Translations under genes and position numbers: made by a program
The notes under the pieces: model-generated
What the model saw: the letters and a program-made list of their open reading frames with translations, nothing else
Database searches by the model: none
Told to the model about the DNA's origin: nothing
Assembly (NCBI GenBank): GCA_947175145.1
Contig: CAMWLY010000003.1
Coordinates: 1 to 62,103, forward strand
Source: an uncultured Muribaculaceae bacterium
Lineage (GTDB): Bacteria; Bacteroidota; Bacteroidia; Bacteroidales; Muribaculaceae
DNA length: 62,103 nt
Reading direction: 5' to 3'
Shown here: piece after piece, positions 1-62,103 of the stretch
How positions within the stretch are numbered: position 1 is the stretch's first letter
Layout of the letters: every line of letters begins with the position of its first letter

Positions 1-2
1 CC

Positions 3-2060
3 TTCATCGTTGGGGATGCGCTCACCAACAGTCGCAATCTTTTTGGTGACCACACCACCATCGCCAAGGTTGGCAAAACCAAGATAGACTATATGGACTA
101 TCAGCGCAAACGTGAGGAGCTCAACAATCAGCTTGAGGAAGCCCGCCGCAACAACCCCGCACAGTTTGCCAACTTCGACACCCAGATTCTGCCTGAGATG
201 GCTCTTGAGCAGCTGGTGCAGGATGCGCTTCTGACAGAAGCTGCTGAAAAAGCCGGTATCCGCAGTTCGGGCAATCTGCTTCGCTACTATATGATAGAGA
301 ATCCCCGCTCGCAAGAGGTTATGGAGATCGTTCGCCAGCTCAATGCAGCCGGTTATCCGGTGCAGACCCCTCAGCAGGCCTACGAGTTGATTTTCAACCC
401 CAAGCGCAATGGCCTCACAGAAGCCCAGGTTCAGCCCTTCCAGCAGGGATGGCTGGCAGCTGAAAAAGCTACAGAAAAGCAGATCAAACAGCAGACTTAT
501 CAGCGCCTGCTTGTAGGCTCTGTTCGCGCCAATGAACTCGACCGCAAAGCACTCTATGAAGATTACATCGCAACTTCAAATGCTCAGGTAGCATTCCTGC
601 CCTACGGAGACCTTGATGCCAAGAAGTATCCTGTGAGCGATGATGAGATCGCAAAACTTTATAAGGAGAAGAAAAACAATTTCCGCGTGAGCGAGCCCAC
701 CCGCGAAGTCAGCTTCATCGCAGTGAGCATTATGCCTTCTGATGAAGACCGCAAGGCTTCAGCTGAACTTGCACGCAAGACTGTCGCTTCTCTTCAGGCA
801 GGTCAGCTCTCCAAGGAACTTAAGAAAGAGGGTGTGAGTGTAACCCGCCACGCACTTCGCGCTTCTGATGTACCCGCAGGTCCGGCCAAGGAATATATAC
901 TCAATGGCAGCTCCGACAGCGTGCGTCTCGTATCCGAGAATCTGGCTGGCTTTACCGCCATCAAGGTTGTGAGCCGCAAAGCTGAAATTGACTCAATTCA
1001 GCTCAACATAGTATCTGCAGCCACAGAGCGTCTTGGCAACAAGATTCTGACAGCCCTCAACTCAGGTCTTGCAGCAGACAGCGTGATGAGCCGTTATCCG
1101 GCCGACAGTGTTGCAAGCCAGCTCAATCAGTGGCTCCCTCTCTATACTGCCGATGGTGCTACCAATGCTATTCCGACCGCAACACTTGATTCTCTCCGCG
1201 CAGCAGGTGGCAAATTTGTGGCTATCCAGCAGGGCCCTCAGGGCATGGTGATGGCTCAGATTGTGAAGCAGAACGCTCCTGTGACCGTATATGAATATGA
1301 TGAGGCTGTGTATCAGCTCGCCCCCAGCACCAAGACCAAAAATCAGGCAAGAGAAGCATTTGAGAAATTCCTCGGTGCTAACAATACCGCTGAGAAATTT
1401 ACCGCCAATGCTGAAAAGGCCGGTTACAATGTGCAGAACTTCACCCTCACATCTTCAACTCCTGCGATACCGAGATTCCAGGGCATGGATCAGTATTATC
1501 CCGATTCACGCCAGGTGGTTCGCTGGGTAATGATGGATGCCGACAAAGGAGAGGTCAGCCATATCTATAATTCAAGCAATGCGCTTCGCCCGGTGATGTA
1601 TGCCGTGGCTGTAGATGATGCTTACGAAGACTACCGCCCCGTGACCAACAAATCTGTCAAGGAAATCCTCACACAGGAAGTTCGCGCATCAAAAGCAGGC
1701 GACGCTCTTGTGAAGAAATATGAGAAGAACGCCAAGAGTGTTCAGGGTGCCGCAACAGCCATGGGTGTGCAGGCACAGGATATGCCCTCTGTTCGCTTCG
1801 GCATGAACCCCGGAATCTCTGACCAGGAAATCATGGGTCGTATAGCCGGTGCGAAGGCTGACAAGAAGGTGGTTATCGCCAAGGGTATCGACGGCATATA
1901 TGTATATCAGGTGCTCGGTAAAGACAAGCAGCAGTTCCCATACAACGAGCAGATGTATGACCAGCAATACTTCCAGCTTGTGAACCCTGATCTGATGAAG
2001 ATGCTCCAGGGCAAGAATAAGATAAAGAACAACATTTACAAATTCGAGGCCGGCGACTGA
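3..2060 (+). CDS. Peptidylprolyl isomerase, SurA/PpiD-like (5' end outside window)
   Basis: Frame open from base 3 (FIVGDALTNSRNLFGDHTTIAKVGKTKIDYMDYQRKREELNNQ...) into the 655 aa ORF; SurA-N-like helical region and PPIase architecture. Confidence 0.82.
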   Translation, partial: FIVGDALTNSRNLFGDHTTIAKVGKTKIDYMDYQRKREELNNQLEEARRNNPAQFANFDTQILPEMALEQLVQDALLTEAAEKAGIRSSGNLLRYYMIENPRSQEVMEIVRQLNAAGYPVQTPQQAYELIFNPKRNGLTEAQVQPFQQGWLAAEKATEKQIKQQTYQRLLVGSVRANELDRKALYEDYIATSNAQVAFLPYGDLDAKKYPVSDDEIAKLYKEKKNNFRVSEPTREVSFIAVSIMPSDEDRKASAELARKTVASLQAGQLSKELKKEGVSVTRHALRASDVPAGPAKEYILNGSSDSVRLVSENLAGFTAIKVVSRKAEIDSIQLNIVSAATERLGNKILTALNSGLAADSVMSRYPADSVASQLNQWLPLYTADGATNAIPTATLDSLRAAGGKFVAIQQGPQGMVMAQIVKQNAPVTVYEYDEAVYQLAPSTKTKNQAREAFEKFLGANNTAEKFTANAEKAGYNVQNFTLTSSTPAIPRFQGMDQYYPDSRQVVRWVMMDADKGEVSHIYNSSNALRPVMYAVAVDDAYEDYRPVTNKSVKEILTQEVRASKAGDALVKKYEKNAKSVQGAATAMGVQAQDMPSVRFGMNPGISDQEIMGRIAGAKADKKVVIAKGIDGIYVYQVLGKDKQQFPYNEQMYDQQYFQLVNPDLMKMLQGKNKIKNNIYKFEAGD

Positions 2061-2083
2061 TGCCGCCCCGAGAGCGTTATAAG

Positions 2084-2123
2084 AAAAGGAGCGGCTTCGC
2101 AAAGCGGGGTCCGCTCCTTTTTA
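2084..2123 (+). terminator. Rho-independent terminator
   Basis: AAAAGGAGCGG...CCGCTCCTTTTT stem followed by T run. Confidence 0.85.
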
Positions 2124-2175
2124 ACAGGGTTTAAATACTACCCTATAAATATCGCAACGTGTAAATACGCAACAG

Positions 2176-3231
2176 ATGGAGGAGAAGAAGAAACTCATCG
2201 GTATGAACCTGCAGGAACTGCAGGATGTGGCCTATAAAGGTAAAATGCCCAGATTTGTGGGCAAACAGCTTGCCGAATGGATATACTCCAAGGGAGCCGT
2301 GAGCTTCGACGAGATGGTCAATATCTCTAAGAAAAACAAAGCTTGGCTTGAAGAGCACTATACTATCGGGCGCAAGGCTCCGGTTGCACAGGCCAAGTCT
2401 AATGACGGCACTGTGAAATATCTCTTCGATGTCGGCTCCGGCCGTCAGGTGGAATCGGTGTATATTCCTGACCGTGACCGCGCGACTCTGTGTGTATCGA
2501 GTCAGGTGGGCTGCAAGATGAACTGTTACTTCTGCGCCACCGGCAAACTTGGATTCAAAGCCAACCTCGATGCTTCAGATATTCTGAATCAGATTTTGAG
2601 CATACCCCCCAAACCGGAGAAAGGCTTTGAGCCGATGACCCCGCTGACAAACATCGTATTTATGGGCATGGGTGAACCGCTCGACAATCTTGAGGCTGTG
2701 ATAAAAGTCATAGATATTCTCACTTCAGACTGGGGCTTCGCATGGAGCCCGAAACGCATCACTGTAAGCACTGTAGGGAAACTGCCCCAGCTCAAAGAGC
2801 TGCTTGACCGCACACAGGTGCATCTGGCCATAAGCGTACACACAGCCGATGTTGCCCAACGCGAAGCATTAATGCCGGCACAGAAAGCATTCCCGATATC
2901 GGCTGTAATGCGCACTCTGGCCGGATACGACTTCAGCCATCAGCGCCGGCTCTCTCTCGAATACATAATGTGGCGCGGCATCAATGATGATATTGCCCAT
3001 GCGGATATGCTCATAAAGCTTATCGGTAATCTGGACTGCCGGGTAAACCTTATCAGGTTTCACGCAATACCGGGAGTTGACTTGAAAACAGCTTCCGAAG
3101 AGCGCATGCTTATGTTTCGCAACTACCTGAACCAGCATGGCATAACCGCTACAATCCGCACCTCTCGCGGCGAAGATATCGCAGCTGCCTGCGGCATGCT
3201 GGCCAACCGCACTACCCAACAAGGAAATTAA
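2176..3231 (+). CDS. rlmN: 23S rRNA (adenine2503-C2)-methyltransferase, radical SAM
   Basis: CxxxCxxC motif in GCKMNCYFCATGKLGF; NIVFMGMGEPLDN; full-length 351 aa. Confidence 0.95.
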   Translation: MEEKKKLIGMNLQELQDVAYKGKMPRFVGKQLAEWIYSKGAVSFDEMVNISKKNKAWLEEHYTIGRKAPVAQAKSNDGTVKYLFDVGSGRQVESVYIPDRDRATLCVSSQVGCKMNCYFCATGKLGFKANLDASDILNQILSIPPKPEKGFEPMTPLTNIVFMGMGEPLDNLEAVIKVIDILTSDWGFAWSPKRITVSTVGKLPQLKELLDRTQVHLAISVHTADVAQREALMPAQKAFPISAVMRTLAGYDFSHQRRLSLEYIMWRGINDDIAHADMLIKLIGNLDCRVNLIRFHAIPGVDLKTASEERMLMFRNYLNQHGITATIRTSRGEDIAAACGMLANRTTQQGN

Positions 3232-3239
3232 TCAGACCG

Positions 3240-4319
3240 ATGGATAGAAAAATAAGAGTGGGAATTACCCAGGGGGATTACAACGGAATCGGCCCTGAGG
3301 TAATTCTGAAAGCACTTGAAAATGAAACAATGCTTGAATTATGCACTCCGGTGATATTTGCGGATTATCGCATAATCGAGCGCGCTATATCTCAGTTGGG
3401 GCTGGAGATGCCACCGATGCAGAAGGTATCATCGGCAGCAGATGCTTCGGATTCAAAAATCAATATAGTTGATCTCCGGCTATCTGATGCAGAGGTGACC
3501 CCCGGCCGACCCACAGCTGCATCAGGCGCAGCGAGTGTTGCCTCTCTTGAAGCCGCAATGCAGGCAATCAGCGACGGTGATATTGATGTGCTTGTCACTG
3601 CACCAATCAGCAAAGAAGCAGTGCAGTCAGAGGCTTTTCATTTCCCCGGCCACACTGAATATCTGGAAGCCAAAGCGGGCGATGGTGCAAAAGCACAGAT
3701 GATTCTTTTCGACAAGCGCCTGCGCGTGGCATTGGTAACCACTCACCTGCCTGTAAGCGAGATTGCCGGAGCGATATCCACCCAAAAGATTGCAGACAAT
3801 ATCCGTTCGCTGACCGCAACCCTGACAAGCGACTTCGGAATTGAGCGCCCGAAAATTGCAGTACTCTCCCTTAACCCTCACTGCGGCGACGGAGGTTTGC
3901 TCGGCAATGAGGAAAATGATATAATCATACCTGCCATCGATGAATGTATCGGTGAAGGAATACTCGCCTTCGGACCATACGCTGCCGATGGATTCTTCGG
4001 CTCGGGAGCATATCGAAATTTCGATGGCGTGCTGGCTATGTATCATGACCAGGGACTTGCCCCGTTCAAGACATTGGCCGGCGATGGCGGAGTGAATTTC
4101 ACTGCGGGATTGCCCTTCGTCCGCACAAGCCCGGATCATGGCACCGCCTATGATATAGCCCGGAAAGGTGAAGCTGATGCGGCCTCCATGCGCGAGGCGA
4201 TATATTCAGCCATAGATATACGCCGCAACCGCGACATATACCTTGAAGCATCAGCCAATCCGCTTCAGCACACCCCGACAGAAAGACCACCGCGCAAACC
4301 CAAAACTGATAATCCATGA
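3240..4319 (+). CDS. pdxA: 4-hydroxythreonine-4-phosphate dehydrogenase
   Basis: GITQGDYNGIGPEVILKAL, TAPISKEA, PGHTEYL, AMYHDQGLAPFK motifs. Confidence 0.95.
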   Translation: MDRKIRVGITQGDYNGIGPEVILKALENETMLELCTPVIFADYRIIERAISQLGLEMPPMQKVSSAADASDSKINIVDLRLSDAEVTPGRPTAASGAASVASLEAAMQAISDGDIDVLVTAPISKEAVQSEAFHFPGHTEYLEAKAGDGAKAQMILFDKRLRVALVTTHLPVSEIAGAISTQKIADNIRSLTATLTSDFGIERPKIAVLSLNPHCGDGGLLGNEENDIIIPAIDECIGEGILAFGPYAADGFFGSGAYRNFDGVLAMYHDQGLAPFKTLAGDGGVNFTAGLPFVRTSPDHGTAYDIARKGEADAASMREAIYSAIDIRRNRDIYLEASANPLQHTPTERPPRKPKTDNP

Positions 4320-5029
4320 ATTTCGGAATTATAGCAGCCGGCGAAGGTAGCCGCCTTGCCGCCGAGGGAGTTGAATACCCGAAGCCATTGGTGCCGATAT
4401 GCGGTGTGCCGATGATCGGACGCCTGATTCGCATCTTCGAGCGCTGCGGAGCCAAGCAGATTTCCATAGTAGTCAATGAGCAAATGACCGAAGTAGCGGA
4501 ATATTTGAGGGGATTCGAATGCGCTCCCGGAGTAAAACTTGATATCACAGTCAAGACCACTCCCTCCTCCATGCACTCCATGCATGAGCTTGCGTCGCGT
4601 CTTCGCGGCAAAGGGCGGTTCATAGTTACCACCGTCGATACGATATTTCGCGAAGAGGATTTCGCCGCCTATGCCGCAGATTTCGAAAAGGCACCTGCTG
4701 AAGTCGACGGCATGATGGCGGTGACCGGATATGTAGATGACGAGAAACCTCTCTGGGTCGGCACCGATGCCGATATGCGCATCACCGCATTTCGCGACAG
4801 CCGCGATCCGGAAGACCGATATATATCGGGCGGCATATACGGACTCGATTCCAAAGCATTTGAGACACTCGACCACTGTGTGAGCCAAGGGGTGAGCCGT
4901 ATGCGCAATTTCCAGCGTGCTCTTGTGGCCGACGGACTCAATCTGCGCGCATATAACCTCGGCAAAGTGCTCGATGTGGACCATGCCTCCGATATCGAAA
5001 AAGCCGAATTGTTTCTGAAAGCAGAATAA
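4316..5029 (+). CDS. NTP transferase (MobA-like / sugar- or inositol-phosphate nucleotidyltransferase)
   Basis: N-terminal AAGEGSRLAAEGVEYPKPLVPICGVPMI signature; ATG overlaps the pdxA stop. Confidence 0.85.
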   Translation: MNFGIIAAGEGSRLAAEGVEYPKPLVPICGVPMIGRLIRIFERCGAKQISIVVNEQMTEVAEYLRGFECAPGVKLDITVKTTPSSMHSMHELASRLRGKGRFIVTTVDTIFREEDFAAYAADFEKAPAEVDGMMAVTGYVDDEKPLWVGTDADMRITAFRDSRDPEDRYISGGIYGLDSKAFETLDHCVSQGVSRMRNFQRALVADGLNLRAYNLGKVLDVDHASDIEKAELFLKAE

Positions 5030-5043
5030 CCCAAAAGTTAGAG

Positions 5044-5913
5044 ATGGCAGACATAAGAATAGCCGGTGTGATGAGAGCCGGTGCTTATTCCCCCAATCAC
5101 ATAGGTAATGACGCGGCAATCTTTAACGCCGTGGCCGACCGGCTCCGCAAACGCGGTTGCGAAGTCCGGATATATAGCGAAGAGCAGTTTCAAAGCCTGC
5201 CGATTGAGGAGGAGATAGTACTCAATATGTGTCGAGAGCAGGAGTCAATCCGCAAACTCATAGAACTTGAGGAGCAGGGCTGCCTGGTAATCAACAGCGG
5301 CCAGGGAATCGAAAACTGCACACGCGAGAGAATGACGAGAATCCTGATTTCACACGATGTGCCCTATCCTGAATCCCTCATAGTCAATACAAATGAAGAT
5401 GTGCGCCCGGCACTTGAGGAAGCAGGCTTCACCTCATGCTGGATAAAGCGTGGCGACTTTCACGCCATGCACAAGGAAGATGTATCCTACGCGCGACATC
5501 CTCAGGAAACTCAGGAGATGCTTCATGAGTATTATTACCGCGGCATCAAGAGAGCAGTAATCAACAGACACCTTGTGGGCGACCTCGTAAAGTTTTATGG
5601 AGTAAGCGGAGAACCCTTCTTCCACTGGTTCTACCCCTTCGACGAGGGGCACTCCAAATATGGCTATGAAGCCGTCAACGGTCACTCCAAAGGTATTCCT
5701 TTTGATATCGAGGCACTCAAAGCCACCTGCCAGCGGGCATCGGATATCATGAATGTTAAGATTTACGGTGGCGACTGTATTGTCGATGCCGATGGCACTG
5801 TGAGAATCATAGACTTCAACGACTGGCCGAGCTTCGCGCCCTGCCGCGAAGAGGGGGCTGTGGCAATCGCAAAATGTGTACTGAAAAGCATACGCGAATG
5901 GAAGAAAAGATAA
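5044..5913 (+). CDS. ATP-grasp-like protein
   Basis: 289 aa; ATP-grasp-like C-terminus YGGDCIVDADGTVRIIDFNDWPSF; located inside the inositol-related cluster. Confidence 0.65.
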   Translation: MADIRIAGVMRAGAYSPNHIGNDAAIFNAVADRLRKRGCEVRIYSEEQFQSLPIEEEIVLNMCREQESIRKLIELEEQGCLVINSGQGIENCTRERMTRILISHDVPYPESLIVNTNEDVRPALEEAGFTSCWIKRGDFHAMHKEDVSYARHPQETQEMLHEYYYRGIKRAVINRHLVGDLVKFYGVSGEPFFHWFYPFDEGHSKYGYEAVNGHSKGIPFDIEALKATCQRASDIMNVKIYGGDCIVDADGTVRIIDFNDWPSFAPCREEGAVAIAKCVLKSIREWKKR

Positions 5914-6869
5914 CCGATACAAAAACCTCAGATACAAAACAAGGATTCCGCGCCTCTCTGAAATCCATGGATACCGAGGAGCATATCGACCTCTATTTTT
6001 ACAGGCCGATAGGATACGCATGGGCGCTGCTCGCCAAGCGTCTCGGCGTGACTCCCAACGCTATCACCATCGCCTCGATATTTCTCGGTGTAGGAGCCGG
6101 TGTGTGCTTCTACTTCAACAATATATGGTGGAACCTGCTGGGTATGTTTCTGCTCATCTGGGCTGATTCATTTGACAGCGCAGACGGTCAGTTGGCGCGT
6201 CTCACAGGTCAATATTCCCGCTTAGGCCGAATACTCGATGGTCTGAGCGGCGATATATGGTTCTTTACCATTTATGTAGCTATATGTTTGCGTGAGAATG
6301 TCACCTCCGACTTCTTTATGAACCACCAATGGGTGATATGGGTTATGGCTATAGTGACAGGCTTGTGTCACGCCACTCAGGCAGCAATGGCCGATTACTA
6401 CCGCCAGTTTCATCTCTATTTCCTCAAGGGAGCCGGAGGTAGCGAATTGGAAAATGGCACCGCACTGCGCAAAAAATACTCCGAACTCAGTTGGAGTAAA
6501 AATTTCTGGAGCAAACTCGTGATGACTTTCTATCTGAATTACACACTTGGTCAGGAAAAACGCACACCGCGAATGCAATCGCTGCGCGCTGCTCTCCTAC
6601 AGCGGTTCCCCAATGGCGTGATTCCTCAGAAATTTCGCGATGAGTTCCGCGCACTGAGCCTGCCGCTTATGAAATATACCAACATACTGTCGTTCAATGT
6701 GCGCACCATAGCCCTCTTCGCTGCAATCCTCATATTCAGGATGCCCTGGTTATATTTCGCATTCGAACTGACAGTACTCAATATAATACTTGTTTATATG
6801 ATGGTGCGCCATGAAAAAATCTGCACCACTCTGACAAATCAACTTGAAAATTCGAATTATGAATATTGA
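5898..6869 (+). CDS. CDP-alcohol phosphatidyltransferase family protein
   Basis: DSADGQLARLTGQYSRLGRILD motif (DxxDGxxAR...GxxxD) plus multiple TM segments; start taken at internal ATG (MEEKITDT). Confidence 0.88.
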   Translation: MEEKITDTKTSDTKQGFRASLKSMDTEEHIDLYFYRPIGYAWALLAKRLGVTPNAITIASIFLGVGAGVCFYFNNIWWNLLGMFLLIWADSFDSADGQLARLTGQYSRLGRILDGLSGDIWFFTIYVAICLRENVTSDFFMNHQWVIWVMAIVTGLCHATQAAMADYYRQFHLYFLKGAGGSELENGTALRKKYSELSWSKNFWSKLVMTFYLNYTLGQEKRTPRMQSLRAALLQRFPNGVIPQKFRDEFRALSLPLMKYTNILSFNVRTIALFAAILIFRMPWLYFAFELTVLNIILVYMMVRHEKICTTLTNQLENSNYEY

Positions 6870-7578
6870 TATTACCAAAGTCAAGGGAATCATTTTTGAT
6901 TACGGCGGCACACTTGATTCAGGTGGCGACCATTGGAGCGAAGTAATATGGAGTGCATGGCAGAAGGCCGGAATCGCGGTAGAGAAGCCGGTGTTCAGAG
7001 AGGCCTATGTATATGCCGAGCGCGAATTGGCACGCGTGCGTCATATACTCCCTGCTCATGATTTTCATGACATGCTGGGCATCAAGATGAATATCGAATT
7101 GCAGTGGTTAGCCCAACAAGGTCTCTTCCCACCCGAACAAATCGAACCTAAAGCCGCTGAAACCGCAGATTACTGCTATGAGGCCGCCAAAGCCTCGATT
7201 GCCAAGGCAGTGCCAGTGCTTGAAGCTTTGTCTCAGAAATATCCTCTCGTGCTGGTATCTAATTTCTATGGCAATGTCTCGACAGTGCTTGAGGATTTCG
7301 GCATAAGAAAATATTTCAAGGGTATAGTGGAAAGCGCCGTGATGGGTATTCGCAAACCGGACCCGCGCATATTCGAACATGGCGTAAAGGCGCTGGGAAT
7401 CCTCCCCTCGCAAACACTCGTGATCGGCGACTCATATCGCAAAGATATCGTTCCGGCCGAATCGATAGGCTGTCAGGTGCTATGGCTCAAAGGTAAAGGC
7501 TGGACCGCTGAAGAAGATGCCCAACTTCACCCCAATATAATATCAGACCTCGGTCAGGTGCTTGATTTTATCCAATAA
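6859..7578 (+). CDS. HAD family hydrolase (class IA)
   Basis: IIFDYGGTLDSGG, VLVSNFYGN, GIRKPDPRIF, VIGDSYRKDI motifs; ATG start at 6859 rather than upstream TTG. Confidence 0.88.
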   Translation: MNIDITKVKGIIFDYGGTLDSGGDHWSEVIWSAWQKAGIAVEKPVFREAYVYAERELARVRHILPAHDFHDMLGIKMNIELQWLAQQGLFPPEQIEPKAAETADYCYEAAKASIAKAVPVLEALSQKYPLVLVSNFYGNVSTVLEDFGIRKYFKGIVESAVMGIRKPDPRIFEHGVKALGILPSQTLVIGDSYRKDIVPAESIGCQVLWLKGKGWTAEEDAQLHPNIISDLGQVLDFIQ

Positions 7579-7707
7579 GCGATATGGCCTTATTTGCATA
7601 AATTCACACAAACATAAAATTTCCAACTTAAATTAACCTATTTTAACTATATCGGGTATCAAATAAGATTTTTTAAGAATTTGGAAGGTGAATTTATGTG
7701 AAATCGC
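7579..7707. repeat. Inverted repeat CATAAATTCAC / GTGAATTTATG with outer GCGAT / ATCGC
   Basis: 7597-7607 and 7688-7698 are perfect reverse complements separated by ~80 bp of AT-rich DNA. Confidence 0.7.
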
Positions 7708-7867
7708 TTTGAGGAATGCAAAATAGAATATAATTTTACACCGACTATCGCCCGGATTGGCTCGCTGTCTATAATCTTGTAATAGTTAGCAGCGTATACG
7801 AACTAAAGCATCATAATCAAGCGAAGGGTGATACCCAAAAGAAACAGACAATAACAAACACAACGCT

Positions 7868-9196
7868 ATGTCAACGAAAAAAGCAGAACCAGCCAAGGGT
7901 AAGCTTGGTGTGATGGTGGTAGGCCTCGGAGCTGTAACCACTACTTTCATGACCGGTGTGCTTATGGCTCGCAAAGGTCTTGCCAAGCCGGTAGGCTCCA
8001 TGACTCAGTATGACAAAATAAGAGTAGGCCGCGGTGCCGACAAGAAATATCTTCACTATAAGGATATCGTGCCTCTGGCAGATCTCAACGACATCGTATT
8101 TGCCGCTTGGGACGTTTACCCTGCCAATGCCTACGAATCAGCTATCAACGCTGAGGTACTTAAGGAGAAAGATATCAACCCCGTAAAAGAGGAACTCGAG
8201 GCTATCAAGCCTATGAAGGCCGCTTTCGACAAGAATTATGCAAAGCGTCTTGACGGCGACAATGTAAAGCAGGTCAAGGATCGCTGGGATATGGTTGAAC
8301 AGCTCCGCGAGGATATCCGCAATTTCAAGAAGGAAACAGGTGTGGATCGTGTAGTGGTACTTTGGGCAGCTTCAACCGAGGTATACGTGCCAATCGATGA
8401 AGAGGTGCACGGCTCACTCGAAGCTCTCGAAAAAGCCATGAAGGCCGATGACAAAGAGCGCATCGCTCCCTCCATGTGTTATGCCTACGCTGCTCTGTCG
8501 GAAGGCGCTCCCTTTATCATGGGCGCTCCCAACACCACTGTCGATATTCCGGCCATGTGGGAACTCGCCGAGAAAACCGGTATGCCTATCGCAGGCAAGG
8601 ACTTCAAGACCGGTCAGACTCTGGTAAAATCAGGTTTCGCACCCATCATCGGCACACGCTGCCTGGGTCTCAACGGCTGGTTCTCTACAAATATCCTCGG
8701 AAACCGCGATGGTCTCGTGCTTGACGAACCCGCAAACTTCCGCACCAAAGAGGTTTCAAAACTTTCTACTCTCGAAAGTATCCTGGTGCCCGAAGAGCAG
8801 CCCGACCTCTATGGCCACGGCAATGACGAAGACACCCAGTATTATCATAAAGTGCGCATCAACTACTACCCCCCGCGCAATGACAACAAAGAGGGCTGGG
8901 ACAACATCGACATCTTCGGCTGGATGGGATATCCCATGCAGATTAAGATCAACTTCCTCTGCCGCGATTCAATTCTCGCTGCTCCCCTCTGCCTCGACCT
9001 GGTGCTCCTCAGCGACCTCGCAGCCCGCGCCGGACGCAGCGGAACTCAGCGTTTCCTCAGCTTCTTCCTCAAGAGCCCGATGCATGATTACACCAAGGGT
9101 GAAGTGCCTGTGAACCACCTCTTCCAGCAGTACACCATGCTCAAGAACGCTATCCGCGAAATGGGTGGCTACGAAGCCGACGAAGAAATCGATTAA
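7868..9196 (+). CDS. ino1: Inositol-3-phosphate synthase (MIPS)
   Basis: GVMVVGLGAVTTTFMTGV Rossmann start; NTTVDIPAMWELAEKTGMPIAGKDFKTGQT; 442 aa. Confidence 0.92.
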   Translation: MSTKKAEPAKGKLGVMVVGLGAVTTTFMTGVLMARKGLAKPVGSMTQYDKIRVGRGADKKYLHYKDIVPLADLNDIVFAAWDVYPANAYESAINAEVLKEKDINPVKEELEAIKPMKAAFDKNYAKRLDGDNVKQVKDRWDMVEQLREDIRNFKKETGVDRVVVLWAASTEVYVPIDEEVHGSLEALEKAMKADDKERIAPSMCYAYAALSEGAPFIMGAPNTTVDIPAMWELAEKTGMPIAGKDFKTGQTLVKSGFAPIIGTRCLGLNGWFSTNILGNRDGLVLDEPANFRTKEVSKLSTLESILVPEEQPDLYGHGNDEDTQYYHKVRINYYPPRNDNKEGWDNIDIFGWMGYPMQIKINFLCRDSILAAPLCLDLVLLSDLAARAGRSGTQRFLSFFLKSPMHDYTKGEVPVNHLFQQYTMLKNAIREMGGYEADEEID

Positions 9197-9230
9197 TCCA
9201 ACTTCAGACCAAATTTTGGCCGATAATATT

Positions 9231-9267
9231 GAGGCTGTGTCAAAATATTTTTTGATGCAGCCTCTTT
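9231..9267 (+). terminator. Hairpin terminator between MIPS and trmD
   Basis: GAGGCTGtgTCAAAA..TTTTGAtGCAGCCTCTTT. Confidence 0.65.
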
Positions 9268-9297
9268 AGCAAACTTCTTAGACATAAGCTTAAGACT

Positions 9298-9972
9298 ATG
9301 AGAATTGACCTGATATCGGTGGTTCCCGAGATGCTTGAATGCTTCTTCGAACACTCGATTCTTAAGCGCGCCCGCGAAAAAGGGCTTGCCGAAATTCATG
9401 TGCACAACCTGCGCGATTACACCACCAACAAACATCGCAAAGTCGATGACTACCCTTTCGGTGGAGAAGCGGGCATGGTCATGCAGATTCAACCTATAGA
9501 TGCATGCATTTCCGCATTGAAGGCAGAGCGCGACTATGACGAGGTTATTTTTACTTCGCCCGATGGCCAACAGTTTGACCAACCGATGGCCAACTCTCTG
9601 TCGATGCTTGAAAACATCATAATCCTCTGCGGTCACTATAAGGGAGTAGACTGGCGAGTGCGCGAACACCTGATTACCAAAGAAATCTCGATCGGAGACT
9701 TTGTGCTGACAGGGGGCGAGCTGCCGGCGGCCGTGATTGCCGATGCAGTGGTCAGGCTATTACCCGGAGTTATCGGCGACGAGCAGTCTGCACTCTCCGA
9801 TTCCTTTCAAGATGGTTTGCTTGCACCGCCTGTTTACACGCGGCCTGCCGATTACAATGGCTGGAAAGTTCCGGATATACTCCTTTCGGGTCATGAAGCG
9901 AAGATTGCCGAATGGAGATATGACCAGGCTCTTGAGAGAACCCGCAGGTTGCGGCCCGACCTATTAAAATGA
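9298..9972 (+). CDS. trmD: tRNA (guanine37-N1)-methyltransferase
   Basis: [50 protein letters not shown]. Confidence 0.95.
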
Positions 9973-10079
9973 TTGAACTCTATCGGCATTTCAAAAAAAA
10001 GAATTAACTTTGTATTCAAATCGGGGTTATGATAAGTGTAATTTCCGTTGAGGGATTGCGCAAATCAACCACCTGAAAA

Positions 10080-10152
10080 GCCGCAATAGCTCAGTTGGTA
10101 GAGCATTTCATTCGTAACGAAAAGGTCGTGGGTTCGAGTCCCACTCGCGGCT
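10080..10152 (+). tRNA. tRNA-Thr (anticodon CGT)
   Basis: 73 nt cloverleaf GCCGCAA..AGCTCAGTTGGTAGAGC..TTCGTAA..GTGGGTTCGAGTCCCAC..; anticodon loop TT-CGT-AA; no encoded CCA. Confidence 0.93.
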
Positions 10153-10156
10153 CTGA

Positions 10157-10202
10157 TTATCTACTGCGTCAAAATGAAAATTTTGGCGCAGTTTTGCTTT
10201 TT
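10157..10202 (+). repeat. Direct repeat copy A (terminator-like hairpin), directly 3' of tRNA-Thr
   Basis: TTATCTACTGCGTCAAAATGAAAATTTTGGCGCAGTTTTGCTTTTT; 45/46 identical to 12694-12739. Confidence 0.9.
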
Positions 10203-10375
10203 AGGGGGGGAAAAGTACCTGAAAGATACGCCCATCTCCATTAGGCCTAACTCAGAAATCCACAGGGTCATAAACACCTTAGGCTATATAATACAAAAAT
10301 AGGACATATTTTAATATTCAATAAACCTAATTTCAACAATTTTAATCGGCAATCATCTTCTCATAATGTAATCAT

Positions 10376-10398
10376 GTTTGCTGTTGGCAAACTTTTTT
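10376..10398 (+). terminator. Short hairpin with T run
   Basis: GTTTGC tgttg GCAAAC TTTTTT. Confidence 0.5.
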
Positions 10399-10460
10399 GG
10401 CCAAATAGGGATATTATTGGTCAAATTGGTACATTTATAGCCATTTCCGCAATAAAAGTG

Positions 10461-10490
10461 TTGACTTGTTAAATTTTGTTATTATCTTTG
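10461..10490 (+). promoter_or_regulatory. Bacteroidetes-type promoter (-33 TTG, -7 TAnnTTTG)
   Basis: TTG at 10461, TATCTTTG at 10483-10490, 19-nt spacer, upstream of the lipoprotein gene. Confidence 0.7.
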
Positions 10491-10517
10491 CGAATAATAC
10501 ACTAACTTATTAAATAT

Positions 10518-11771
10518 ATGAAACATTATTTATTAATCCCTGCTGTTATGGCCATGGCTATCGTATTGGCCGGTTGTGAGACCATTCAGGAACCATCAGA
10601 TCAGGTTGCAAAAGTTCAGACCAACAGCACCTCAACTCGTGGTTCTGAAATCGGTGATAGACCATACAGCCTATCTGAGGTAATTCGCATTGCGGATAAT
10701 ACCCTTTCGGTTACCCCTGCTACCTCCCCAAGAAAACTTGTTGAGCCTGTATTACTCAACGACAATACGCTTTCGTCTCAAATTTTGAGTGATACAGTTG
10801 CGTATATTGTAAACTATGGTCAAAAAGATGGATTTGTGATTGTAGCAAATGACAGCCGACTTCCTGACCCAATTGCATATAACACAAAAGGGCACTTTGA
10901 TTCAGCTAATCCTTCAGCCAAGGTTGCCTTCTTGGATCGCATCGAAACATATTTGGCTTCATTAAATTCTCCTGAGACACAGAATCAACAAAAATCGAAG
11001 TCTGCTTCATCTCCTGTAAGGCGTTTTATAATAGGCCCGCAAATTAACTTGCCTTTGGGCTGTACAAATACATTTAATGAGGTTATAGGTAAATATCACT
11101 CTGGAGCTTACGTAAGTACAGGTTGTATTGCTATGGCAACACTACTCACATATTGTAAGGATACATTAGTTTACCATAATTATTATTATGATTTTCCAAA
11201 ATGTGCGCAGGACGTGAGATCGCATTTTGGCCCTGCGTCTATTAGTCAAACTGAATTAAATTACACTAAGCCTGATAATCCTCCAACACCGGTAAATCCT
11301 CCAAAGCCCGGATACTTTTATTTTCTTGATGGTATCTCAGCGTATAATCAGCTATTGTATGATCTTGGGGAAGATACAAAAACTACATATTATGAAGATG
11401 ACGCTCCATATACAAGCATGATGGATGTATATAACAGGCTTTTTTATCTAGACCTTTCTTTAACACCTTTAAAATTAAAAAATTTTAGCACTATAATTCA
11501 ACTATTAAATGATGAATATTATGTTGAAATGTGGGGAGAAGTAAAAAGCAAAGATGGTTCAGTTCCTGAACTTTATTTTATGTCTCCTACTTTCACATGG
11601 ATAATTGATGGCTGCGATGTGTATGTAGATTCCACCGGTAATCCATTAGATGGAATGCTTCATTGTGTATGGGGTCATTTTGGATTAGGAGATGGCTATT
11701 ATTCATACCCGGTTCTTTTGCAAGATGATAATTATGACTTCTCATTATCTTTCTATTGGGGCGTTAAATAA
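10518..11771 (+). CDS. Secreted C10 (streptopain)-like family lipoprotein, active site apparently degenerate
   Basis: Lipobox VLAGC; prodomain-like region; STGCIAMATL resembles the C10 catalytic Cys motif; FTWIIDG..HCVWGHFGLGDGYY resembles the C-terminal half of C10 peptidases. Confidence 0.65.
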   Translation: MKHYLLIPAVMAMAIVLAGCETIQEPSDQVAKVQTNSTSTRGSEIGDRPYSLSEVIRIADNTLSVTPATSPRKLVEPVLLNDNTLSSQILSDTVAYIVNYGQKDGFVIVANDSRLPDPIAYNTKGHFDSANPSAKVAFLDRIETYLASLNSPETQNQQKSKSASSPVRRFIIGPQINLPLGCTNTFNEVIGKYHSGAYVSTGCIAMATLLTYCKDTLVYHNYYYDFPKCAQDVRSHFGPASISQTELNYTKPDNPPTPVNPPKPGYFYFLDGISAYNQLLYDLGEDTKTTYYEDDAPYTSMMDVYNRLFYLDLSLTPLKLKNFSTIIQLLNDEYYVEMWGEVKSKDGSVPELYFMSPTFTWIIDGCDVYVDSTGNPLDGMLHCVWGHFGLGDGYYSYPVLLQDDNYDFSLSFYWGVK

Positions 11772-11778
11772 ATATGAT

Positions 11779-12675
11779 ATGAATATGAAAAAGGTAGTAA
11801 TTTGCTTGATAGTGACGCTTGCCTGTTTTCTTCTGTGCGGACAGGTTTATGCAACTAATTCTGACAATATAGTAGTAAATAGTAATTTGGAATCAGGCGA
11901 ACAGGATAATCTCGGAAATAATAACGAGCAGGTTCGTGAGTTTACAAACTACTATTGCGAAGGGACTGAATGGTACTATTATTACTATTACCCATATGTT
12001 AACGACGATCACACCGAGTTGACGATGAAACTTTATAAAACAAAATCCTGGCTTGAAGGAGAAGTGGAGTTAGATGGAAAAATGTATTATAACGTATGGT
12101 CTCAAAGAATTTCAGAACCAGATAGTGAGCCCGGAAAGATATGCTGCATAAGAACTGCAGACAATAAGGTCTGGAAAAAGAATATAGATAAAACTGACGA
12201 GCCTGAAATAATGATATTTGATTTTAACCTTACTCCGGGTGAATCATTTACATATTATTGTGAAAATGATTATATTTGTTCTAACGATGTAACAGTCACA
12301 TGCCAAAGTCAAATCGAATATTTCGATGATAATATGGGAGGTTTACCATATATGGATGTTGAATGCACCGCCCAATATACCGGCTTGCCTTTTGAGGACG
12401 ATTATGCACCGGTTGAAATTAATCAAAACCGTTGGATATGCGGGATCGGAGGACTTGGTGGACTTGATGAGCCTCGTTATCGAAATAAACTGCTATATGC
12501 CGTTTATCATAATGGAGTACCATTATTTGACAATGAACCTTCCGGAGTTGAAGAGCTTAAGGAGCAATACGTTACACCTCTCAAAGGTAATAAGTATCAC
12601 ATAGATGGTCGCGTCTTTAAAGAGGGAGACCGCGGAATTTCGATTTCCAATGGCAAAAAGGTAATCCGAAACTGA
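11779..12675 (+). CDS. Secreted hypothetical protein with C-terminal tail motif
   Basis: Signal peptide MKKVVICLIVTLACFLLCGQVYA; C-term IDGRVFKEGDRGISISNGKKVIRN; the track's upstream start overlaps the previous gene. Confidence 0.7.
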   Translation: MNMKKVVICLIVTLACFLLCGQVYATNSDNIVVNSNLESGEQDNLGNNNEQVREFTNYYCEGTEWYYYYYYPYVNDDHTELTMKLYKTKSWLEGEVELDGKMYYNVWSQRISEPDSEPGKICCIRTADNKVWKKNIDKTDEPEIMIFDFNLTPGESFTYYCENDYICSNDVTVTCQSQIEYFDDNMGGLPYMDVECTAQYTGLPFEDDYAPVEINQNRWICGIGGLGGLDEPRYRNKLLYAVYHNGVPLFDNEPSGVEELKEQYVTPLKGNKYHIDGRVFKEGDRGISISNGKKVIRN

Positions 12676-12693
12676 TACATCTGAATCCCAATC

Positions 12694-12739
12694 TTATCTA
12701 CCGCGTCAAAATGAAAATTTTGGCGCAGTTTTGCTTTTT
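12694..12739 (+). repeat. Direct repeat copy B (terminator-like hairpin)
   Basis: TTATCTACCGCGTCAAAATGAAAATTTTGGCGCAGTTTTGCTTTTT, one mismatch to copy A. Confidence 0.9.
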
Positions 12740-12771
12740 TAAGAGGTCAGGCGTTAGGTTTTAGGCGTTAG

Positions 12772-12841
12772 GAATGCACAATTAACAATGCACAATTAAC
12801 AATTCAAAATTATTAATCTGAAATCTGAAATCCGAAATCTA
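12772..12841 (+). repeat. Simple-repeat block (GCACAAT / AAATCTG units)
   Basis: aatgcacaattaacaatgcacaattaacaattcaaaattattaatctgaaatctgaaatccgaaatct. Confidence 0.8.
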
Positions 12842-12845
12842 TTCA

Positions 12846-12977
12846 GTGCCTATAGGGCACAAATGCCCCGGAACGTGGGCATTAATCTCCACACAAGCGG
12901 GGGTAAGCAATCCCTGAAAGGGATGCGCAACCCTCGGAAAAGAATCCAAGAAGAAAACAAGCGCCCGTAGGGTACGC
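12846..12977. repeat. Cluster of short hairpins (REP/BIME-like)
   Basis: GTGCCtatagGGCAC, ATGCCCcggaacgtGGGCAT, CCCtgaaaGGG, GCGCCCgtaGGGtacGC within ~130 bp. Confidence 0.6.
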
Positions 12978-12992
12978 CTATCTCCCAGTTCA

Positions 12993-13075
12993 ATTATCAA
13001 TGCACAATGGACAATGGACAATGGACAATGAGCAATTAACAATTTAAAATCTAAAATCTGAAATCTGAAATCTAC
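12993..13075 (+). repeat. Left arm of inverted repeat pair around the 192-aa gene
   Basis: ATTATCAATGCACAATGGACAATGGACAATGGACAATGAGCAATTAAC...AAATCTGAAATCTGAAATCT; reverse complement matches 13709-13797. Confidence 0.85.
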
Positions 13076-13078
13076 AAA

Positions 13079-13657
13079 TCAGTTTTGGCTTGGGTCGAAA
13101 GCTGTCATGTGATAGCCTAAGGCGTGCAGTTCCACTGCCATGCCCATAAGGTACATCTGGTGCAATGCAGCTACGTAGCAACCGAATGCCTCAGGTGTGC
13201 CTGGTTCGATGTGACTGTGAGTAAGCATCGTGTATACTCTTGATGCGCATTCCGCCACAGAATCGGACACCTTCTCGGCCTTCTCTCCCTCGTATCCCAA
13301 GATTGTTTTTACCACTGAATCATCAAGATTGTCATAACCGGCTATGTCTCGAATTTTCTCGTAATAATTTCCCTCGGCCACTGCTTTCTCCCAGTCATTA
13401 TCCCAGTACCACGCCATGGCCATGCCAATGAGCATCATCCAGCCAAGCGATACAATGGGGTATTGTTGAAATTCGCGGATTCCGTCAGGAATATAGCTCT
13501 TAATTATGCCGTTGGCACACTCTTCTACATCAGGACATTGAGGCATCTTGGCATCGATTGCGTCTTTGCTGCGCAAAAAATCAAAGAGGTCTTTACGGAC
13601 TTTTTCACCAAAATCAGCTACTATCTGAGAGCCTTGATTATTTATATTTTCACTCAT
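13079..13657 (-). CDS. Hypothetical protein (192 aa) flanked by inverted repeats
   Basis: Uninterrupted ORF MSENINNQGSQIVADFGEKVRKDLFDFLRSKDAID...; no family confidently recognised. Confidence 0.7.
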   Translation of the reverse strand: MSENINNQGSQIVADFGEKVRKDLFDFLRSKDAIDAKMPQCPDVEECANGIIKSYIPDGIREFQQYPIVSLGWMMLIGMAMAWYWDNDWEKAVAEGNYYEKIRDIAGYDNLDDSVVKTILGYEGEKAEKVSDSVAECASRVYTMLTHSHIEPGTPEAFGCYVAALHQMYLMGMAVELHALGYHMTAFDPSQN

Positions 13658-13708
13658 AGTTTTAACGCTTTTATAGGTATAACAAATTACTTTAGGATTT
13701 AGGTTTTA

Positions 13709-13797
13709 GGATTTCAGATTTCAGATTGTTAATTGCTCATTGTGCATTGTGCATTGTGCATTGTGCATTGTGCATTGATAATTGTGCATTGATAATT
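13709..13797 (+). repeat. Right arm of inverted repeat pair with ATTGTGC heptad array
   Basis: GGATTTCAGATTTCAGATTGTTAATTGCTCATTGTGCATTGTGC(x5)ATTGATAATTGTGCATTGATAAT. Confidence 0.85.
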
Positions 13798-14414
13798 TGC
13801 TTGAAAAAGTCAGAAATATCGGAAATCAGCTTCAGGATTATACCGAGAAACTTGTATTTAGCTTTGCTGACATTGCCTCATATCGAAAAGTCAAGTCTAA
13901 TCTCGAAAATAGCTGCATTAATTATATTGAGTGGAATGAAGATTTAATGATTGAGTTCGGTCGAAAATTATACGATCTGAATAGTGAACAAGGATGGAAT
14001 TTCAGACTTGCTACATGTGGGGAGAAGATTGATTTGACAAATTATGGGATAGAGTATCATAGATGTGTTGATGATGAATTGATTACACGTATCTCATGGC
14101 AGGATAAGTTGCTTATGGATCATCTTGAGATGAAGGTTAATACTCTAACTCCGAGTCTTTTTGGTAATGCTGAGATTCCGGACGAAGGAATTATCCTTGA
14201 TGACAGGCATTATGCTTTTCGGACTCGTAATAATCGCGATTCCGGTCAGCGACAATATTGCGGCTGTATAAGTGCTAAAGATATAGGTCAGTATAATACT
14301 TGTCCGCACGGCTGTGTTTATTGCTATGCAAATTCTTCTCCTGATTCCGCCCGCAAAAAATTTCAACAACATGATCCCCTTTCCGCAATAATAACGAAAT
14401 TTCTCTTTCCATAG
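13782..14414 (+). pseudogene. DUF1848 family protein, 5'-truncated remnant
   Basis: DYTEKLVFSFADIASYRKVKSNL and RQYCGCISAKDIGQYNTCPHGCVYCYAN match the C-terminal half of DUF1848; the N-terminal half is absent and the junction is the repeat block. Confidence 0.7.
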
Positions 14415-14433
14415 GTTATGCCCCCGTTCCCTA

Positions 14434-16392
14434 TTAGTTGTTAACGCTCGATGGGGTGGAGGTTGAGTCATGATATGTGATAAGGCGAGATCCGAAGTTG
14501 GAGTTGCGCCTTACATCAGACTGATTATCTATCGCATATCGGATAGCTTCATCTTCTCCTACAAGAACGCAACCTTTGCGGGCCCGGGTTACTCCTGTAT
14601 ATAGCAGATTGCGATACAACATGGGGCGGTGGCTCATAGACACAGGCATTACAAGATAGTCAACTTCAGAACCTTGCAACTTATGCACGGTAGTGGCGTA
14701 TGCAAGCGTCAGTTCACTAAGCTCCGAACGAAGATATTTTGACTTTTTCCCACTCTTGAATTCCACCACGAGATACATCTCATTTGGGTCAACTTCAACT
14801 ATAACTCCTGTTTCACCATTATATAATTCTCGCTCCCTGGAGTTGGCGGTATGCATCACCGGGTCTCCCAGTTTCAAGAGTGTGGCACCCCTCTTAATGC
14901 CCGGAGCATCAGCGTTCAGACTCTTCTGCAGTTCTATATTGAGCTGTCGGGCACCAAGCGGCCCCATCTGCTGAGGAGTAACGACCATTATTTCTGCCGG
15001 TGTTATGGAATATTTGGCAGGCATTTCCTTGCTGACAAGCGATATGATACGGTTTCGGATAGCTGCATCTCCCTTCTCTTCAATCAGAATAAAACTATCT
15101 TCATCACTTTGCTCGGGCATTTCGCCACGATTAATTGCGCGTGCGTTTGCGGCAATCAGACTTCCTTCTTCCTGTCGGAAGTTCTCGTCAAGAATCGCGA
15201 CCGGCACAACACCTGATTTTATCATATCCCTCATCACATCACCTGCTCCAATTGCCGGAAGTTGATTCACATCTCCGACCATAATTATACGTGTTCCGGG
15301 CTTTACAGCTTCAAGTAAATGATCGAACATTACCTGTTCCATCATCGAACCTTCATCAATTACGAGTAAATCTGTATCGATTGATTTATTGTGATATCCC
15401 TCTCCCTGACGGTAGCCGAGCAAATGGTGTATTGTAGTGGCGTGATATCCTGTAAGTGCAGTCATTCTCTTTGCTGCGCGTCCGGTTGGTGCTACGAGAG
15501 TGATTTTCAGTCCCACTTGCTTGAAATAATCCAGAATGCCTTTGAGCACTGTAGTTTTCCCGGATCCGGGTCCACCTGTAAGAATCGTCACCGGATTCAT
15601 TAACGCCTTCGCCATGGCCATTTGCTGAAGTGCTGTATACTTATGCCCCTCTATGTCATATTCCGGAAAGTTCGGCGTAACCGATTTTGCGACATGTGTT
15701 GATGCAAGTTGCATAAGTCTGCGTGCTCCATTGCGTTCGGCTGCGTAATATACAGGTAGATAAAGTCCACCTCTGCTGGCGATGATGCGACCTTTATCTT
15801 CAAGAGATTTGATACTCGCGACTATCTTATCCTTGTCAGCTCCGGTAATACCGGCTGCATAATCCACTGCCTGTACCGGTGTCGCAAACAGATGCCCATT
15901 TTCGGCATAGTGTTTTATTGCCGTAAGCAATGCACCGCGAAGTCGTCGGGGATCATCAAAAGCTATTCCGAGGGCCTTGCCGATTTTATCTGCAATAAAG
16001 AACGATAAACGCCACACTTCCTCAACCATCTTATATGGATCTTCAAGAACAATCTCTTTTGTTTTGGTTCCGTATTTTCCGATAATACGGTCTATAAACA
16101 TTTCATTAATACCACAGGAATAAAGAAATAGAATAAGATCGATAGGTCGCTTCATCTGTCGCAGGCTTTCCGATGCTGCAGCAATGCGCGAATCACCTAA
16201 TCCGGAAATTCCGGTGATACACTCAGGGTTGTCGCGTAATACAGTTACTGCATCTGTGCCATATTCTTTTACCAGTTTCTCGGCATAGACTTTCCCAATT
16301 CCCTCTACCGCTTTGCTCGACAAAAATGCCTTGACTCCGGATTCGCATATCGGTAGTGAGGGCCATGCATTATCTATATTAGTGCTCTTCAT
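14434..16392 (-). CDS. ATP-dependent RecD2-like DNA helicase
   Basis: TILTGGPGSGKTTVLKGIL Walker A, LLVIDEGSMM, GDVNQLPAIGAGDV, LAYATTVHKLQGSE. Confidence 0.92.
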   Translation of the reverse strand: MKSTNIDNAWPSLPICESGVKAFLSSKAVEGIGKVYAEKLVKEYGTDAVTVLRDNPECITGISGLGDSRIAAASESLRQMKRPIDLILFLYSCGINEMFIDRIIGKYGTKTKEIVLEDPYKMVEEVWRLSFFIADKIGKALGIAFDDPRRLRGALLTAIKHYAENGHLFATPVQAVDYAAGITGADKDKIVASIKSLEDKGRIIASRGGLYLPVYYAAERNGARRLMQLASTHVAKSVTPNFPEYDIEGHKYTALQQMAMAKALMNPVTILTGGPGSGKTTVLKGILDYFKQVGLKITLVAPTGRAAKRMTALTGYHATTIHHLLGYRQGEGYHNKSIDTDLLVIDEGSMMEQVMFDHLLEAVKPGTRIIMVGDVNQLPAIGAGDVMRDMIKSGVVPVAILDENFRQEEGSLIAANARAINRGEMPEQSDEDSFILIEEKGDAAIRNRIISLVSKEMPAKYSITPAEIMVVTPQQMGPLGARQLNIELQKSLNADAPGIKRGATLLKLGDPVMHTANSRERELYNGETGVIVEVDPNEMYLVVEFKSGKKSKYLRSELSELTLAYATTVHKLQGSEVDYLVMPVSMSHRPMLYRNLLYTGVTRARKGCVLVGEDEAIRYAIDNQSDVRRNSNFGSRLITYHDSTSTPSSVNN

Positions 16393-16518
16393 ACAAATAA
16401 AACATCATATCAGAGTGCCCGGTTTATCTGATTATCGGTTGGGCTTTGCTCCGAAGTGAACAATGAAATAGCTGGTATCGTTGTATTTACGGAGATAGTT
16501 TTTATACAACGCGCTTAT

Positions 16519-17460
16519 ATGGAGAAGAAAATATATTTGGCAGGCGGTTGCTTTTGGGGTACGGAACACCTCATGTCGCTGGTGCCGGGAGTGGTTGACA
16601 CTCAGGTAGGATACGCCAATAGCAAGGTTGCGAACCCGACATATAAGATGGTTTGCACCGGTGCTACAGATGCCGCGGAAACAGTTCAGGTTACATATAA
16701 TCCCAATCGGGTCGGCCTGTCGGATTTGCTGACACTCTACTTCCGAAGTATCAATCCTGTGTCAGTGAATAAGCAGGGCAATGATGTAGGTACCCAATAC
16801 CGCACGGGTATCTATTATACAGATGAAGAGGATCTTCCGGTAATCAATGCTGTTATGGCGACCGTGGCGCGTCGTTATGCACAACCTTTGGCTGTTGAAG
16901 TTGAGCCATTACTGAATTTTTATCCGGCAGAGGAATATCATCAAAAATATCTTGATAACAACCCCGGAGGGTATTGTCACATAGACAGAGGGCTCTTTAT
17001 GGAGGCTAAGAATCTTAGGCCACGCAGCTTTGATGATAAGGAGGAATTGCGTCGGCGTCTCACGCCCTTGCAGTGGGAGGTCACGCAGAACGGAGCCACC
17101 GAGCGTCCTTTTGTCAATGAATATGATCATGAATTCAGGCGCGGTATATATGTAGACATAACCGATGGTACCCCTCTCTTTGTATCTTCAGACAAGTATG
17201 ATTCAGGTTGCGGTTGGCCAGCTTTTACTCGGCCGATAGCCGACGACAGTCTTACGGAGCATCTTGATACTTCTTATGGGCGTGTGCGGACAGAGGTGCG
17301 GTCGGCCAACAGCGGGGCTCACCTTGGCCATGTATTCAGCGATGGGCCGGCAGAGCATGGCGGCTTGCGTTATTGCATCAATTCCGCTTCGCTCCGATTT
17401 ATACCGCTTGACAAGATGGAGGCAGAAGGCTACGGCCGATATATCCCTCTGGTTACTTGA
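16519..17460 (+). CDS. msrAB: Bifunctional peptide-methionine sulfoxide reductase MsrA/MsrB
   Basis: [11 protein letters not shown] (MsrA) followed by [12 protein letters not shown]...[16 protein letters not shown]...[11 protein letters not shown] (MsrB). Confidence 0.93.
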
Positions 17461-17539
17461 TATTTTCTCAATATTTAATAATTAAGGGTAATTTCGTATA
17501 AACTTACCTAAATAATTTTAAAGACTTCGTAGATTTTCT

Positions 17540-17828
17540 ATGAATGTCTTGCAGCTTACCTCTCAGTTTTAAAAATGATCTTAAATGATATAAGCATAAG
17601 CCTGAGATTCTTGATAAACTAGAAGCAATATTGAGGTTGTTAGAATCCGGTGAACCCATCCCCGAAATTATTCGGCCACATATACTTTCCGGCAGTTATA
17701 ATGGATATATGGAGTGCCACGTAGAAAATGATACGTTGCTTATATGGTGGGATAAGGAAACATCTATTATTAAGCTGATTCGACTTGGTTCCCACTCTGA
17801 ATTATTTGGCAGAGGAATAAAACGATAG
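17540..17828 (+). pseudogene. YafQ/RelE-type mRNA interferase toxin remnant
   Basis: Broken reading MNVLQLTSQF / KNDLK*YKHKPEILDKLEAILRLLESGEPIPEIIRPHILSGSYNGYMECHVENDTLLIWWDKETSIIKLIRLGSHSELFG: one frameshift at ttttaaaaat and one in-frame TGA. Confidence 0.7.
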
Positions 17829-17886
17829 CGGATTACTACCGAATGTGTAAAGCCGATTTGGAAGCAGCCGCGAGTCACTTTAAATG

Positions 17887-18657
17887 TTAATGATTATTGA
17901 GAAAAGGGCTCTCCAGGAAATCAGTGCGGTAGGATGCCCCTACAGGCAACTCTACAGCGTCCGGTTTAGTTGTATCGGATTGGAGAATTACATTCGAATT
18001 GTCGAAAGCTTTCACACGCGAGAGATTGATGATATATGATTTGTGGATTCTCAGAAAGAGCCCTGATGGAAGTCGCTCCAGAAGAGATTTGATGGTTACA
18101 CGAGATATCAAGCGCTCGGAGTCCGTATGAATCTTGACATAATCTTTCACACCTTCGATATATATAATATTGTCTGTATCTACATTCACGAATCTTCTGT
18201 CCACACGCAGGGTAATAGTCGATGCGGAATAGGCTTGTTTTAGCTGACAACGTGCGGCCATGCGTAACCGGGCCTTTTCAACAGCTCGGTTGAATCTGGC
18301 ATTATCAAAAGGTTTCAGCAGATAATCCACAGCATCGAGATCATAACTGCGGGCTGCATATTCCGAATATGCAGTGGTAAAAACCACAAGCGAGTGCGTG
18401 GGGAGATGCTTTACGAGATCTATACCCTTGATACCCGGCATCTCAATGTCCAGAAAAATCAGGTCTGCAGTGTTTGATTTCAGCCATTTCAAAGCCTCTG
18501 CCGGCTCGGAGAATATACCCTCAAGACTGAGAGCCGGATGCTTTGACGCCAATAGCGCCATGCCACGACGAGCTATTGGTTCATCGTCGACAATGATGCA
18601 CCTCAATGGCTCGCTTGACCCGTCTGTGACCGGTTGTGGTGATACAGAATCGTTCAT
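17887..18657 (-). CDS. LytTR-type response regulator
   Basis: RCIIVDDEPIARRGM, DLIFLDIEMPG, YLLKPF receiver motifs; LytTR FVNVDTDNIIYIEGVKDYVKIHT. An upstream start at 18732 is possible. Confidence 0.9.
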   Translation of the reverse strand: MNDSVSPQPVTDGSSEPLRCIIVDDEPIARRGMALLASKHPALSLEGIFSEPAEALKWLKSNTADLIFLDIEMPGIKGIDLVKHLPTHSLVVFTTAYSEYAARSYDLDAVDYLLKPFDNARFNRAVEKARLRMAARCQLKQAYSASTITLRVDRRFVNVDTDNIIYIEGVKDYVKIHTDSERLISRVTIKSLLERLPSGLFLRIHKSYIINLSRVKAFDNSNVILQSDTTKPDAVELPVGASYRTDFLESPFLNNH

Positions 18658-18829
18658 GCTGAGATTACTTAGTTGATGCCGGCTATCGGTGAAATGTGCT
18701 ATGCTGATTTTTGCACTCAATCCGTAATTCAAAAACGGCAGGCGTGGAAATCATTGTATAAATTACCGGAAAAGCGACCAACATCAGTTTAAATACGACC
18801 AACGATTCTGCAATCTGCTTAGCAAGCGC

Positions 18830-18837
18830 TAATTTTG
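18830..18837 (+). promoter_or_regulatory. -7 element TAATTTTG
   Basis: TAnnTTTG match 4 nt before the GTG start of the kinase gene. Confidence 0.5.
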
Positions 18838-18841
18838 CAGC

Positions 18842-20647
18842 GTGAAAAAGATTGTGGTCAATTTAATACTCTGGGTTTTATTTTCGCTGATGCAGAGTGG
18901 CCCGATAGTCGGCACTCTTGAATATGGCGAGCAGGGTGGTCCGGTAGAAACATTATGGCTTATGGTGCCGTTTTCTTTGCTATGCCTCGGACTTGTGGTC
19001 ATCACCACCTGCTATGCTGTGCCCCGCCTTCTGTTGCGCAGAAAATGGGGCCTATACGCGGCATTGGAATTCTTCATGTCCTATGTGATCTCCCTTATTG
19101 AGCAATTAATAATTGTCTATATTTGGGTTCAATGGGAGATAATACCGGCGGAGCATAAGCTTAATTGGGGGTGGCTGGCTGTCAATACGCTTTGCAATTC
19201 TCTTATGCTTTTCTTCACGCTGCTTGCAGTCGGAGGGTGGTATTTATATGACTCTGACCGGAAAGATCTGAAGAAAGAGAAGAAGCTTACCCGCCAAATT
19301 GAAAGTTATATAGCTTCGGTCAGGCGGATGTTGCGTCCGGAAGCGCTGAGCAAACGCCTGGGAGAGATCGCTGATAAGGTTGAAGAAGCTCCGCAGGAGG
19401 CAGAAACGGATATAAACAAGTTAGCTTCAGATCTTCGGGAAAGTCTATATGACCTTCCGGTGCCTCCCGCTGTCGATGAAGATATTCCGACCGGTGATAA
19501 GGAAAATCGCAAATTTAACCGTTGGCTGACGTCGCGGAGTTATCATGCAGCGCGTGTTATATTCTTCCAACTCTCGCTGATAGGCATTTGTTTCGGAGCA
19601 TTCTTCGCTACTCCCGACCAGCCTCAGTTCAGTGCCCGTTTCGGAGGATTCCTCGTATTGCTGGCTATGTTTGAGATAATTGCGGCCATCGATACACTAA
19701 TACTTTTTCGTGCGTTTCGCAAGAAGCGCAGGAGAGGGCGCTTTATTTTGGCATCATGCATACTTGCTGCGATAATGATTCTGCCGATCCTCGCGGAGAG
19801 GGTGAGACTTTATCTGGAGAATCCTTCAGGCAGCGATGCATTGTTCATATTTATCACTGCGCTTGCCACTGCAGGCACTGTTTTGATGATAACATTCTAT
19901 ATAGCCGGAATAGGAGCGGTCTTGCTTTACCGGGATTGGGTGCGTCATACAAGTAGACTGATAAACCTGCAGGCTACTACCCGGCGTCTTGAATATGCCA
20001 ATCTCAAGAAGCAGATAAATCCGCATTTCCTATTCAATGTGCTCAACAATGCCGGAATTCTCACAATGCTTGATGCCGCTGATTCGCGAGATATTCTCCT
20101 GGAATTGCGCAAGCTGATAGATTATCAGTTTACAGAAACTGAGAAATCCACAGCAAGCTTGACAGATACGATTTCATTCTTAAGGGCTTATCTTGTGCTT
20201 GAAGCCACGCGCAGAAATGTATTCCGTTTTGAAGTTACATGTGAAAGCGACCCCGAAGGTGTCGAGGTGCCGAGTCTGCTCTTTATCCCCTTTGTGGAGA
20301 ATGCGGTAAAATATGCTTATCCCAAAGCATGCACCGAGATGGTACGTGTCAGATTTGAAATAAAGGGTTCACGGTTATTATTCGAGTGTGTGAATCCTAT
20401 TGAAGAGACTGATTCGCCTGTATCAGTGGTGGCTGATAATCGCGCGTCTTATGATGAAGCCGGAGGACTTGGAATTGCTAATACATTGCGTCGGCTTGAA
20501 CTGCTTTATGATGATGATTTTACATATAGTGTAAGCCGAAGCCTCCGACAATACCGAATAAAACTGGAGATTCCTATATCGTGTCATCGATATAAGGAGT
20601 TGATAAATAACTATTTAAAAGCACAGCGTGCCTATGAAACTTATTAA
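18842..20647 (+). CDS. LytS/YpdA-like sensor histidine kinase (His_kinase family)
   Basis: LKKQINPHFLFNVLNNAGIL phospho-acceptor motif; VPSLLFIPFVENAVKYAY N box; multiple TM segments; GTG start. Confidence 0.88.
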   Translation: MKKIVVNLILWVLFSLMQSGPIVGTLEYGEQGGPVETLWLMVPFSLLCLGLVVITTCYAVPRLLLRRKWGLYAALEFFMSYVISLIEQLIIVYIWVQWEIIPAEHKLNWGWLAVNTLCNSLMLFFTLLAVGGWYLYDSDRKDLKKEKKLTRQIESYIASVRRMLRPEALSKRLGEIADKVEEAPQEAETDINKLASDLRESLYDLPVPPAVDEDIPTGDKENRKFNRWLTSRSYHAARVIFFQLSLIGICFGAFFATPDQPQFSARFGGFLVLLAMFEIIAAIDTLILFRAFRKKRRRGRFILASCILAAIMILPILAERVRLYLENPSGSDALFIFITALATAGTVLMITFYIAGIGAVLLYRDWVRHTSRLINLQATTRRLEYANLKKQINPHFLFNVLNNAGILTMLDAADSRDILLELRKLIDYQFTETEKSTASLTDTISFLRAYLVLEATRRNVFRFEVTCESDPEGVEVPSLLFIPFVENAVKYAYPKACTEMVRVRFEIKGSRLLFECVNPIEETDSPVSVVADNRASYDEAGGLGIANTLRRLELLYDDDFTYSVSRSLRQYRIKLEIPISCHRYKELINNYLKAQRAYETY

Positions 20648-22079
20648 AATCTTATTATTTACAGTTGGGTTTATATTAACATCGCCAGTTGCAATAGGAG
20701 CTGATTATTCGGATTCCTATTTCAACTATAAGTATAACAAGACGCAAAAATTCGCGCGAGTTGAGAGCACTAAGAAGAAGACTGCCACCTCGCTTGCGAT
20801 TCCGTCAAAAATCACAGTCGATGGAGTGTCATATCCTGTGACTCAAATTGGTGATTATGCTCTGTCGGATCTGCATAATCTGAAATCGGTCACTATCCCA
20901 TCATCTGTCACTGAGATACGCAGCGGTGCTTTCAGCAATTGCTTCGAACTCCGCACAGTTACCATACCCTCCAAAGTAACAAAGATAGCAGACGACTGCT
21001 TCTCTATGTGTCTGGAACTGACTGAAGTCAATTTACCCAAAAATCTGGTTGAGATAGGAAGTGGAGCGTTTATGTATTGTCAGAGCATTGATATTATCAA
21101 CTGGCCGGCCACGCTCGCCAAAGTGGGCTCTTATGCTTTTTTTGACGCTAAATTACCCCAACTTGTAGCGCTTCCGGCTGCTTGTGTGGAAGTGGGTGAA
21201 GAGGCTTTTCGCGGCACAGATGTAGTCAACTACCAGTTGCCTTCGAAGATGACCTCCATAGGTCGAATGGCATTTGCTGACAATAGTTATCTGGCAGCAA
21301 TCACTATGCCAGCATCTGTCGGCACAATAGGAGACTTTGCTTTTTTCGGCAATGTGGTACTTCAGGAGGTTACAATGCCTCAGAGCATCGGTCGACTCGG
21401 TGAAAGTGCATTTCAGCGCTGCGACAAACTGAATCATGTGATTTGGTCTCCAAGTTTGTCGGCTGTGCCGAAACAAACATTTTTTGAATGTTACGAGTTG
21501 GAGTGGATTACACTCCCCGACCATGTCACATCAATCGGAGAGAAGGCATTCAGTGAGTGTTACATGCTCAAGGAATTTCATTTCCCGGCGCAACTTAAAA
21601 CCATCGGTGACTATGCATTTGATGATAGTAATCTCGAGGAGGTTGTTTTCCCGGCGGGCTTGACTAAAATAGGTGCGGGAGCATTTAATGCAAATTCGCG
21701 TCTCGAAACGCTTACCATACCGGCCTCTGTGACAGAAATAGGGGCACAAGCTTTCAATAATAATCCTCATCTTGATATAATCAGGGTAGAAAAAACTACT
21801 CCTCCGATTCTTGGCGAAGATGGATTTCATCAGTATACTTATTTCTCGGCTCACTTGATTGTGCCCGAGCAATCGGTAATGGCATACAGGCGCGCCGCCG
21901 AATGGTGTAATTTCCAGTATATAAATGATGGTTCAAAGGTCGAGAACCTTCTCCCTGATGATTTCGAAGAGCAAAACGTCAATTCCGGAGAGCTCTTTGA
22001 CCTGCAGGGTCGCAAAGTCACACAGGGCGCAGGACTTTGTATCGACTCCCGCACACGCCGCGTAATAATCAATCGTTAG
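20634..22079 (+). CDS. BspA-like leucine-rich repeat (LRR_5) surface protein
   Basis: Tandem LRR_5 units (LKSVTIPSSVTEIRSGAFSNC...); signal peptide; C-term LFDLQGRKVTQGAGLCIDSRTRRVIINR. Confidence 0.9.
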   Translation: MKLIKILLFTVGFILTSPVAIGADYSDSYFNYKYNKTQKFARVESTKKKTATSLAIPSKITVDGVSYPVTQIGDYALSDLHNLKSVTIPSSVTEIRSGAFSNCFELRTVTIPSKVTKIADDCFSMCLELTEVNLPKNLVEIGSGAFMYCQSIDIINWPATLAKVGSYAFFDAKLPQLVALPAACVEVGEEAFRGTDVVNYQLPSKMTSIGRMAFADNSYLAAITMPASVGTIGDFAFFGNVVLQEVTMPQSIGRLGESAFQRCDKLNHVIWSPSLSAVPKQTFFECYELEWITLPDHVTSIGEKAFSECYMLKEFHFPAQLKTIGDYAFDDSNLEEVVFPAGLTKIGAGAFNANSRLETLTIPASVTEIGAQAFNNNPHLDIIRVEKTTPPILGEDGFHQYTYFSAHLIVPEQSVMAYRRAAEWCNFQYINDGSKVENLLPDDFEEQNVNSGELFDLQGRKVTQGAGLCIDSRTRRVIINR

Positions 22080-22094
22080 AACCCGCTAATCATA

Positions 22095-22139
22095 AAAATG
22101 CACCCCAAGAGTTTTGTCTGACTTTTGGGGTGCTTTTAT
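22095..22139. terminator. Bidirectional terminator between LRR gene and proA
   Basis: AAAATGCACCCCAA...TTGGGGTGCTTTT. Confidence 0.8.
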
Positions 22140-22160
22140 CCTTTATTATATAATTGCAGC

Positions 22161-23411
22161 TTATGGGCGCGTTTGGCCGTTGCCGTCGATGAGCCATTTA
22201 TAAGTTGTGATTTCTCGGAGTGCCATCGGACCGCGTGCATGAAGCTTCTGGGTTGAAATGCCAATTTCAGCTCCAAGTCCGAACTGAGCACCATCGGTAA
22301 ATGAAGTCGGTGCATTGACATATACACATGCTGCATCGACATCGCGACGGAATAATGCGGCCGAACATTCATCTGCTGTTACAATAGCTTCCGAATGCCC
22401 GGAGCCATAACGGTTTATATGCCCAATAGCCTCTTCAACAGATTTTACAGTCTTGATTGACATAGCATAGTCCAGAAATTCAGTCCCGAACTGCTCTTCG
22501 GCGGCATGTCGCAACAAATCAGCCGGGTATCGGTTTGACAGTGCGGCATAAGCCTGAGCGTCAGCCCAAATCACAACATTATTTTCCACAAGCGGAGCCA
22601 CGATGGCGGCAAGATTTGTCAGCTGTGATTCATGAACTATGGCACAGTCGAGCGCATTGCACACGCTGACTCGTCTGGTCTTACCATTGTTGACAATTGC
22701 GGTGGCCATTTCTATATCGGCACTATGATCGATATAGGTGTGACACACTCCCGCACCGGTTTCAATTACCGGAATGCGCGCATCTTCACGAACGCGATCT
22801 ATAAGCGCTCGCGAGCCGCGAGGAATCAGCAGGTCTACCGGTCCGCGGGCTTGCAGAAGTTGTGCTGTCGCTTCGCGAGTCGACGGCAGCAGGGTGGCCG
22901 CCGCTGTGTCGACACCATGCTTCTTGAGCACATCATGAATTACTCCGACTATTGCCGCATTGGAGTGTGCCGCATCACTACCCCCTTTGAGAACCACCGC
23001 ATTTCCCACTTTGAAACAGAGTGCAAATACATCGGCCGATACATTAGGACGGGCTTCGTAAATCACCCCGATCACTCCAAAAGGAACAGCCTGTTTTGTC
23101 AGCGCAAGGCCATTAGTCAGCACTTTCCGCTCTATAGGTCCGAGGGGAGATGGAAGTCCCGCCACATGTCGTGTATCAGAGGCAATCCCCTTAATTCTGT
23201 CAGGAGTAAGAGCAAGCCTGTCATATTTTGGATTTGAGGGAGACATAAGCGACAAATCCTTTTGATTCGCTTCAAGAATCAGGGCCATGGATTGCACAAG
23301 GCTGTCGGCAACATCGGTAATAATGACCGACCGCTGTTCATCGGTCATTGAATTGAGAGATCGCGAGGCTTTTCTCGCGGCTTGCAGCATCGGGGTAATA
23401 TCTTCTGACAT
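22161..23411 (-). CDS. proA: Glutamate-5-semialdehyde dehydrogenase
   Basis: [56 protein letters not shown]. Confidence 0.95.
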
Positions 23412-23420
23412 ATTTATAAG

Positions 23421-24524
23421 TTAACTCTTCGAGAAATCAATATACAGGTAATCATAATGCACCATAGGGCGGTGGCCACGCAAGCCTGTTACGGCGCGTG
23501 CTTCATCGGAGTTATAGGCCACGCGGCCTACACCGAGTATTCTGCCGGTAGCATCGCTGACTATACGTATCAGGTCATCTCGCTCGAATTCTCCCTCCAC
23601 GGCTGTAACTCCTACAGGGAGAATTGATGCCGCATGGGTGGATAATACAGCCTCCTCAGCATTGGAATCAATAAATATACGCCCTTTTGCGAATCCCTCA
23701 CTGTGGGCAATCCAGCGCTTCATGCTCGATGTCGGATTTTCAGAGGGTGAGAAGCGGGTGCATATAGTGTGGTTGGAATCATCGAGCAGCAATCGGGTGA
23801 GTATATTGTCTTTTTTACCATTGGCTATGATAACCTCGATACCCTCATCGGCTACCTTGCGGGCAATGCGGTATTTGGTAACCATTCCTCCGCGTCCGAA
23901 TCCGGAGCGTTCAGTACTTATATAATCCGAGAGATCTCGCCGGGGGTCAACTGTTTCGATGACCTTTGACTCAGGTGATTTGGGGTCACCATCGTAAATA
24001 CCATCGATATTGCTCAAGATAATCAGAGCCTCGCAATCAAGCATGGCGGCTACAAGTCCCGACAACTCATCGTTGTCGGTAAACATTAACTCAGTGACCG
24101 AGACGGTGTCATTCTCATTGACGATAGGGATTACACCATTATCAAGCATCGTGAGCATGCAATTGCGCTGGTTAAGATAGTGTCGCCGGGTTGCGAAACT
24201 CTCCTTGAGGGTCAAAACCTGACCCACGATGATGCCATGTTCGCGAAAGAGGTCATAATATCTGTTGATGAGTTTAGCCTGACCCACTCCTGAAAACAGC
24301 TGTCTGCGGTCCACATCATCAAGCCGTGAGGTATTGAGGTCTTTAAGTTCGGAGCGACCGCAAGCCACCGCTCCCGAGGATATTACAATCACCTCTATTC
24401 CGGCGCGGCGAAGTTCGGCAATCTGGTCCACAAGCGATGACAATCGAGTCACATCGAGTGTGCCGTCGGAGCGTGTCAGTACATTGCTGCCGATTTTTAT
24501 GGTAATTCTTTTATATGCGCTCAT
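23421..24524 (-). CDS. proB: Glutamate 5-kinase
   Basis: KIGSNVLT, VIVISSGAVACG, VNENDTVS, GRGGMVTKYRIA; C-terminal PUA domain. Confidence 0.95.
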   Translation of the reverse strand: MSAYKRITIKIGSNVLTRSDGTLDVTRLSSLVDQIAELRRAGIEVIVISSGAVACGRSELKDLNTSRLDDVDRRQLFSGVGQAKLINRYYDLFREHGIIVGQVLTLKESFATRRHYLNQRNCMLTMLDNGVIPIVNENDTVSVTELMFTDNDELSGLVAAMLDCEALIILSNIDGIYDGDPKSPESKVIETVDPRRDLSDYISTERSGFGRGGMVTKYRIARKVADEGIEVIIANGKKDNILTRLLLDDSNHTICTRFSPSENPTSSMKRWIAHSEGFAKGRIFIDSNAEEAVLSTHAASILPVGVTAVEGEFERDDLIRIVSDATGRILGVGRVAYNSDEARAVTGLRGHRPMVHYDYLYIDFSKS

Positions 24525-25318
24525 TTCTTCAGCGGTGTAATTATAGAGTCAATCACCGCACCGGTGAAACCTTTGCGTTCGAGTTCGTTGACACCGCGTA
24601 TAGTCATGCCCCCGGGCGTGGTAACTGCGTTTACAAGCTGTTGGAGTGTGAGGTTAGAACTCTCTATGAGAGCTGTGGCGCCGCTCACGGTGGTAGTGAA
24701 ATAGTCTGCGGCTTCATCATAGGAGAAGCCGAGTTCGACACCGGCTTGCGCCGCTGCCGCTATGAACTTGTAAACGTAGGCGATACCGCAAGAACAAAGA
24801 GCTGTGGCAGCTCCCATCTTGGACTCATCGATAAATTCCAATCGGGTTATCGGAGCAAAAAGGTGGTGAATTGCATCAAGCTTGTCATTGTCAATTCCTG
24901 AGGAAGTGGCGAAAGTCATGCCTTTGCCGACCTGTATGGCAGTATTGGGTATCATGTAGACCAATCCGATTGAAGCCGGGCCAATCATTTCCCTAAGATC
25001 GGAGATGCCGATTCCGGCTGCCACAGAGACAATTACAGAATCTTCGGCCAGATAAGGCTTGATTATCTCGATTACCTGCTTTATTGCGTATGGTTTTACA
25101 GCCAGCACGATAAGAGAGCTACCTTTTACGGCGGTCTCTATATTTGTGGTTAGCCTGAGATTGGGAAATTCACCGAAATTTGCGGCAAAATTTGCGAGTC
25201 GACCTTCCGAACGGTTGGCAAGACATACTTCAGAATCGGAATTTTTAACTAAACCGCCGGCAATTGCTGACCCCATGTTCCCGGCACCGATTACAGTAAT
25301 CTTCTTATATATTGACAT
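24521..25318 (-). CDS. proC: Pyrroline-5-carboxylate reductase
   Basis: VIGAGNMGSAIAGGLV; MIPNTAIQVGKGMT; VTTPGGMTIRGVNELE; 4-bp overlap with proB. Confidence 0.95.
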   Translation of the reverse strand: MSIYKKITVIGAGNMGSAIAGGLVKNSDSEVCLANRSEGRLANFAANFGEFPNLRLTTNIETAVKGSSLIVLAVKPYAIKQVIEIIKPYLAEDSVIVSVAAGIGISDLREMIGPASIGLVYMIPNTAIQVGKGMTFATSSGIDNDKLDAIHHLFAPITRLEFIDESKMGAATALCSCGIAYVYKFIAAAAQAGVELGFSYDEAADYFTTTVSGATALIESSNLTLQQLVNAVTTPGGMTIRGVNELERKGFTGAVIDSIITPLKK

Positions 25319-25431
25319 CAGGGTGATTTTGAAATTTCTGTAAAATTACTCAATAGTTGACAAACTTCCCCACTCAGGCATAGGAAATCTGCTGTTTGCA
25401 CAGAGATATCGCCGGACTACACAATGTAAAA

Positions 25432-25470
25432 GCAGGAGATAAACACTGTTCAGAGGTGTTTGTCTCCTGC
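25432..25470 (-). terminator. Strong hairpin terminator of fimbrillin operon
   Basis: GCAGGAGAYAAACAC ... GTGTTTRTCTCCTGC, ~15-bp stem with TTTT on the minus strand. Confidence 0.8.
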
Positions 25471-25533
25471 TTGATAGCATTCAGTAAAGTCTGATTATCT
25501 TGCAGACGGTTCTGAATTTATTTGGATTAAGAA

Positions 25534-26871
25534 TTAAAACCAGTCGGGATCCTCAGTATTGGCACCATCTGCATCGGTTTCACTATTGTGATCAATCGAG
25601 CTGTCGGTAAATTCAGGCCAGAACTGCACTTCTTCAGTGAACTTGATTTCACGGCCGAGAATAGGTGTGAATTCGATTTCGCTGTCGGCTCCGGGTGCTA
25701 CATAGCCGGCACCGTTGGTCAGAGTGACTGCATAGTCAGTATAAGTGCCGGGGCGCCAGAGTGATGATACCGGGAATGCTGCCCATGCGTAAGTTACAGC
25801 ATCGTCACCCTCGCCGATAGTTTTTGAGATGTTTTCCACACCGGTAGCATAAGGATAGATTACTTCGTTGGTGGGAACGTAGGTGATTCGAACCAGGAAG
25901 GCGATATATGACATGCCTGCTCCGAAGTTGCCGTCGATTACTCCATCTTCGTTTACATAATTTGAGCTCAACTTCTGCGGAATCAGCATAAAGCCTCCTT
26001 TACCGGCTCCATCGGCATTGCCGATATTATCTTCAGCTCCTGTGTCATTACCGGTCATAGGATACACAGTCTCAGTTTCGCTGTCGAGAACGAGAGGAGT
26101 ATCAAACAGATAAACCATCTCGTCAGTCTGAGCGGTTGTGGTTTTCCAGTAGAAACCGTTGCCGACAGGATCATTCAGATAGCCCTCTTCATCGAAATAG
26201 CCGTTCACAAGATCAGGATCCTGGGTCAATGATTTCTCACCGCGGTATATAAAATTACCGGTATTGGAAATGTTGCCGATCTTGATACCTGCGATTTCAT
26301 ACTTATATCGGGTATCGGAGTTCATGATTCTTGAGATAAACACCTTGGTCATGGCGTGCTGGAAAGTCAGCTCCTGATCGGGCTCATCTTTCTCAAGGTT
26401 GGAGCCACCATTGGCACAGATGATATCGAGCTGTTTTGTGATGTCAGCATCGACAGTGAAGTTTGTGAGCTGTGTTCCACCATAAGCTATCGACTGCATA
26501 TTGAGCGTTGTGGGAGCGTAAGCAGAGAAATATAGGTAAGAGCCGTCTACAGGATAGTAATAAGCGGGGTTTGAAGTGAATAGACCGCTGCCATTGCTTG
26601 AAAACAGGAGAGGATTTCCACCTTCGAAATAGGGTATCAGGTCTTTCCCCTCTTCGTAATTGTCTTCAGGCCAGCCTTTGAAACCAAACACCATGAATTT
26701 CTCAAGGTTGCCGGTGGAATACTCCATTGAGCGGGAATGTTTTGATGAGCGCACTCTGAAAGAAACCGGGTTTGCGTCTGTGCGGGCCGGATTTACATTC
26801 AGCACCTCCTCATTTGAGCATGAAGTCATGGCGAGTGCAGTTACTCCCATGATGAATAGAATTTTTTTCAT
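25534..26871 (-). CDS. Fimbrillin family protein (FimA/Mfa1-like lipoprotein)
   Basis: Lipobox MTSCSNEE; NPVSFRVRSSKHSRS; LTFQHAMTKVFI typical of fimbrillins. Confidence 0.85.
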   Translation of the reverse strand: MKKILFIMGVTALAMTSCSNEEVLNVNPARTDANPVSFRVRSSKHSRSMEYSTGNLEKFMVFGFKGWPEDNYEEGKDLIPYFEGGNPLLFSSNGSGLFTSNPAYYYPVDGSYLYFSAYAPTTLNMQSIAYGGTQLTNFTVDADITKQLDIICANGGSNLEKDEPDQELTFQHAMTKVFISRIMNSDTRYKYEIAGIKIGNISNTGNFIYRGEKSLTQDPDLVNGYFDEEGYLNDPVGNGFYWKTTTAQTDEMVYLFDTPLVLDSETETVYPMTGNDTGAEDNIGNADGAGKGGFMLIPQKLSSNYVNEDGVIDGNFGAGMSYIAFLVRITYVPTNEVIYPYATGVENISKTIGEGDDAVTYAWAAFPVSSLWRPGTYTDYAVTLTNGAGYVAPGADSEIEFTPILGREIKFTEEVQFWPEFTDSSIDHNSETDADGANTEDPDWF

Positions 26872-26908
26872 GTTTAAGTTATTAGGTTAATATATAGTTT
26901 ATAAAAAA

Positions 26909-27922
26909 TTACATTCCCACAGGTTCCTGCGATCCGTCCCAGCCATCGACAGTAGGGGAGAATCCGGCGCCATCACCCGTATTATGGGGGAAGCTAAACG
27001 AGTCAAGACGGATCACACAATCCTTGGTCTCACTCCGGTGTATCTGATCGGTAACATCATGTGCCGAATTCCATCGTTGGCCGTCGGACATGGTGGCATG
27101 TATCGTAAGTATATGGGGGCCTGAATCTTCATCTGCACGTGATTGAAGCGAATTACCTCCGCAATGTCCGAAAGTTAGAATCTCGCCAAATAAATTGCCT
27201 TCAGGAGTCGGTGACATTTCGAAAAGATGAGTCACAGTCTCGTCACCTGTAGTGCCACGTCCCGGGTGGATAGTACTCGCCAGTCCTGAGATAGTAGCAG
27301 AAACCGAGATGGAGTTGTTGAAATTCAAGGGATTATTTATATAGAATATATAATGGCTGACCACCGGAAGCATTTCAAATCTTACAATCCGGGGGGCATA
27401 ATTCTTTGAATTGTCCTGCGCTTCTATTTCCACGGTAGCCAAGGCTCCAACCCACATCTGATCAGGATAATGGGCCAATCTCTCATCTCCTGCCGAATGA
27501 AATGATGCACCGCTATGCATTCCACTACCATTGATATTGTCATTGAGCCTTATGCCAAATGTATCAAAAGAGTCATATCCGGTGAATCCGTGTCGGTCAG
27601 AATCATTATTGTGGCAGATTGCGGAGTAGATACCCGGGGTCAGAGTCACTGATCCTCCGTTCTTGCCGGTCAAATCAAATGCTATAGGGTGTCCTGATTT
27701 TGAGTTTTGGCGGAAGAAATATACGGTCATTTCCGACGGGTTGGCTTGCGGATCATTACTCCAGTCGAATTCCACAGTGACAGCGACCCCGGGGGGCGGC
27801 GTTTCCATAAGGAATTCGCGATGTTCACATGCGGTAATCATCAATACCATCATCATCATCAGCAGCATAGACGCAGCTTTTCTGAAGATTTGGGTTTTGA
27901 AGTCAGAAGGAATTGATATCAT
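26909..27922 (-). CDS. DUF5119 domain-containing lipoprotein
   Basis: Lipobox MITACEHREFL; VEFDWSNDPQANPSEMTVYFF; YSAICHNNDS; operonic with a DUF3575 gene. Confidence 0.8.
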   Translation of the reverse strand: MISIPSDFKTQIFRKAASMLLMMMMVLMITACEHREFLMETPPPGVAVTVEFDWSNDPQANPSEMTVYFFRQNSKSGHPIAFDLTGKNGGSVTLTPGIYSAICHNNDSDRHGFTGYDSFDTFGIRLNDNINGSGMHSGASFHSAGDERLAHYPDQMWVGALATVEIEAQDNSKNYAPRIVRFEMLPVVSHYIFYINNPLNFNNSISVSATISGLASTIHPGRGTTGDETVTHLFEMSPTPEGNLFGEILTFGHCGGNSLQSRADEDSGPHILTIHATMSDGQRWNSAHDVTDQIHRSETKDCVIRLDSFSFPHNTGDGAGFSPTVDGWDGSQEPVGM

Positions 27923-28638
27923 TTTCGCATTCCTCCTTTCCGATTGTTGATATTATCACGGCCTATCAGCCAGACCAATGATATTTCGGCTTTAGTTGGA
28001 CCAAACCAACTGTATCGCGAAGTGGACTGCCAGAGATAATAATCTTCCACGGGACGGAATTTCTCTACAATTCCACCGATATAGCCTATGCCGATAGTGA
28101 AATCTATATTCAGATGTTTTGCTATTGGGAGTGAATAACCATACTCTATGCCGGTGTTGATCATGCATCTGTTCCATAGCGACTCTCCGGGGCGCCCACC
28201 CATATATGCAGTACCACCCCACTCAAAATCAAAAGTGAATGCTCCGAAATATATTCCGGCATGATGCCCTGTCAGTGGCTTGTCGTGGGCTGCCGAACCA
28301 AACCAATATCGGGCGGCAACATCTCCTCCGTAAATTCGCCAATACCTGTGGCGTTTCTCTTTGCTCCACCAGGCATACATCCAATGCGCGGAAACTGAAA
28401 TATTGCTACCCAAATAAAATTCCACCCCGACATCAGGAACTGTCGCGATGTCATAAAGCATATTCGTTTTGGCAGCCATATAAAAAGGCTTACCCGACTT
28501 GGCAATCTGTTGGCTTCCTGATACTGTGGTATCGTTAGGAATCTCCTGAGCTTGAGAGAAAAAACAGATAGAAATGCATGCTCCCGCGAGCATACATAGC
28601 CGGCGAATCAACTTCGAAGATATGCGGGTGTGCATCAT
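27919..28638 (-). CDS. DUF3575 domain-containing protein
   Basis: AAKTNMLYDIATVPDVGVEFYLGSNISVSAHWMYAWWSKEKRHRYWRIYGGDVAARYWFG; 4-bp overlap with the next gene. Confidence 0.88.
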   Translation of the reverse strand: MMHTRISSKLIRRLCMLAGACISICFFSQAQEIPNDTTVSGSQQIAKSGKPFYMAAKTNMLYDIATVPDVGVEFYLGSNISVSAHWMYAWWSKEKRHRYWRIYGGDVAARYWFGSAAHDKPLTGHHAGIYFGAFTFDFEWGGTAYMGGRPGESLWNRCMINTGIEYGYSLPIAKHLNIDFTIGIGYIGGIVEKFRPVEDYYLWQSTSRYSWFGPTKAEISLVWLIGRDNINNRKGGMRK

Positions 28639-28692
28639 CAGTATTTTGATGCCTTAATAATCAGTCGTTTAATAGAGAGGTTTTATTAGGTG

Positions 28693-28716
28693 CAAATATA
28701 CATATTTTTTCAATAG
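28693..28716 (-). promoter_or_regulatory. Bacteroidetes-type promoter of fimbrillin operon
   Basis: TATATTTG on minus strand (CAAATATA 28693-28700) with upstream TTG. Confidence 0.55.
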
Positions 28717-29098
28717 AAAAAAATATCTTTTCCCAACACACACCTCTGCCGATTTCAGTATCGCGTGATGCTTTGAGGCTGCGCAGTTTTCAGCTATATT
28801 CGGTTTACCGCTTCATATCGGCTGTTACACATCTGATTGATGGTTTTATCTCTTCACTGGAGATGTTGGCGAGTGGACATGACGGTAATATCATATATGC
28901 ACGATGATTTCCGAAAGACAATCAGAGTGTGTAAATTCCTTTTATACGAAAGGAAATTGGAATTGAGCATTTGGTGAAAGCCTTATAATTGTGCTGACAA
29001 GTCTTATTGGATTAATATGACAAATTGGTCTAAGTGTTCAACCAAGCGGGGAGGTCAGATGTTTTTATAATGAAACAAAATAATTAAAGCATTGAATT

Positions 29099-29392
29099 AT
29101 GACTTACGATGAATTGATTAAATCCTCTCCCTTGGTATTGGTTGAGTTTTTTGCGACATGGTGTTCCCACTGCAAAGCTATGGAACCTGTGGTAAAACAG
29201 GTGGCTGAAATCCTCGAAGGAAGATGCAAAGTGCAGCAACTCGATGTAGACCTCAATCAGGAGGCCGCTGATAATGAGAAGGTCACCGGTACTCCTACAT
29301 TTATTCTCTATAAAAATGGTAAAGAGGTGTGGCGCCAGAGCGGTGAAATGCCCGGCAGAGAACTTCTTGAAGCTGTAGAACAGAACTTCTGA
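29099..29392 (+). CDS. Thioredoxin-like protein (WCSHC active site)
   Basis: VEFFATWCSHCKAMEPVV; GTPTFILYKNGKEVWRQSGEMPG. Confidence 0.92.
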   Translation: MTYDELIKSSPLVLVEFFATWCSHCKAMEPVVKQVAEILEGRCKVQQLDVDLNQEAADNEKVTGTPTFILYKNGKEVWRQSGEMPGRELLEAVEQNF

Positions 29393-29423
29393 TTTTTCAA
29401 TCTCGGCAATATATCATTCCGAC

Positions 29424-30446
29424 ATGGCAATCCGGCGAAGCATATTCACTCGATTCCTTAAGGCACTGCAGGTTCCTCACACTGTGGAATTTTCCGAGCA
29501 TGCCTTTCGGTCCATGGACTTCGACTCGCTCTATGGACTGAGTCATCTGCTGACTACCTACGGAATCCCCAATGAGTCCTATCGTATATACGATAAGGAG
29601 GAACTTGCCAAACTTACACCCCCTTATCTCGCACAGCTGAACTCCGGATATTTTGTGATAGTGGAATCATGCACTCCGCAAACCGTAACTTTCGATTCAT
29701 TAGGAGAAGAGAAAGAGCTCCCCACGCCACAGTTTAAAGATAAGTGGAATGGTATAGTTCTGCTCGCATATCCCGACAAGAAATCCCGTGAGCCGGATTA
29801 TGGCAGTCATTTTCTTGCCGAAACGGTTGATCATTGGAGTTGGCTGGCGCTGGTGGTAAGTGCGATTGCTGTAATGGCATATTTTTATGTGACGCGCGGT
29901 CTCTACCATTCCGTGTGGGGAAGTCTTGCCGTGTTCTTTAATATTGTCGGGCTCTTTTTCTCCTATCTTTTGGTTCAGAAAACGCTCGGGGTGCATACTG
30001 CCACCGGAGACAGTGTCTGCAATATCCTGCAGAGAGGGGGGTGCGACTCGATATTGTCGATGAAGGTATCAAAGCTCTTCGGAGTCTTTTCATGGAGTGT
30101 GGTAGGGTTCTCATATTTTGGGATATCGCTGCTTGCATTACTGATATTCCCGCATTTATGGGGTGCGTTGGCTCTCTTTAACATCTGCTGTCTGCCTTAT
30201 ACGGTGTGGAGTATATGGTACCAGAAATTCCGCGCTCACCATTGGTGCACATTGTGTGTAGGAGTTCAGACCACATTGTGGTTACTCTTTGGAGCTTACA
30301 CAGCCGGTGGATTTATAAAGACTCTTCTGCCCATGCATTTAGATGATTGGGTATTATTGGCAGTCTATATCGCCACAGTATTGTTCCTGAATCAGATAGT
30401 GAAATTTATAAAAAATATCAATCTCCATGCCAATCAACATACCTAA
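29424..30446 (+). CDS. VKOR family membrane protein with N-terminal C39-peptidase-like domain
   Basis: VKOR cysteines CNILQRGGCDSIL and HHWCTLCVG with TM helices; N-terminal C39-like fold lacking an apparent catalytic Cys. Confidence 0.8.
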   Translation: MAIRRSIFTRFLKALQVPHTVEFSEHAFRSMDFDSLYGLSHLLTTYGIPNESYRIYDKEELAKLTPPYLAQLNSGYFVIVESCTPQTVTFDSLGEEKELPTPQFKDKWNGIVLLAYPDKKSREPDYGSHFLAETVDHWSWLALVVSAIAVMAYFYVTRGLYHSVWGSLAVFFNIVGLFFSYLLVQKTLGVHTATGDSVCNILQRGGCDSILSMKVSKLFGVFSWSVVGFSYFGISLLALLIFPHLWGALALFNICCLPYTVWSIWYQKFRAHHWCTLCVGVQTTLWLLFGAYTAGGFIKTLLPMHLDDWVLLAVYIATVLFLNQIVKFIKNINLHANQHT

Positions 30447-30574
30447 GCCGAATCTTGAATCAGCTCAGAGGCTGACACCCTTTGATATGACAAAAATACA
30501 TTTTGGTAACCATGGATTGCAATCCGACCCCAAAGCCCAAACACATTAGGATAGGTCTGAGGACTTGAAGATCC

Positions 30575-30620
30575 CAAAAGAGTTGAGTAATCGCTTGTAA
30601 GAGATAACCCAACTCTTTTT
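30575..30620 (+). terminator. Rho-independent terminator
   Basis: AAAAGAGTTG...CAACTCTTTTT. Confidence 0.7.
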
Positions 30621-30807
30621 ATATTATGAGAGGTTCTTATAGTATTTTTATAGGTTTAGGGTTGAGGCTCTATGTTGAATAACTCAAGCTGACTGAAGAT
30701 ATTCCATAAGGTGTAAGTATATAAGCCTCGGTCATTGAGAAAAATATGCTAAATTTGCAGCTGATTTCAGCTTGAATACAAACGATAGAAACAAGTATAT
30801 ACCACCT

Positions 30808-33462
30808 ATGACACAGAAACATAAGTACTCCGGCTTGACCGATGCAGAAGTATTGGAGAGTCGCCGGAAAAATGGAGTCAATATCCTGACCCCTCCGGCT
30901 AAAGACCCTCTGTGGAAGCGATTTCTTGAGAAATTCGGGGATCCGCTGATTATTATTCTACTGATAGCCGGCGTGTTGTCGATCGGCATATCATGCTATG
31001 AATACTGGGGACTAAATGAAGGTGCCGGGGTGTTCTTTGAGCCTATCGGTATCTTTATAGCGATAATCCTCGCTACCGGCCTGGCATTCTTCTTCGAACT
31101 CAAGGCCGATAAGGAGTTTGCACTGCTCAATCAGGTAAATGATGACGAGCCGGTGCAGGTAATCCGCAATGGCAGTGCCATGGAGATTCCCAGAAAGGAC
31201 GTCGTGGTAGGAGACATAGTGATTCTCAACACCGGAGAAGAAGTTCCTGCCGATGGAGAACTCCTGGAAGCGGTATTGCTCAATATCGATGAGTCTACGC
31301 TTACCGGAGAACCGATTTGTCACAAAACCACTGATCCCGAAGAGTTTGACCCCGATGCCACATTCCCAAGTAATCACGCCATGCGTGGCACCAAGATTAT
31401 GGAGGGTCACGGCGTGATGCGTGTGCTCGCAGTGGGTGACGGGACTGAAAACGGCAAGGTGTTTGAAGCCGCTCAGATCGATGACAGTGTCAAGACTCCC
31501 CTCAATGAGCAGCTCGATGGGCTTGGCGCACTTATCTCCAAGATTTCATACGCTATCGCAGCTGTAATTATCTTAGGTCGTATTATACTCTATTTTATTA
31601 ATGTGCCTGACTTTGAGTGGTTGCCGTTTCTCGCCTTTATCCTGCAGACTCTCATGGTTGCGGTTACACTGGTGGTAGTAGCTGTTCCCGAGGGATTGCC
31701 TATGGCGGTGACTCTCTCGCTGGCATACTCCATGAGGCGCATGCTCAAGACCAATAACCTTGTGCGCAAGATGCACGCATGTGAAACTATGGGTGCGACC
31801 ACGGTAATCTGTACGGATAAGACCGGCACACTGACTCAGAATCAGATGCAGGTTGCCCGGACACACTTCTTCGGTTCGGAAGCCGAAGCAGAATTATTCC
31901 TGGAGGGTATGGCCGTCAATTCTACAGCACAACTCGATTTGTCGGGAGAGAAACCATCGGTATTGGGTAATCCGACAGAGGGTGCATTATTGCTTTGGCT
32001 TAAGGAGCGTGGTACCGATTACGCCGGATTGCGTGAAAAAGTATCACGCGTGGAGGAGCTGCCTTTCTCTACCGAGCGCAAATATATGGCCACAATTGTG
32101 AAGTCGGCTTCAGGCAAGACTATCCTTTATGTAAAAGGAGCTCCTGAAATCGTGTTTGGCTTATGCAAGAACACCTCCGGGGTTACAAAACAGGAGATTG
32201 ATGCACAGCTTCTGGAATATCAGAATCAGGCCATGCGCACACTCGCTTTCGCATATCAGGTATTGAATCCCGGAGATAAATCGATAGAGAATGGCAAGGT
32301 TGTGGCAGATAACCTTACATTCCTCGGCTTTGTGGCTATATCCGATCCTGTTCGCTCTGATGTGCCTGACGCAGTCCGTGAAGTGATTGATGCCGGCATT
32401 AAGGTTAAGATTGTGACCGGAGATACTCCCGGTACCGCTAAGGAGATAGGCCGGCAGATAGGGCTCTGGAATGACGCCACAGATGATGACCGCAACATTA
32501 TAACCGGTGTTGAGTTTGCCGAGCTTTCCGACAATGAACTCAAGAAGCGAGTAGGCGACTTCAAGATTATCGCGCGTGCGCGTCCAATGGATAAGAAGCG
32601 ACTTGTGGAAGCTTTGCAGGCCAACAATGAGGTCGTGGCCGTGACCGGCGACGGAACCAATGATGCTCCGGCTCTTAAATCAGCTCATGTCGGACTTTCG
32701 ATGGGCGATGGCACATCTGTGGCCAAGGAGGCTTCCGATATTACTATTGTCGATAACTCATTCTCCTCAATCGGACGCGCTGTCATGTGGGGCCGATCAC
32801 TCTATCAGAACATTCAGCGCTTTATACTGTTCCAGATGACAGTCAATGTAGCAGCCTGTCTGATCGTGCTTTTCGGAGCATTCATGGGAATGCAGTCACC
32901 CCTGACCGTGACCCAGATGCTTTGGGTAAATCTGATTATGGATACGTTTGCCGCTATGGCTCTCGCTTCTCTACCTCCATCAAAATCGGTGATGAAAGAA
33001 AAGCCCAGACCCCGCGAAGCATTTATTATAAATAATCCCATGTGGAAAGCCATCATCGGGGTCGGCGGTGCATTCTTCCTGCTGCTGCTCGGATTGCTAT
33101 ATTATTTCGAGCACACGGATATCACCTCCCTTACTCAGATTGGCAGTGTGCCGATGGGAGTTAATACCGGATTGAGCGGATATGAGCTCTCGCTGTTCTT
33201 CACTATATTTGTGTTCCTGCAATTCTGGAATATGTTCAATGCCCGGGCATTCGAGACCGGACGCTCAGCTTTTCACTTCAAAGATTGTGGCGGCTTTGTG
33301 CTCATAGCATTGGTAATCTTGGTCGGACAGATATTTATAGTGAGTGTAGGGGGAAGTTTCTTCAATGTTGTTCCCCTGAAATTTACTGACTGGGTTATTA
33401 TAATCTGCGCCACCTCGCTGGTGCTCTGGATTGGAGAAGTTTTGAGACTTATCAAGAAGTAG
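30808..33462 (+). CDS. Calcium-translocating P-type ATPase
   Basis: ICTDKTGTLTQNQM phosphorylation motif; VAVPEGLPMAVTLSLAYSM; TGDGTNDAPALK. ATG at 30808 preferred over upstream TTG. Confidence 0.93.
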   Translation: MTQKHKYSGLTDAEVLESRRKNGVNILTPPAKDPLWKRFLEKFGDPLIIILLIAGVLSIGISCYEYWGLNEGAGVFFEPIGIFIAIILATGLAFFFELKADKEFALLNQVNDDEPVQVIRNGSAMEIPRKDVVVGDIVILNTGEEVPADGELLEAVLLNIDESTLTGEPICHKTTDPEEFDPDATFPSNHAMRGTKIMEGHGVMRVLAVGDGTENGKVFEAAQIDDSVKTPLNEQLDGLGALISKISYAIAAVIILGRIILYFINVPDFEWLPFLAFILQTLMVAVTLVVVAVPEGLPMAVTLSLAYSMRRMLKTNNLVRKMHACETMGATTVICTDKTGTLTQNQMQVARTHFFGSEAEAELFLEGMAVNSTAQLDLSGEKPSVLGNPTEGALLLWLKERGTDYAGLREKVSRVEELPFSTERKYMATIVKSASGKTILYVKGAPEIVFGLCKNTSGVTKQEIDAQLLEYQNQAMRTLAFAYQVLNPGDKSIENGKVVADNLTFLGFVAISDPVRSDVPDAVREVIDAGIKVKIVTGDTPGTAKEIGRQIGLWNDATDDDRNIITGVEFAELSDNELKKRVGDFKIIARARPMDKKRLVEALQANNEVVAVTGDGTNDAPALKSAHVGLSMGDGTSVAKEASDITIVDNSFSSIGRAVMWGRSLYQNIQRFILFQMTVNVAACLIVLFGAFMGMQSPLTVTQMLWVNLIMDTFAAMALASLPPSKSVMKEKPRPREAFIINNPMWKAIIGVGGAFFLLLLGLLYYFEHTDITSLTQIGSVPMGVNTGLSGYELSLFFTIFVFLQFWNMFNARAFETGRSAFHFKDCGGFVLIALVILVGQIFIVSVGGSFFNVVPLKFTDWVIIICATSLVLWIGEVLRLIKK

Positions 33463-33490
33463 TATTGAAAAGTAAACTGATAAAAAGCAA

Positions 33491-33530
33491 GGGCGCATCT
33501 GAAATCCGGATGCGCCCTCCTTTTTTGGAT
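33491..33530 (+). terminator. Rho-independent terminator
   Basis: GGGCGCATCtgaaatccgGATGCGCCCtccTTTTTT. Confidence 0.85.
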
Positions 33531-33539
33531 ACTGATTAA

Positions 33540-34442
33540 TCAGAATAGTGGAGTCGGGTATAGGCCCTCTTCAGTGAGACGGCGCAATTCGGCAGCGGTG
33601 GAATCGCGGTCAGCAGCGTAGGTCACTCCGAACCATTTAGATGGAGTCTCTTCAACCTTGAGTGTAATTGTGTTTGAGGTAATCAGGTTGTTGACAACCG
33701 TGGGGATATAGAACTCCGACTTCAGTTCATCGCCATGTTCGGCAAGAAACTTCAGGAAATCTCTTTCGGAATACTCGAAATAGTCGGGAGTGAACCCCCA
33801 CATATTCATCGATACGCAAGCCTCGGCCGGAAACTCCACCTCGTGCCCCTCTGAATCGGTCTGCACGATGTGGCCATCTATGCGCCGGATTCCATGGCAC
33901 TCATTGACACCGGTCAGGAAACCATTGGCGTCTACCTGACAGTGTCCGCGTGAAACACCTCCATTTTCACTCAGAGTATTTCCAATCCGGAATCCGACCA
34001 TGCAGTATTCATTAGTCTTACCCTCGGCATTTTTGAGGAAATCGGCGAGCACTTTGAATGACTCCGCCCCATAGTAGTCATCGGCGTTGATGACTCCGAA
34101 TGGTTCATGGATTGCGGTTTTACCCATAAGCACTGCGTGGCCTGTGCCCCAGGGTTTTGTGCGCCCTTCGGGCACTTTGTAACCGCCCGGCAGGGCATTC
34201 AGGTCCTGAAATACAACCTCTACAGGCACATGCCCCTCATATCGGGAGATGATTTTCTCGCGAAACTCCTGTTCGAAGTCATGACGTATCACAAAAACTA
34301 TCTTGCCGAAGCCGGCGCGAAGGGCATCATATACAGAATAATCCATGATGGTCTCACCCGAAGGACCTACGCCATCAAGTTGTTTCAGACCGCCATAGCG
34401 GCTGCCCATGCCGGCAGCAAGTATGAATAGTGTTGGTTTCAT
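33540..34442 (-). CDS. Sugar nucleotidyltransferase family protein
   Basis: LFILAAGMGSRYGGLKQLDGVGPSGETIMDYSVYDA. Confidence 0.88.
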   Translation of the reverse strand: MKPTLFILAAGMGSRYGGLKQLDGVGPSGETIMDYSVYDALRAGFGKIVFVIRHDFEQEFREKIISRYEGHVPVEVVFQDLNALPGGYKVPEGRTKPWGTGHAVLMGKTAIHEPFGVINADDYYGAESFKVLADFLKNAEGKTNEYCMVGFRIGNTLSENGGVSRGHCQVDANGFLTGVNECHGIRRIDGHIVQTDSEGHEVEFPAEACVSMNMWGFTPDYFEYSERDFLKFLAEHGDELKSEFYIPTVVNNLITSNTITLKVEETPSKWFGVTYAADRDSTAAELRRLTEEGLYPTPLF

Positions 34443-34458
34443 ATATCTTGAGATAATA

Positions 34459-35589
34459 TTACTTTTTCTTATGTAGTAGAATTATGGTGAGCAGGAAATA
34501 ATCAAATAGCACAATCTTGGAATTGGCATTGCGCTCCACCTCTCGTTTCGCTCTGTCGGTTTCAATGAGAAACCGCTCCACATTCAGATGGTTCACAAAA
34601 GGTGAGAAGCGCGATGAGAATTGCTCTTCCTCCGGTGTGAGAGTATTTAACTGAGGCACCCGCATATTGTAGATGAAATTTTCACGCAGCATAGAGGCTG
34701 TGTAATCCAGATAACGCCTGATTTTCTCTCTGCCAAATGCCGCAATCTTCTCAGATAATTTTCTCAATTCGAGCACCCGCTTGGCATAAGCGCTGCGCAT
34801 CACTTCACGATATATTTCAAGAAACTCCTCTCGTTCGCCGGAGTTCTGTCCGAGCTCATCAGCACGTATCAGTGACCCGTTGCAAAGAGCGGCATACTGG
34901 TTGGCAGTGGAATCGATGAAGTTGTATCGCTTGTGCAGATATTCTGCAATCTCGCTTTGCGAAAGACGCCCCACCGGAATTCGCTGCACTCGTGAGAAAA
35001 TGGTCGGGAGCAATTGCAGTTCATTATTGCAGACCAATATGAATATAGTGTCTTCTGCCGGTTCCTCGATAACCTTAAGCAGCTTATTGGCTGTCTCTGT
35101 GCCGAGTCTTTCGGGGCGCCAGATTATAAATATCTTATGACTTGAAGTGTAAGCCGGTGTGGAATCGGCGCGAATTATTTCGGCCGCCTCCTCCACATAA
35201 ATTGTGGGTTGTGAATTGCCGGCTTCGATTATCTCAAGCCATTTCTCCTCGGGCATTGCAGGGTAATCGGCAAGCATCTTGAACCATTCGTTTGAGCGGT
35301 CGGCCGATACAGTGATACCTCCCTTTTTATTTTTGACTATCGGATATATGAAGTGCAAATCCGGGTGAGAGTTCTCCTGATGCAACCGGCAGTTGTTGCA
35401 GTGTCCGCAGGGTTCACCATTGGCAGGATTCTGGCAGTGCAGATATTGTGCGAATGTGCGGGCAAGAATCATCTTTCCCGATCCGGAGGGACCGGTAAGC
35501 ATGAGCGCATGAGGTATGTGCCCGCTCTCCTTTAAGCCGCGAAGCCTTCTCTTGATATCCTCATGTCCGGGTAATGTATCGAATCTCAC
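34459..35589 (-). CDS. holB: DNA polymerase III delta' subunit
   Basis: ALMLTGPSGSGKMILARTFAQYLHC; zinc-binding CGHCNNCRLHQENSHPDLH; GTG start (VRFDTLPGHE) because the longer ORF start overlaps the promoter. Confidence 0.88.
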   Translation of the reverse strand: MRFDTLPGHEDIKRRLRGLKESGHIPHALMLTGPSGSGKMILARTFAQYLHCQNPANGEPCGHCNNCRLHQENSHPDLHFIYPIVKNKKGGITVSADRSNEWFKMLADYPAMPEEKWLEIIEAGNSQPTIYVEEAAEIIRADSTPAYTSSHKIFIIWRPERLGTETANKLLKVIEEPAEDTIFILVCNNELQLLPTIFSRVQRIPVGRLSQSEIAEYLHKRYNFIDSTANQYAALCNGSLIRADELGQNSGEREEFLEIYREVMRSAYAKRVLELRKLSEKIAAFGREKIRRYLDYTASMLRENFIYNMRVPQLNTLTPEEEQFSSRFSPFVNHLNVERFLIETDRAKREVERNANSKIVLFDYFLLTIILLHKKK

Positions 35590-35628
35590 AATCTGATAGA
35601 GCAAGGATTTTACTACTTGCCCTGACTG

Positions 35629-35636
35629 CAAATATA
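35629..35636 (-). promoter_or_regulatory. -7 element TATATTTG for holB
   Basis: CAAATATA on plus strand at 35629-35636; divergent to TAACTTTG at 35669-35676. Confidence 0.5.
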
Positions 35637-35684
35637 CGCCTTTATTTCCGGAATATCAATTTTTATGCTAACTTTGAGAATACT

Positions 35685-38600
35685 ATGAAGGCAGACCTAA
35701 CTGACCATAATGAAGCGCAATCCAAATCTTTTTTGGGTATTGTGGCCCGCGCTTACGCCTCGCGGTATCGCGAAATGTCGAATATATGTTTTCTTTTCCC
35801 AAATAAGCGAAGCGGTACTTTCTTCCTCAAACACCTCTCGGATGCAATCGGTAGCAGGGTAATGCTCGCTCCCGAGGTGCTCGGTGTCAACGATTTTATG
35901 GAGCAGGTATCAGGGCTGCGAATAGTGTCGCGAATTGATGCGCTATTCCGTCTCTATAAATTATACAGACGCCGCAAGGGAATGCCGGAGTCTATCTCTA
36001 CTCCCGATGATGCATTGGATTTCGACAGGTTCGCTCCATGGGGAGAAACCGTGTTGATGGATTTTAATGAGGTCGATAAATATGATATAGATGCCGATGC
36101 AATTTTTCGCAATGTTGTAGATTACCGCAATCTAAGTGCTAATTTCCTGACTGACGGACAGATTGAGGTTATAGAGCGATATTTCGGATATAAGCCCCGT
36201 GTGAGCGATGTGGAAAGATTCTGGAAGAGTGTTCATGAACTTCCCGGCGATACTCAGGAATCGGAAGATGGAGAACTCTCGCTGCTCAAGCGGAAATTTC
36301 TGGAACTTTGGGAACTGCTCCCCGAGCTTTACCGGGATCTCAGAACCGATCTTGAGGCTGATGGACTGGCTCTCGAAGGAACCGCTTACCGATGCGCCAT
36401 GCGCAGGGTGCTCGGTGGAGATTACTCCACACTCGGTTGGGATAGGGTAGTATTGGTTGGATTTAACACCTTATCCACTTCGGAACTTAAGCTTCTTCGC
36501 GAGCTGACCACCCTTGAATCAGATGATGGTGAGCAATATGTGGATTTTGTGTGGGATGCCACCGGGCCGGTGTTATGCTCCGAGTCCGATGGACCCTGGG
36601 CCACGCACAATCCGGCGGCAGCCGCCATGGCAAGGCTGATGAAAGCCTTCCCTATGCCCGATTGGATCAAAAACGCTCTCGAAGAATGCTCGGTCAGTGA
36701 ATTTCCGCAGACTTTGACCGAGTCGGCGGCTCCCTCTAATGCCGCTCAGGTTAAAGTGGCATCGATGAAAGTCGAGGAGTGGATTAAGCTTAATGATGGC
36801 CGCGATGTGGAGGAGGCGAAAACGGCTATCGTGCTACCTGATCCGTCGCTCCTTATGCCGCTCGTGCATTCCCTCCCCGAAAATCTGGAGAGTGTCAATA
36901 TAACCATGGGTTATTCTCTGAAGTATACGGCAGTGGCATCGTTTATACATCATCTGCGCAGGATTCAGAGCAGGGTAAGACGTATGCCTCAGCAATCGGG
37001 AGAATATGGATATTATCATGAAGATTTGCGGATATTCCTTTCTCACCCGCTGACCCACAGGTTGATAGGCGGCGAAATAGCCAAACATATAATCAATAGT
37101 GTTGCCGAACGACATATAAATCTGGTGCCCTTGCGCTGGATTGAAAAACAATCTGCCGAAGCCAAAGAACTTCTCGAACCGCTGTTGCCGACTACTTCCG
37201 CTCTGGAGACTCTGGCATATATTGATGGAGTGCTGAGTAATCTTTTCGTGGCACTTTCCAGACAGGAGGGGGAGCTTGCTCCCGAAATCAAGGGGAAAAT
37301 AGAAAGCCAGCAGGTAGACCGCTACAGGAAGGCTGTCGCTCAGTTGCAGGCCAGTGTGGAGGGACATGGAGTTGAGATGCATTTCTCCACTCTGTTTCGA
37401 TTGGTGGAAAATCTGGTTGGCAGTGAGACAATAGCTTTCAAAGGGGAACCGCTCAAAGGACTGCAGATTATGGGCTTGCTCGAAACTCGCGCGCTCGATT
37501 TCGAACGTGTCGCTATATTATCTATGAATGATAAGGTTATGCCCCGCCGGGCTCGCAAACGCACCTTTATACCCGATTCTCTGCGCAGAGGTTATGGACT
37601 TCCACTTACTGACCATGCCGAAGAACTTTATTCCTATTACTTTTACAGATTGATATCCAGGGCGCGCGAGGTAACAATGATTTATGATTCGCGTGCCGGT
37701 GAGGGAATGCGCAGCGGCGGTAAATCCAGGTTTCTGTTGCAGCTGGAACTGCTTCATGCCCGCGATGCAATCAAAAGGGAGTCCTATGCTTTCATGCTCG
37801 AACCGGTAATCTCGGATATCGAGCCGATTAAGAAGAACCGGGAAGTCATGAAGCGTCTTGCCGCATTTCTTACTCCTGAGGAGCGCCGCAAGCGCGGAAT
37901 TGAATTGCCTGCAGGAGTGGCGCAAAGAAGCATTTCGGCGTCGGCTTTGGCCAATTACTGCAAATGTCCCATTAAGTTTTATTATAAAAATGTGGTGCGT
38001 GTAGATGATGCGGTGTCGCATTCGGATCATATAGACCGAATTACTCATGGTAATGTGGTGCATCATGTGATGCAGAATTTATATGTGCGCGATGAGCATA
38101 AACGAGGTAAATGGCTTGGGAAACACCCGGTGGTTATAACTGCCGATGAATTAAAAGCCATTTATGATGATGAGCCGCTGATAGAACGCGAAGTGCGCCG
38201 GGCTGTCAATCTGCTGCATTTCCATCGAGGTGGCAATCATGGCAAGGAGCGCCCCGAGGAACTGGATACACCACTCACAGGGTCAGTGTCTATGGAAGCC
38301 CGCAAGTTTGTCGAAGAGGTGCGCTGGCTTATAGAGCATGACGCATCGCTGGCAGCAGTCTCGCCACTTAAGATTCTCGGTGTGGAGGCCGCCTCTAATA
38401 TAGAGTGGAAAGCCGGTCCGACAGCCCCCGAGGTTCAGGTTAGATATGTGCCGGACCGAATAGATATTGCAGAGGGTAGGATGCGAATCATCGATTACAA
38501 GACCGGCTCCACAGGAGTGCAGGCGTCTGCAATTGAAGAAATTTTTGACGGCGCTAAATCAGCCAAAAATATCCTTCAGCTTCAGTTATACGCCGGCTGG

Positions 38601-38882
38601 CTGTCCGATCATGAGGGAGCTGAAATTGAGGAGGGTAAACATGGAATCCGCACCGAAATTTATAAACCCTCCAAACTGGCAGATGGTGAAATCTCAATTC
38701 CTGCGGTAGCTAAGCGGGCATGTAACACCCATCTTGAGATTAAGGAGGAGTTCGATGCTCAAATCGAGCGAACGGTAGCTGAGATATTTAATCCCGAAGT
38801 GGATTTTAGGGGTCCCGCGCGGCCTGAAGATGCGTGCACATATTGCACCTTCCGGATGCTTTGCGGTCGCAATAAGAATTGA
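35685..38882 (+). CDS. PD-(D/E)XK nuclease family protein, AddB-like
   Basis: IIDYKTGS nuclease motif; CKCPIKFYY and C-terminal CTYCTFRMLCG (Fe-S type cysteines); 5' inactivated-helicase-like region. Confidence 0.85.
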   Translation: MKADLTDHNEAQSKSFLGIVARAYASRYREMSNICFLFPNKRSGTFFLKHLSDAIGSRVMLAPEVLGVNDFMEQVSGLRIVSRIDALFRLYKLYRRRKGMPESISTPDDALDFDRFAPWGETVLMDFNEVDKYDIDADAIFRNVVDYRNLSANFLTDGQIEVIERYFGYKPRVSDVERFWKSVHELPGDTQESEDGELSLLKRKFLELWELLPELYRDLRTDLEADGLALEGTAYRCAMRRVLGGDYSTLGWDRVVLVGFNTLSTSELKLLRELTTLESDDGEQYVDFVWDATGPVLCSESDGPWATHNPAAAAMARLMKAFPMPDWIKNALEECSVSEFPQTLTESAAPSNAAQVKVASMKVEEWIKLNDGRDVEEAKTAIVLPDPSLLMPLVHSLPENLESVNITMGYSLKYTAVASFIHHLRRIQSRVRRMPQQSGEYGYYHEDLRIFLSHPLTHRLIGGEIAKHIINSVAERHINLVPLRWIEKQSAEAKELLEPLLPTTSALETLAYIDGVLSNLFVALSRQEGELAPEIKGKIESQQVDRYRKAVAQLQASVEGHGVEMHFSTLFRLVENLVGSETIAFKGEPLKGLQIMGLLETRALDFERVAILSMNDKVMPRRARKRTFIPDSLRRGYGLPLTDHAEELYSYYFYRLISRAREVTMIYDSRAGEGMRSGGKSRFLLQLELLHARDAIKRESYAFMLEPVISDIEPIKKNREVMKRLAAFLTPEERRKRGIELPAGVAQRSISASALANYCKCPIKFYYKNVVRVDDAVSHSDHIDRITHGNVVHHVMQNLYVRDEHKRGKWLGKHPVVITADELKAIYDDEPLIEREVRRAVNLLHFHRGGNHGKERPEELDTPLTGSVSMEARKFVEEVRWLIEHDASLAAVSPLKILGVEAASNIEWKAGPTAPEVQVRYVPDRIDIAEGRMRIIDYKTGSTGVQASAIEEIFDGAKSAKNILQLQLYAGWLSDHEGAEIEEGKHGIRTEIYKPSKLADGEISIPAVAKRACNTHLEIKEEFDAQIERTVAEIFNPEVDFRGPARPEDACTYCTFRMLCGRNKN

Positions 38883-38911
38883 CCACTGTCGGTATCGAAA
38901 ATCGGAGACTA

Positions 38912-39541
38912 TCAGCGGTTATAATGAGTCATGGCGAAATCTGCGCCCGAGAGACAGAACGCCTTGATGGCTTCGGTAGTTTTTTTGAGTAGTTCGGGCA
39001 TCTCTGTCATCTGTTCGGGAGTGAATTTGCCGAGCACATAGTTTATCTGTCCGCCGCGGGGGAAATCATTGCCGATGCCGATACGCAGACGCGAATAATT
39101 CTGTGTGCCGAGTTCAGAGGCGATGTTTTTCAGTCCGTTGTGACCTGCATCGGAGCCATGTTTTCTTAGTCTGACGGAACCGAAAGGTATCGCCATATCG
39201 TCTACTACTACCAATAGATTTTCAAGAGGAAGCTTCTCATGGTTCATCCAGTATCGCACAGCCACACCGCTCAGGTTCATGAATGTAGAGGGTTTGAGCA
39301 GAAGCAATTCGCAGTTCTTTACCTTTACGAGCGCCATATCGCCGTATCGTTTTGACTGGAATGTTACGCCGGCATCTGCCGCCAATCTGTCGGCAACCAG
39401 GAAGCCGGCATTGTGGCGTGTATCTACATATTCAGGCCCCATGTTACCGAGGCATGCTATCAGGAAGCGTTTCATATCGGGATTCTCAATTGAAGTAAGT
39501 GTGCGTTTGCGTCTGCCAAAGAGCTTTTGAAGTAAAGACAT
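38912..39541 (-). CDS. pth: Aminoacyl-tRNA hydrolase
   Basis: CLGNMGPEYVDTRHNAGFLV; LLKPSTFMNLSG; KHGSDAGHNGLKNI. Start may be the internal Met at 39475. Confidence 0.93.
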   Translation of the reverse strand: MSLLQKLFGRRKRTLTSIENPDMKRFLIACLGNMGPEYVDTRHNAGFLVADRLAADAGVTFQSKRYGDMALVKVKNCELLLLKPSTFMNLSGVAVRYWMNHEKLPLENLLVVVDDMAIPFGSVRLRKHGSDAGHNGLKNIASELGTQNYSRLRIGIGNDFPRGGQINYVLGKFTPEQMTEMPELLKKTTEAIKAFCLSGADFAMTHYNR

Positions 39542-39632
39542 TTTTTTAGTCTATAAAAAAGCACCATGTGCCGCACCTCGTGGAGAGGAATAAGGCTCAT
39601 GATGCTTATGATTAGTGTGTTGACAGTCTGTA

Positions 39633-40283
39633 TTATTCGGCTGCTTTTGCCATGGCACCGCGTGCTGCACGGGTGAGCTGCACGGCACATACCACTGCAT
39701 TCTTGGCATTGACGAGTTCGAGACCTTCGAAGTGCAGGTCGCCGACTGCGAGAGATTTGCCAAGGCCCAGAGAGTCTACATTTACCACCAGACGCTCGGG
39801 AATCTCGGTATAAGGAGCCTTAACTTTGAGTTTGCGCATAGAGAGAGTCAGCTTACCACCGGCTTTCACACCCTCTGCGTGACCTTCGATCTGAACGGGA
39901 ACTTCCATCACGATGGGCTTGTCGGGATAAACCTGCAGGAAGTCAATGTGGAGAACAGTGTCTTTTACGGGCTGGAACTGGAGGTCTTTCATCACAGCTT
40001 TTACAGTCTCGCCATTGAGGTCGATGTCAACCTCGAAGATGTCGGGAGTGTAGATGAGCTTGCGAACATCCTCGTTGGTAACCACGATGTCGGTGGTGAT
40101 GATACCGCGCTTCTCATCGAGTTCAACCACTTTCTGTCCGGGCTTGAGTGTGCCGGTGAAAGGAAGCTCCACATGAGCGCCACCATTGATAACTGCGGGG
40201 ATTTTACCCTCTTTGCGCAAAGCCTTTACAGACTTCTTGCCAACCTCAGTGCGAGGCTGAGCATTAAGTTTAAATGTCTTCAT
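39633..40283 (-). CDS. rplY: 50S ribosomal protein L25/general stress protein Ctc
   Basis: LNAQPRTEVGKKSVKALRKEGKIPAVINGG; long (CTC-type) form. Confidence 0.93.
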   Translation of the reverse strand: MKTFKLNAQPRTEVGKKSVKALRKEGKIPAVINGGAHVELPFTGTLKPGQKVVELDEKRGIITTDIVVTNEDVRKLIYTPDIFEVDIDLNGETVKAVMKDLQFQPVKDTVLHIDFLQVYPDKPIVMEVPVQIEGHAEGVKAGGKLTLSMRKLKVKAPYTEIPERLVVNVDSLGLGKSLAVGDLHFEGLELVNAKNAVVCAVQLTRAARGAMAKAAE

Positions 40284-40399
40284 TTGTTTGGTTGTGTTAC
40301 TAAAAATAAGTTTGCTCCGGCCAAAAAGCCGAGGGGAGCAGGTGCCGCTTGACGACGCCTTACTAATTTCCCATCACACGTTTTTGCTCAAAAGCGCCG

Positions 40400-40431
40400 C
40401 AAAGTTACAAAATATTCGCCACATCTGCAAA
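40400..40431 (-). promoter_or_regulatory. Bacteroidetes-type promoter for rplY
   Basis: Minus-strand TAACTTTG (40400-40407) with TTTG ~20 nt upstream. Confidence 0.6.
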
Positions 40432-40476
40432 CTCTAATTTAGGGCTTTAGCTTCATGCAGGTTGTGAATCGGATCA

Positions 40477-42441
40477 CTATCTCATACGCTTCAGCAGGTT
40501 GTATGAAGGTAAGATGCCAAGCTCGCCGGCACGCCTTAGGTCTTGAAGAGCCTGAGACTTGTTGCCAAGACGAAGATAGGTTATGCCTCTGTTGTAAAGT
40601 GCATCACCGAAATCCGAATCAATAGCGAGAGCCTGCGAATAAGCCTCAAGTGCAGAGGTGAGATCTCCTGTGCGGTAATGAATATTGCCAATATTGAGCC
40701 AAACGCAGGAAAGTGTCGGATTCAATTTCAAGGCTTCCATATAATCTGCTACGGCTGCAGGTAGCATTTTGGGGTCTCCTTCTGTGGCTCGCCCATAACC
40801 TCGCTCCAGGTAAGCTGCTGTGAATCCCGGCATAATCTCGATTGCCTTGTCGAGCGCATGGCGCGCTCCCTCAAAATCCTTAAGCATTGTCTTGGCCACA
40901 CCGAGTGCGAACCAGTCGGCTGCGCGGGTGCTGTCGGCCGCTTTTTTCTCCAATTGTTCGCTGAGTGCAAAGAGTGAATCATAATCCTGAGGGGTCGATT
41001 CGCTTACTCTGGTCAGATATAGGGTGTGGTCTATATATCGGTTGGAGTTAAGATCATCAAGCTCGCGGAAATATCCTGCCCCTCCCTGCAGAGTGTGGGC
41101 CGGAGCTGCAAAGGATATAAAATATTCACCTTCAGGTTCCACACGCAAATCCCGGTTCTGCACATGCCCCTTGATTTGCTCGCTATAAGTAAGCGGTGTC
41201 TGAGAACTCTTGTCGGAGGTGACAAGCTGGTTAAATCTTTCCATTACCTCCTCTTCTGATTCCTCGCCGCGGTCATGGCCGGAATTGTTGGCACTTCCGC
41301 TCTGGATTGCCGGTCTGTCGAGAGGATATTTGTCAGGATTGTGCACATACTTGCGCACCATCTCTTCGGCAGTGTGGGCAAGTTGGACTGCGGCGCGCGT
41401 CTGACCCATGTTGCGAAGCGCTTCAGCGCGTGCATATATCGCAGGATAGAATCGCGGATAGCGTGTGGAGATGGCCTCGAAATCACGTAGTGCCTGCCGG
41501 TATTGACCGCGCTCCATATTTACCAGACCGAGGTTATAGCGGGCATGAAAGTTGCTGTTGTCCAACTTAAGCACTTGCTCAAAATCTGAAGCGGCACGGT
41601 CCAGGTCACGCACCTCATAGCGCAAAAGTCCGCGGTTGAAGAGTGCCGCTAAATTGGCCGGCTGAAGTTCCAATGTGTAATTGTAATCGGCCATGGCTCC
41701 GAAATAATCATCGGAATTATATCTGATAAATGCCCGGTTGAGATAGTTATCGGGTTCTTCGGGGCGAATCCTTATCGCCTCATTCATATCAGCGAGTGCA
41801 GCTCCCCAATCCTTTCGCTTCACACTTATATCGGCGCGCAGCATATATGGGTGGACAGAAGTGCCTCCCGACAGTTCGATGCTGCGGGCTATATCGTTGA
41901 GCGCCGCTGTTGTGTCAGCTCGCAGCATATTCAATCGTGCGCGGGCGGTATAACCCTCGTCCATCTTCGGGTTAAGTCTCAGAAGCAGGTTGAGCGTGGA
42001 GTCGGCTCCGCTGAAATCCTTGGTCTCGGTCTGTGCCACCCCTTTGTAAAAAAGAAAATACTTATCTTCCGGATTGTATTCAAGACCGCGGTTATAGTCA
42101 ATTATTGCCAATGAATCTTTGCCCAGATTCTGAAGCGCATAACCGCGCAAACGGTAATTCTCGGGTGAAAATTTATTGCGCTCGATTGCAAGGGTGCAGT
42201 CAGCAACAGTACCTTCGTAATCCTCAAGAGATAATTTGGCAAGCGCTCGCAGATAGTATGGCTCCGACAGATATGGCTTCGCCTTGATGGCCTGATTGAA
42301 ATATTGAATCGCAAGCATATAGTCCTCCATCGACATCACATTGCGCCCTATGGTGGTAACCTGCGCCGCGTCAATCTGCGCCATGCAGCGAAAACTCGCC
42401 ACTGCAAGGAGCAAAACTATCAATGCTGCAATTCTTTTCAT
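40477..42441 (-). CDS. Tetratricopeptide repeat protein, secreted
   Basis: Many TPR units (AIQYFNQAIKAKPYLSEPYYLRALAKLSLEDYE...); signal peptide. Confidence 0.9.
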   Translation of the reverse strand: MKRIAALIVLLLAVASFRCMAQIDAAQVTTIGRNVMSMEDYMLAIQYFNQAIKAKPYLSEPYYLRALAKLSLEDYEGTVADCTLAIERNKFSPENYRLRGYALQNLGKDSLAIIDYNRGLEYNPEDKYFLFYKGVAQTETKDFSGADSTLNLLLRLNPKMDEGYTARARLNMLRADTTAALNDIARSIELSGGTSVHPYMLRADISVKRKDWGAALADMNEAIRIRPEEPDNYLNRAFIRYNSDDYFGAMADYNYTLELQPANLAALFNRGLLRYEVRDLDRAASDFEQVLKLDNSNFHARYNLGLVNMERGQYRQALRDFEAISTRYPRFYPAIYARAEALRNMGQTRAAVQLAHTAEEMVRKYVHNPDKYPLDRPAIQSGSANNSGHDRGEESEEEVMERFNQLVTSDKSSQTPLTYSEQIKGHVQNRDLRVEPEGEYFISFAAPAHTLQGGAGYFRELDDLNSNRYIDHTLYLTRVSESTPQDYDSLFALSEQLEKKAADSTRAADWFALGVAKTMLKDFEGARHALDKAIEIMPGFTAAYLERGYGRATEGDPKMLPAAVADYMEALKLNPTLSCVWLNIGNIHYRTGDLTSALEAYSQALAIDSDFGDALYNRGITYLRLGNKSQALQDLRRAGELGILPSYNLLKRMR

Positions 42442-42549
42442 ATAGCAAATTTAGTGAAAAATCCGCTTAATCTAAAAATCAATGACATTTGTAGAAAACT
42501 TATCAGCCGGGGGCACGTTTACTCTATATATGATACGATAGAAATACTT

Positions 42550-43815
42550 ATGGAAAAAGTTGTAATAATCGGAGGAGGCTTCGCAGGTCTAAACCTGGTG
42601 AAACATCTCGATCCGAAAAAATATGAGGTTTGTCTGGTGGATCGTAATAACTTTCATGCGTTCCCGCCGCTCTTCTATCAGATTGCGTCATCAGGACTGG
42701 TGAGTGCTAATATATGTTTCCCTTTCCGCAGGGAGATTAAGAAGATGGGCAACGTATCATATCACATGGGTCATGTAAAAAATATCGATACTGCCGCCAA
42801 AACAGTCACCACCAGTTATGAGACACTGAATTATGACAAGCTTGTGCTGGCTGCCGGCTCGACCAATAATTACTTCGGCATGTCGAATCTTGCCGAGGAT
42901 ACATTTGGTATTAAGACTGTGGCGGAGGCTGCCCACACACGCGATGAAATTCTTGACCGCTTCGAGCGTGGAGCTATTTGCCCCGACCCGGAGCGTCGCC
43001 GCCAGTTGCTGAGCTTTCTGGTAGTGGGCGGAGGTCCCTCGGGTGTCGAGATTGCCGGTGCACTCGGTGAGATGAAAAAATATATCTTGAGCAAGGAGTA
43101 TCCGGAGCTCAAGCCCGAAGATGTGACTATAACACTTGTGGAAGGGACAGGCTCTCTTTTGGGAGCGATGAGCGAGAAATCCCGCCGCAAAGCTCTTGAA
43201 GGACTTAAGGATCTGATGGTCAATGTCAGACTCAATACCCTTATGAAAGATTATACCGATAAATATGTGACATTTGCCGACGGACATAAGGAATATTATG
43301 AGACACTCATCTGGACAGCCGGTGTCAAGGGTGAACCGATGCCCGGACTGCCTGCCGAAACTGTGGGTCGCGGTGGTCGAGTGCTTGTCGATGAATTTAA
43401 CCGAGTCAAGGGTCTTGAAGATTCCGTAATGGCTATTGGTGATATCGCACTGATGGAAACCGAGAAGTACCCTCACGGACACCCGCAGATGGCACAGCCG
43501 GCAATTCAGCAGGCTGTAAACCTCGCCCGGAATTTGAATCGTGGTGAATATGCTACACCATTCGAATATAAGGATAAGGGCTCAATGGCGACTATCGGTA
43601 AAAACAAGGCTGTGGCCGATATTGCCGGAATGTCGTTCGGCGGTTTTTTCGCATGGCTTATATGGATGATTATTCACCTGCTGTCTATACTTGGCATGAG
43701 AAATAAGCTGAGTGTGCTTGTAAACTGGTTCTGGAATTATCTGTTCTACTCTACATCGCTCCGGTTATTGCTAAGGCCTGTCAAATATCCGCTTCGCAGA
43801 CACTGGGCTGAATAA
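42550..43815 (+). CDS. ndh: NAD(P)/FAD-dependent oxidoreductase (type II NADH dehydrogenase)
   Basis: MEKVVIIGGGFAGLNLVKHL; LSFLVVGGGPSGVEIAGAL; C-terminal hydrophobic segment. Confidence 0.9.
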   Translation: MEKVVIIGGGFAGLNLVKHLDPKKYEVCLVDRNNFHAFPPLFYQIASSGLVSANICFPFRREIKKMGNVSYHMGHVKNIDTAAKTVTTSYETLNYDKLVLAAGSTNNYFGMSNLAEDTFGIKTVAEAAHTRDEILDRFERGAICPDPERRRQLLSFLVVGGGPSGVEIAGALGEMKKYILSKEYPELKPEDVTITLVEGTGSLLGAMSEKSRRKALEGLKDLMVNVRLNTLMKDYTDKYVTFADGHKEYYETLIWTAGVKGEPMPGLPAETVGRGGRVLVDEFNRVKGLEDSVMAIGDIALMETEKYPHGHPQMAQPAIQQAVNLARNLNRGEYATPFEYKDKGSMATIGKNKAVADIAGMSFGGFFAWLIWMIIHLLSILGMRNKLSVLVNWFWNYLFYSTSLRLLLRPVKYPLRRHWAE

Positions 43816-43880
43816 TCAGTAAGACAATATATAATGTAAAGAGACGCGTTATATTACAATAGTAGAAATATAAAAATATC

Positions 43881-44747
43881 ATGAATAGCAATAAATTCAT
43901 AATTGCACCTCTGGCGCTCCTGGCTGTTACTCTGACCGGTTGCGGAATATTCGGAGGTGGAAATAAAGCGAAGATTAATCCTACGCTTCCCGCGGATCGC
44001 GAGGAAATTGTGCAGAAGGCTGAAAAGGAGCAATATACACCCGAGGAGATCGGGCGCGGTGTGGTTAAGGGAGACTGGGCCATTGAAACCGTATATGGTA
44101 AAAAGGTAGTCGGTGAAGAAGCGCCTTTCATTAAGTTTGTGCCTGAGGAGCGTCGGGTTTACGGAAACAACGGCTGCAATGTGATCAATGCCGAATACAC
44201 ATATAGCCCTAAGGATTCGACAATCCGCTTTGACAATATCGCTGCCACAATGCGCATGTGTGACAAAGAGGGTCTGACAGATTATGAAATAAATACCGCG
44301 CTCGGCTCGGCACGCTTCTATAGCTGGAAGGTAGATGGTAATGATTATTATCTGACCTTTTATAATGAAACAGGCTCGCCGGTGATGCTGCTTATGCATC
44401 AGAATTTCGAATTTCTCAACGGCACATGGATTGTGAGCAGAATCAATGACAAAGAGGTGCATGTCGACGGCATGAAAATGGTCATAGATATTGATGAAGG
44501 GAAACTCCATGGAAACACCGGGTGTAATATAATGAACGGTAATGTGGATATTGATATGAATCACCCGAATTCGATATCATTCAGTGCTATAGCCACCACC
44601 CGCATGGCATGTCCGGATACCGACCAATTGCAGACTGCACTGCTTGTGGCACTTGAAGAGGTGACAGCCGCCAAACCGGTTTCTCCTCGTGAAGTGGTGT
44701 TGTATAACGATCAGGCCAAGCCTGTGCTTACTCTTGTGCGTGAATGA
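43881..44747 (+). CDS. META domain-containing lipoprotein (two META-like repeats)
   Basis: Lipobox LTGCG; NGCNVINAEYTY and NTGCNIMNGNVDID. Confidence 0.8.
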   Translation: MNSNKFIIAPLALLAVTLTGCGIFGGGNKAKINPTLPADREEIVQKAEKEQYTPEEIGRGVVKGDWAIETVYGKKVVGEEAPFIKFVPEERRVYGNNGCNVINAEYTYSPKDSTIRFDNIAATMRMCDKEGLTDYEINTALGSARFYSWKVDGNDYYLTFYNETGSPVMLLMHQNFEFLNGTWIVSRINDKEVHVDGMKMVIDIDEGKLHGNTGCNIMNGNVDIDMNHPNSISFSAIATTRMACPDTDQLQTALLVALEEVTAAKPVSPREVVLYNDQAKPVLTLVRE

Positions 44748-45193
44748 TGGAAGCGCGTGTCGACAAGTGGCTTTGGGCAATGCGTGTTTTCAAGACCCGA
44801 ACGATCGCAACAGAAGCCTGCAAGAAGGGAAGGGTCACGATGGGTGGAAACCCGGTGAAACCATCGCGGGCCATCAAAGTCGGCGATGTGATTGAGGTCC
44901 GCAAGCCTCCGATTACATATTCATTCCGTGTCAAGGCATTAAGTAATGGCCGGTTGGGCGCCAAACTTGTGCCCGATTATCTTGAAAACATCACTCCTCA
45001 GTCACAGTATGACTTGCTGGAGATGACCCGGATATCCGGTTTTGTGGATCGTCGCAAAGGTTTGGGACGCCCCACAAAGCGAGATTCACGTCAGATGTCG
45101 AAATTTCGCGAGGATACCTACGCCGATACATATTATCTCGACTTCGAAGATTCTGATGAAGATTTGGAAGATTATGAGGAAGATAATATTTGA
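44744..45193 (+). CDS. hslR: RNA-binding S4 domain protein (heat shock protein 15 family)
   Basis: RVDKWLWAMRVFKTRTIATEACKKGRVTMGGNPVKPSRAIKVGDVIEVRK. Confidence 0.9.
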   Translation: MMEARVDKWLWAMRVFKTRTIATEACKKGRVTMGGNPVKPSRAIKVGDVIEVRKPPITYSFRVKALSNGRLGAKLVPDYLENITPQSQYDLLEMTRISGFVDRRKGLGRPTKRDSRQMSKFREDTYADTYYLDFEDSDEDLEDYEEDNI

Positions 45194-45212
45194 TTGATTG
45201 AGAAAAAAATAG

Positions 45213-45220
45213 TATATTTG
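45213..45220 (+). promoter_or_regulatory. -7 element TATATTTG of thrS operon
   Basis: TAnnTTTG match 118 nt upstream of thrS. Confidence 0.6.
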
Positions 45221-45232
45221 CGCCACTACAAC

Positions 45233-45300
45233 CGCCTCATCCGGAATAGTTTCGGGGTGAGGCGTATGCAGTGTATTGACTCTCAGGGAGTTGGTGCATA
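45233..45300 (+). promoter_or_regulatory. Structured thrS leader with two hairpins
   Basis: CGCCTCATCC/GGGTGAGGCG and TATGCA..ACTC..GAGT..TGCATA. Confidence 0.55.
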
Positions 45301-45337
45301 TTTGTAATAATTTGGAATAAAACCGCATAGGTATTAT

Positions 45338-47281
45338 ATGATAAATATAAAGTTTCCCGACGGCAGTGTTCGCGAATTTGAGAGCGGCATTACGCCTATA
45401 GAAGTTGCCAAAAGCATCAGTCCGCGTTTTGCTGCCGATGTGCTTGCGGCTAAAGTCAACGGTGAGGAGTGGGATATTTCGCGCCCCATAACCGAAGATG
45501 CCTCAATCGAGCTTTTCAAGTGGGAAGATCCCGAGGGTAAGCATGCCTTCTGGCACTCATCTGCGCATCTGCTGGCAGAGGCCCTGCAGAGCCTTTTCCC
45601 GGGTGTGAAGTTCGGAATCGGCCCGGCTATCGAAAATGGCTTCTATTACGACATTGACCCCGGTGAACACAAAATAACTGCTGAAGATTTCCCTCGCATC
45701 GAGAAAAAGATGCTTGAACTGGCGCAGGCTAAAGAGGAAATCAAACGCGAGGATATCACAAAGGCCGATGCGCTGAAACTTTTCGGGGACCGCGGCGAAG
45801 AATATAAGTGCGAGCTCATATCCGAACTTGAAGATGGTCATATCACCACTTACACCCAAGGTAGCTTTACTGACCTCTGCAAGGGTCCGCACCTGCCTAA
45901 CACCGCACCTATCAAGGCGGTAAAGATAACTTCACTCGCCGGAGCTTACTGGCGTGGTGATGAAAAGCGCAATCAGCTCGTGCGAGTATATGGCATCACC
46001 TTCCCCAAGAAGAAGATGCTCGATGAATATCTTGCCCTCCTTGAAGAGGCTAAAAAGCGCGACCATCGTCTGCTTGGCAAGGAGATGGAGCTCTTCGCTT
46101 TCTCCCAAAAGGTCGGTGCCGGTCTGCCGCTATGGCTGCCCAAAGGTGCGGCACTGCGCGACAGACTCGAGCAGTTCCTGCGCAAGATTCAGAAGCGCTA
46201 CGGCTATCTGCAGGTTATAACCCCCCATATCGGAAATAAGGCCCTGTATGAGACCTCGGGTCACTGGGCCAAATATGGTAAAGATTCATTCCAGCCCATC
46301 AAGACACCTCAGGAGGGTGAGGAATATCTGCTCAAGCCGATGAACTGTCCGCATCATTGCGAAGTGTATAAGGCCGCGCCCCGTTCGTATCGCGACCTGC
46401 CGATGCGACTCGCCGAGTTCGGCACCGTGTATCGCTATGAGCAGAGCGGTGAGCTCCACGGACTCACCCGAGTGCGCGGATTTACTCAAGATGACGCCCA
46501 CCTGTTCTGCGCACCCGAGCAGATTAAAGAGGAGTTCCTGAAAGTGATGGATATTATTCTCTTTATCTTCCGCGCTCTTGATTTCAAGAATTTCGAGGTG
46601 CAGATTTCTCTGCGAGATCCCAAGAATAAAGAGAAATATATAGGAAGCGACGAAAACTGGCATCTTGCAGAGCAAGCCATCATCGAAGCCTGCGCTGAAA
46701 AGGGTCTTAAGGCTCGTCAGGTTGAGGGTGAGGCTGCATTCTATGGTCCGAAACTCGACTTTATGGTTAAGGATGCAATCGGACGTCGCTGGCAGCTCGG
46801 AACAATTCAGGTAGACTATAACCTGCCTGAACGCTTCGGACTTGAATATACCGGCTCAGACAACCAGAAGCACCGCCCGGTGATGATTCATCGCGCACCA
46901 TTTGGTTCTATGGAAAGATTCGTGGCCGTGCTTCTTGAGCATACAGCCGGCAAACTCCCGCTGTGGCTGATACCGGAGCAGTGTGTAGTGCTCCCGATTT
47001 CCGAGAAGTTCAATGATTACGCACGCAGCGTTGCTGCCGAGCTTGAAGCTGCCGATGTGCGTTGCGGAGTAGATGACCGCAATGAAAAGATCGGCAAAAA
47101 GATTCGCGACAATGAGCTGAAGCGTGTGCCCTATATGCTTATAGTCGGAGAGAAGGAGGCTGAAGCCGGTCAGGTTTCTGTGCGCCGTCAGGGTGAGGGT
47201 GATAAGGGTACAATGTCGGTTGCGGAATTTGCCGAACTTATCAATAAGGCAGTAGCTGAGGAAACCGGTGAAAAAGCCTGA
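45338..47281 (+). CDS. thrS: Threonyl-tRNA synthetase
   Basis: TGS domain; [42 protein letters not shown]. Confidence 0.97.
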
Positions 47282-47339
47282 ACAAGAAGAATACTTGCAT
47301 AAATCGAAACAGAAAGAAATCATACTCTTAAAACACTGA

Positions 47340-48041
47340 ATGGAGAAAAAACCAAATTTCGGCGGATTTAGTCGTCCCGCCGGCCCAAAGCCCCGCCCCG
47401 GTCAGGGTAAAGGTCGCGGTGGTGACCGCCGTAACGATCCCTATGCCACCAACCAGTATATCCGCGCTCGCGAGGTGCGATTGGTAGGCGACAATGTGGA
47501 GCAGGGTATTTACCCGATCGCGCAGGCTCTGAAAATTGCCGAGAATCTCGAGCTTGACCTCGTGGAAATCTCGCCGACCGCCGAACCGCCGGTATGCCGT
47601 GTTATAGACTACCAGAAGTTCCTGTATCAGCAGAAGAAGCGGCAGAAAGAGCAGAAGCAGAAAGCGGCCAAGGTTGTGGTCAAGGAGATTCGCTTCGGAC
47701 CTCAGACTGATGACCATGACTATAATTTCAAGCTCAAGCATGCACAGGGCTTCCTTAAAGAGGGTTCGAAAGTGAAGGCCTACGTGTTCTTCCGCGGTCG
47801 CTCGATTCTGTTTAAAGAGCAGGGAGAAGTGCTTTTGCTCCGCTTCGCCAATGATCTTGAGGAACTCGGCAAGGTTGAGATGATGCCGGTGCTTGAAGGA
47901 AAGCGCATGTCGATTATGCTTGCACCGCTCAAGGCACCCGCCAAGAAAGAGGATAAGGCAAAATCTCAGAAACCTCAGGCCAAACCTCAGTCAGCTCCAA
48001 AACCGGCGGATGCTGAAAAAGAGGCGCCCGGAGAGGAATAA
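47340..48041 (+). CDS. infC: Translation initiation factor IF-3
   Basis: [47 protein letters not shown]. Confidence 0.95.
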
Positions 48042-48212
48042 GATTAAAAAATCTTAATAAAATACAATAATAGCGCAAAGGTGTCGTTATTGTATAGGTG
48101 AATTACTGAACACTGCCGGCGCAAAGGTTTTTCGCGCCGTGTGATGCATAATAATTAGAGACCGTAGGCACCAAGTGCCGAGGTGAATGTCAAACAACTA
48201 AATTTTAGCAAA

Positions 48213-48410
48213 ATGCCTAAAGTAAAGACCAATGCCGCTTCGAAGAAGCGTTTCGCTCTGACCGGCACAGGCAAAATCAAAAGGAAACACGCTTATCACA
48301 GCCACATCCTGACCAAAAAGAGTAAAAAACGCAAGAGAAATCTTGACCATACAGCTCTGGTAGCCGGTGCCAACGAAAGACAGGTTCGCGAACTTTTAAC
48401 ACTGCGCTAA
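48213..48410 (+). CDS. rpmI: 50S ribosomal protein L35
   Basis: [42 protein letters not shown]. Confidence 0.96.
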
Positions 48411-48528
48411 TAGCCGCATCGGTAGTGGTTAACCCACTGCATTAAAGCAAATCACATTTTATCAACCGGATGCCCAGCTCCGCAAGTGCAAACAGATATT
48501 GCCGCTGGCACCCAAAATTTGAAAGAAA

Positions 48529-48876
48529 ATGCCAAGATCAGTAAATCATGTGGCCTCACGCGCCAAGAGAAAGAAAATATTAAAACTCACCCGTGGTTAT
48601 TACGGCTCTCGCCGCAACGTATGGACAGTAGCCAAAAATACTTGGGAAAAGGGTCTGACATACGCATACCGCGACCGCAAACAGAAAAAGCGCAATTTCC
48701 GTGCTCTCTGGATTCAGCGTATCAATGCAGCAGCTCGTCTTGAGGATCTCTCTTACTCAAAACTCATGGGTCTTATCCACGCTGCCGGCATCGAAATCAA
48801 CCGCAAGGTGCTCGCTGAACTCGCCATGAACAATCCTGCAGCGTTCAAGGCTATCGTGGATAAAGTTAAAAAATAA
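48529..48876 (+). CDS. rplT: 50S ribosomal protein L20
   Basis: [37 protein letters not shown]. Confidence 0.97.
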
Positions 48877-48907
48877 TTTCTCCTTACACTACTAAAATTA
48901 AGCAGCT

Positions 48908-49291
48908 ATGAAAAAGCTCTTCACATTGCTCATGGCCCTCGTGCTCATGACAGCAACTGCTTCAGCTCAGCAGAAGCTCTTCAATGCAACCGAGAAGACT
49001 AAATGCACAAGCGAAAAGGTTTGTGACAAGCCTTGCGAAAAGAAAGCTTGCGATAAAGCTGTAGCAAAAGCCAAATGTGCTGACTGCAAATGTGCTGACT
49101 GCAAAGCAGCTTGCAAGGCAGAGTGCAAAGCCAATTGCAAGGAAGAATGCAAGAAAGCTTGCAAAACCGACTGCAAGAAAGCTTGCCCCAAAGCTGAAAA
49201 GAAAGCTTGCGCTCACGAGTGCAAAAAAGAGGGTGCCAAGGACTGCAAAAAGCCCTGTAAAGGTGCTCCTGTGAAGCAGGCTAATAAGTAA
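48908..49291 (+). CDS. Secreted Lys/Cys-repeat protein, function unknown
   Basis: Signal peptide MKKLFTLLMALVLMTATASAQQ; 19 Cys in 127 aa with C-K-x-x tetrad repeat CKAACKAECKANCKEECKKACKTDCKKAC. Confidence 0.85.
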   Translation: MKKLFTLLMALVLMTATASAQQKLFNATEKTKCTSEKVCDKPCEKKACDKAVAKAKCADCKCADCKAACKAECKANCKEECKKACKTDCKKACPKAEKKACAHECKKEGAKDCKKPCKGAPVKQANK

Positions 49292-49308
49292 GTTGCAAAA
49301 AATATAAA

Positions 49309-49361
49309 GATAATCGTAAGTTTTTCAAGGTTGGATTAAACTTTTTGGGCTTACGATTGTC
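49309..49361 (+). repeat. Inverted repeat GATAATCGTAAG / CTTACGATTGTC
   Basis: 12-bp stem (one G-U) with 29-nt loop. Confidence 0.75.
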
Positions 49362-49378
49362 TTATAAGGTAAAGGTAA

Positions 49379-49420
49379 TTGTCGCAGACATTGCCGAAAT
49401 AATAAAACAATGTGCGACAA
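49379..49420 (+). repeat. Inverted repeat TTGTCGCA(GA)CATTG / CAATGTGCGACAA
   Basis: 13-bp stem with 2-nt bulge, 12-nt loop. Confidence 0.75.
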
Positions 49421-49421
49421 A

Positions 49422-49455
49422 ACGGAGCCGAGGTCGAGGCCTTGACTCCGTTTTT
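49422..49455 (+). terminator. Rho-independent terminator
   Basis: ACGGAG..AGG..CCT..CTCCGTTTTT. Confidence 0.85.
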
Positions 49456-49480
49456 CTGTTTATTGATCGTAATGTAGTTA

Positions 49481-50233
49481 TTATCGGTTGATATCGTAGC
49501 CCTGATCTTTGAGATAATCAAGTATACGATAACTCATGGCGTGGTCATAGTAATCGAGAATGTGTGCCACCCAGTCATTGTCAGTGGTGTGCCCGGAGCG
49601 GGTCTGATTATAGTGTTTCACCACATTGTCATATTCCTCAAGTTCGCTTACCATCTTCTCATCGTCGTGGCGGTAGCTATTGTGATGGAATACCAGAGAG
49701 AGGGGTTGTTTTGGTTTCAGATCCGGGTGCTCGCGCGGTATTCCGAGTGCCAGACCGCAGACCACAAAGACACCCTTGGGCAGGTTCAGAAGTTTGGCTA
49801 CAGCTGCCGGATCCACAGTTCGCAGGTAGCCTATGCAGTTGGAGCCCAGACCTGCGCTTTGAGCAGCAACCACAGCGCTCATCATGGCAAGTGAAGCATC
49901 GATTATGCCTATGGTGACACCGTCCATAGTATTGGTGAAGGGAGGCATCACAAGCCCCTTCTTGCGGGCCAGAAGGGAAATCTTATTGTAATCAGAGCAG
50001 AAGATAAGCAGCCTGTTGCATGTCTTGATTTGCTTCTGATTCGTGAGCTCGTAAAGTTTAAGCTTCAGTTCCTGGTCATCAATGTCGATTACTGAAAATT
50101 GCTGACCATTGTAGGAAGTAGGAGTGTTTTCCACTGCACGGTATATCAACTCCATTGTTTCGGCCGGAATGGCCTCGCGCTCGTAGCGACGCACACTTGT
50201 GCGCTCAAGCAATGAATCTTTTACACTTAGCAT
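49481..50233 (-). CDS. Nitroreductase family protein
   Basis: LLERTSVRRYEREAIP; TPTSYNGQQFSVI; AQSAGLGSNCIGYLR. Confidence 0.9.
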   Translation of the reverse strand: MLSVKDSLLERTSVRRYEREAIPAETMELIYRAVENTPTSYNGQQFSVIDIDDQELKLKLYELTNQKQIKTCNRLLIFCSDYNKISLLARKKGLVMPPFTNTMDGVTIGIIDASLAMMSAVVAAQSAGLGSNCIGYLRTVDPAAVAKLLNLPKGVFVVCGLALGIPREHPDLKPKQPLSLVFHHNSYRHDDEKMVSELEEYDNVVKHYNQTRSGHTTDNDWVAHILDYYDHAMSYRILDYLKDQGYDINR

Positions 50234-50300
50234 ATATTATTAGATTGGGTTATATAGTAGTTATTTCAGGCGATATTTGATTTGCCTGTATTTATATAAC

Positions 50301-50606
50301 AAAAAAAGCCGATGGTCGCTCTGCGTAGCCATCGGCTTTTTTATAAGGTCCACATCAAAGTATTGTGACGAAACTCCGATAGACAGGATTTGAGTGCTTG
50401 CAAGCCTTTGTAATCCGCCTTGTGGCCCGAAAGCCAACGCCCGAAAGGGCGCGGGGCCCGCCATCGACATGCAAGCTTGTCTCGGCATTTCTGAAAGATT
50501 TGATGAGTTTCCCAATTTGCTTTGATGTGGGATTTTTCTCTCCTCTGTTTGCAATCGGGATTCTTCCCGGAGTTTGCGGCCCAGTCAGGCTCTTTAGCCT
50601 GTTATG
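50301..50606 (-). ncRNA. Structured stand-alone ncRNA (candidate Bacteroidales-1/6S-like RNA)
   Basis: Own promoter (TTTG/TATATTTG), own terminator (GCCGATGG/CCATCGGC + U run), 11-bp long-range stem 50520-50530/50350-50360, GCTTGCA/TGCAAGC inner pairing, no plausible ORF; located downstream of rplT. Confidence 0.65.
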
Positions 50607-50612
50607 ACAAGG

Positions 50613-50644
50613 CAAATATAAAAGATACTGTTCATTTTTCCAAA
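50613..50644 (-). promoter_or_regulatory. Bacteroidetes-type promoter of the ncRNA
   Basis: Minus strand TTTG (50641-50644) and TATATTTG (50613-50620), spacing ~20 nt. Confidence 0.75.
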
Positions 50645-50843
50645 TCTTCTCCAACTTTTTAACATTTGTCAGAAGTCAATCTGTTGGCACTTCGGGAAGT
50701 GACTATTTTAAAGGGATTCATTAAATCTTGTGCAACAATTTTTTTGAATAGTAAAGGTAGCTCATTTTTTAAGTATTTTCGGCTGTTTCAAAAATAGCGA
50801 ATATGACCGGGGTGGTATATAGATTATTTTGTAATTTTACGAT

Positions 50844-51875
50844 ATGAATTTCAATCGGTTTTATTCATCTTCAATGACCACCCGAGAATCGAATGGACGC
50901 CTGTATTGGCTCGATATGGCAAAGGCTTTCATGCTTATTCCGGCCATTTTGGAGCATACCGATTCAGGCTCCATGTGGGAATGGTCCGACAATATGATGC
51001 TCGCAGTTTTTTGGGTGAGTTCCGGGTATGTCTCAAACGCCGATTTTAGCATTAAATGGAAGGCGTTTCGTCTCCTTCTTCCTTATGTCTTGATGAATAT
51101 CCTTTGCCTTCTCTTTGTATGGATTCACATGGACGCCCCGTTTGAACCTATCCAGCTCGAGGGCATTTTGTATGGCCGGTTTAAATTATATAGGGGAGCT
51201 GTTTCGGCAGCCAATCCTATATTGATGGGTGCCTATAACAGCGTGTTATGGTTCCTTCCCTCGTTTTTTCTATCTTATATCGTGTTCCGGGTGCTGATTT
51301 CAGTCAAGGGGATAATAGCTAATGTTGGTGTCATAGTCATCTGTCTTTTCGCCACATGGGCAATTGGGTTATTGCCGGTGCTTTTGCCCTGGAGTCTCGG
51401 CACTGCTCCTGCATTCGGTTGCGTAATCTATATGGGGAGACTGGTGCGTATCACCGGACTCCTTCGTAAATCGCCCATTATCTGTTTCTTTGGAGGCGGG
51501 TTACTGTATGCCCTGTTTAATTATCTCGTAGGTTTTACTAATATTTCTATCGGTGATTTCGGTCGGTCGGTGTTTTTATGGTTTCCGGCGGCTGTTTGCG
51601 GTGCCGTGGCCTTTATTTCGTTATGTTACTTCTCGGGACAATCAATTTTTAGCCGAGTGGTCGCATGGTTCAATCGAGGCGCACTCTTTATATTCGGGAT
51701 GCAGCTCGTTTTTACGAGTTACATTCTGGAAATCTCCCATCCATGGGGTATCACTATGTGGGAACTGAAGGCGGTGATTGTGCTTGCGGCCTGTTTTGGT
51801 GGAGGCAAGATCCTCGCCTTATTGTATAATTTGGCATTGCCCGTGCGGCGCAGAAACATCGTAACCATGATGTAG
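50844..51875 (+). CDS. Acyltransferase-3 family membrane protein
   Basis: RLYWLDMAKAFMLIPAILEHTDS; multiple TM helices typical of acyltransferase 3. Confidence 0.75.
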   Translation: MNFNRFYSSSMTTRESNGRLYWLDMAKAFMLIPAILEHTDSGSMWEWSDNMMLAVFWVSSGYVSNADFSIKWKAFRLLLPYVLMNILCLLFVWIHMDAPFEPIQLEGILYGRFKLYRGAVSAANPILMGAYNSVLWFLPSFFLSYIVFRVLISVKGIIANVGVIVICLFATWAIGLLPVLLPWSLGTAPAFGCVIYMGRLVRITGLLRKSPIICFFGGGLLYALFNYLVGFTNISIGDFGRSVFLWFPAAVCGAVAFISLCYFSGQSIFSRVVAWFNRGALFIFGMQLVFTSYILEISHPWGITMWELKAVIVLAACFGGGKILALLYNLALPVRRRNIVTMM

Positions 51876-51914
51876 TGTTACCCCAACATTATCTAATATT
51901 GGGGAACTAAGTAT

Positions 51915-53498
51915 TTAGAATTCGCTCGAAAAGTGGAATTTAATCTTCGGGAAATCAGACTGCGCCATCTGAAGCACATAGTTGGAGTCTGCCAGAAACA
52001 CATCGCGTCCCTCTTTGTCGGTAGCCATGAACTGGTGCTTACGCTTTTTGAAGGCTGCAAGCGCCTCCTCATCTTCGCTCTCTATCCAGCAGGCTTTATA
52101 GAGACTTATCGGTTCCCAGCGACACTGAGCGCCATATTCATGAAGCAAACGGTATTGTATCACCTCAAATTGCAGCTGACCGACTGTGCCGATAATCTTT
52201 CGATTATTGAATTGGTTAGTGAATAATTGAGCCACACCTTCGTCCATCAGTTGGTTGATGCCCTTATCCAGTTGCTTTGCTTTCATCGGGTCTGCATTCT
52301 CGATATATTTGAACATCTCGGGTGAGAATGATGGAAGACCCTTGAAGTGAAGCACCTCTCCGGCAGTCAGTGTGTCTCCGATTTTGAAGTTGCCGGTATC
52401 CGGGATACCTACTATATCTCCGGGAAATGCTTCATCGACAATATTTTTCTTCTGGGCCATAAAAGCTGTCGGAGCGGCAAAGCGCATCATCTTGTCGTGG
52501 CGCACATGCTTGTAATATACATTGCGCTCGAATTTTCCGGAGCAGACTTTTACGAATGCTATGCAGCTTCTATGATTGGGGTCCATGTTGGCGTGAATCT
52601 TGAACACGAAACCTGAAAATTCCTCCTCTTCAGGTCTCACTTCACGCTCCTGCGCCATTATCGGCTTCGGTGACGGAGCAATTTCCACAAAGCAGTCGAG
52701 TAGCTCCTTGACTCCGAAAGTATTGAGGGCCGAGCCGAAGAATACAGGTGCTGATTCACCGCGCAGATAAGCCTCCTTGTCAAAATCCGGATATACTCCC
52801 TCGATCAGTTCAAGGTCTTCGCGAAGTTTGGCTGCATTTTCAGCACCCACCAGGTCATCGATAAGCGGTGAGTTGACATCGGATATTTCCACACGCTCGC
52901 TTACAGTCTGCTTGCTCGGTGTGAACAGGTCGATGCCATGTTCGTAGATATTATAGACACCCTTGAAACGTTCACCCATATTGATAGGCCATGTCAGAGG
53001 GCGCACACCGATTTGCAGCTCCTTTTCAAGCTCATCGAGAATATCAAATGGGTCTCGACCCTCGCGATCCATCTTATTCACGAAGATTATCACCGGGGTG
53101 CGACGCATGCGGCATACTTCCATCAAGCGCCGCGTCTGGGTCTCTACACCTTTGGCCGCATCGACCACAATTATTACTGAGTCTACAGCGGTAAGTGTGC
53201 GAAATGTATCCTCGGCGAAATCCTGGTGACCCGGAGTGTCGAGAATGTTGATTTTATAGTCGCGGTAATTAAAACCCATGACCGAGGTGGCAACCGAGAT
53301 GCCGCGTTGCTTCTCGATTTCCATCCAGTCTGAGGTTGCGGTCTTTTTGATTTTATTGCTTTTTACAGCACCGGCCACATGAATCGCGCCTCCAAACAGC
53401 AGAAGCTTCTCGGTCAGTGTGGTTTTACCCGCGTCAGGGTGTGAAATAATGGCAAACGTGCGTCTGCGCGCTATTTCTTTGGTTAGTTCGTCGCTCAT
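51915..53498 (-). CDS. prfC: Peptide chain release factor 3
   Basis: [51 protein letters not shown]. Confidence 0.96.
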
Positions 53499-53501
53499 GA
53501 A

Positions 53502-54356
53502 TTATTTTTGCAGTAGTTTAAGGCATTTCGCCAGCGAATCGCGCCAGTAGGGTATTTCCAGACCGAATGCTTTCTTAATCTTGGCTTTGCTTAATACCGA
53601 GTATTGCGGGCGTTTGGCAGCCGAAGAGAATTCTGCGGTTGTGATAGGATTGACTTTCTCCTCGATACCTGCAAGTTCGAAGATAGCCTTGGAGAAATCA
53701 TACCATGAAGCCACACCCTCATCAGTAAAATGATATACTCCCGGTTTCCAATCAGGTTTGCGGATTATGGTATGAATAGCATTAGCCAGGTCGCCGGCGT
53801 AGGTGGGAGTGCCTATCTGGTCAGCCACTACATTTATCTCATCGTGTGTTTCGGCCAGCGATAACATGGTCTTTACGAAATTTTTACCGAATTCGGAGTA
53901 TAACCATGCAGTGCGGATTATCATGGCATTCTGGCACAGAGAGGTCAGTAATGCCTCACCCTCGAGTTTGGTGCGACCGTATATGCCCTGCGGATATGGC
54001 TCGTCATTCTCCTCGTATGGGCGGAACCCTTGACCGGAAAATACGTAGTCGGTAGAAATGTGTATTACCTTTGAACCGGAGGCTGCTGCCGCTTCCGCCA
54101 GGTTGCCTACAGCCACTGTGTTGAGCGCTGCGGCGAGTATCTCGTCGGTTTCAGCCTTGTCGACCGCGGTATATGCGGCACAGTTGATAATAACATCAAA
54201 TTTACCATCTTCAAGAAATCGCTTCACCGCTTCGCGGTTGGTGATGTCAAGCGAATCATAGTCTGTGTATACGGCTTCTATCTCGGAGTCATTTGCCAAT
54301 GATTTGCGCAGACTCGAGCCAAGTTGACCGTAGGCACCGGTGATTAATACTTTCAT
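53502..54356 (-). CDS. rfbD: dTDP-4-dehydrorhamnose reductase
   Basis: VLITGAYGQLGSSLRK; HISTDYVFSGQG; YGRTKLEGE; RPQYSVLSKAKI. Confidence 0.93.
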   Translation of the reverse strand: MKVLITGAYGQLGSSLRKSLANDSEIEAVYTDYDSLDITNREAVKRFLEDGKFDVIINCAAYTAVDKAETDEILAAALNTVAVGNLAEAAAASGSKVIHISTDYVFSGQGFRPYEENDEPYPQGIYGRTKLEGEALLTSLCQNAMIIRTAWLYSEFGKNFVKTMLSLAETHDEINVVADQIGTPTYAGDLANAIHTIIRKPDWKPGVYHFTDEGVASWYDFSKAIFELAGIEEKVNPITTAEFSSAAKRPQYSVLSKAKIKKAFGLEIPYWRDSLAKCLKLLQK

Positions 54357-54377
54357 TATAATGCGTTAGATTTTTTA

Positions 54378-54938
54378 TTATTCCGGATCATCACTGAATT
54401 TCAGCTCATTATTATAGTCCTGCTTGTAGTAGGCGGCTAAGTGCGCCAGCAGACGCGATATCTGCTTGAAGGCTTCCGCTGTTTCGGGCGTAACCTCTTT
54501 TTTCTGCAGCCTTAGCAGCAACATGCCATACAGAGCATTGAAACATGTCTCAATCTCATCTTTCTTGTTGTCGCCCGCTTTGGAGCGAAGCTCCACTATC
54601 AGCGGCAAAGTGTTGTAAAACTCTGTGGCATATTTTGCAAATTTCGGGTCGTTGAGCAACCGGCGGTGCAAATTCTCTAACTCCAATATGGTGTTGGTGT
54701 TGAGCTGAAGATGTCCCTCTTTGATTTTACCCTCGCTGCGCATCATATCGATGAGCGACTCATACCAGTCGCGCATCTGCTTGCGCTGCTCCGGATCAAG
54801 ATCAGTGTGCCGGTCTATTATCTCACTCTGAATCCGGTCTATATCAAGATTATATGCGCGGATAAGATCCTCGATTTGCCACATGTATAGCAGATATTCC
54901 GCTATGTTTTCTCTTTTCTTGGCTGATGCTGTAAACAT
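54378..54938 (-). CDS. DUF4924 family protein
   Basis: ENIAEYLLYMWQIEDLIRAYNLDIDRIQSEII; start after minus-strand TAATTTTG box at 54957-54964. Confidence 0.85.
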   Translation of the reverse strand: MFTASAKKRENIAEYLLYMWQIEDLIRAYNLDIDRIQSEIIDRHTDLDPEQRKQMRDWYESLIDMMRSEGKIKEGHLQLNTNTILELENLHRRLLNDPKFAKYATEFYNTLPLIVELRSKAGDNKKDEIETCFNALYGMLLLRLQKKEVTPETAEAFKQISRLLAHLAAYYKQDYNNELKFSDDPE

Positions 54939-54956
54939 AGTGCTCCTAATATGATG

Positions 54957-54964
54957 CAAAATTA
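54957..54964 (-). promoter_or_regulatory. -7 element TAATTTTG for the DUF4924-rfbD-prfC operon
   Basis: CAAAATTA on plus strand, followed by AGGAGC and ATG. Confidence 0.55.
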
Positions 54965-55075
54965 CAAAAAAATCAAATCAGCCACAACCCGCCGGGGTTA
55001 CCGCTGCCTATAAAACAAATACCACTATTCATCTGTTTTCGACTATAGTTTGCGTTATAAGGTTAAAGATAAATT

Positions 55076-55900
55076 ATGATGGTAAAAAGCAGATGTTTGC
55101 AGGTCACTTTTATATGGCATGATTGCTTTCTTGTGGAGACTCCGGAGCTGGCCATGATATTTGATTATTGGCTCGATGAATCAGGATCGGCCAATCCGAT
55201 GCCTCAGGCTTTGTCGCACCTTGATAGAGAGAAACCATTGCTTGTATTTGTGTCTCACGGTCATAAAGATCATTATAATCCGGCTGTGTTCGGGTGGGCT
55301 TCCGAGTTTGAGAATATTTCTTATATAGTAAGTCGCGATGTGTGGCGGCGAATGCGTCATGTGGTCAGTCCGAGCAGTCCGTATCTCGGTCCTAAAATAG
55401 ATATCAGCAGGGTTTATGCCTTGAAATCCGGAGAAAAAGCGGATATTGGCGGTGTAGAAGTAACGGCTTATCCAAGCACCGATATAGGTAACTCTTACGG
55501 ATTAATTCTGCCCGACGGAACCCGATTGTTTCATGCCGGTGATTTAAACGCATGGATCTGGAAGGAGGAGTCAACCCGGCAGGAGATAGCCAAGGCTATG
55601 GGTGATTATCAAGCATGTCTGCGCGATATAGCCGTAGATCTCGGAGAGAATTTGCATTTTGACGTTCTGTTTTTTCCTGTGGATTCGCGTATAGGGTCGG
55701 AGTATTGGACCGGTGCGGCTGAGTTTGTCAGGAAGTTTGATGTGTCATATTTCTTCCCTATGCACTTCGGACTTGGTGATGATAAGGAAAGAGAACAAAG
55801 ACGCAAAGATGCCTTCAGGTTTGATTTGTATGCCGCATCAGGTGAATATATCGGACTTGGCTCTCCGGGTGATGTGTGGCATAAAAAATGGACTGATTAA
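55076..55900 (+). CDS. MBL fold metallo-hydrolase
   Basis: VFVSHGHKDHYNPAVF; LFHAGDLN. Confidence 0.88.
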   Translation: MMVKSRCLQVTFIWHDCFLVETPELAMIFDYWLDESGSANPMPQALSHLDREKPLLVFVSHGHKDHYNPAVFGWASEFENISYIVSRDVWRRMRHVVSPSSPYLGPKIDISRVYALKSGEKADIGGVEVTAYPSTDIGNSYGLILPDGTRLFHAGDLNAWIWKEESTRQEIAKAMGDYQACLRDIAVDLGENLHFDVLFFPVDSRIGSEYWTGAAEFVRKFDVSYFFPMHFGLGDDKEREQRRKDAFRFDLYAASGEYIGLGSPGDVWHKKWTD

Positions 55901-56085
55901 TGATATTCAGGGAGAAAACGAACAATTGTTAAAAAATCCAAATTTAATGATAGAAATTCGATTGAGTTTGTTATGTAGGTATAGATAGATCTTTTACAGG
56001 TCTGGACCATTGGAAAGAAACTCTTTCCTCAATCCGCAACTTAGAAAGGTCGAAAGAGTTTTAACCAAGCAAAGATTCCACTACC

Positions 56086-56592
56086 ATGGCTGACAAACAA
56101 CAATTCAAACAGAGATTATTAAACCTTCAGGGTAATTTGTATAGCTTTGCATGTCAGTTGACATCTGATCGTGAAGCAGCGCAGGATCTTGTGCAGGATA
56201 CTACACTCAAGGTGCTCGATAATGAAGCAAAATACGTAGACAACGTAAACTTCAAGGGTTGGGTGTTTACAATCATGCGTAATATCTTCATCAACAATTA
56301 CCGCCGTCAGGTTCGTTCGGCTACAGTAATTGACAATACTGAAGATTTATATCATCTGAATCTTAGCCAGGAATCAGGATTATCTTCACCCGAAGGTTCT
56401 TTTGCCGCCAAGGAGATTTCAATCGCTATCAATGGCTTCTCAGATGAATACAAACAGCCGTTTAATCTCTATATCGCCGGTTATAAATATAGTGAAATCG
56501 CTGACAAGATGGGTCTCCCCCTCGGCACAGTGAAAAGCCGTATCTTCTTTGCAAGAAAGCGCCTTCAGACCATGCTTAAGGATTATAGATAA
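56086..56592 (+). CDS. ECF-type RNA polymerase sigma factor (paralog 1)
   Basis: DLVQDTTLKVLDN; IMRNIFINNYRR; LPLGTVKSRIFFARKRLQTML. Confidence 0.92.
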   Translation: MADKQQFKQRLLNLQGNLYSFACQLTSDREAAQDLVQDTTLKVLDNEAKYVDNVNFKGWVFTIMRNIFINNYRRQVRSATVIDNTEDLYHLNLSQESGLSSPEGSFAAKEISIAINGFSDEYKQPFNLYIAGYKYSEIADKMGLPLGTVKSRIFFARKRLQTMLKDYR

Positions 56593-56625
56593 GACACCGG
56601 GTTTTACATTAGGTTAAAAATATTT

Positions 56626-56657
56626 GATGACACACTCTAAGTGTGTCATCTTTTTTT
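56626..56657 (+). terminator. Rho-independent terminator
   Basis: GATGACACACTctaAGTGTGTCATCTTTTTTT. Confidence 0.9.
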
Positions 56658-56739
56658 GTTAATTTCGCAAGTTATGTATGTATCAAAGCATACTTTATCA
56701 CCACATATTCTGTTTTCCTGACAGGTGGGCCTATAGTAA

Positions 56740-57051
56740 ATGAGTAAGAAAATCAAGAGATTCAATTTTTGGATTCGCCGCAAGTCGCATCTCGCGGTGA
56801 TCTCTATCGGTGCGCTGGTGATAGCCCTGCTATTTCTCAATGAGGATGCTTCGTGGGAGCATAATATGGAGTATCAGGAAAAAATCAAGTCGCTCAATGA
56901 GCAGATTCGCGCATGCAATGATTCTGCGGAATATTATCGCCGGCAGCGTGAGAAGTTATTGACAGGCACTGCCGAACTTGAACAGATAGCCCGCGAGGAA
57001 TATCGCATGCAAAAGCCGACAGAAGATGTTTATGTAATTAAGAAAAGATGA
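56740..57051 (+). CDS. Septum formation initiator family protein (FtsB/DivIC-like)
   Basis: 103 aa, one TM helix then coiled coil YQEKIKSLNEQIRACNDSAEYYRRQREKL..EQIAREEYRMQKPTEDVYVIK. Confidence 0.85.
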   Translation: MSKKIKRFNFWIRRKSHLAVISIGALVIALLFLNEDASWEHNMEYQEKIKSLNEQIRACNDSAEYYRRQREKLLTGTAELEQIAREEYRMQKPTEDVYVIKKR

Positions 57052-57521
57052 AAAAACAAGATAATAAGGCAAATCCTACAGAGGGCACCGGTGCTTCATC
57101 GGCTGATACAGCGCGTGCGGTGAATATACGCAACCGAGCCGAGGCTACCTCGACATTCGGTTTGCTGCTGGTATGCGTGGGTCTTGTCGGTCCTTTCGCC
57201 GGTGCCGGAAGCTCCGCTTGGCTGATAGCCTTCAAGTGGATATTCGCAGCGGGTGCGGCTATTTATACAGCAGCAAGATTCACCGGAGCATGGCCAAAAG
57301 GGGAACCTTTCAGAATCCGCCGCTTGCGCAGAATGGAGTGTTGGGCAGGCATAGCTTTCTGTGTCGCTTCATTTTTCTGGTTTTGGAATACACGCGCATT
57401 CGATGGTGTGACTCTTACTTTCAGAATGCTCAATGAAACTATCATCTTTACACTGGCCGGCGCGCTGATACAGATTATTGCCTCCTGGATGCTGGCATAT
57501 GCTCAGCGTAAACAGAAATAG
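57048..57521 (+). CDS. Conserved hypothetical membrane protein
   Basis: 157 aa with several TM segments, overlapping the upstream stop. Confidence 0.75.
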   Translation: MKKQDNKANPTEGTGASSADTARAVNIRNRAEATSTFGLLLVCVGLVGPFAGAGSSAWLIAFKWIFAAGAAIYTAARFTGAWPKGEPFRIRRLRRMECWAGIAFCVASFFWFWNTRAFDGVTLTFRMLNETIIFTLAGALIQIIASWMLAYAQRKQK

Positions 57522-57544
57522 GCACCAATCTCATTTCTCAACTT

Positions 57545-58291
57545 ATGTATAACTCTCGTAAAATATTGACGGTCGACATCGGGAATACCGCTGTCAAGGC
57601 TTCTGTGTTCGAGGGTGAACGTTTGCTGGATTTTGTGGCCGGCACAGATGTAGGTATCAGCGAAATCATGATGCTGATGAAATCGGAAGTGGTCAAAAAT
57701 ATAGCATGTTGCTGCGTCGGTGAGGATAAAAAGAGTATCATCTCCGCATTGAGCGAGGTTCCTGATACCGATATGCTTGTAGTTGCGGCCGATACACCTC
57801 TGCCAATTGCGGTGCATTATCGCAGCAGGGCTACTTTAGGTGCCGATCGGATTGCGGCAGCTGTCGGAGTAGCTGCCGAAGATGAAAATATATTGATGGT
57901 CGATGCCGGCACTGCAGTGACTATCGATATTGTGGCAGGCCGTAGCTTCTCTGCAGGTAATATCTCGCCCGGCCTGAAGCTGCGGTTCAGGTCACTTCAT
58001 GCTTATACCTCCCGCTTGCCGTTGGTTGGCCCCGATGGCGATGTGCCCCATTTTGGATATGATACTCCGACAGCCATAAGAGCCGGAGTGATGCGCGGAC
58101 TCGCCGGAGAAATTGCTTCTGCTTGGCATTTCGCTTACGATAAATATGAAAATTTGAAACTTATCCTTGCCGGGGGGGATGCCCCGATTATTGAGCCGCT
58201 GCTGCGGCAGACCGGCTTGAACCCGATTCTCGACCACAACGCTGTGGGTCGCGGATTGGTAAGGATATTCAACCATAACTACCCATTATGA
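57545..58291 (+). CDS. coaX: Type III pantothenate kinase
   Basis: LTVDIGNTAVKASVFEG; TLGADRIAAAVG; MVDAGTAVTIDIV; GNISPGLKLR. Confidence 0.94.
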   Translation: MYNSRKILTVDIGNTAVKASVFEGERLLDFVAGTDVGISEIMMLMKSEVVKNIACCCVGEDKKSIISALSEVPDTDMLVVAADTPLPIAVHYRSRATLGADRIAAAVGVAAEDENILMVDAGTAVTIDIVAGRSFSAGNISPGLKLRFRSLHAYTSRLPLVGPDGDVPHFGYDTPTAIRAGVMRGLAGEIASAWHFAYDKYENLKLILAGGDAPIIEPLLRQTGLNPILDHNAVGRGLVRIFNHNYPL

Positions 58292-59532
58292 AAAAACTTA
58301 CGACAGCCCTGCTGCTTATGGCCGCTTCGGTATTGACCGTACTGGCAGACCAAAATACACCATACTCCATGTATGGCTACGGTATCCTCGGAGATCGAGC
58401 CACCTCAATGCAGCGACAGATGGGTGGCGTCGGTGTAGCCATGAATTCCGGCCGACAGGTCAACGTGATGAATCCCGCTTCATATTCAGCTGTAGACTCA
58501 CTGACCTTTCTCTTCGATATGGGAGCTGACCTGTCGATTATCTGGAGCCAGCAGGGCTCTGTCAAGGAGAGAGCGACAGGCGGCGGTCTCGACTATGTGA
58601 CCATGCAGTTCCCGCTGGCCAGACATTTTGGCGGCTCTATAGGTCTTGTGCCGTATAGTTCGGTGGGTTATGCGTTCGGAAACGAAATCAAACATGGCAC
58701 CATGTCTAATCAAGGCTCAGGTGGCATTAATGAACTCTATCTCGGCTTTTCGGGTGAGGTAAAAGGTTTCTCGCTCGGTGTAAACGTGAGCTATGATTTC
58801 GGTAATATTGTAAATGATGTGTTTGCAAATCCGGTCGGCGGCTCCACTAAGGTCGAACATGTGATGCGCGTGCGCGACTGGAATATCCTGATAGGTGCCC
58901 AGTATACCGCCCGATTTACCCGTAATGACAGAATTGTGGCCGGTCTTACCTGGAGCCCCAAAAAAGCTATGCTCGGACGCACCTGGGTGACCAAGCAGGA
59001 AACCACTCTTGAGTCAAAACCAACTTATCTGATAGATACTAATATGCGCCGTCTCTATCAGCAGCCGAATACCGTCGGAGCGGGACTTAGTTATACTCAT
59101 GAGAAGGTGAGTCGCTTCAATGTAGAACTCGACTATCTTTGGCAGGACTGGTCCAAGGCAAAATTCTCATCGCTCTATGCTGATGATAAATTGGTGTTTG
59201 AAGGCATGAATTTTCAAAATCGCCAGCGCTGGAGTCTCGGTGCGGAAATAGTCCCCAAGGTGCGCGGCTCATATCTGGAGCGTGTCACATATAGAGTGGG
59301 TGCGTATTATGCCGATGATTATCTGAAGATAAAAGGCAACGGAGTGCGTGAATATGGCGTTACCGCAGGTTTCGGATTTCCGACGCCCGAAGGGAAAACA
59401 ATCGTAAATCTCGGTTTGGAATGGAAGCACCGTCAGGCGCACCCCCAATCCCTGGTGGCAGAAAATTACCTGAATATCAATCTCGGTATAAACTTCAACG
59501 AAGTTTGGTTCTTTAAGCGTAAGATTCGCTGA
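58288..59532 (+). CDS. Putative outer membrane protein
   Basis: Signal peptide; QNTPYSMYGYGILGD; beta-barrel-like alternation. Confidence 0.75.
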   Translation: MKKLTTALLLMAASVLTVLADQNTPYSMYGYGILGDRATSMQRQMGGVGVAMNSGRQVNVMNPASYSAVDSLTFLFDMGADLSIIWSQQGSVKERATGGGLDYVTMQFPLARHFGGSIGLVPYSSVGYAFGNEIKHGTMSNQGSGGINELYLGFSGEVKGFSLGVNVSYDFGNIVNDVFANPVGGSTKVEHVMRVRDWNILIGAQYTARFTRNDRIVAGLTWSPKKAMLGRTWVTKQETTLESKPTYLIDTNMRRLYQQPNTVGAGLSYTHEKVSRFNVELDYLWQDWSKAKFSSLYADDKLVFEGMNFQNRQRWSLGAEIVPKVRGSYLERVTYRVGAYYADDYLKIKGNGVREYGVTAGFGFPTPEGKTIVNLGLEWKHRQAHPQSLVAENYLNINLGINFNEVWFFKRKIR

Positions 59533-59534
59533 TT

Positions 59535-60107
59535 ATGAAGGGTAGCGCCCTGGTAATGGTGATTTTCCTCCTCTTTCTGGTCGGTGCCTCCGGCTGTCGG
59601 GAGGAACGTAAGATTGATGTAGCCTCGCGCATTAATCCTAAGACTATGCCTACCATGACCACAGAAAATGTGGCAACCTTTATTTCCGATTCCGGAGTGG
59701 TGCAGTATAAGATTGTGGCACCATTATGGCAGGTCTTCGAAGAAACACAGGAACCTTGCTGGCTCTTCCCCAAGGGCTTGTATCTGCAGAAATATGACCC
59801 CTATTTTCATGTGGTGGCTACTGTGGCGGCTGATTCGGCCAGGTTCTTCAGCAATAAGAAACTCTGGAAACTCGACGGGCATGTGGAGTTGACCAAGGTG
59901 CCCAAGGATTTGTTTCAGACCGAACAGCTTTTCTGGGACCAGAGAAGAGGTATCCTGTATAGCGATTCATTCATTCATATAGAAACTGAAACCCAAGTGC
60001 TCGAGGGCCTCGGTTTCGAAAGCGATGAGCGACTTACCTCTTACCGTGTAATAAAACCGCAGGGTATTTTCCCGGTTGAAGATGGCAAGATTAAGATGTT
60101 TAATTGA
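59535..60107 (+). CDS. lptC: LPS export ABC transporter periplasmic protein LptC
   Basis: Lipobox-like GASGCREER; LptC-type FISDSGVVQYKIVAPLWQVFEE; TEQLFWDQRRGILYSDSFIHIETET. Confidence 0.85.
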   Translation: MKGSALVMVIFLLFLVGASGCREERKIDVASRINPKTMPTMTTENVATFISDSGVVQYKIVAPLWQVFEETQEPCWLFPKGLYLQKYDPYFHVVATVAADSARFFSNKKLWKLDGHVELTKVPKDLFQTEQLFWDQRRGILYSDSFIHIETETQVLEGLGFESDERLTSYRVIKPQGIFPVEDGKIKMFN

Positions 60108-60134
60108 CACAACCGCCCACTAATACTGTAAAAA

Positions 60135-61427
60135 TTGACATTACCGATTTCATTTGCAATAGTTATCGCTGTGATTGCAGTGATTTTCTCCGGACTTTTT
60201 TCAGGATCGGAGATAGCTTTCGTGCAGTCGAGCAAAGTTCGCCGCGAGATTGATGCTGCTTCCGGTGGATTCCTGAATCGCATCTTGATGACCTTCAGCC
60301 GGCATGAAGATATGTTTATCTCCACTCTGTTGGTCGGGAATAATGCCGTGCTCGTAATATACGGTATCGCTTTCTCCGCAATTATAAATCCCCTGCTTGA
60401 ATCCTGGTTCGGCTCCGATGGTGAAGCCCTGGTGTTGGTGTGCAACACAGTGCTGTCTACAACCATAATTCTGCTTGCCGGTGAGTTTGTGCCCAAGACC
60501 ACATTCCGCATAAACCCCAATTTTATGATGCGGATACTCGCATTGCCACTTTATATCATTTATTTGATATTATATCCGGTGTCCCTACTGATTTCCGGAA
60601 TATCCAGGGGTCTTATGAGACTGGTCGGTATTAAATCCGGTTCGGCAGTGCCTAAGCCCCTGACCATAGATGAACTTGATGATTACATTCAGCAGTCTAT
60701 CGAGGAGCAGAGTGGCGAACAAGTTGTGGAAAATGAGGTAAAGATCTTCCGCAAGGCCATAGACTTCAAAGATACTCAAATATCGGAATGCATGACCCCT
60801 CGCAATGAGGTGGTGGCAGTGCCGGTCGAAGGCACAACACGTGAGTATCTTATTCAGCGATTTCAAGAGACCGGTCTGTCGAAAATTGTGGTATATAAGG
60901 AAGATATCGATGATGTGGTCGGTTATATCCATATCTCCGAGCTGTTTAATCCGAAAGCTGACTGGCATAAGAAACTGAAGCCCGTAATCTTTACGCCCGA
61001 AACAATGCTGGCCAATAAGATGATGCGCCGCATGATGTCAGAAAAACGCTCCATGGCAATCGTTATCGATGAATTCGGAGGAACAGCGGGAATCGTTACC
61101 ATGGAAGACCTCGTAGAGGAAATATTCGGTGAAATAGAAGATGAACATGACCGCAAACGGCTGGTGGCAAGAACTATCGGAACTGATACCTATATTTTCT
61201 CAGGCCGCGTGGAAATCTCGGCTATCAATGAAGAGTTCGGGCTCGGCATAAAAGAGAGCGAGGATTATCACACCATAGCCGGATATATACTTGATAATCT
61301 TGAGGCTCTACCCACACAGGGTTCCGAATTCCGCATAGATAATCTTGTGTTTAATATTAAGAAAATGTCAGCAACCCGCATCGAGATGGTGCGTGTGCAG
61401 AAAATTCAAGATAAAGAAGAAGATTGA
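60135..61427 (+). CDS. CNNM/CBS-domain hemolysin/CorC family protein (GldE-like)
   Basis: DUF21-type [18 protein letters not shown] pair with [34 protein letters not shown]. Confidence 0.9.
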
Positions 61428-61488
61428 GCCCTTAATAATACCTTAAGGCGCGTATTTCAAAAAAGTTTTAAAAACCTGATAAAAATAG

Positions 61489-61519
61489 TTGCAATTTCAG
61501 AAAAATCTTCTTACTTTTG
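61489..61519 (+). promoter_or_regulatory. Bacteroidetes-type promoter for sigma paralog 2
   Basis: TTG 61489-61491, TACTTTTG 61512-61519, 20-nt spacer. Confidence 0.65.
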
Positions 61520-61581
61520 CCCTGTTAGGAGTGTGTCATACACTCTTGTAAATTCTATTCACCAAGCCAACAGCGACTTAG

Positions 61582-62088
61582 ATGAAATTAAACGAGAACT
61601 TTAAAAGTTCGGTAGTAGGCATGCAAGGGAACTTGTATTCGTTTGCTCTAAAACTCACTTCGAGTGAAGAGGAGGCGCACGACCTTGTGCAGGATACCAC
61701 TCTCAAGGCTCTTGATAATGCCGAAAAATTTGAGGCGGAGACCAATATAGGTGGTTGGATGATGACGATAATGCGTAATATCTTCATCAACAACTATCGT
61801 AAGCGTACTCGCGAAAATACTTTGGTTGATACCACAGAAGATTTGTATCACCTCAATCTCAGTCAGGATTCAGGTATGCAGACTCCTGATGGAGCATACG
61901 CAGCCAATGAGATAAGCGCACTGACCGGCACATTCCCTGTGGAATTTCGCCAGCCCTTCTCGATGCATATCGCCGGATACAAATATGAGGAGATATCAAA
62001 GAAGTTAGACATGCCGCTTGGCACTGTGAAGAGTCACATATTCCAGACCCGTCAGAGACTTCGCGAGATGCTTCAAGACTACCGTTAA
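61582..62088 (+). CDS. ECF-type RNA polymerase sigma factor (paralog 2)
   Basis: 168 aa; shares LQGNLYSFA/MQGNLYSFA, DLVQDTTLK, IMRNIFINNYR, TEDLYHLNLSQ with 56086-56592. Confidence 0.92.
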   Translation: MKLNENFKSSVVGMQGNLYSFALKLTSSEEEAHDLVQDTTLKALDNAEKFEAETNIGGWMMTIMRNIFINNYRKRTRENTLVDTTEDLYHLNLSQDSGMQTPDGAYAANEISALTGTFPVEFRQPFSMHIAGYKYEEISKKLDMPLGTVKSHIFQTRQRLREMLQDYR

Positions 62089-62103
62089 CTAGGACAACAA
62101 GAG

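What the first reader, a model, noticed from the sequence alone, without database searches (positions are those of the whole stretch)
4316..9196. Five-gene cluster resembling a CDP-inositol pathway: NTP transferase, ATP-grasp, CDP-alcohol phosphotransferase, HAD phosphatase, MIPS
Seen: four same-strand, overlapping or abutting genes (4316-7578) followed by inositol-3-phosphate synthase. Established knowledge: MIPS makes inositol-phosphate; in thermophiles MIPS plus an inositol-1-P cytidylyltransferase and a CDP-alcohol-family phosphotransferase and phosphatase make di-myo-inositol-phosphate; some gut Bacteroidetes make inositol lipids including inositol sphingolipids. Inference: this cluster may form CDP-inositol and transfer inositol-phosphate onto a lipid or a second polyol. 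That differs from the classical CDP-diacylglycerol route, because no cytidylyltransferase for phosphatidate is in the cluster.
Basis: partly seen in the sequence, partly recalled or inferred. Interest (0 to 1): 0.75.

Follow-up and report, generated by a model that had tools for sequence, protein, structure and literature searches.

The report
Bacterial inositol-lipid headgroup gene cluster
A gut bacterium carries a five-gene set that most likely builds an inositol headgroup and puts it on a membrane sphingolipid; most of the set was already proposed for this job in 2022, but one gene, for an enzyme resembling eukaryotic inositol-phosphate kinases, had been left out and would change the proposed pathway.

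Summary
The five genes are really there, in the stated order. The host is a Muribaculaceae-type member of Bacteroidales. The set is the 'putative alternative inositol lipid cluster' of Heaver et al. 2022 (PMC9246714), who already proposed CDP-inositol, so the central inference is not new and remains untested. New here: (1) The ATP-grasp gene, not mentioned in that paper, is a constant member. It occurs in 39 of 295 genomes of the order, 35 of which have MIPS (Fisher p about 1e-29). It is sometimes fused to the NTP transferase. Its best sequence-profile relatives in the PDB are inositol-phosphate kinases (ITPK). (2) The CDP-alcohol phosphotransferase lacks the fourth signature Asp, the catalytic base (Gly in every cluster copy read), and the HAD lacks the second motif-I Asp. 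(3) The host genome has serine palmitoyltransferase but no PI-dihydroceramide synthase. Published lipidomics found inositol-ceramide but no diacyl-PI in P. vulgatus, so direct transfer to dihydroceramide fits better than a PI-DAG intermediate. (4) Another class of the phylum has the same set with MCE lipid-transport genes, a flippase and inositol-dehydrogenase-like and aminotransferase genes. The kinase assignment is an inference: fold search does not separate kinases from ligases.

The parts
4316..5029 (+). NTP transferase, 237 aa, proposed CTP:inositol(-phosphate) cytidylyltransferase; R13, K23, D108 invariant in 26 homologues
   Evidence: Pfam PF12804 1.1e-12; family profile matches T. maritima and A. 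fulgidus inositol-1-P cytidylyltransferases at 2.4e-8 and 2.5e-7, but RmlA-type enzymes score higher, 4.9e-11; alignment A3
5044..5913 (+). ATP-grasp protein, 289 aa, proposed inositol or inositol-phosphate kinase; K135, K183, D244, D257-x-N259-D260-x-P262-S263 conserved in at least 133 of 135 homologues
   Evidence: AF2 model pLDDT 92.7; profile top PDB hit ITPK1 1z2n 8.3e-9; conservation; co-occurrence with MIPS
5874..6869 (+). CDP-alcohol phosphotransferase, 331 aa (possible start at 5898), signature D..DG..AR........GRILDGLSGD with Gly in place of the fourth Asp
   Evidence: PF01066 1.7e-12; AF2 model pLDDT 92.8, best fold hits AF2299, IPCT-DIPPS and PIP synthase; motif across the family
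6859..7578 (+). HAD-family hydrolase, 239 aa from ATG (ORF listed from TTG 6844), motif I DYGGT (second Asp replaced by Gly), proposed phosphomonoesterase
   Evidence: PF00702 1e-19; invariant nucleophile Asp, Lys and GDS...D motif; position and conservation
7868..9196 (+). myo-inositol-3-phosphate synthase (MIPS), 442 aa, the only one found in the genome
   Evidence: PF07994 4.6e-105; single copy in own genome
3240..4319 (+). PdxA, upstream neighbour overlapping the NTP transferase by 4 bases; not part of the pathway
   Evidence: TIGR00557 2.5e-112; conserved neighbour

Best explanation
The cluster makes an inositol-phosphate lipid headgroup, most likely inositol-phosphoryl dihydroceramide. 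MIPS makes D-inositol-3-phosphate (shown by homology). The ATP-grasp protein, an ITPK-like kinase, adds a phosphate at another hydroxyl, most likely D-1 (inferred). The NTP transferase joins that phosphate to CMP, giving a CDP-inositol species (inferred). The membrane CDP-alcohol phosphotransferase moves phosphoinositol from it directly onto dihydroceramide (inferred). The HAD removes the surplus phosphate, either at the lipid stage (PIP-lipid to PI-lipid) or earlier from Ins3P (inferred). A kinase plus a phosphatase would move the attachment point from position 3 to position 1, giving the same stereochemistry as the B. thetaiotaomicron route, and would account for every gene in the set. Rough confidence by layer: inositol lipid cluster about 0.9; CDP-inositol route about 0.75; ceramide as direct acceptor about 0.6; ATP-grasp as an inositol(-phosphate) kinase about 0.5. 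The stated confidence is for the cluster working as a CDP-inositol to sphingolipid pathway with the ATP-grasp as a working member.
For: Same cluster as the published alternative inositol lipid cluster, found there in species shown by mass spectrometry to make PI-DHC without the BT genes. Gene order conserved, with NTP-ATPgrasp fusions in four genomes and an NTP-ATPgrasp-CAP triple fusion in one. ATP-grasp in 39 and MIPS in 49 of 295 genomes, 35 shared, p = 1.4e-29. When the cluster is split, all five genes persist, as HAD-NTP-MIPS in one place and ATPgrasp-CAP in another. In G139 the ATP-grasp sits inside a BT-type inositol cluster with MIPS, PI-DHC synthase and a BT_1523-like enzyme but no NTP/CAP, which ties it to inositol. 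ATP-grasp profile: best PDB match ITPK1 8.3e-9; shared D-x-N-x-x-P-S-[FY] and a Lys where RimK and PsnB have Arg. Reverse test: the Pfam ITPK model run over 295 whole genomes puts four members of this family among its five best hits. SPT present, PI-DHC synthase and BT_1523-like enzyme absent in the host. P. vulgatus has Cer-PI but no detected diacyl-PI. Other-class clusters add MlaE/ABC/MlaD, a flippase and an inositol-2-dehydrogenase-like gene. CAP paralogues with other cytidylyltransferases lack the ATP-grasp, HAD and MIPS, two of them (L077, L079) at the same PdxA site.
Against: No biochemistry. Foldseek on the ATP-grasp model ranks ligases (Ddl, PsnB, ArgX) first and an ITPK eleventh. The window protein itself hits NCBIfam RimK models (3.8e-8, partial) and no Pfam ITPK model. 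The CAP lacks the residue whose D-to-N change nearly abolishes activity in MtPIPS, so its catalysis is unexplained. The HAD lacks the usual second Asp. Four genomes have the ATP-grasp without a MIPS hit, one of them 99% complete. Nucleotide and substrate specificity of this NTP family cannot be read from homology: CpgD looks most like an inositol-phosphate cytidylyltransferase but uses phosphoglycerate (PMC12275187). Absence of diacyl-PI in P. vulgatus comes from one extraction and one study.
Confidence: 0.6

Rival explanations
1. Published Kennedy-like model: NTP transferase makes CDP-inositol from Ins3P, the phosphotransferase makes PI-DAG from DAG, and the HAD then transfers the headgroup to dihydroceramide; the ATP-grasp is incidental.
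For: Proposed in PMC9246714; needs no kinase; CAP fold resembles AF2299 and IPCT-DIPPS, which use soluble CDP-alcohols.
Against: The ATP-grasp is as constant as the other genes and fused to the NTP transferase in several genomes. A soluble HAD with phosphatase motifs is an unlikely headgroup transferase (inference). No diacyl-PI was detected in P. vulgatus although Cer-PI was.
Confidence: 0.15
2. The ATP-grasp is a RimK-like ligase that adds an amino acid or peptide to the headgroup, the lipid or a carrier, so the product is an aminoacylated inositol lipid.
For: Partial RimK/LysX/MptN matches in NCBIfam; ligases lead the fold search; some related clusters contain an aminotransferase and two ATP-grasp genes.
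Against: D-x-N-x-x-P-S-[FY] and the invariant K183 match ITPKs, not the E-x-N and Arg of RimK and PsnB in the same alignments. The Pfam ITPK model finds this family. Known PI-DHC carries no amino acid (literature).
Confidence: 0.15
3. PIP-synthase route: the phosphotransferase uses CDP-DAG or CDP-ceramide with Ins3P, the HAD is the PIP phosphatase, and the NTP transferase and ATP-grasp serve something else.
For: Parallel to the BT pathway, in which a phosphatase follows the transferase; PIP synthases are among the CAP fold hits.
Against: The NTP transferase is constant, adjacent or fused. The sequence is far from the BT_1523 family: 22.7 bits against a cut-off of 350.
Confidence: 0.07
4. The product is a soluble osmolyte of the di-myo-inositol-phosphate type.
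For: Same enzyme types as the hyperthermophile pathway.
Against: Mesophilic gut host; flippase, MCE/Mla lipid transport and SPT context; PI-DHC found in cluster-bearing species.
Confidence: 0.03

Closest known systems
Putative alternative inositol lipid cluster of Phocaeicola vulgatus/Prevotella (Heaver et al. 2022, PMC9246714)
   Same: NTP transferase, CDP-alcohol phosphotransferase and HAD next to MIPS, without BT_1522/23/25 homologues
   Different: The paper does not mention the ATP-grasp, notes no departure from the CDP-AP motif, and assigns the HAD as PI-DHC synthase
BT_1522-BT_1526 inositol lipid pathway of B. thetaiotaomicron
   Same: Starts with MIPS, ends in PI-DHC, includes a phosphatase
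   Different: Uses CDP-DAG and a PIP-DAG intermediate, a PgpA-type phosphatase and an AUR1-like synthase; none of these transferase types was found in the window's genome
IPCT/DIPPS of Archaeoglobus and Thermococcales
   Same: Inositol-phosphate cytidylyltransferase paired with a CDP-alcohol phosphotransferase
   Different: There the two domains are fused and make a soluble solute; here they are separate, with an ATP-grasp, a HAD and a membrane-lipid context
ITPK/PPIP5K inositol-phosphate kinases (ATP-grasp fold)
   Same: Fold, D-x-N-x-x-P-S-[FY] motif and equivalent Lys; ITPK1 acts on inositol monophosphates in eukaryotes (PMC12077091)
   Different: Very low sequence identity; the window protein scores no hit to the Pfam ITPK model
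CpgD (Caulobacter phosphoglycerate cytidylyltransferase)
   Same: Same cytidylyltransferase fold family feeding a sphingolipid headgroup pathway
   Different: Different alcohol phosphate; no MIPS or ATP-grasp reported

Membership tests
Alternative inositol lipid cluster (Heaver 2022) | NTP transferase, CDP-alcohol phosphotransferase and HAD near MIPS | tested here: met
Alternative inositol lipid cluster (Heaver 2022) | BT_1522/BT_1523-type genes absent | tested here: met
   own genome: no NF052609, no NF052561 hit other than the window CAP itself; the genome is 93.8% complete; BT_1525-type phosphatase not searched
Alternative inositol lipid cluster (Heaver 2022) | production of PI-DHC | not testable with these tools
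   needs lipidomics; SPT gene present
CDP-alcohol phosphotransferase, strict signature D1xxD2GxxAR...GxxxD3xxxD4 | first seven signature residues | tested here: met
CDP-alcohol phosphotransferase, strict signature D1xxD2GxxAR...GxxxD3xxxD4 | fourth Asp (catalytic base) | tested here: not met
   Gly in all cluster copies read; described as absolutely conserved and essential in PMC4634129. Homology and fold are still met
Inositol-1-phosphate cytidylyltransferase (IPCT) | active-site Arg, Lys, Asp (R16, K26, D112 of T. maritima IMPCT) | tested here: inconclusive
   R13, K23, D108 invariant, matched by motif position and not by a residue-level alignment to IMPCT; these residues are common to sugar nucleotidyltransferases
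Inositol-1-phosphate cytidylyltransferase (IPCT) | use of CTP and inositol phosphate | not testable with these tools
   needs assay
ITPK family (PF05770) | score above the curated model cut-off | tested here: not met
   no hit for the window protein; only the distant member in G294 passes
ITPK family (PF05770) | D-x-N metal motif and Lys in the K-[VF]-[FY] strand | tested here: met
HAD phosphatase | motif I DxD | tested here: not met
   DYGGT or close variants (Gly at the second Asp) throughout the family
HAD phosphatase | nucleophile Asp, motif III Lys, motif IV acidic residues | tested here: met
MIPS | both Pfam domains above cut-off | tested here: met

The most novel reading that the evidence does not exclude
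Bacteroidota possess a dedicated bacterial inositol-phosphate kinase of the ATP-grasp/ITPK type that works in making membrane inositol sphingolipids: it turns the MIPS product into a bisphosphate, which is activated as CDP-inositol-phosphate, transferred directly to ceramide by a CDP-alcohol phosphotransferase lacking the canonical catalytic base, and trimmed by a DxG-type HAD. In another class of the phylum the same system appears to make an amino-inositol lipid.
Probability: 0.3. Interest if true: 0.78.

Novelty: new member of a known kind. Interest (0 to 1): 0.5.

Why it matters
Inositol sphingolipids of gut Bacteroidota affect capsule, antimicrobial-peptide resistance and colonisation (PMC9246714), and the alternative cluster that many species carry instead of the characterised one is untested. 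Recognising the ATP-grasp gene as a constant part changes which genes must be expressed to rebuild the pathway, predicts a testable stereochemistry (position 1 versus 3 attachment) and a phosphorylated intermediate, and would place an ITPK-like kinase in bacteria. The phosphotransferase is a natural test case for how this enzyme family works without its supposedly indispensable base.

Tried and rejected
Rejected: soluble di-inositol-phosphate solute (lipid-transport and flippase neighbours, SPT in the host). Rejected: that the cluster is new (described in 2022). Inconclusive: fold search of the ATP-grasp model, a generic ATP-grasp result. Inconclusive: NTP-transferase specificity by profile search. 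HAD profile search gave only generic HAD structures. The ITPK1 inositol-monophosphate paper (PMC6900528) is not held. No search found an experimental test of the alternative cluster after 2022; only open-licence papers were searchable. The residue that replaces the missing Asp in the phosphotransferase could not be found: invariant H166 and D174 are candidates, but no coordinates were available to test distance.
Full report
What is there. The five ORFs are at the stated places and strand. Pfam gives the NTP transferase, CDP-alcohol phosphotransferase (CAP), HAD and MIPS above curated cut-offs. The ATP-grasp ORF has no Pfam family, partial RimK-type matches in NCBIfam and a confident AlphaFold2 model (mean pLDDT 92.7) with an ATP-grasp fold. 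PdxA overlaps the first gene by four bases, and HAD and MIPS are separated by 289 bases. The window belongs to a 2.07 Mb, 93.8% complete assembly with a single MIPS; its nearest named relatives are Muribaculaceae MAGs.

Is it already known? Heaver et al. 2022 (PMC9246714) described in P. vulgatus and Prevotella an 'alternate cluster' of NTP transferase, CDP-alcohol phosphatidyltransferase and HAD near MIPS. They proposed CDP-inositol formation, transfer to DAG giving PI-DAG, and conversion to PI-DHC by the HAD, all unconfirmed. The words 'ATP-grasp' do not occur in the main text. Reviews repeat the proposal as in silico only. I found no later test; only open-licence papers could be searched.

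How constant are the parts? Searching 295 genomes of the order, the ATP-grasp is in 39 (40 matches, one of them a weak unrelated hit) and MIPS in 49, with 35 shared; Fisher p = 1.4e-29. One of the 35, G184, has only a weak MIPS match. Reading 40 loci showed the order NTP - ATP-grasp - CAP - (LPG_synthase_TM-type flippase) - HAD - MIPS over and over. There are four NTP-ATPgrasp fusions, one NTP-ATPgrasp-CAP fusion and one flippase-HAD fusion (flippase identity). Eighty further named loci show the same pattern. In a set of rumen and gut genomes the cluster is split into PdxA-HAD-NTP-MIPS and ATPgrasp-CAP, with all five genes kept. Among MIPS genomes without the ATP-grasp, several read in detail carry a BT_1523-like transferase with the canonical motif next to MIPS.

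An informative exception. In G139, of the same family as the window, the ATP-grasp gene lies in a BT-type cluster: MIPS, PI-DHC synthase (NF052609, over its cut-off), BT_1523-like transferase, a 204-aa gene that looks GtrA-like, ATP-grasp. The NTP, CAP and HAD genes of the alternative cluster are not there, and no CAP of the window's type is found in that genome. This single case ties the ATP-grasp to inositol rather than to the transferase, although it could be a relic: it has lost a segment.

What is the ATP-grasp? A profile of 29 members searched against all PDB sequences gives ITPK1 of Entamoeba first (8.3e-9), then the graspetide ligase PsnB (3.5e-6), plant ITPK4 (1.5e-4), RimK (5e-4) and human ITPK1 (1.5e-3). 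Run the other way, the Pfam ITPK model searched against 295 whole genomes has four members of this family among its five best hits, one over the curated cut-off. Motifs agree: D-x-N-D-x-P-S is present in 134 of 135 members, the exception being a gap, and the K of 'VKFY' in all 135. In the printed alignments ITPKs show D-x-N with P-S-[FY], whereas RimK and PsnB have E-x-N and an Arg in place of that Lys. Against this, Foldseek lists ligases first and StITPK1 eleventh, so kinase versus ligase is not settled. ITPK1 is known to act on inositol monophosphates in eukaryotes (PMC12077091), a precedent for acting on the MIPS product.

The phosphotransferase. Its AF2 model (pLDDT 92.8) resembles AF2299, IPCT-DIPPS and PIP synthases. 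Seven of the eight signature residues are kept; the fourth Asp is Gly in every cluster copy read, including another class of the phylum, with D, N, E or other residues one position later. PMC4634129 calls the signature absolutely conserved and shows that D4N nearly abolishes MtPIPS activity. Paralogous CAPs without the Asp occur with a TagD-like cytidylyltransferase, SDR and acyltransferase, or with an IspD-like cytidylyltransferase. Two of these cassettes, L077 and L079, occupy the same RlmN-PdxA site that holds the inositol set elsewhere. These cassettes lack ATP-grasp, HAD and MIPS, which suggests that those three go with inositol. Eukaryotic CHPT1 uses a His/Glu pair as base (PMC10182977); the invariant H166 and D174 here are candidates only.

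The acceptor. The host genome encodes serine palmitoyltransferase (NF047600, 646.8 bits over a cut-off of 640) but no PI-DHC synthase, no PAP2_3 match of note and no BT_1523-like enzyme. P. vulgatus, which has the alternative cluster, had Cer-PI at 1% of sphingolipids and no detected diacyl PI, while B. thetaiotaomicron had both (PMC10056535). Direct transfer to dihydroceramide therefore fits better than a PI-DAG intermediate; this is my inference from their data.

A wider relative. This supports a lipid product and an inositol-derived headgroup, and suggests an amino-inositol variant.

Mechanism and status. Shown by sequence: gene content, order, co-occurrence, motifs, absence of BT-type enzymes. 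Inferred: Ins3P from MIPS; a second phosphorylation by the ATP-grasp; CDP activation; transfer to dihydroceramide; dephosphorylation by the HAD. The HAD also lacks the usual second Asp of motif I, so its activity needs a test. Ordering of kinase and phosphatase is open: bisphosphate route or free-inositol route.

Verdict. A real, ordinary-looking but incompletely understood instance of a published putative pathway. The useful additions are the ATP-grasp as a constant, ITPK-like component and the loss of the canonical base in the transferase.

Noticed in passing
L072 8742-10668, L075 7650-11704, L076 8019-11215, L079 7383-10320, L078, L080: A second headgroup cassette: TagD-like cytidylyltransferase (PF01467; identified in L075 and L079), SDR, CAP without the fourth Asp, flippase or PlsC-like acyltransferase; a candidate for ceramide phosphoethanolamine or phosphoglycerol synthesis.
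   Followed up: partly
L077 4488-10552: At the PPI-RlmN-PdxA site that holds the inositol cluster in congeners, this genome has a CAP plus an IspD/TarI-like cytidylyltransferase, as if headgroup cassettes are swapped at one site.
   Followed up: partly
L210-L213, L215-L217, L219: Extended clusters in another class with MCE/Mla transport genes (read in L213), class-III aminotransferase and inositol-2-dehydrogenase-like gene, possibly for an amino-inositol lipid; some have two tandem ATP-grasp genes.
   Followed up: partly
L045 134-4968: ATP-grasp gene inside a BT-type inositol lipid cluster (MIPS, PI-DHC synthase, BT_1523-like, 204-aa gene looking GtrA-like).
   Followed up: partly
L059-L061 about 500-6500: Upstream of the inositol cluster lies another CAP (with the canonical fourth Asp) and a divergent NTP transferase; in L060 also two GNAT-like genes, a class I/II aminotransferase and a LysE-type exporter.
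   Followed up: partly
L081 620-3147: A decayed copy: NTP transferase fused in frame to the end of a CAP, lacking the CAP motif and the ATP-grasp, with a HAD fragment, in a genome without MIPS.
   Followed up: no
window 10518-11771: Peptidase C10 with a Spi-type inhibitor domain, shortly after a tRNA-Thr (10080-10153).
   Followed up: no
window 13782-14414: DUF1848 ORF that matches only the C-terminal half of the family model; may be truncated or frameshifted.
   Followed up: no

Follow-up and report, generated by a model that had tools for sequence, protein, structure and literature searches.

A lineage-restricted, exported Cys/Lys-rich protein encoded downstream of rplT in Muribaculaceae, a possible extracytoplasmic metal or thiol buffer

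We analysed a 62,103-nucleotide stretch of contig CAMWLY010000003.1 (assembly GCA_947175145.1) from an uncultured Muribaculaceae bacterium, hereafter the window, in which a small gene at 48908-49291 begins 31 nt past the stop codon of rplT (Table 1). Genes for translation and for a nitroreductase flank it, and no metal-handling gene adjoins it. Given that the gap to rplT holds no hairpin in the window, co-transcription of the gene with rpmI-rplT is possible there. In four other genomes that carry the gene, the corresponding gap contains a strong hairpin (z -2.6 to -5.5), from which we infer that the gene is likely its own transcription unit in those genomes. No confident promoter was identified for it. 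Of the two hairpins on its 3' side, the one nearer the nitroreductase gene also occurs in congeners without the Cys-rich gene, and its sequence is found identically in locus L097. Elsewhere in the window, 29424-30446 (+) encodes a membrane protein of 340 aa that combines a VKOR domain with an N-terminal part apparently akin to C39 peptidases; it is a candidate disulfide oxidase that would act outside the cytoplasm, and is also present in three of the four other carriers.

Table 1. Features of the locus and of related or compared loci, with strand and basis of assignment (L, locus; G, genome; C, contig).
Feature	Position	Strand	Basis
rplT, end of the thrS-infC-rpmI-rplT run	48529..48876	+	ORF and neighbour reading
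31-nt gap between rplT and the gene, no hairpin	48877..48907	+	zero folding energy
Exported Cys/Lys-rich protein, 127 aa, 19 Cys	48908..49291	+	translation, composition, orthologs
Predicted Sec/SPI signal peptide, residues 1-20, MKKLFTLLMALVLMTATASA, AxA before Q21	48908..48967	+	read from translation
N-terminal mature linker QQKLFNATEKTK, conserved QQxLF start; counterpart in relatives QQQLFSVGTAKKEHKTE	48968..49003	+	alignment
Cys/Lys repeat region, mostly C-K-x-x tetrads, holding all 19 Cys	49004..49264	+	translation, DNA repeat comparison, composition
Strong hairpin 3' of the gene (AATCGTAAG...CTTACGATT), candidate 3' end	49308..49369	+	z = -6.3
Terminator-like hairpin shared with the convergent nitroreductase gene	49417..49454	.	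z = -4.3
Nitroreductase-family protein, convergent neighbour, conserved right flank	49481..50233	-	Pfam PF00881; conserved in L136 and L137
CXXX-repeat radical-SAM system	L197 (G000 contig C33, 6000-18000), 4590-9285	-	TIGR04115, TIGR04119, TIGR04117
Exported LTXXQ (Spy-like) proteins with Cys/Lys-rich N-terminal stretches	L004:2244-2891, L067:1719-2273, L078:1746-2369	+	downstream of rplT in congeners
Exported protein of G334, 207 aa, 22 Cys, 8 His, 10 Met, long near-identical repeats (AAKQCDKAAMKDCKKAEGMKHECKEG), beside a panB-like gene	L133:1501-2124	+	profile search
Putative succinate dehydrogenase/fumarate reductase cytochrome b subunit (G310), unusual Cys-rich C-terminal tail (CDKACDKACDKQCDKACEKACEGQ...)	L198:1982-2923	-	

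Besides its 19 Cys, the translated product has 33 Lys and neither Trp nor Tyr, and the mature chain of 107 aa keeps all of the Cys (17.8%) and 31 of the Lys. Exactly four residues make up 10 of the 18 Cys-Cys gaps, and the 10 CxxxC pairs observed compare with a mean of 3.1 after shuffling of the mature sequence, with 1 of 5000 shuffles reaching 10. Translation and shuffling thus confirm what the initial annotation had read here, namely a 127-aa ORF with 19 Cys, mostly one every four residues, and without Trp or Tyr, and the Lys count agrees with its description of the protein as very Lys-rich. At the DNA level, the 12-bp units of the repeat match at only ∼71%, and both synonymous codons are used in the mature part for Lys (AAA 17, AAG 14) and for Cys (TGC 15, TGT 4). 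Given these diverged units and mixed codons, recent tandem duplication of DNA does not account for the repeat, which is old and kept at the protein level. Matches to the DNA patterns C-K-x-x and C-x-x-x were mostly simple DNA repeats, TGC/TGT-rich Gln-type repeats and CXXX-repeat peptides, and the CKxx-pattern matches in the family other than that of the window gene resemble perfect or near-perfect 12-bp DNA repeats, many of which carry stops in the frame of the pattern (TGTAAATGACAG..., TGCAAGTAATGT...).

For the encoded protein, Pfam gave no family at E <= 1, NCBIfam a signal-peptide match only, and a PDB sequence search no useful family match. Single-sequence phmmer and tblastn missed all orthologs (the genus search at E <= 1e-4 found the source contig only, and the genome contig scan was null), and a homology search of 61 congeneric genomes recovered none of the four that synteny revealed. 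These came to light when the region past rplT was read in 82 congeneric genomes, and lie in G001, G006, G038 and G009, each directly after rplT on the same strand and in the order rplT, Cys-rich gene, nitroreductase. The longer run thrS-infC-rpmI-rplT-gene-nitroreductase(-)-...-prfC-like GTPase is common to the source contig, G006 and G038. A profile of the five sequences, searched over 111 genomes of the genus, returned the same five carriers (5/111); anything else it matched was marginal and confined to the leader region of other proteins. As the five built the model, their E-values are inflated, and the argument for orthology is position and shared start. Synteny with rplT, which the initial annotation had proposed to check, is therefore conserved in all carriers, and the frameshifts in relatives that it had named as grounds for refutation were looked for, with intact frames found in 5/5. 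Pfam searches with the four orthologs gave no family at E <= 0.1 for three and only a weak Cyclotide match for the fourth. Searches of plasmids, phages and viral contigs gave no relatives of the protein, the only order-level match, in G455, was judged spurious, its protein not being a Cys repeat, and a literature search for Muribaculaceae Cys-rich proteins gave nothing relevant. Cys-rich proteins of this kind hide from standard homology search, and it was synteny that revealed them.

In a tree built from rpmI and rplT, all five carriers fall within one nine-genome Muribaculaceae clade (90/97 support), and the presence label needs three changes; a single gain followed by a few losses would be the simple reading of this distribution. 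Two of the non-carriers in the clade have a short intergenic region followed by the nitroreductase, with no gene remnant seen, a third has a different ORF after rplT, and the contig of the fourth stops 117 nt past rplT. A first tree was set aside, having been distorted by different DNA upstream of rpmI in G009. In that genome (L113, C37:1-3000), an S4-domain protein upstream of rpmI replaces thrS-infC, so that the otherwise conserved ribosomal run is rearranged.

The leader and its signal peptidase I (SPI) cleavage site were read directly from the sequence. The alignment shows the same leader layout in all five orthologs, each with Gln at +1, which in Bacteroidetes is typical of SPI-exported proteins (the Q-rule; PMC5837995). 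The signal peptide and export proposed earlier are accordingly upheld by the predicted AxA SPI site of the window protein and by a Gln at +1 in 5/5 sequences, with the predicted mature start moved to Q21, between TASA and QQKLF, earlier than the initial annotation had placed it. Since there is no Cys at +1 and no lipobox Cys, the protein is not a lipoprotein. The mature chain starts with QQxLF in 5/5 orthologs and with QQQLF(S/T)VG(T/Q)AKKEHKTE in three of them (G006, G038 and G009), of which QQKLFNATEKTK is a shorter, diverged version. Over the 17-codon mature N-terminus, pairs among these three relatives, to which the count was confined with the window sequence left out, differ at 10-11 synonymous versus 1-2 non-synonymous codons, while random changes in this stretch would be expected to be ∼19% synonymous. 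This pattern indicates purifying selection on the mature N-terminus in the three. We conclude that 48908-49291 is a real, lineage-restricted gene for an exported Cys-rich protein without a named family.

The five mature chains have 19, 11, 21, 25 and, in G038, 26 Cys, or 9.6-18.2% of residues, while mature Lys spans 12.6-31.9% and the net charge lies between +5 and +20. Given that Cys stays in this range in all five while Lys and charge vary widely, Cys is the kept property. Phe, Trp and Tyr together total 1-2 in the mature chains of the orthologs. The Cys gaps are mainly 4 in the window sequence, 4/6/8 in G001, 4/5/6 in G006, 3/5/6 in G038 and 5/6 in G009; because spacing varies in this way, the Cys tetrad is a trait of the window sequence alone, and a thiol-lined helix is not a feature of the family. 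An AlphaFold model, made from only four sequences, has a mean pLDDT of 41 and no confident fold, so that the proposal of a Cys on each helical turn fares poorly on both counts. The variable spacing suits a thiol chain that tolerates such changes and is probably disordered. Two further readings were discarded on the way: that of a haem-binding c-type protein, for which there is no CxxCH motif, and that of a DNA-binding histone-like protein, prompted by a weak NF038053 match in G009, the protein being exported and the score far below the cut-off.

Our preferred reading, to which we assign a probability of about 0.45, is that this small Sec-exported, thiol-rich protein acts in a metallothionein-like manner outside the cytoplasm, as a metal/thiol buffer. 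Signal peptidase I would free a nearly aromatic-free chain of 10-18% Cys, which would stay disordered until binding. Whether in the periplasm, on the surface or in the medium, the many thiols of this chain would bind soft metal ions (Cu(I), Zn, Cd and similar) or buffer thiol/redox chemistry. Since nothing but the density of Cys would have to be kept, the repeats could be gained, lost and respaced without constraint, while the N-terminal start would be retained for export or anchoring. The extracytoplasmic metal sponge or redox buffer put forward in the initial annotation thus survives as a best guess from sequence; that the protein is made, that its thiols are free, that it binds metal and which metal this would be, we infer. 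Any benefit would be niche-dependent, given that only 5/111 genomes of the genus carry the gene.

CxC and CC motifs are typical of metallothioneins, and their rarity here (each orthologue has 0-3 CxC and one CC or none) counts against a metal buffer, as does the lack of a metal-handling gene beside the locus. The same holds for the candidate VKOR-type disulfide oxidase encoded by four of the five carriers, since exported thiols could then be oxidised. Like the metallothioneins SmtA/BmtA and MymT, the proteins are small, Cys-dense (107 aa and 17.8% Cys in the window sequence), aromatic-poor, tolerant of spacing and probably disordered without metal, whereas they differ from them in being exported and two to three times longer, with 10-18% Cys, C-x3/4/5-C spacing and few CxC, and the window protein matches no metallothionein model in Pfam (including Metallothio_Pro) or NCBIfam. 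The low-confidence fold agrees with a disordered apo chain as in metallothioneins, which fold on metal binding (PMC7558416). Most characterised metallothioneins reside in the cytoplasm, and few metal-thiolate proteins are known to be exported (PMC7558416 and general knowledge). The periplasmic copper storage proteins of the Csp1 type are likewise exported and loaded with Cys; Csp1, however, is Tat-exported as a pre-folded four-helix bundle (PMC7558416), while the window protein has a Sec/SPI leader (MKK without twin Arg, cut before Q21), a spacing that its orthologs do not conserve, no Pfam match and no confident fold in the same four-sequence AlphaFold model.

Rather unlikely, in our judgement, is a disulfide-bonded structural or redox protein, in which a VKOR-type enzyme would oxidise the exported Cys into an inter- or intramolecular network serving as envelope coat or sacrificial reductant. 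Such a role would fit the export of the protein and the VKOR domains (PF07884) scoring above cut-off in 4/5 carriers, that of 29424-30446 with CxxC and loop Cys among them. On the other hand, VKOR was found neither in G038 (83% complete) nor in three genomes of other genera with similar proteins, and DsbB in 0/8 genomes (the five carriers and these three). Neither Cys spacing nor a fold is conserved in the family, and the Cys number is odd in 4/5 mature chains, only G038 being even, with no sign of a pairing rule.

We consider it quite unlikely that slippage added low-complexity Cys/Lys/Ala repeats to an exported leader and that the resulting gene has hardly any selected function or none. Such an expansion would account for the patchy presence of the gene and for repeats that differ greatly among orthologs and are locally homogenised (KACDKAKACDKAKA in G006), and CDKA/CEKA repeats also form the tail of the putative cytochrome b in G310. 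However, all five frames are intact and Cys-rich, position and gene order are common to all carriers, the mature N-terminus is under purifying selection in three relatives, and the mixed synonymous codons of the window sequence show an old repeat held at the protein level.

Very improbable for the family, and unlikely in the source species, is a ribosomal peptide whose Cys-Xaa-Xaa-Xaa repeats are thioether-crosslinked by a radical-SAM maturase, as in the CXXX-repeat family (TIGR04117 with maturase TIGR04115). The window protein resembles these peptides in having Cys mostly every four residues, and the source genome encodes such a system on contig C33, with two TIGR04115 maturases, a TIGR04119 protein and two Cys-Xaa-Xaa-Xaa repeat peptides, one of which passes TIGR04117. 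Yet this system lies on another contig, the C33 member scores 54.2 bits against a TIGR04117 cut-off of 50 while the window protein gives no match at E <= 1, the leader is of a different kind (Sec/SPI), and the orthologs drop the every-four spacing. TIGR04115 exceeds the cut-off in two carriers (G000 and G009) and was not found in the other three (G001, G006 and G038; 83-90% complete). Least probable of all is a precursor of a cationic antimicrobial or toxin-like peptide, which the small size, export and Cys and Lys richness of the protein and a weak, compositional phmmer match to a scorpion toxin (E 0.012) might suggest, but which is weakened by the lack of a pro-region, of a nearby immunity gene or exporter and of a conserved Cys framework, and by the G038 ortholog, with only 12.6% Lys and a charge of +5 and still 26 Cys.

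Beyond the five orthologs, exported Cys/Lys-rich proteins seem to recur in the gap between rplT and the nitroreductase. The LTXXQ (Spy-like) proteins of three congeneric loci are, like the window protein, exported and Lys-rich, contain Cys in an N-terminal stretch and lie downstream of rplT; unlike it, they carry a helical domain of the LTXXQ type (PF07813, below cut-off), and they are not orthologous by sequence. In other genera of the family, profile matches identified exported Cys/Lys-rich proteins in G387, with C-K-K-E-C repeats, in G140, a lipoprotein that adjoins prmC/recX-like genes, and in G334, which was counted in favour of a metal role because Cys, His and Met are all metal ligands. 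Found at other loci, these three are similar but not orthologous, and may be convergent.

Taken together, and more tentatively than the buffer role itself, these proteins might represent a previously unnamed, exported metallothionein-like class in Muribaculaceae, perhaps with similar proteins in two or more further genera. Selection in this class would favour the density and not the spacing of Cys, and a strict gut anaerobe would be provided with a thiol reservoir for metals outside its cytoplasm. If so, abundant gut bacteria would offer, in an exported thiol chain free of fixed spacing, a simple and testable example of extracytoplasmic metal/redox buffering in the gut.
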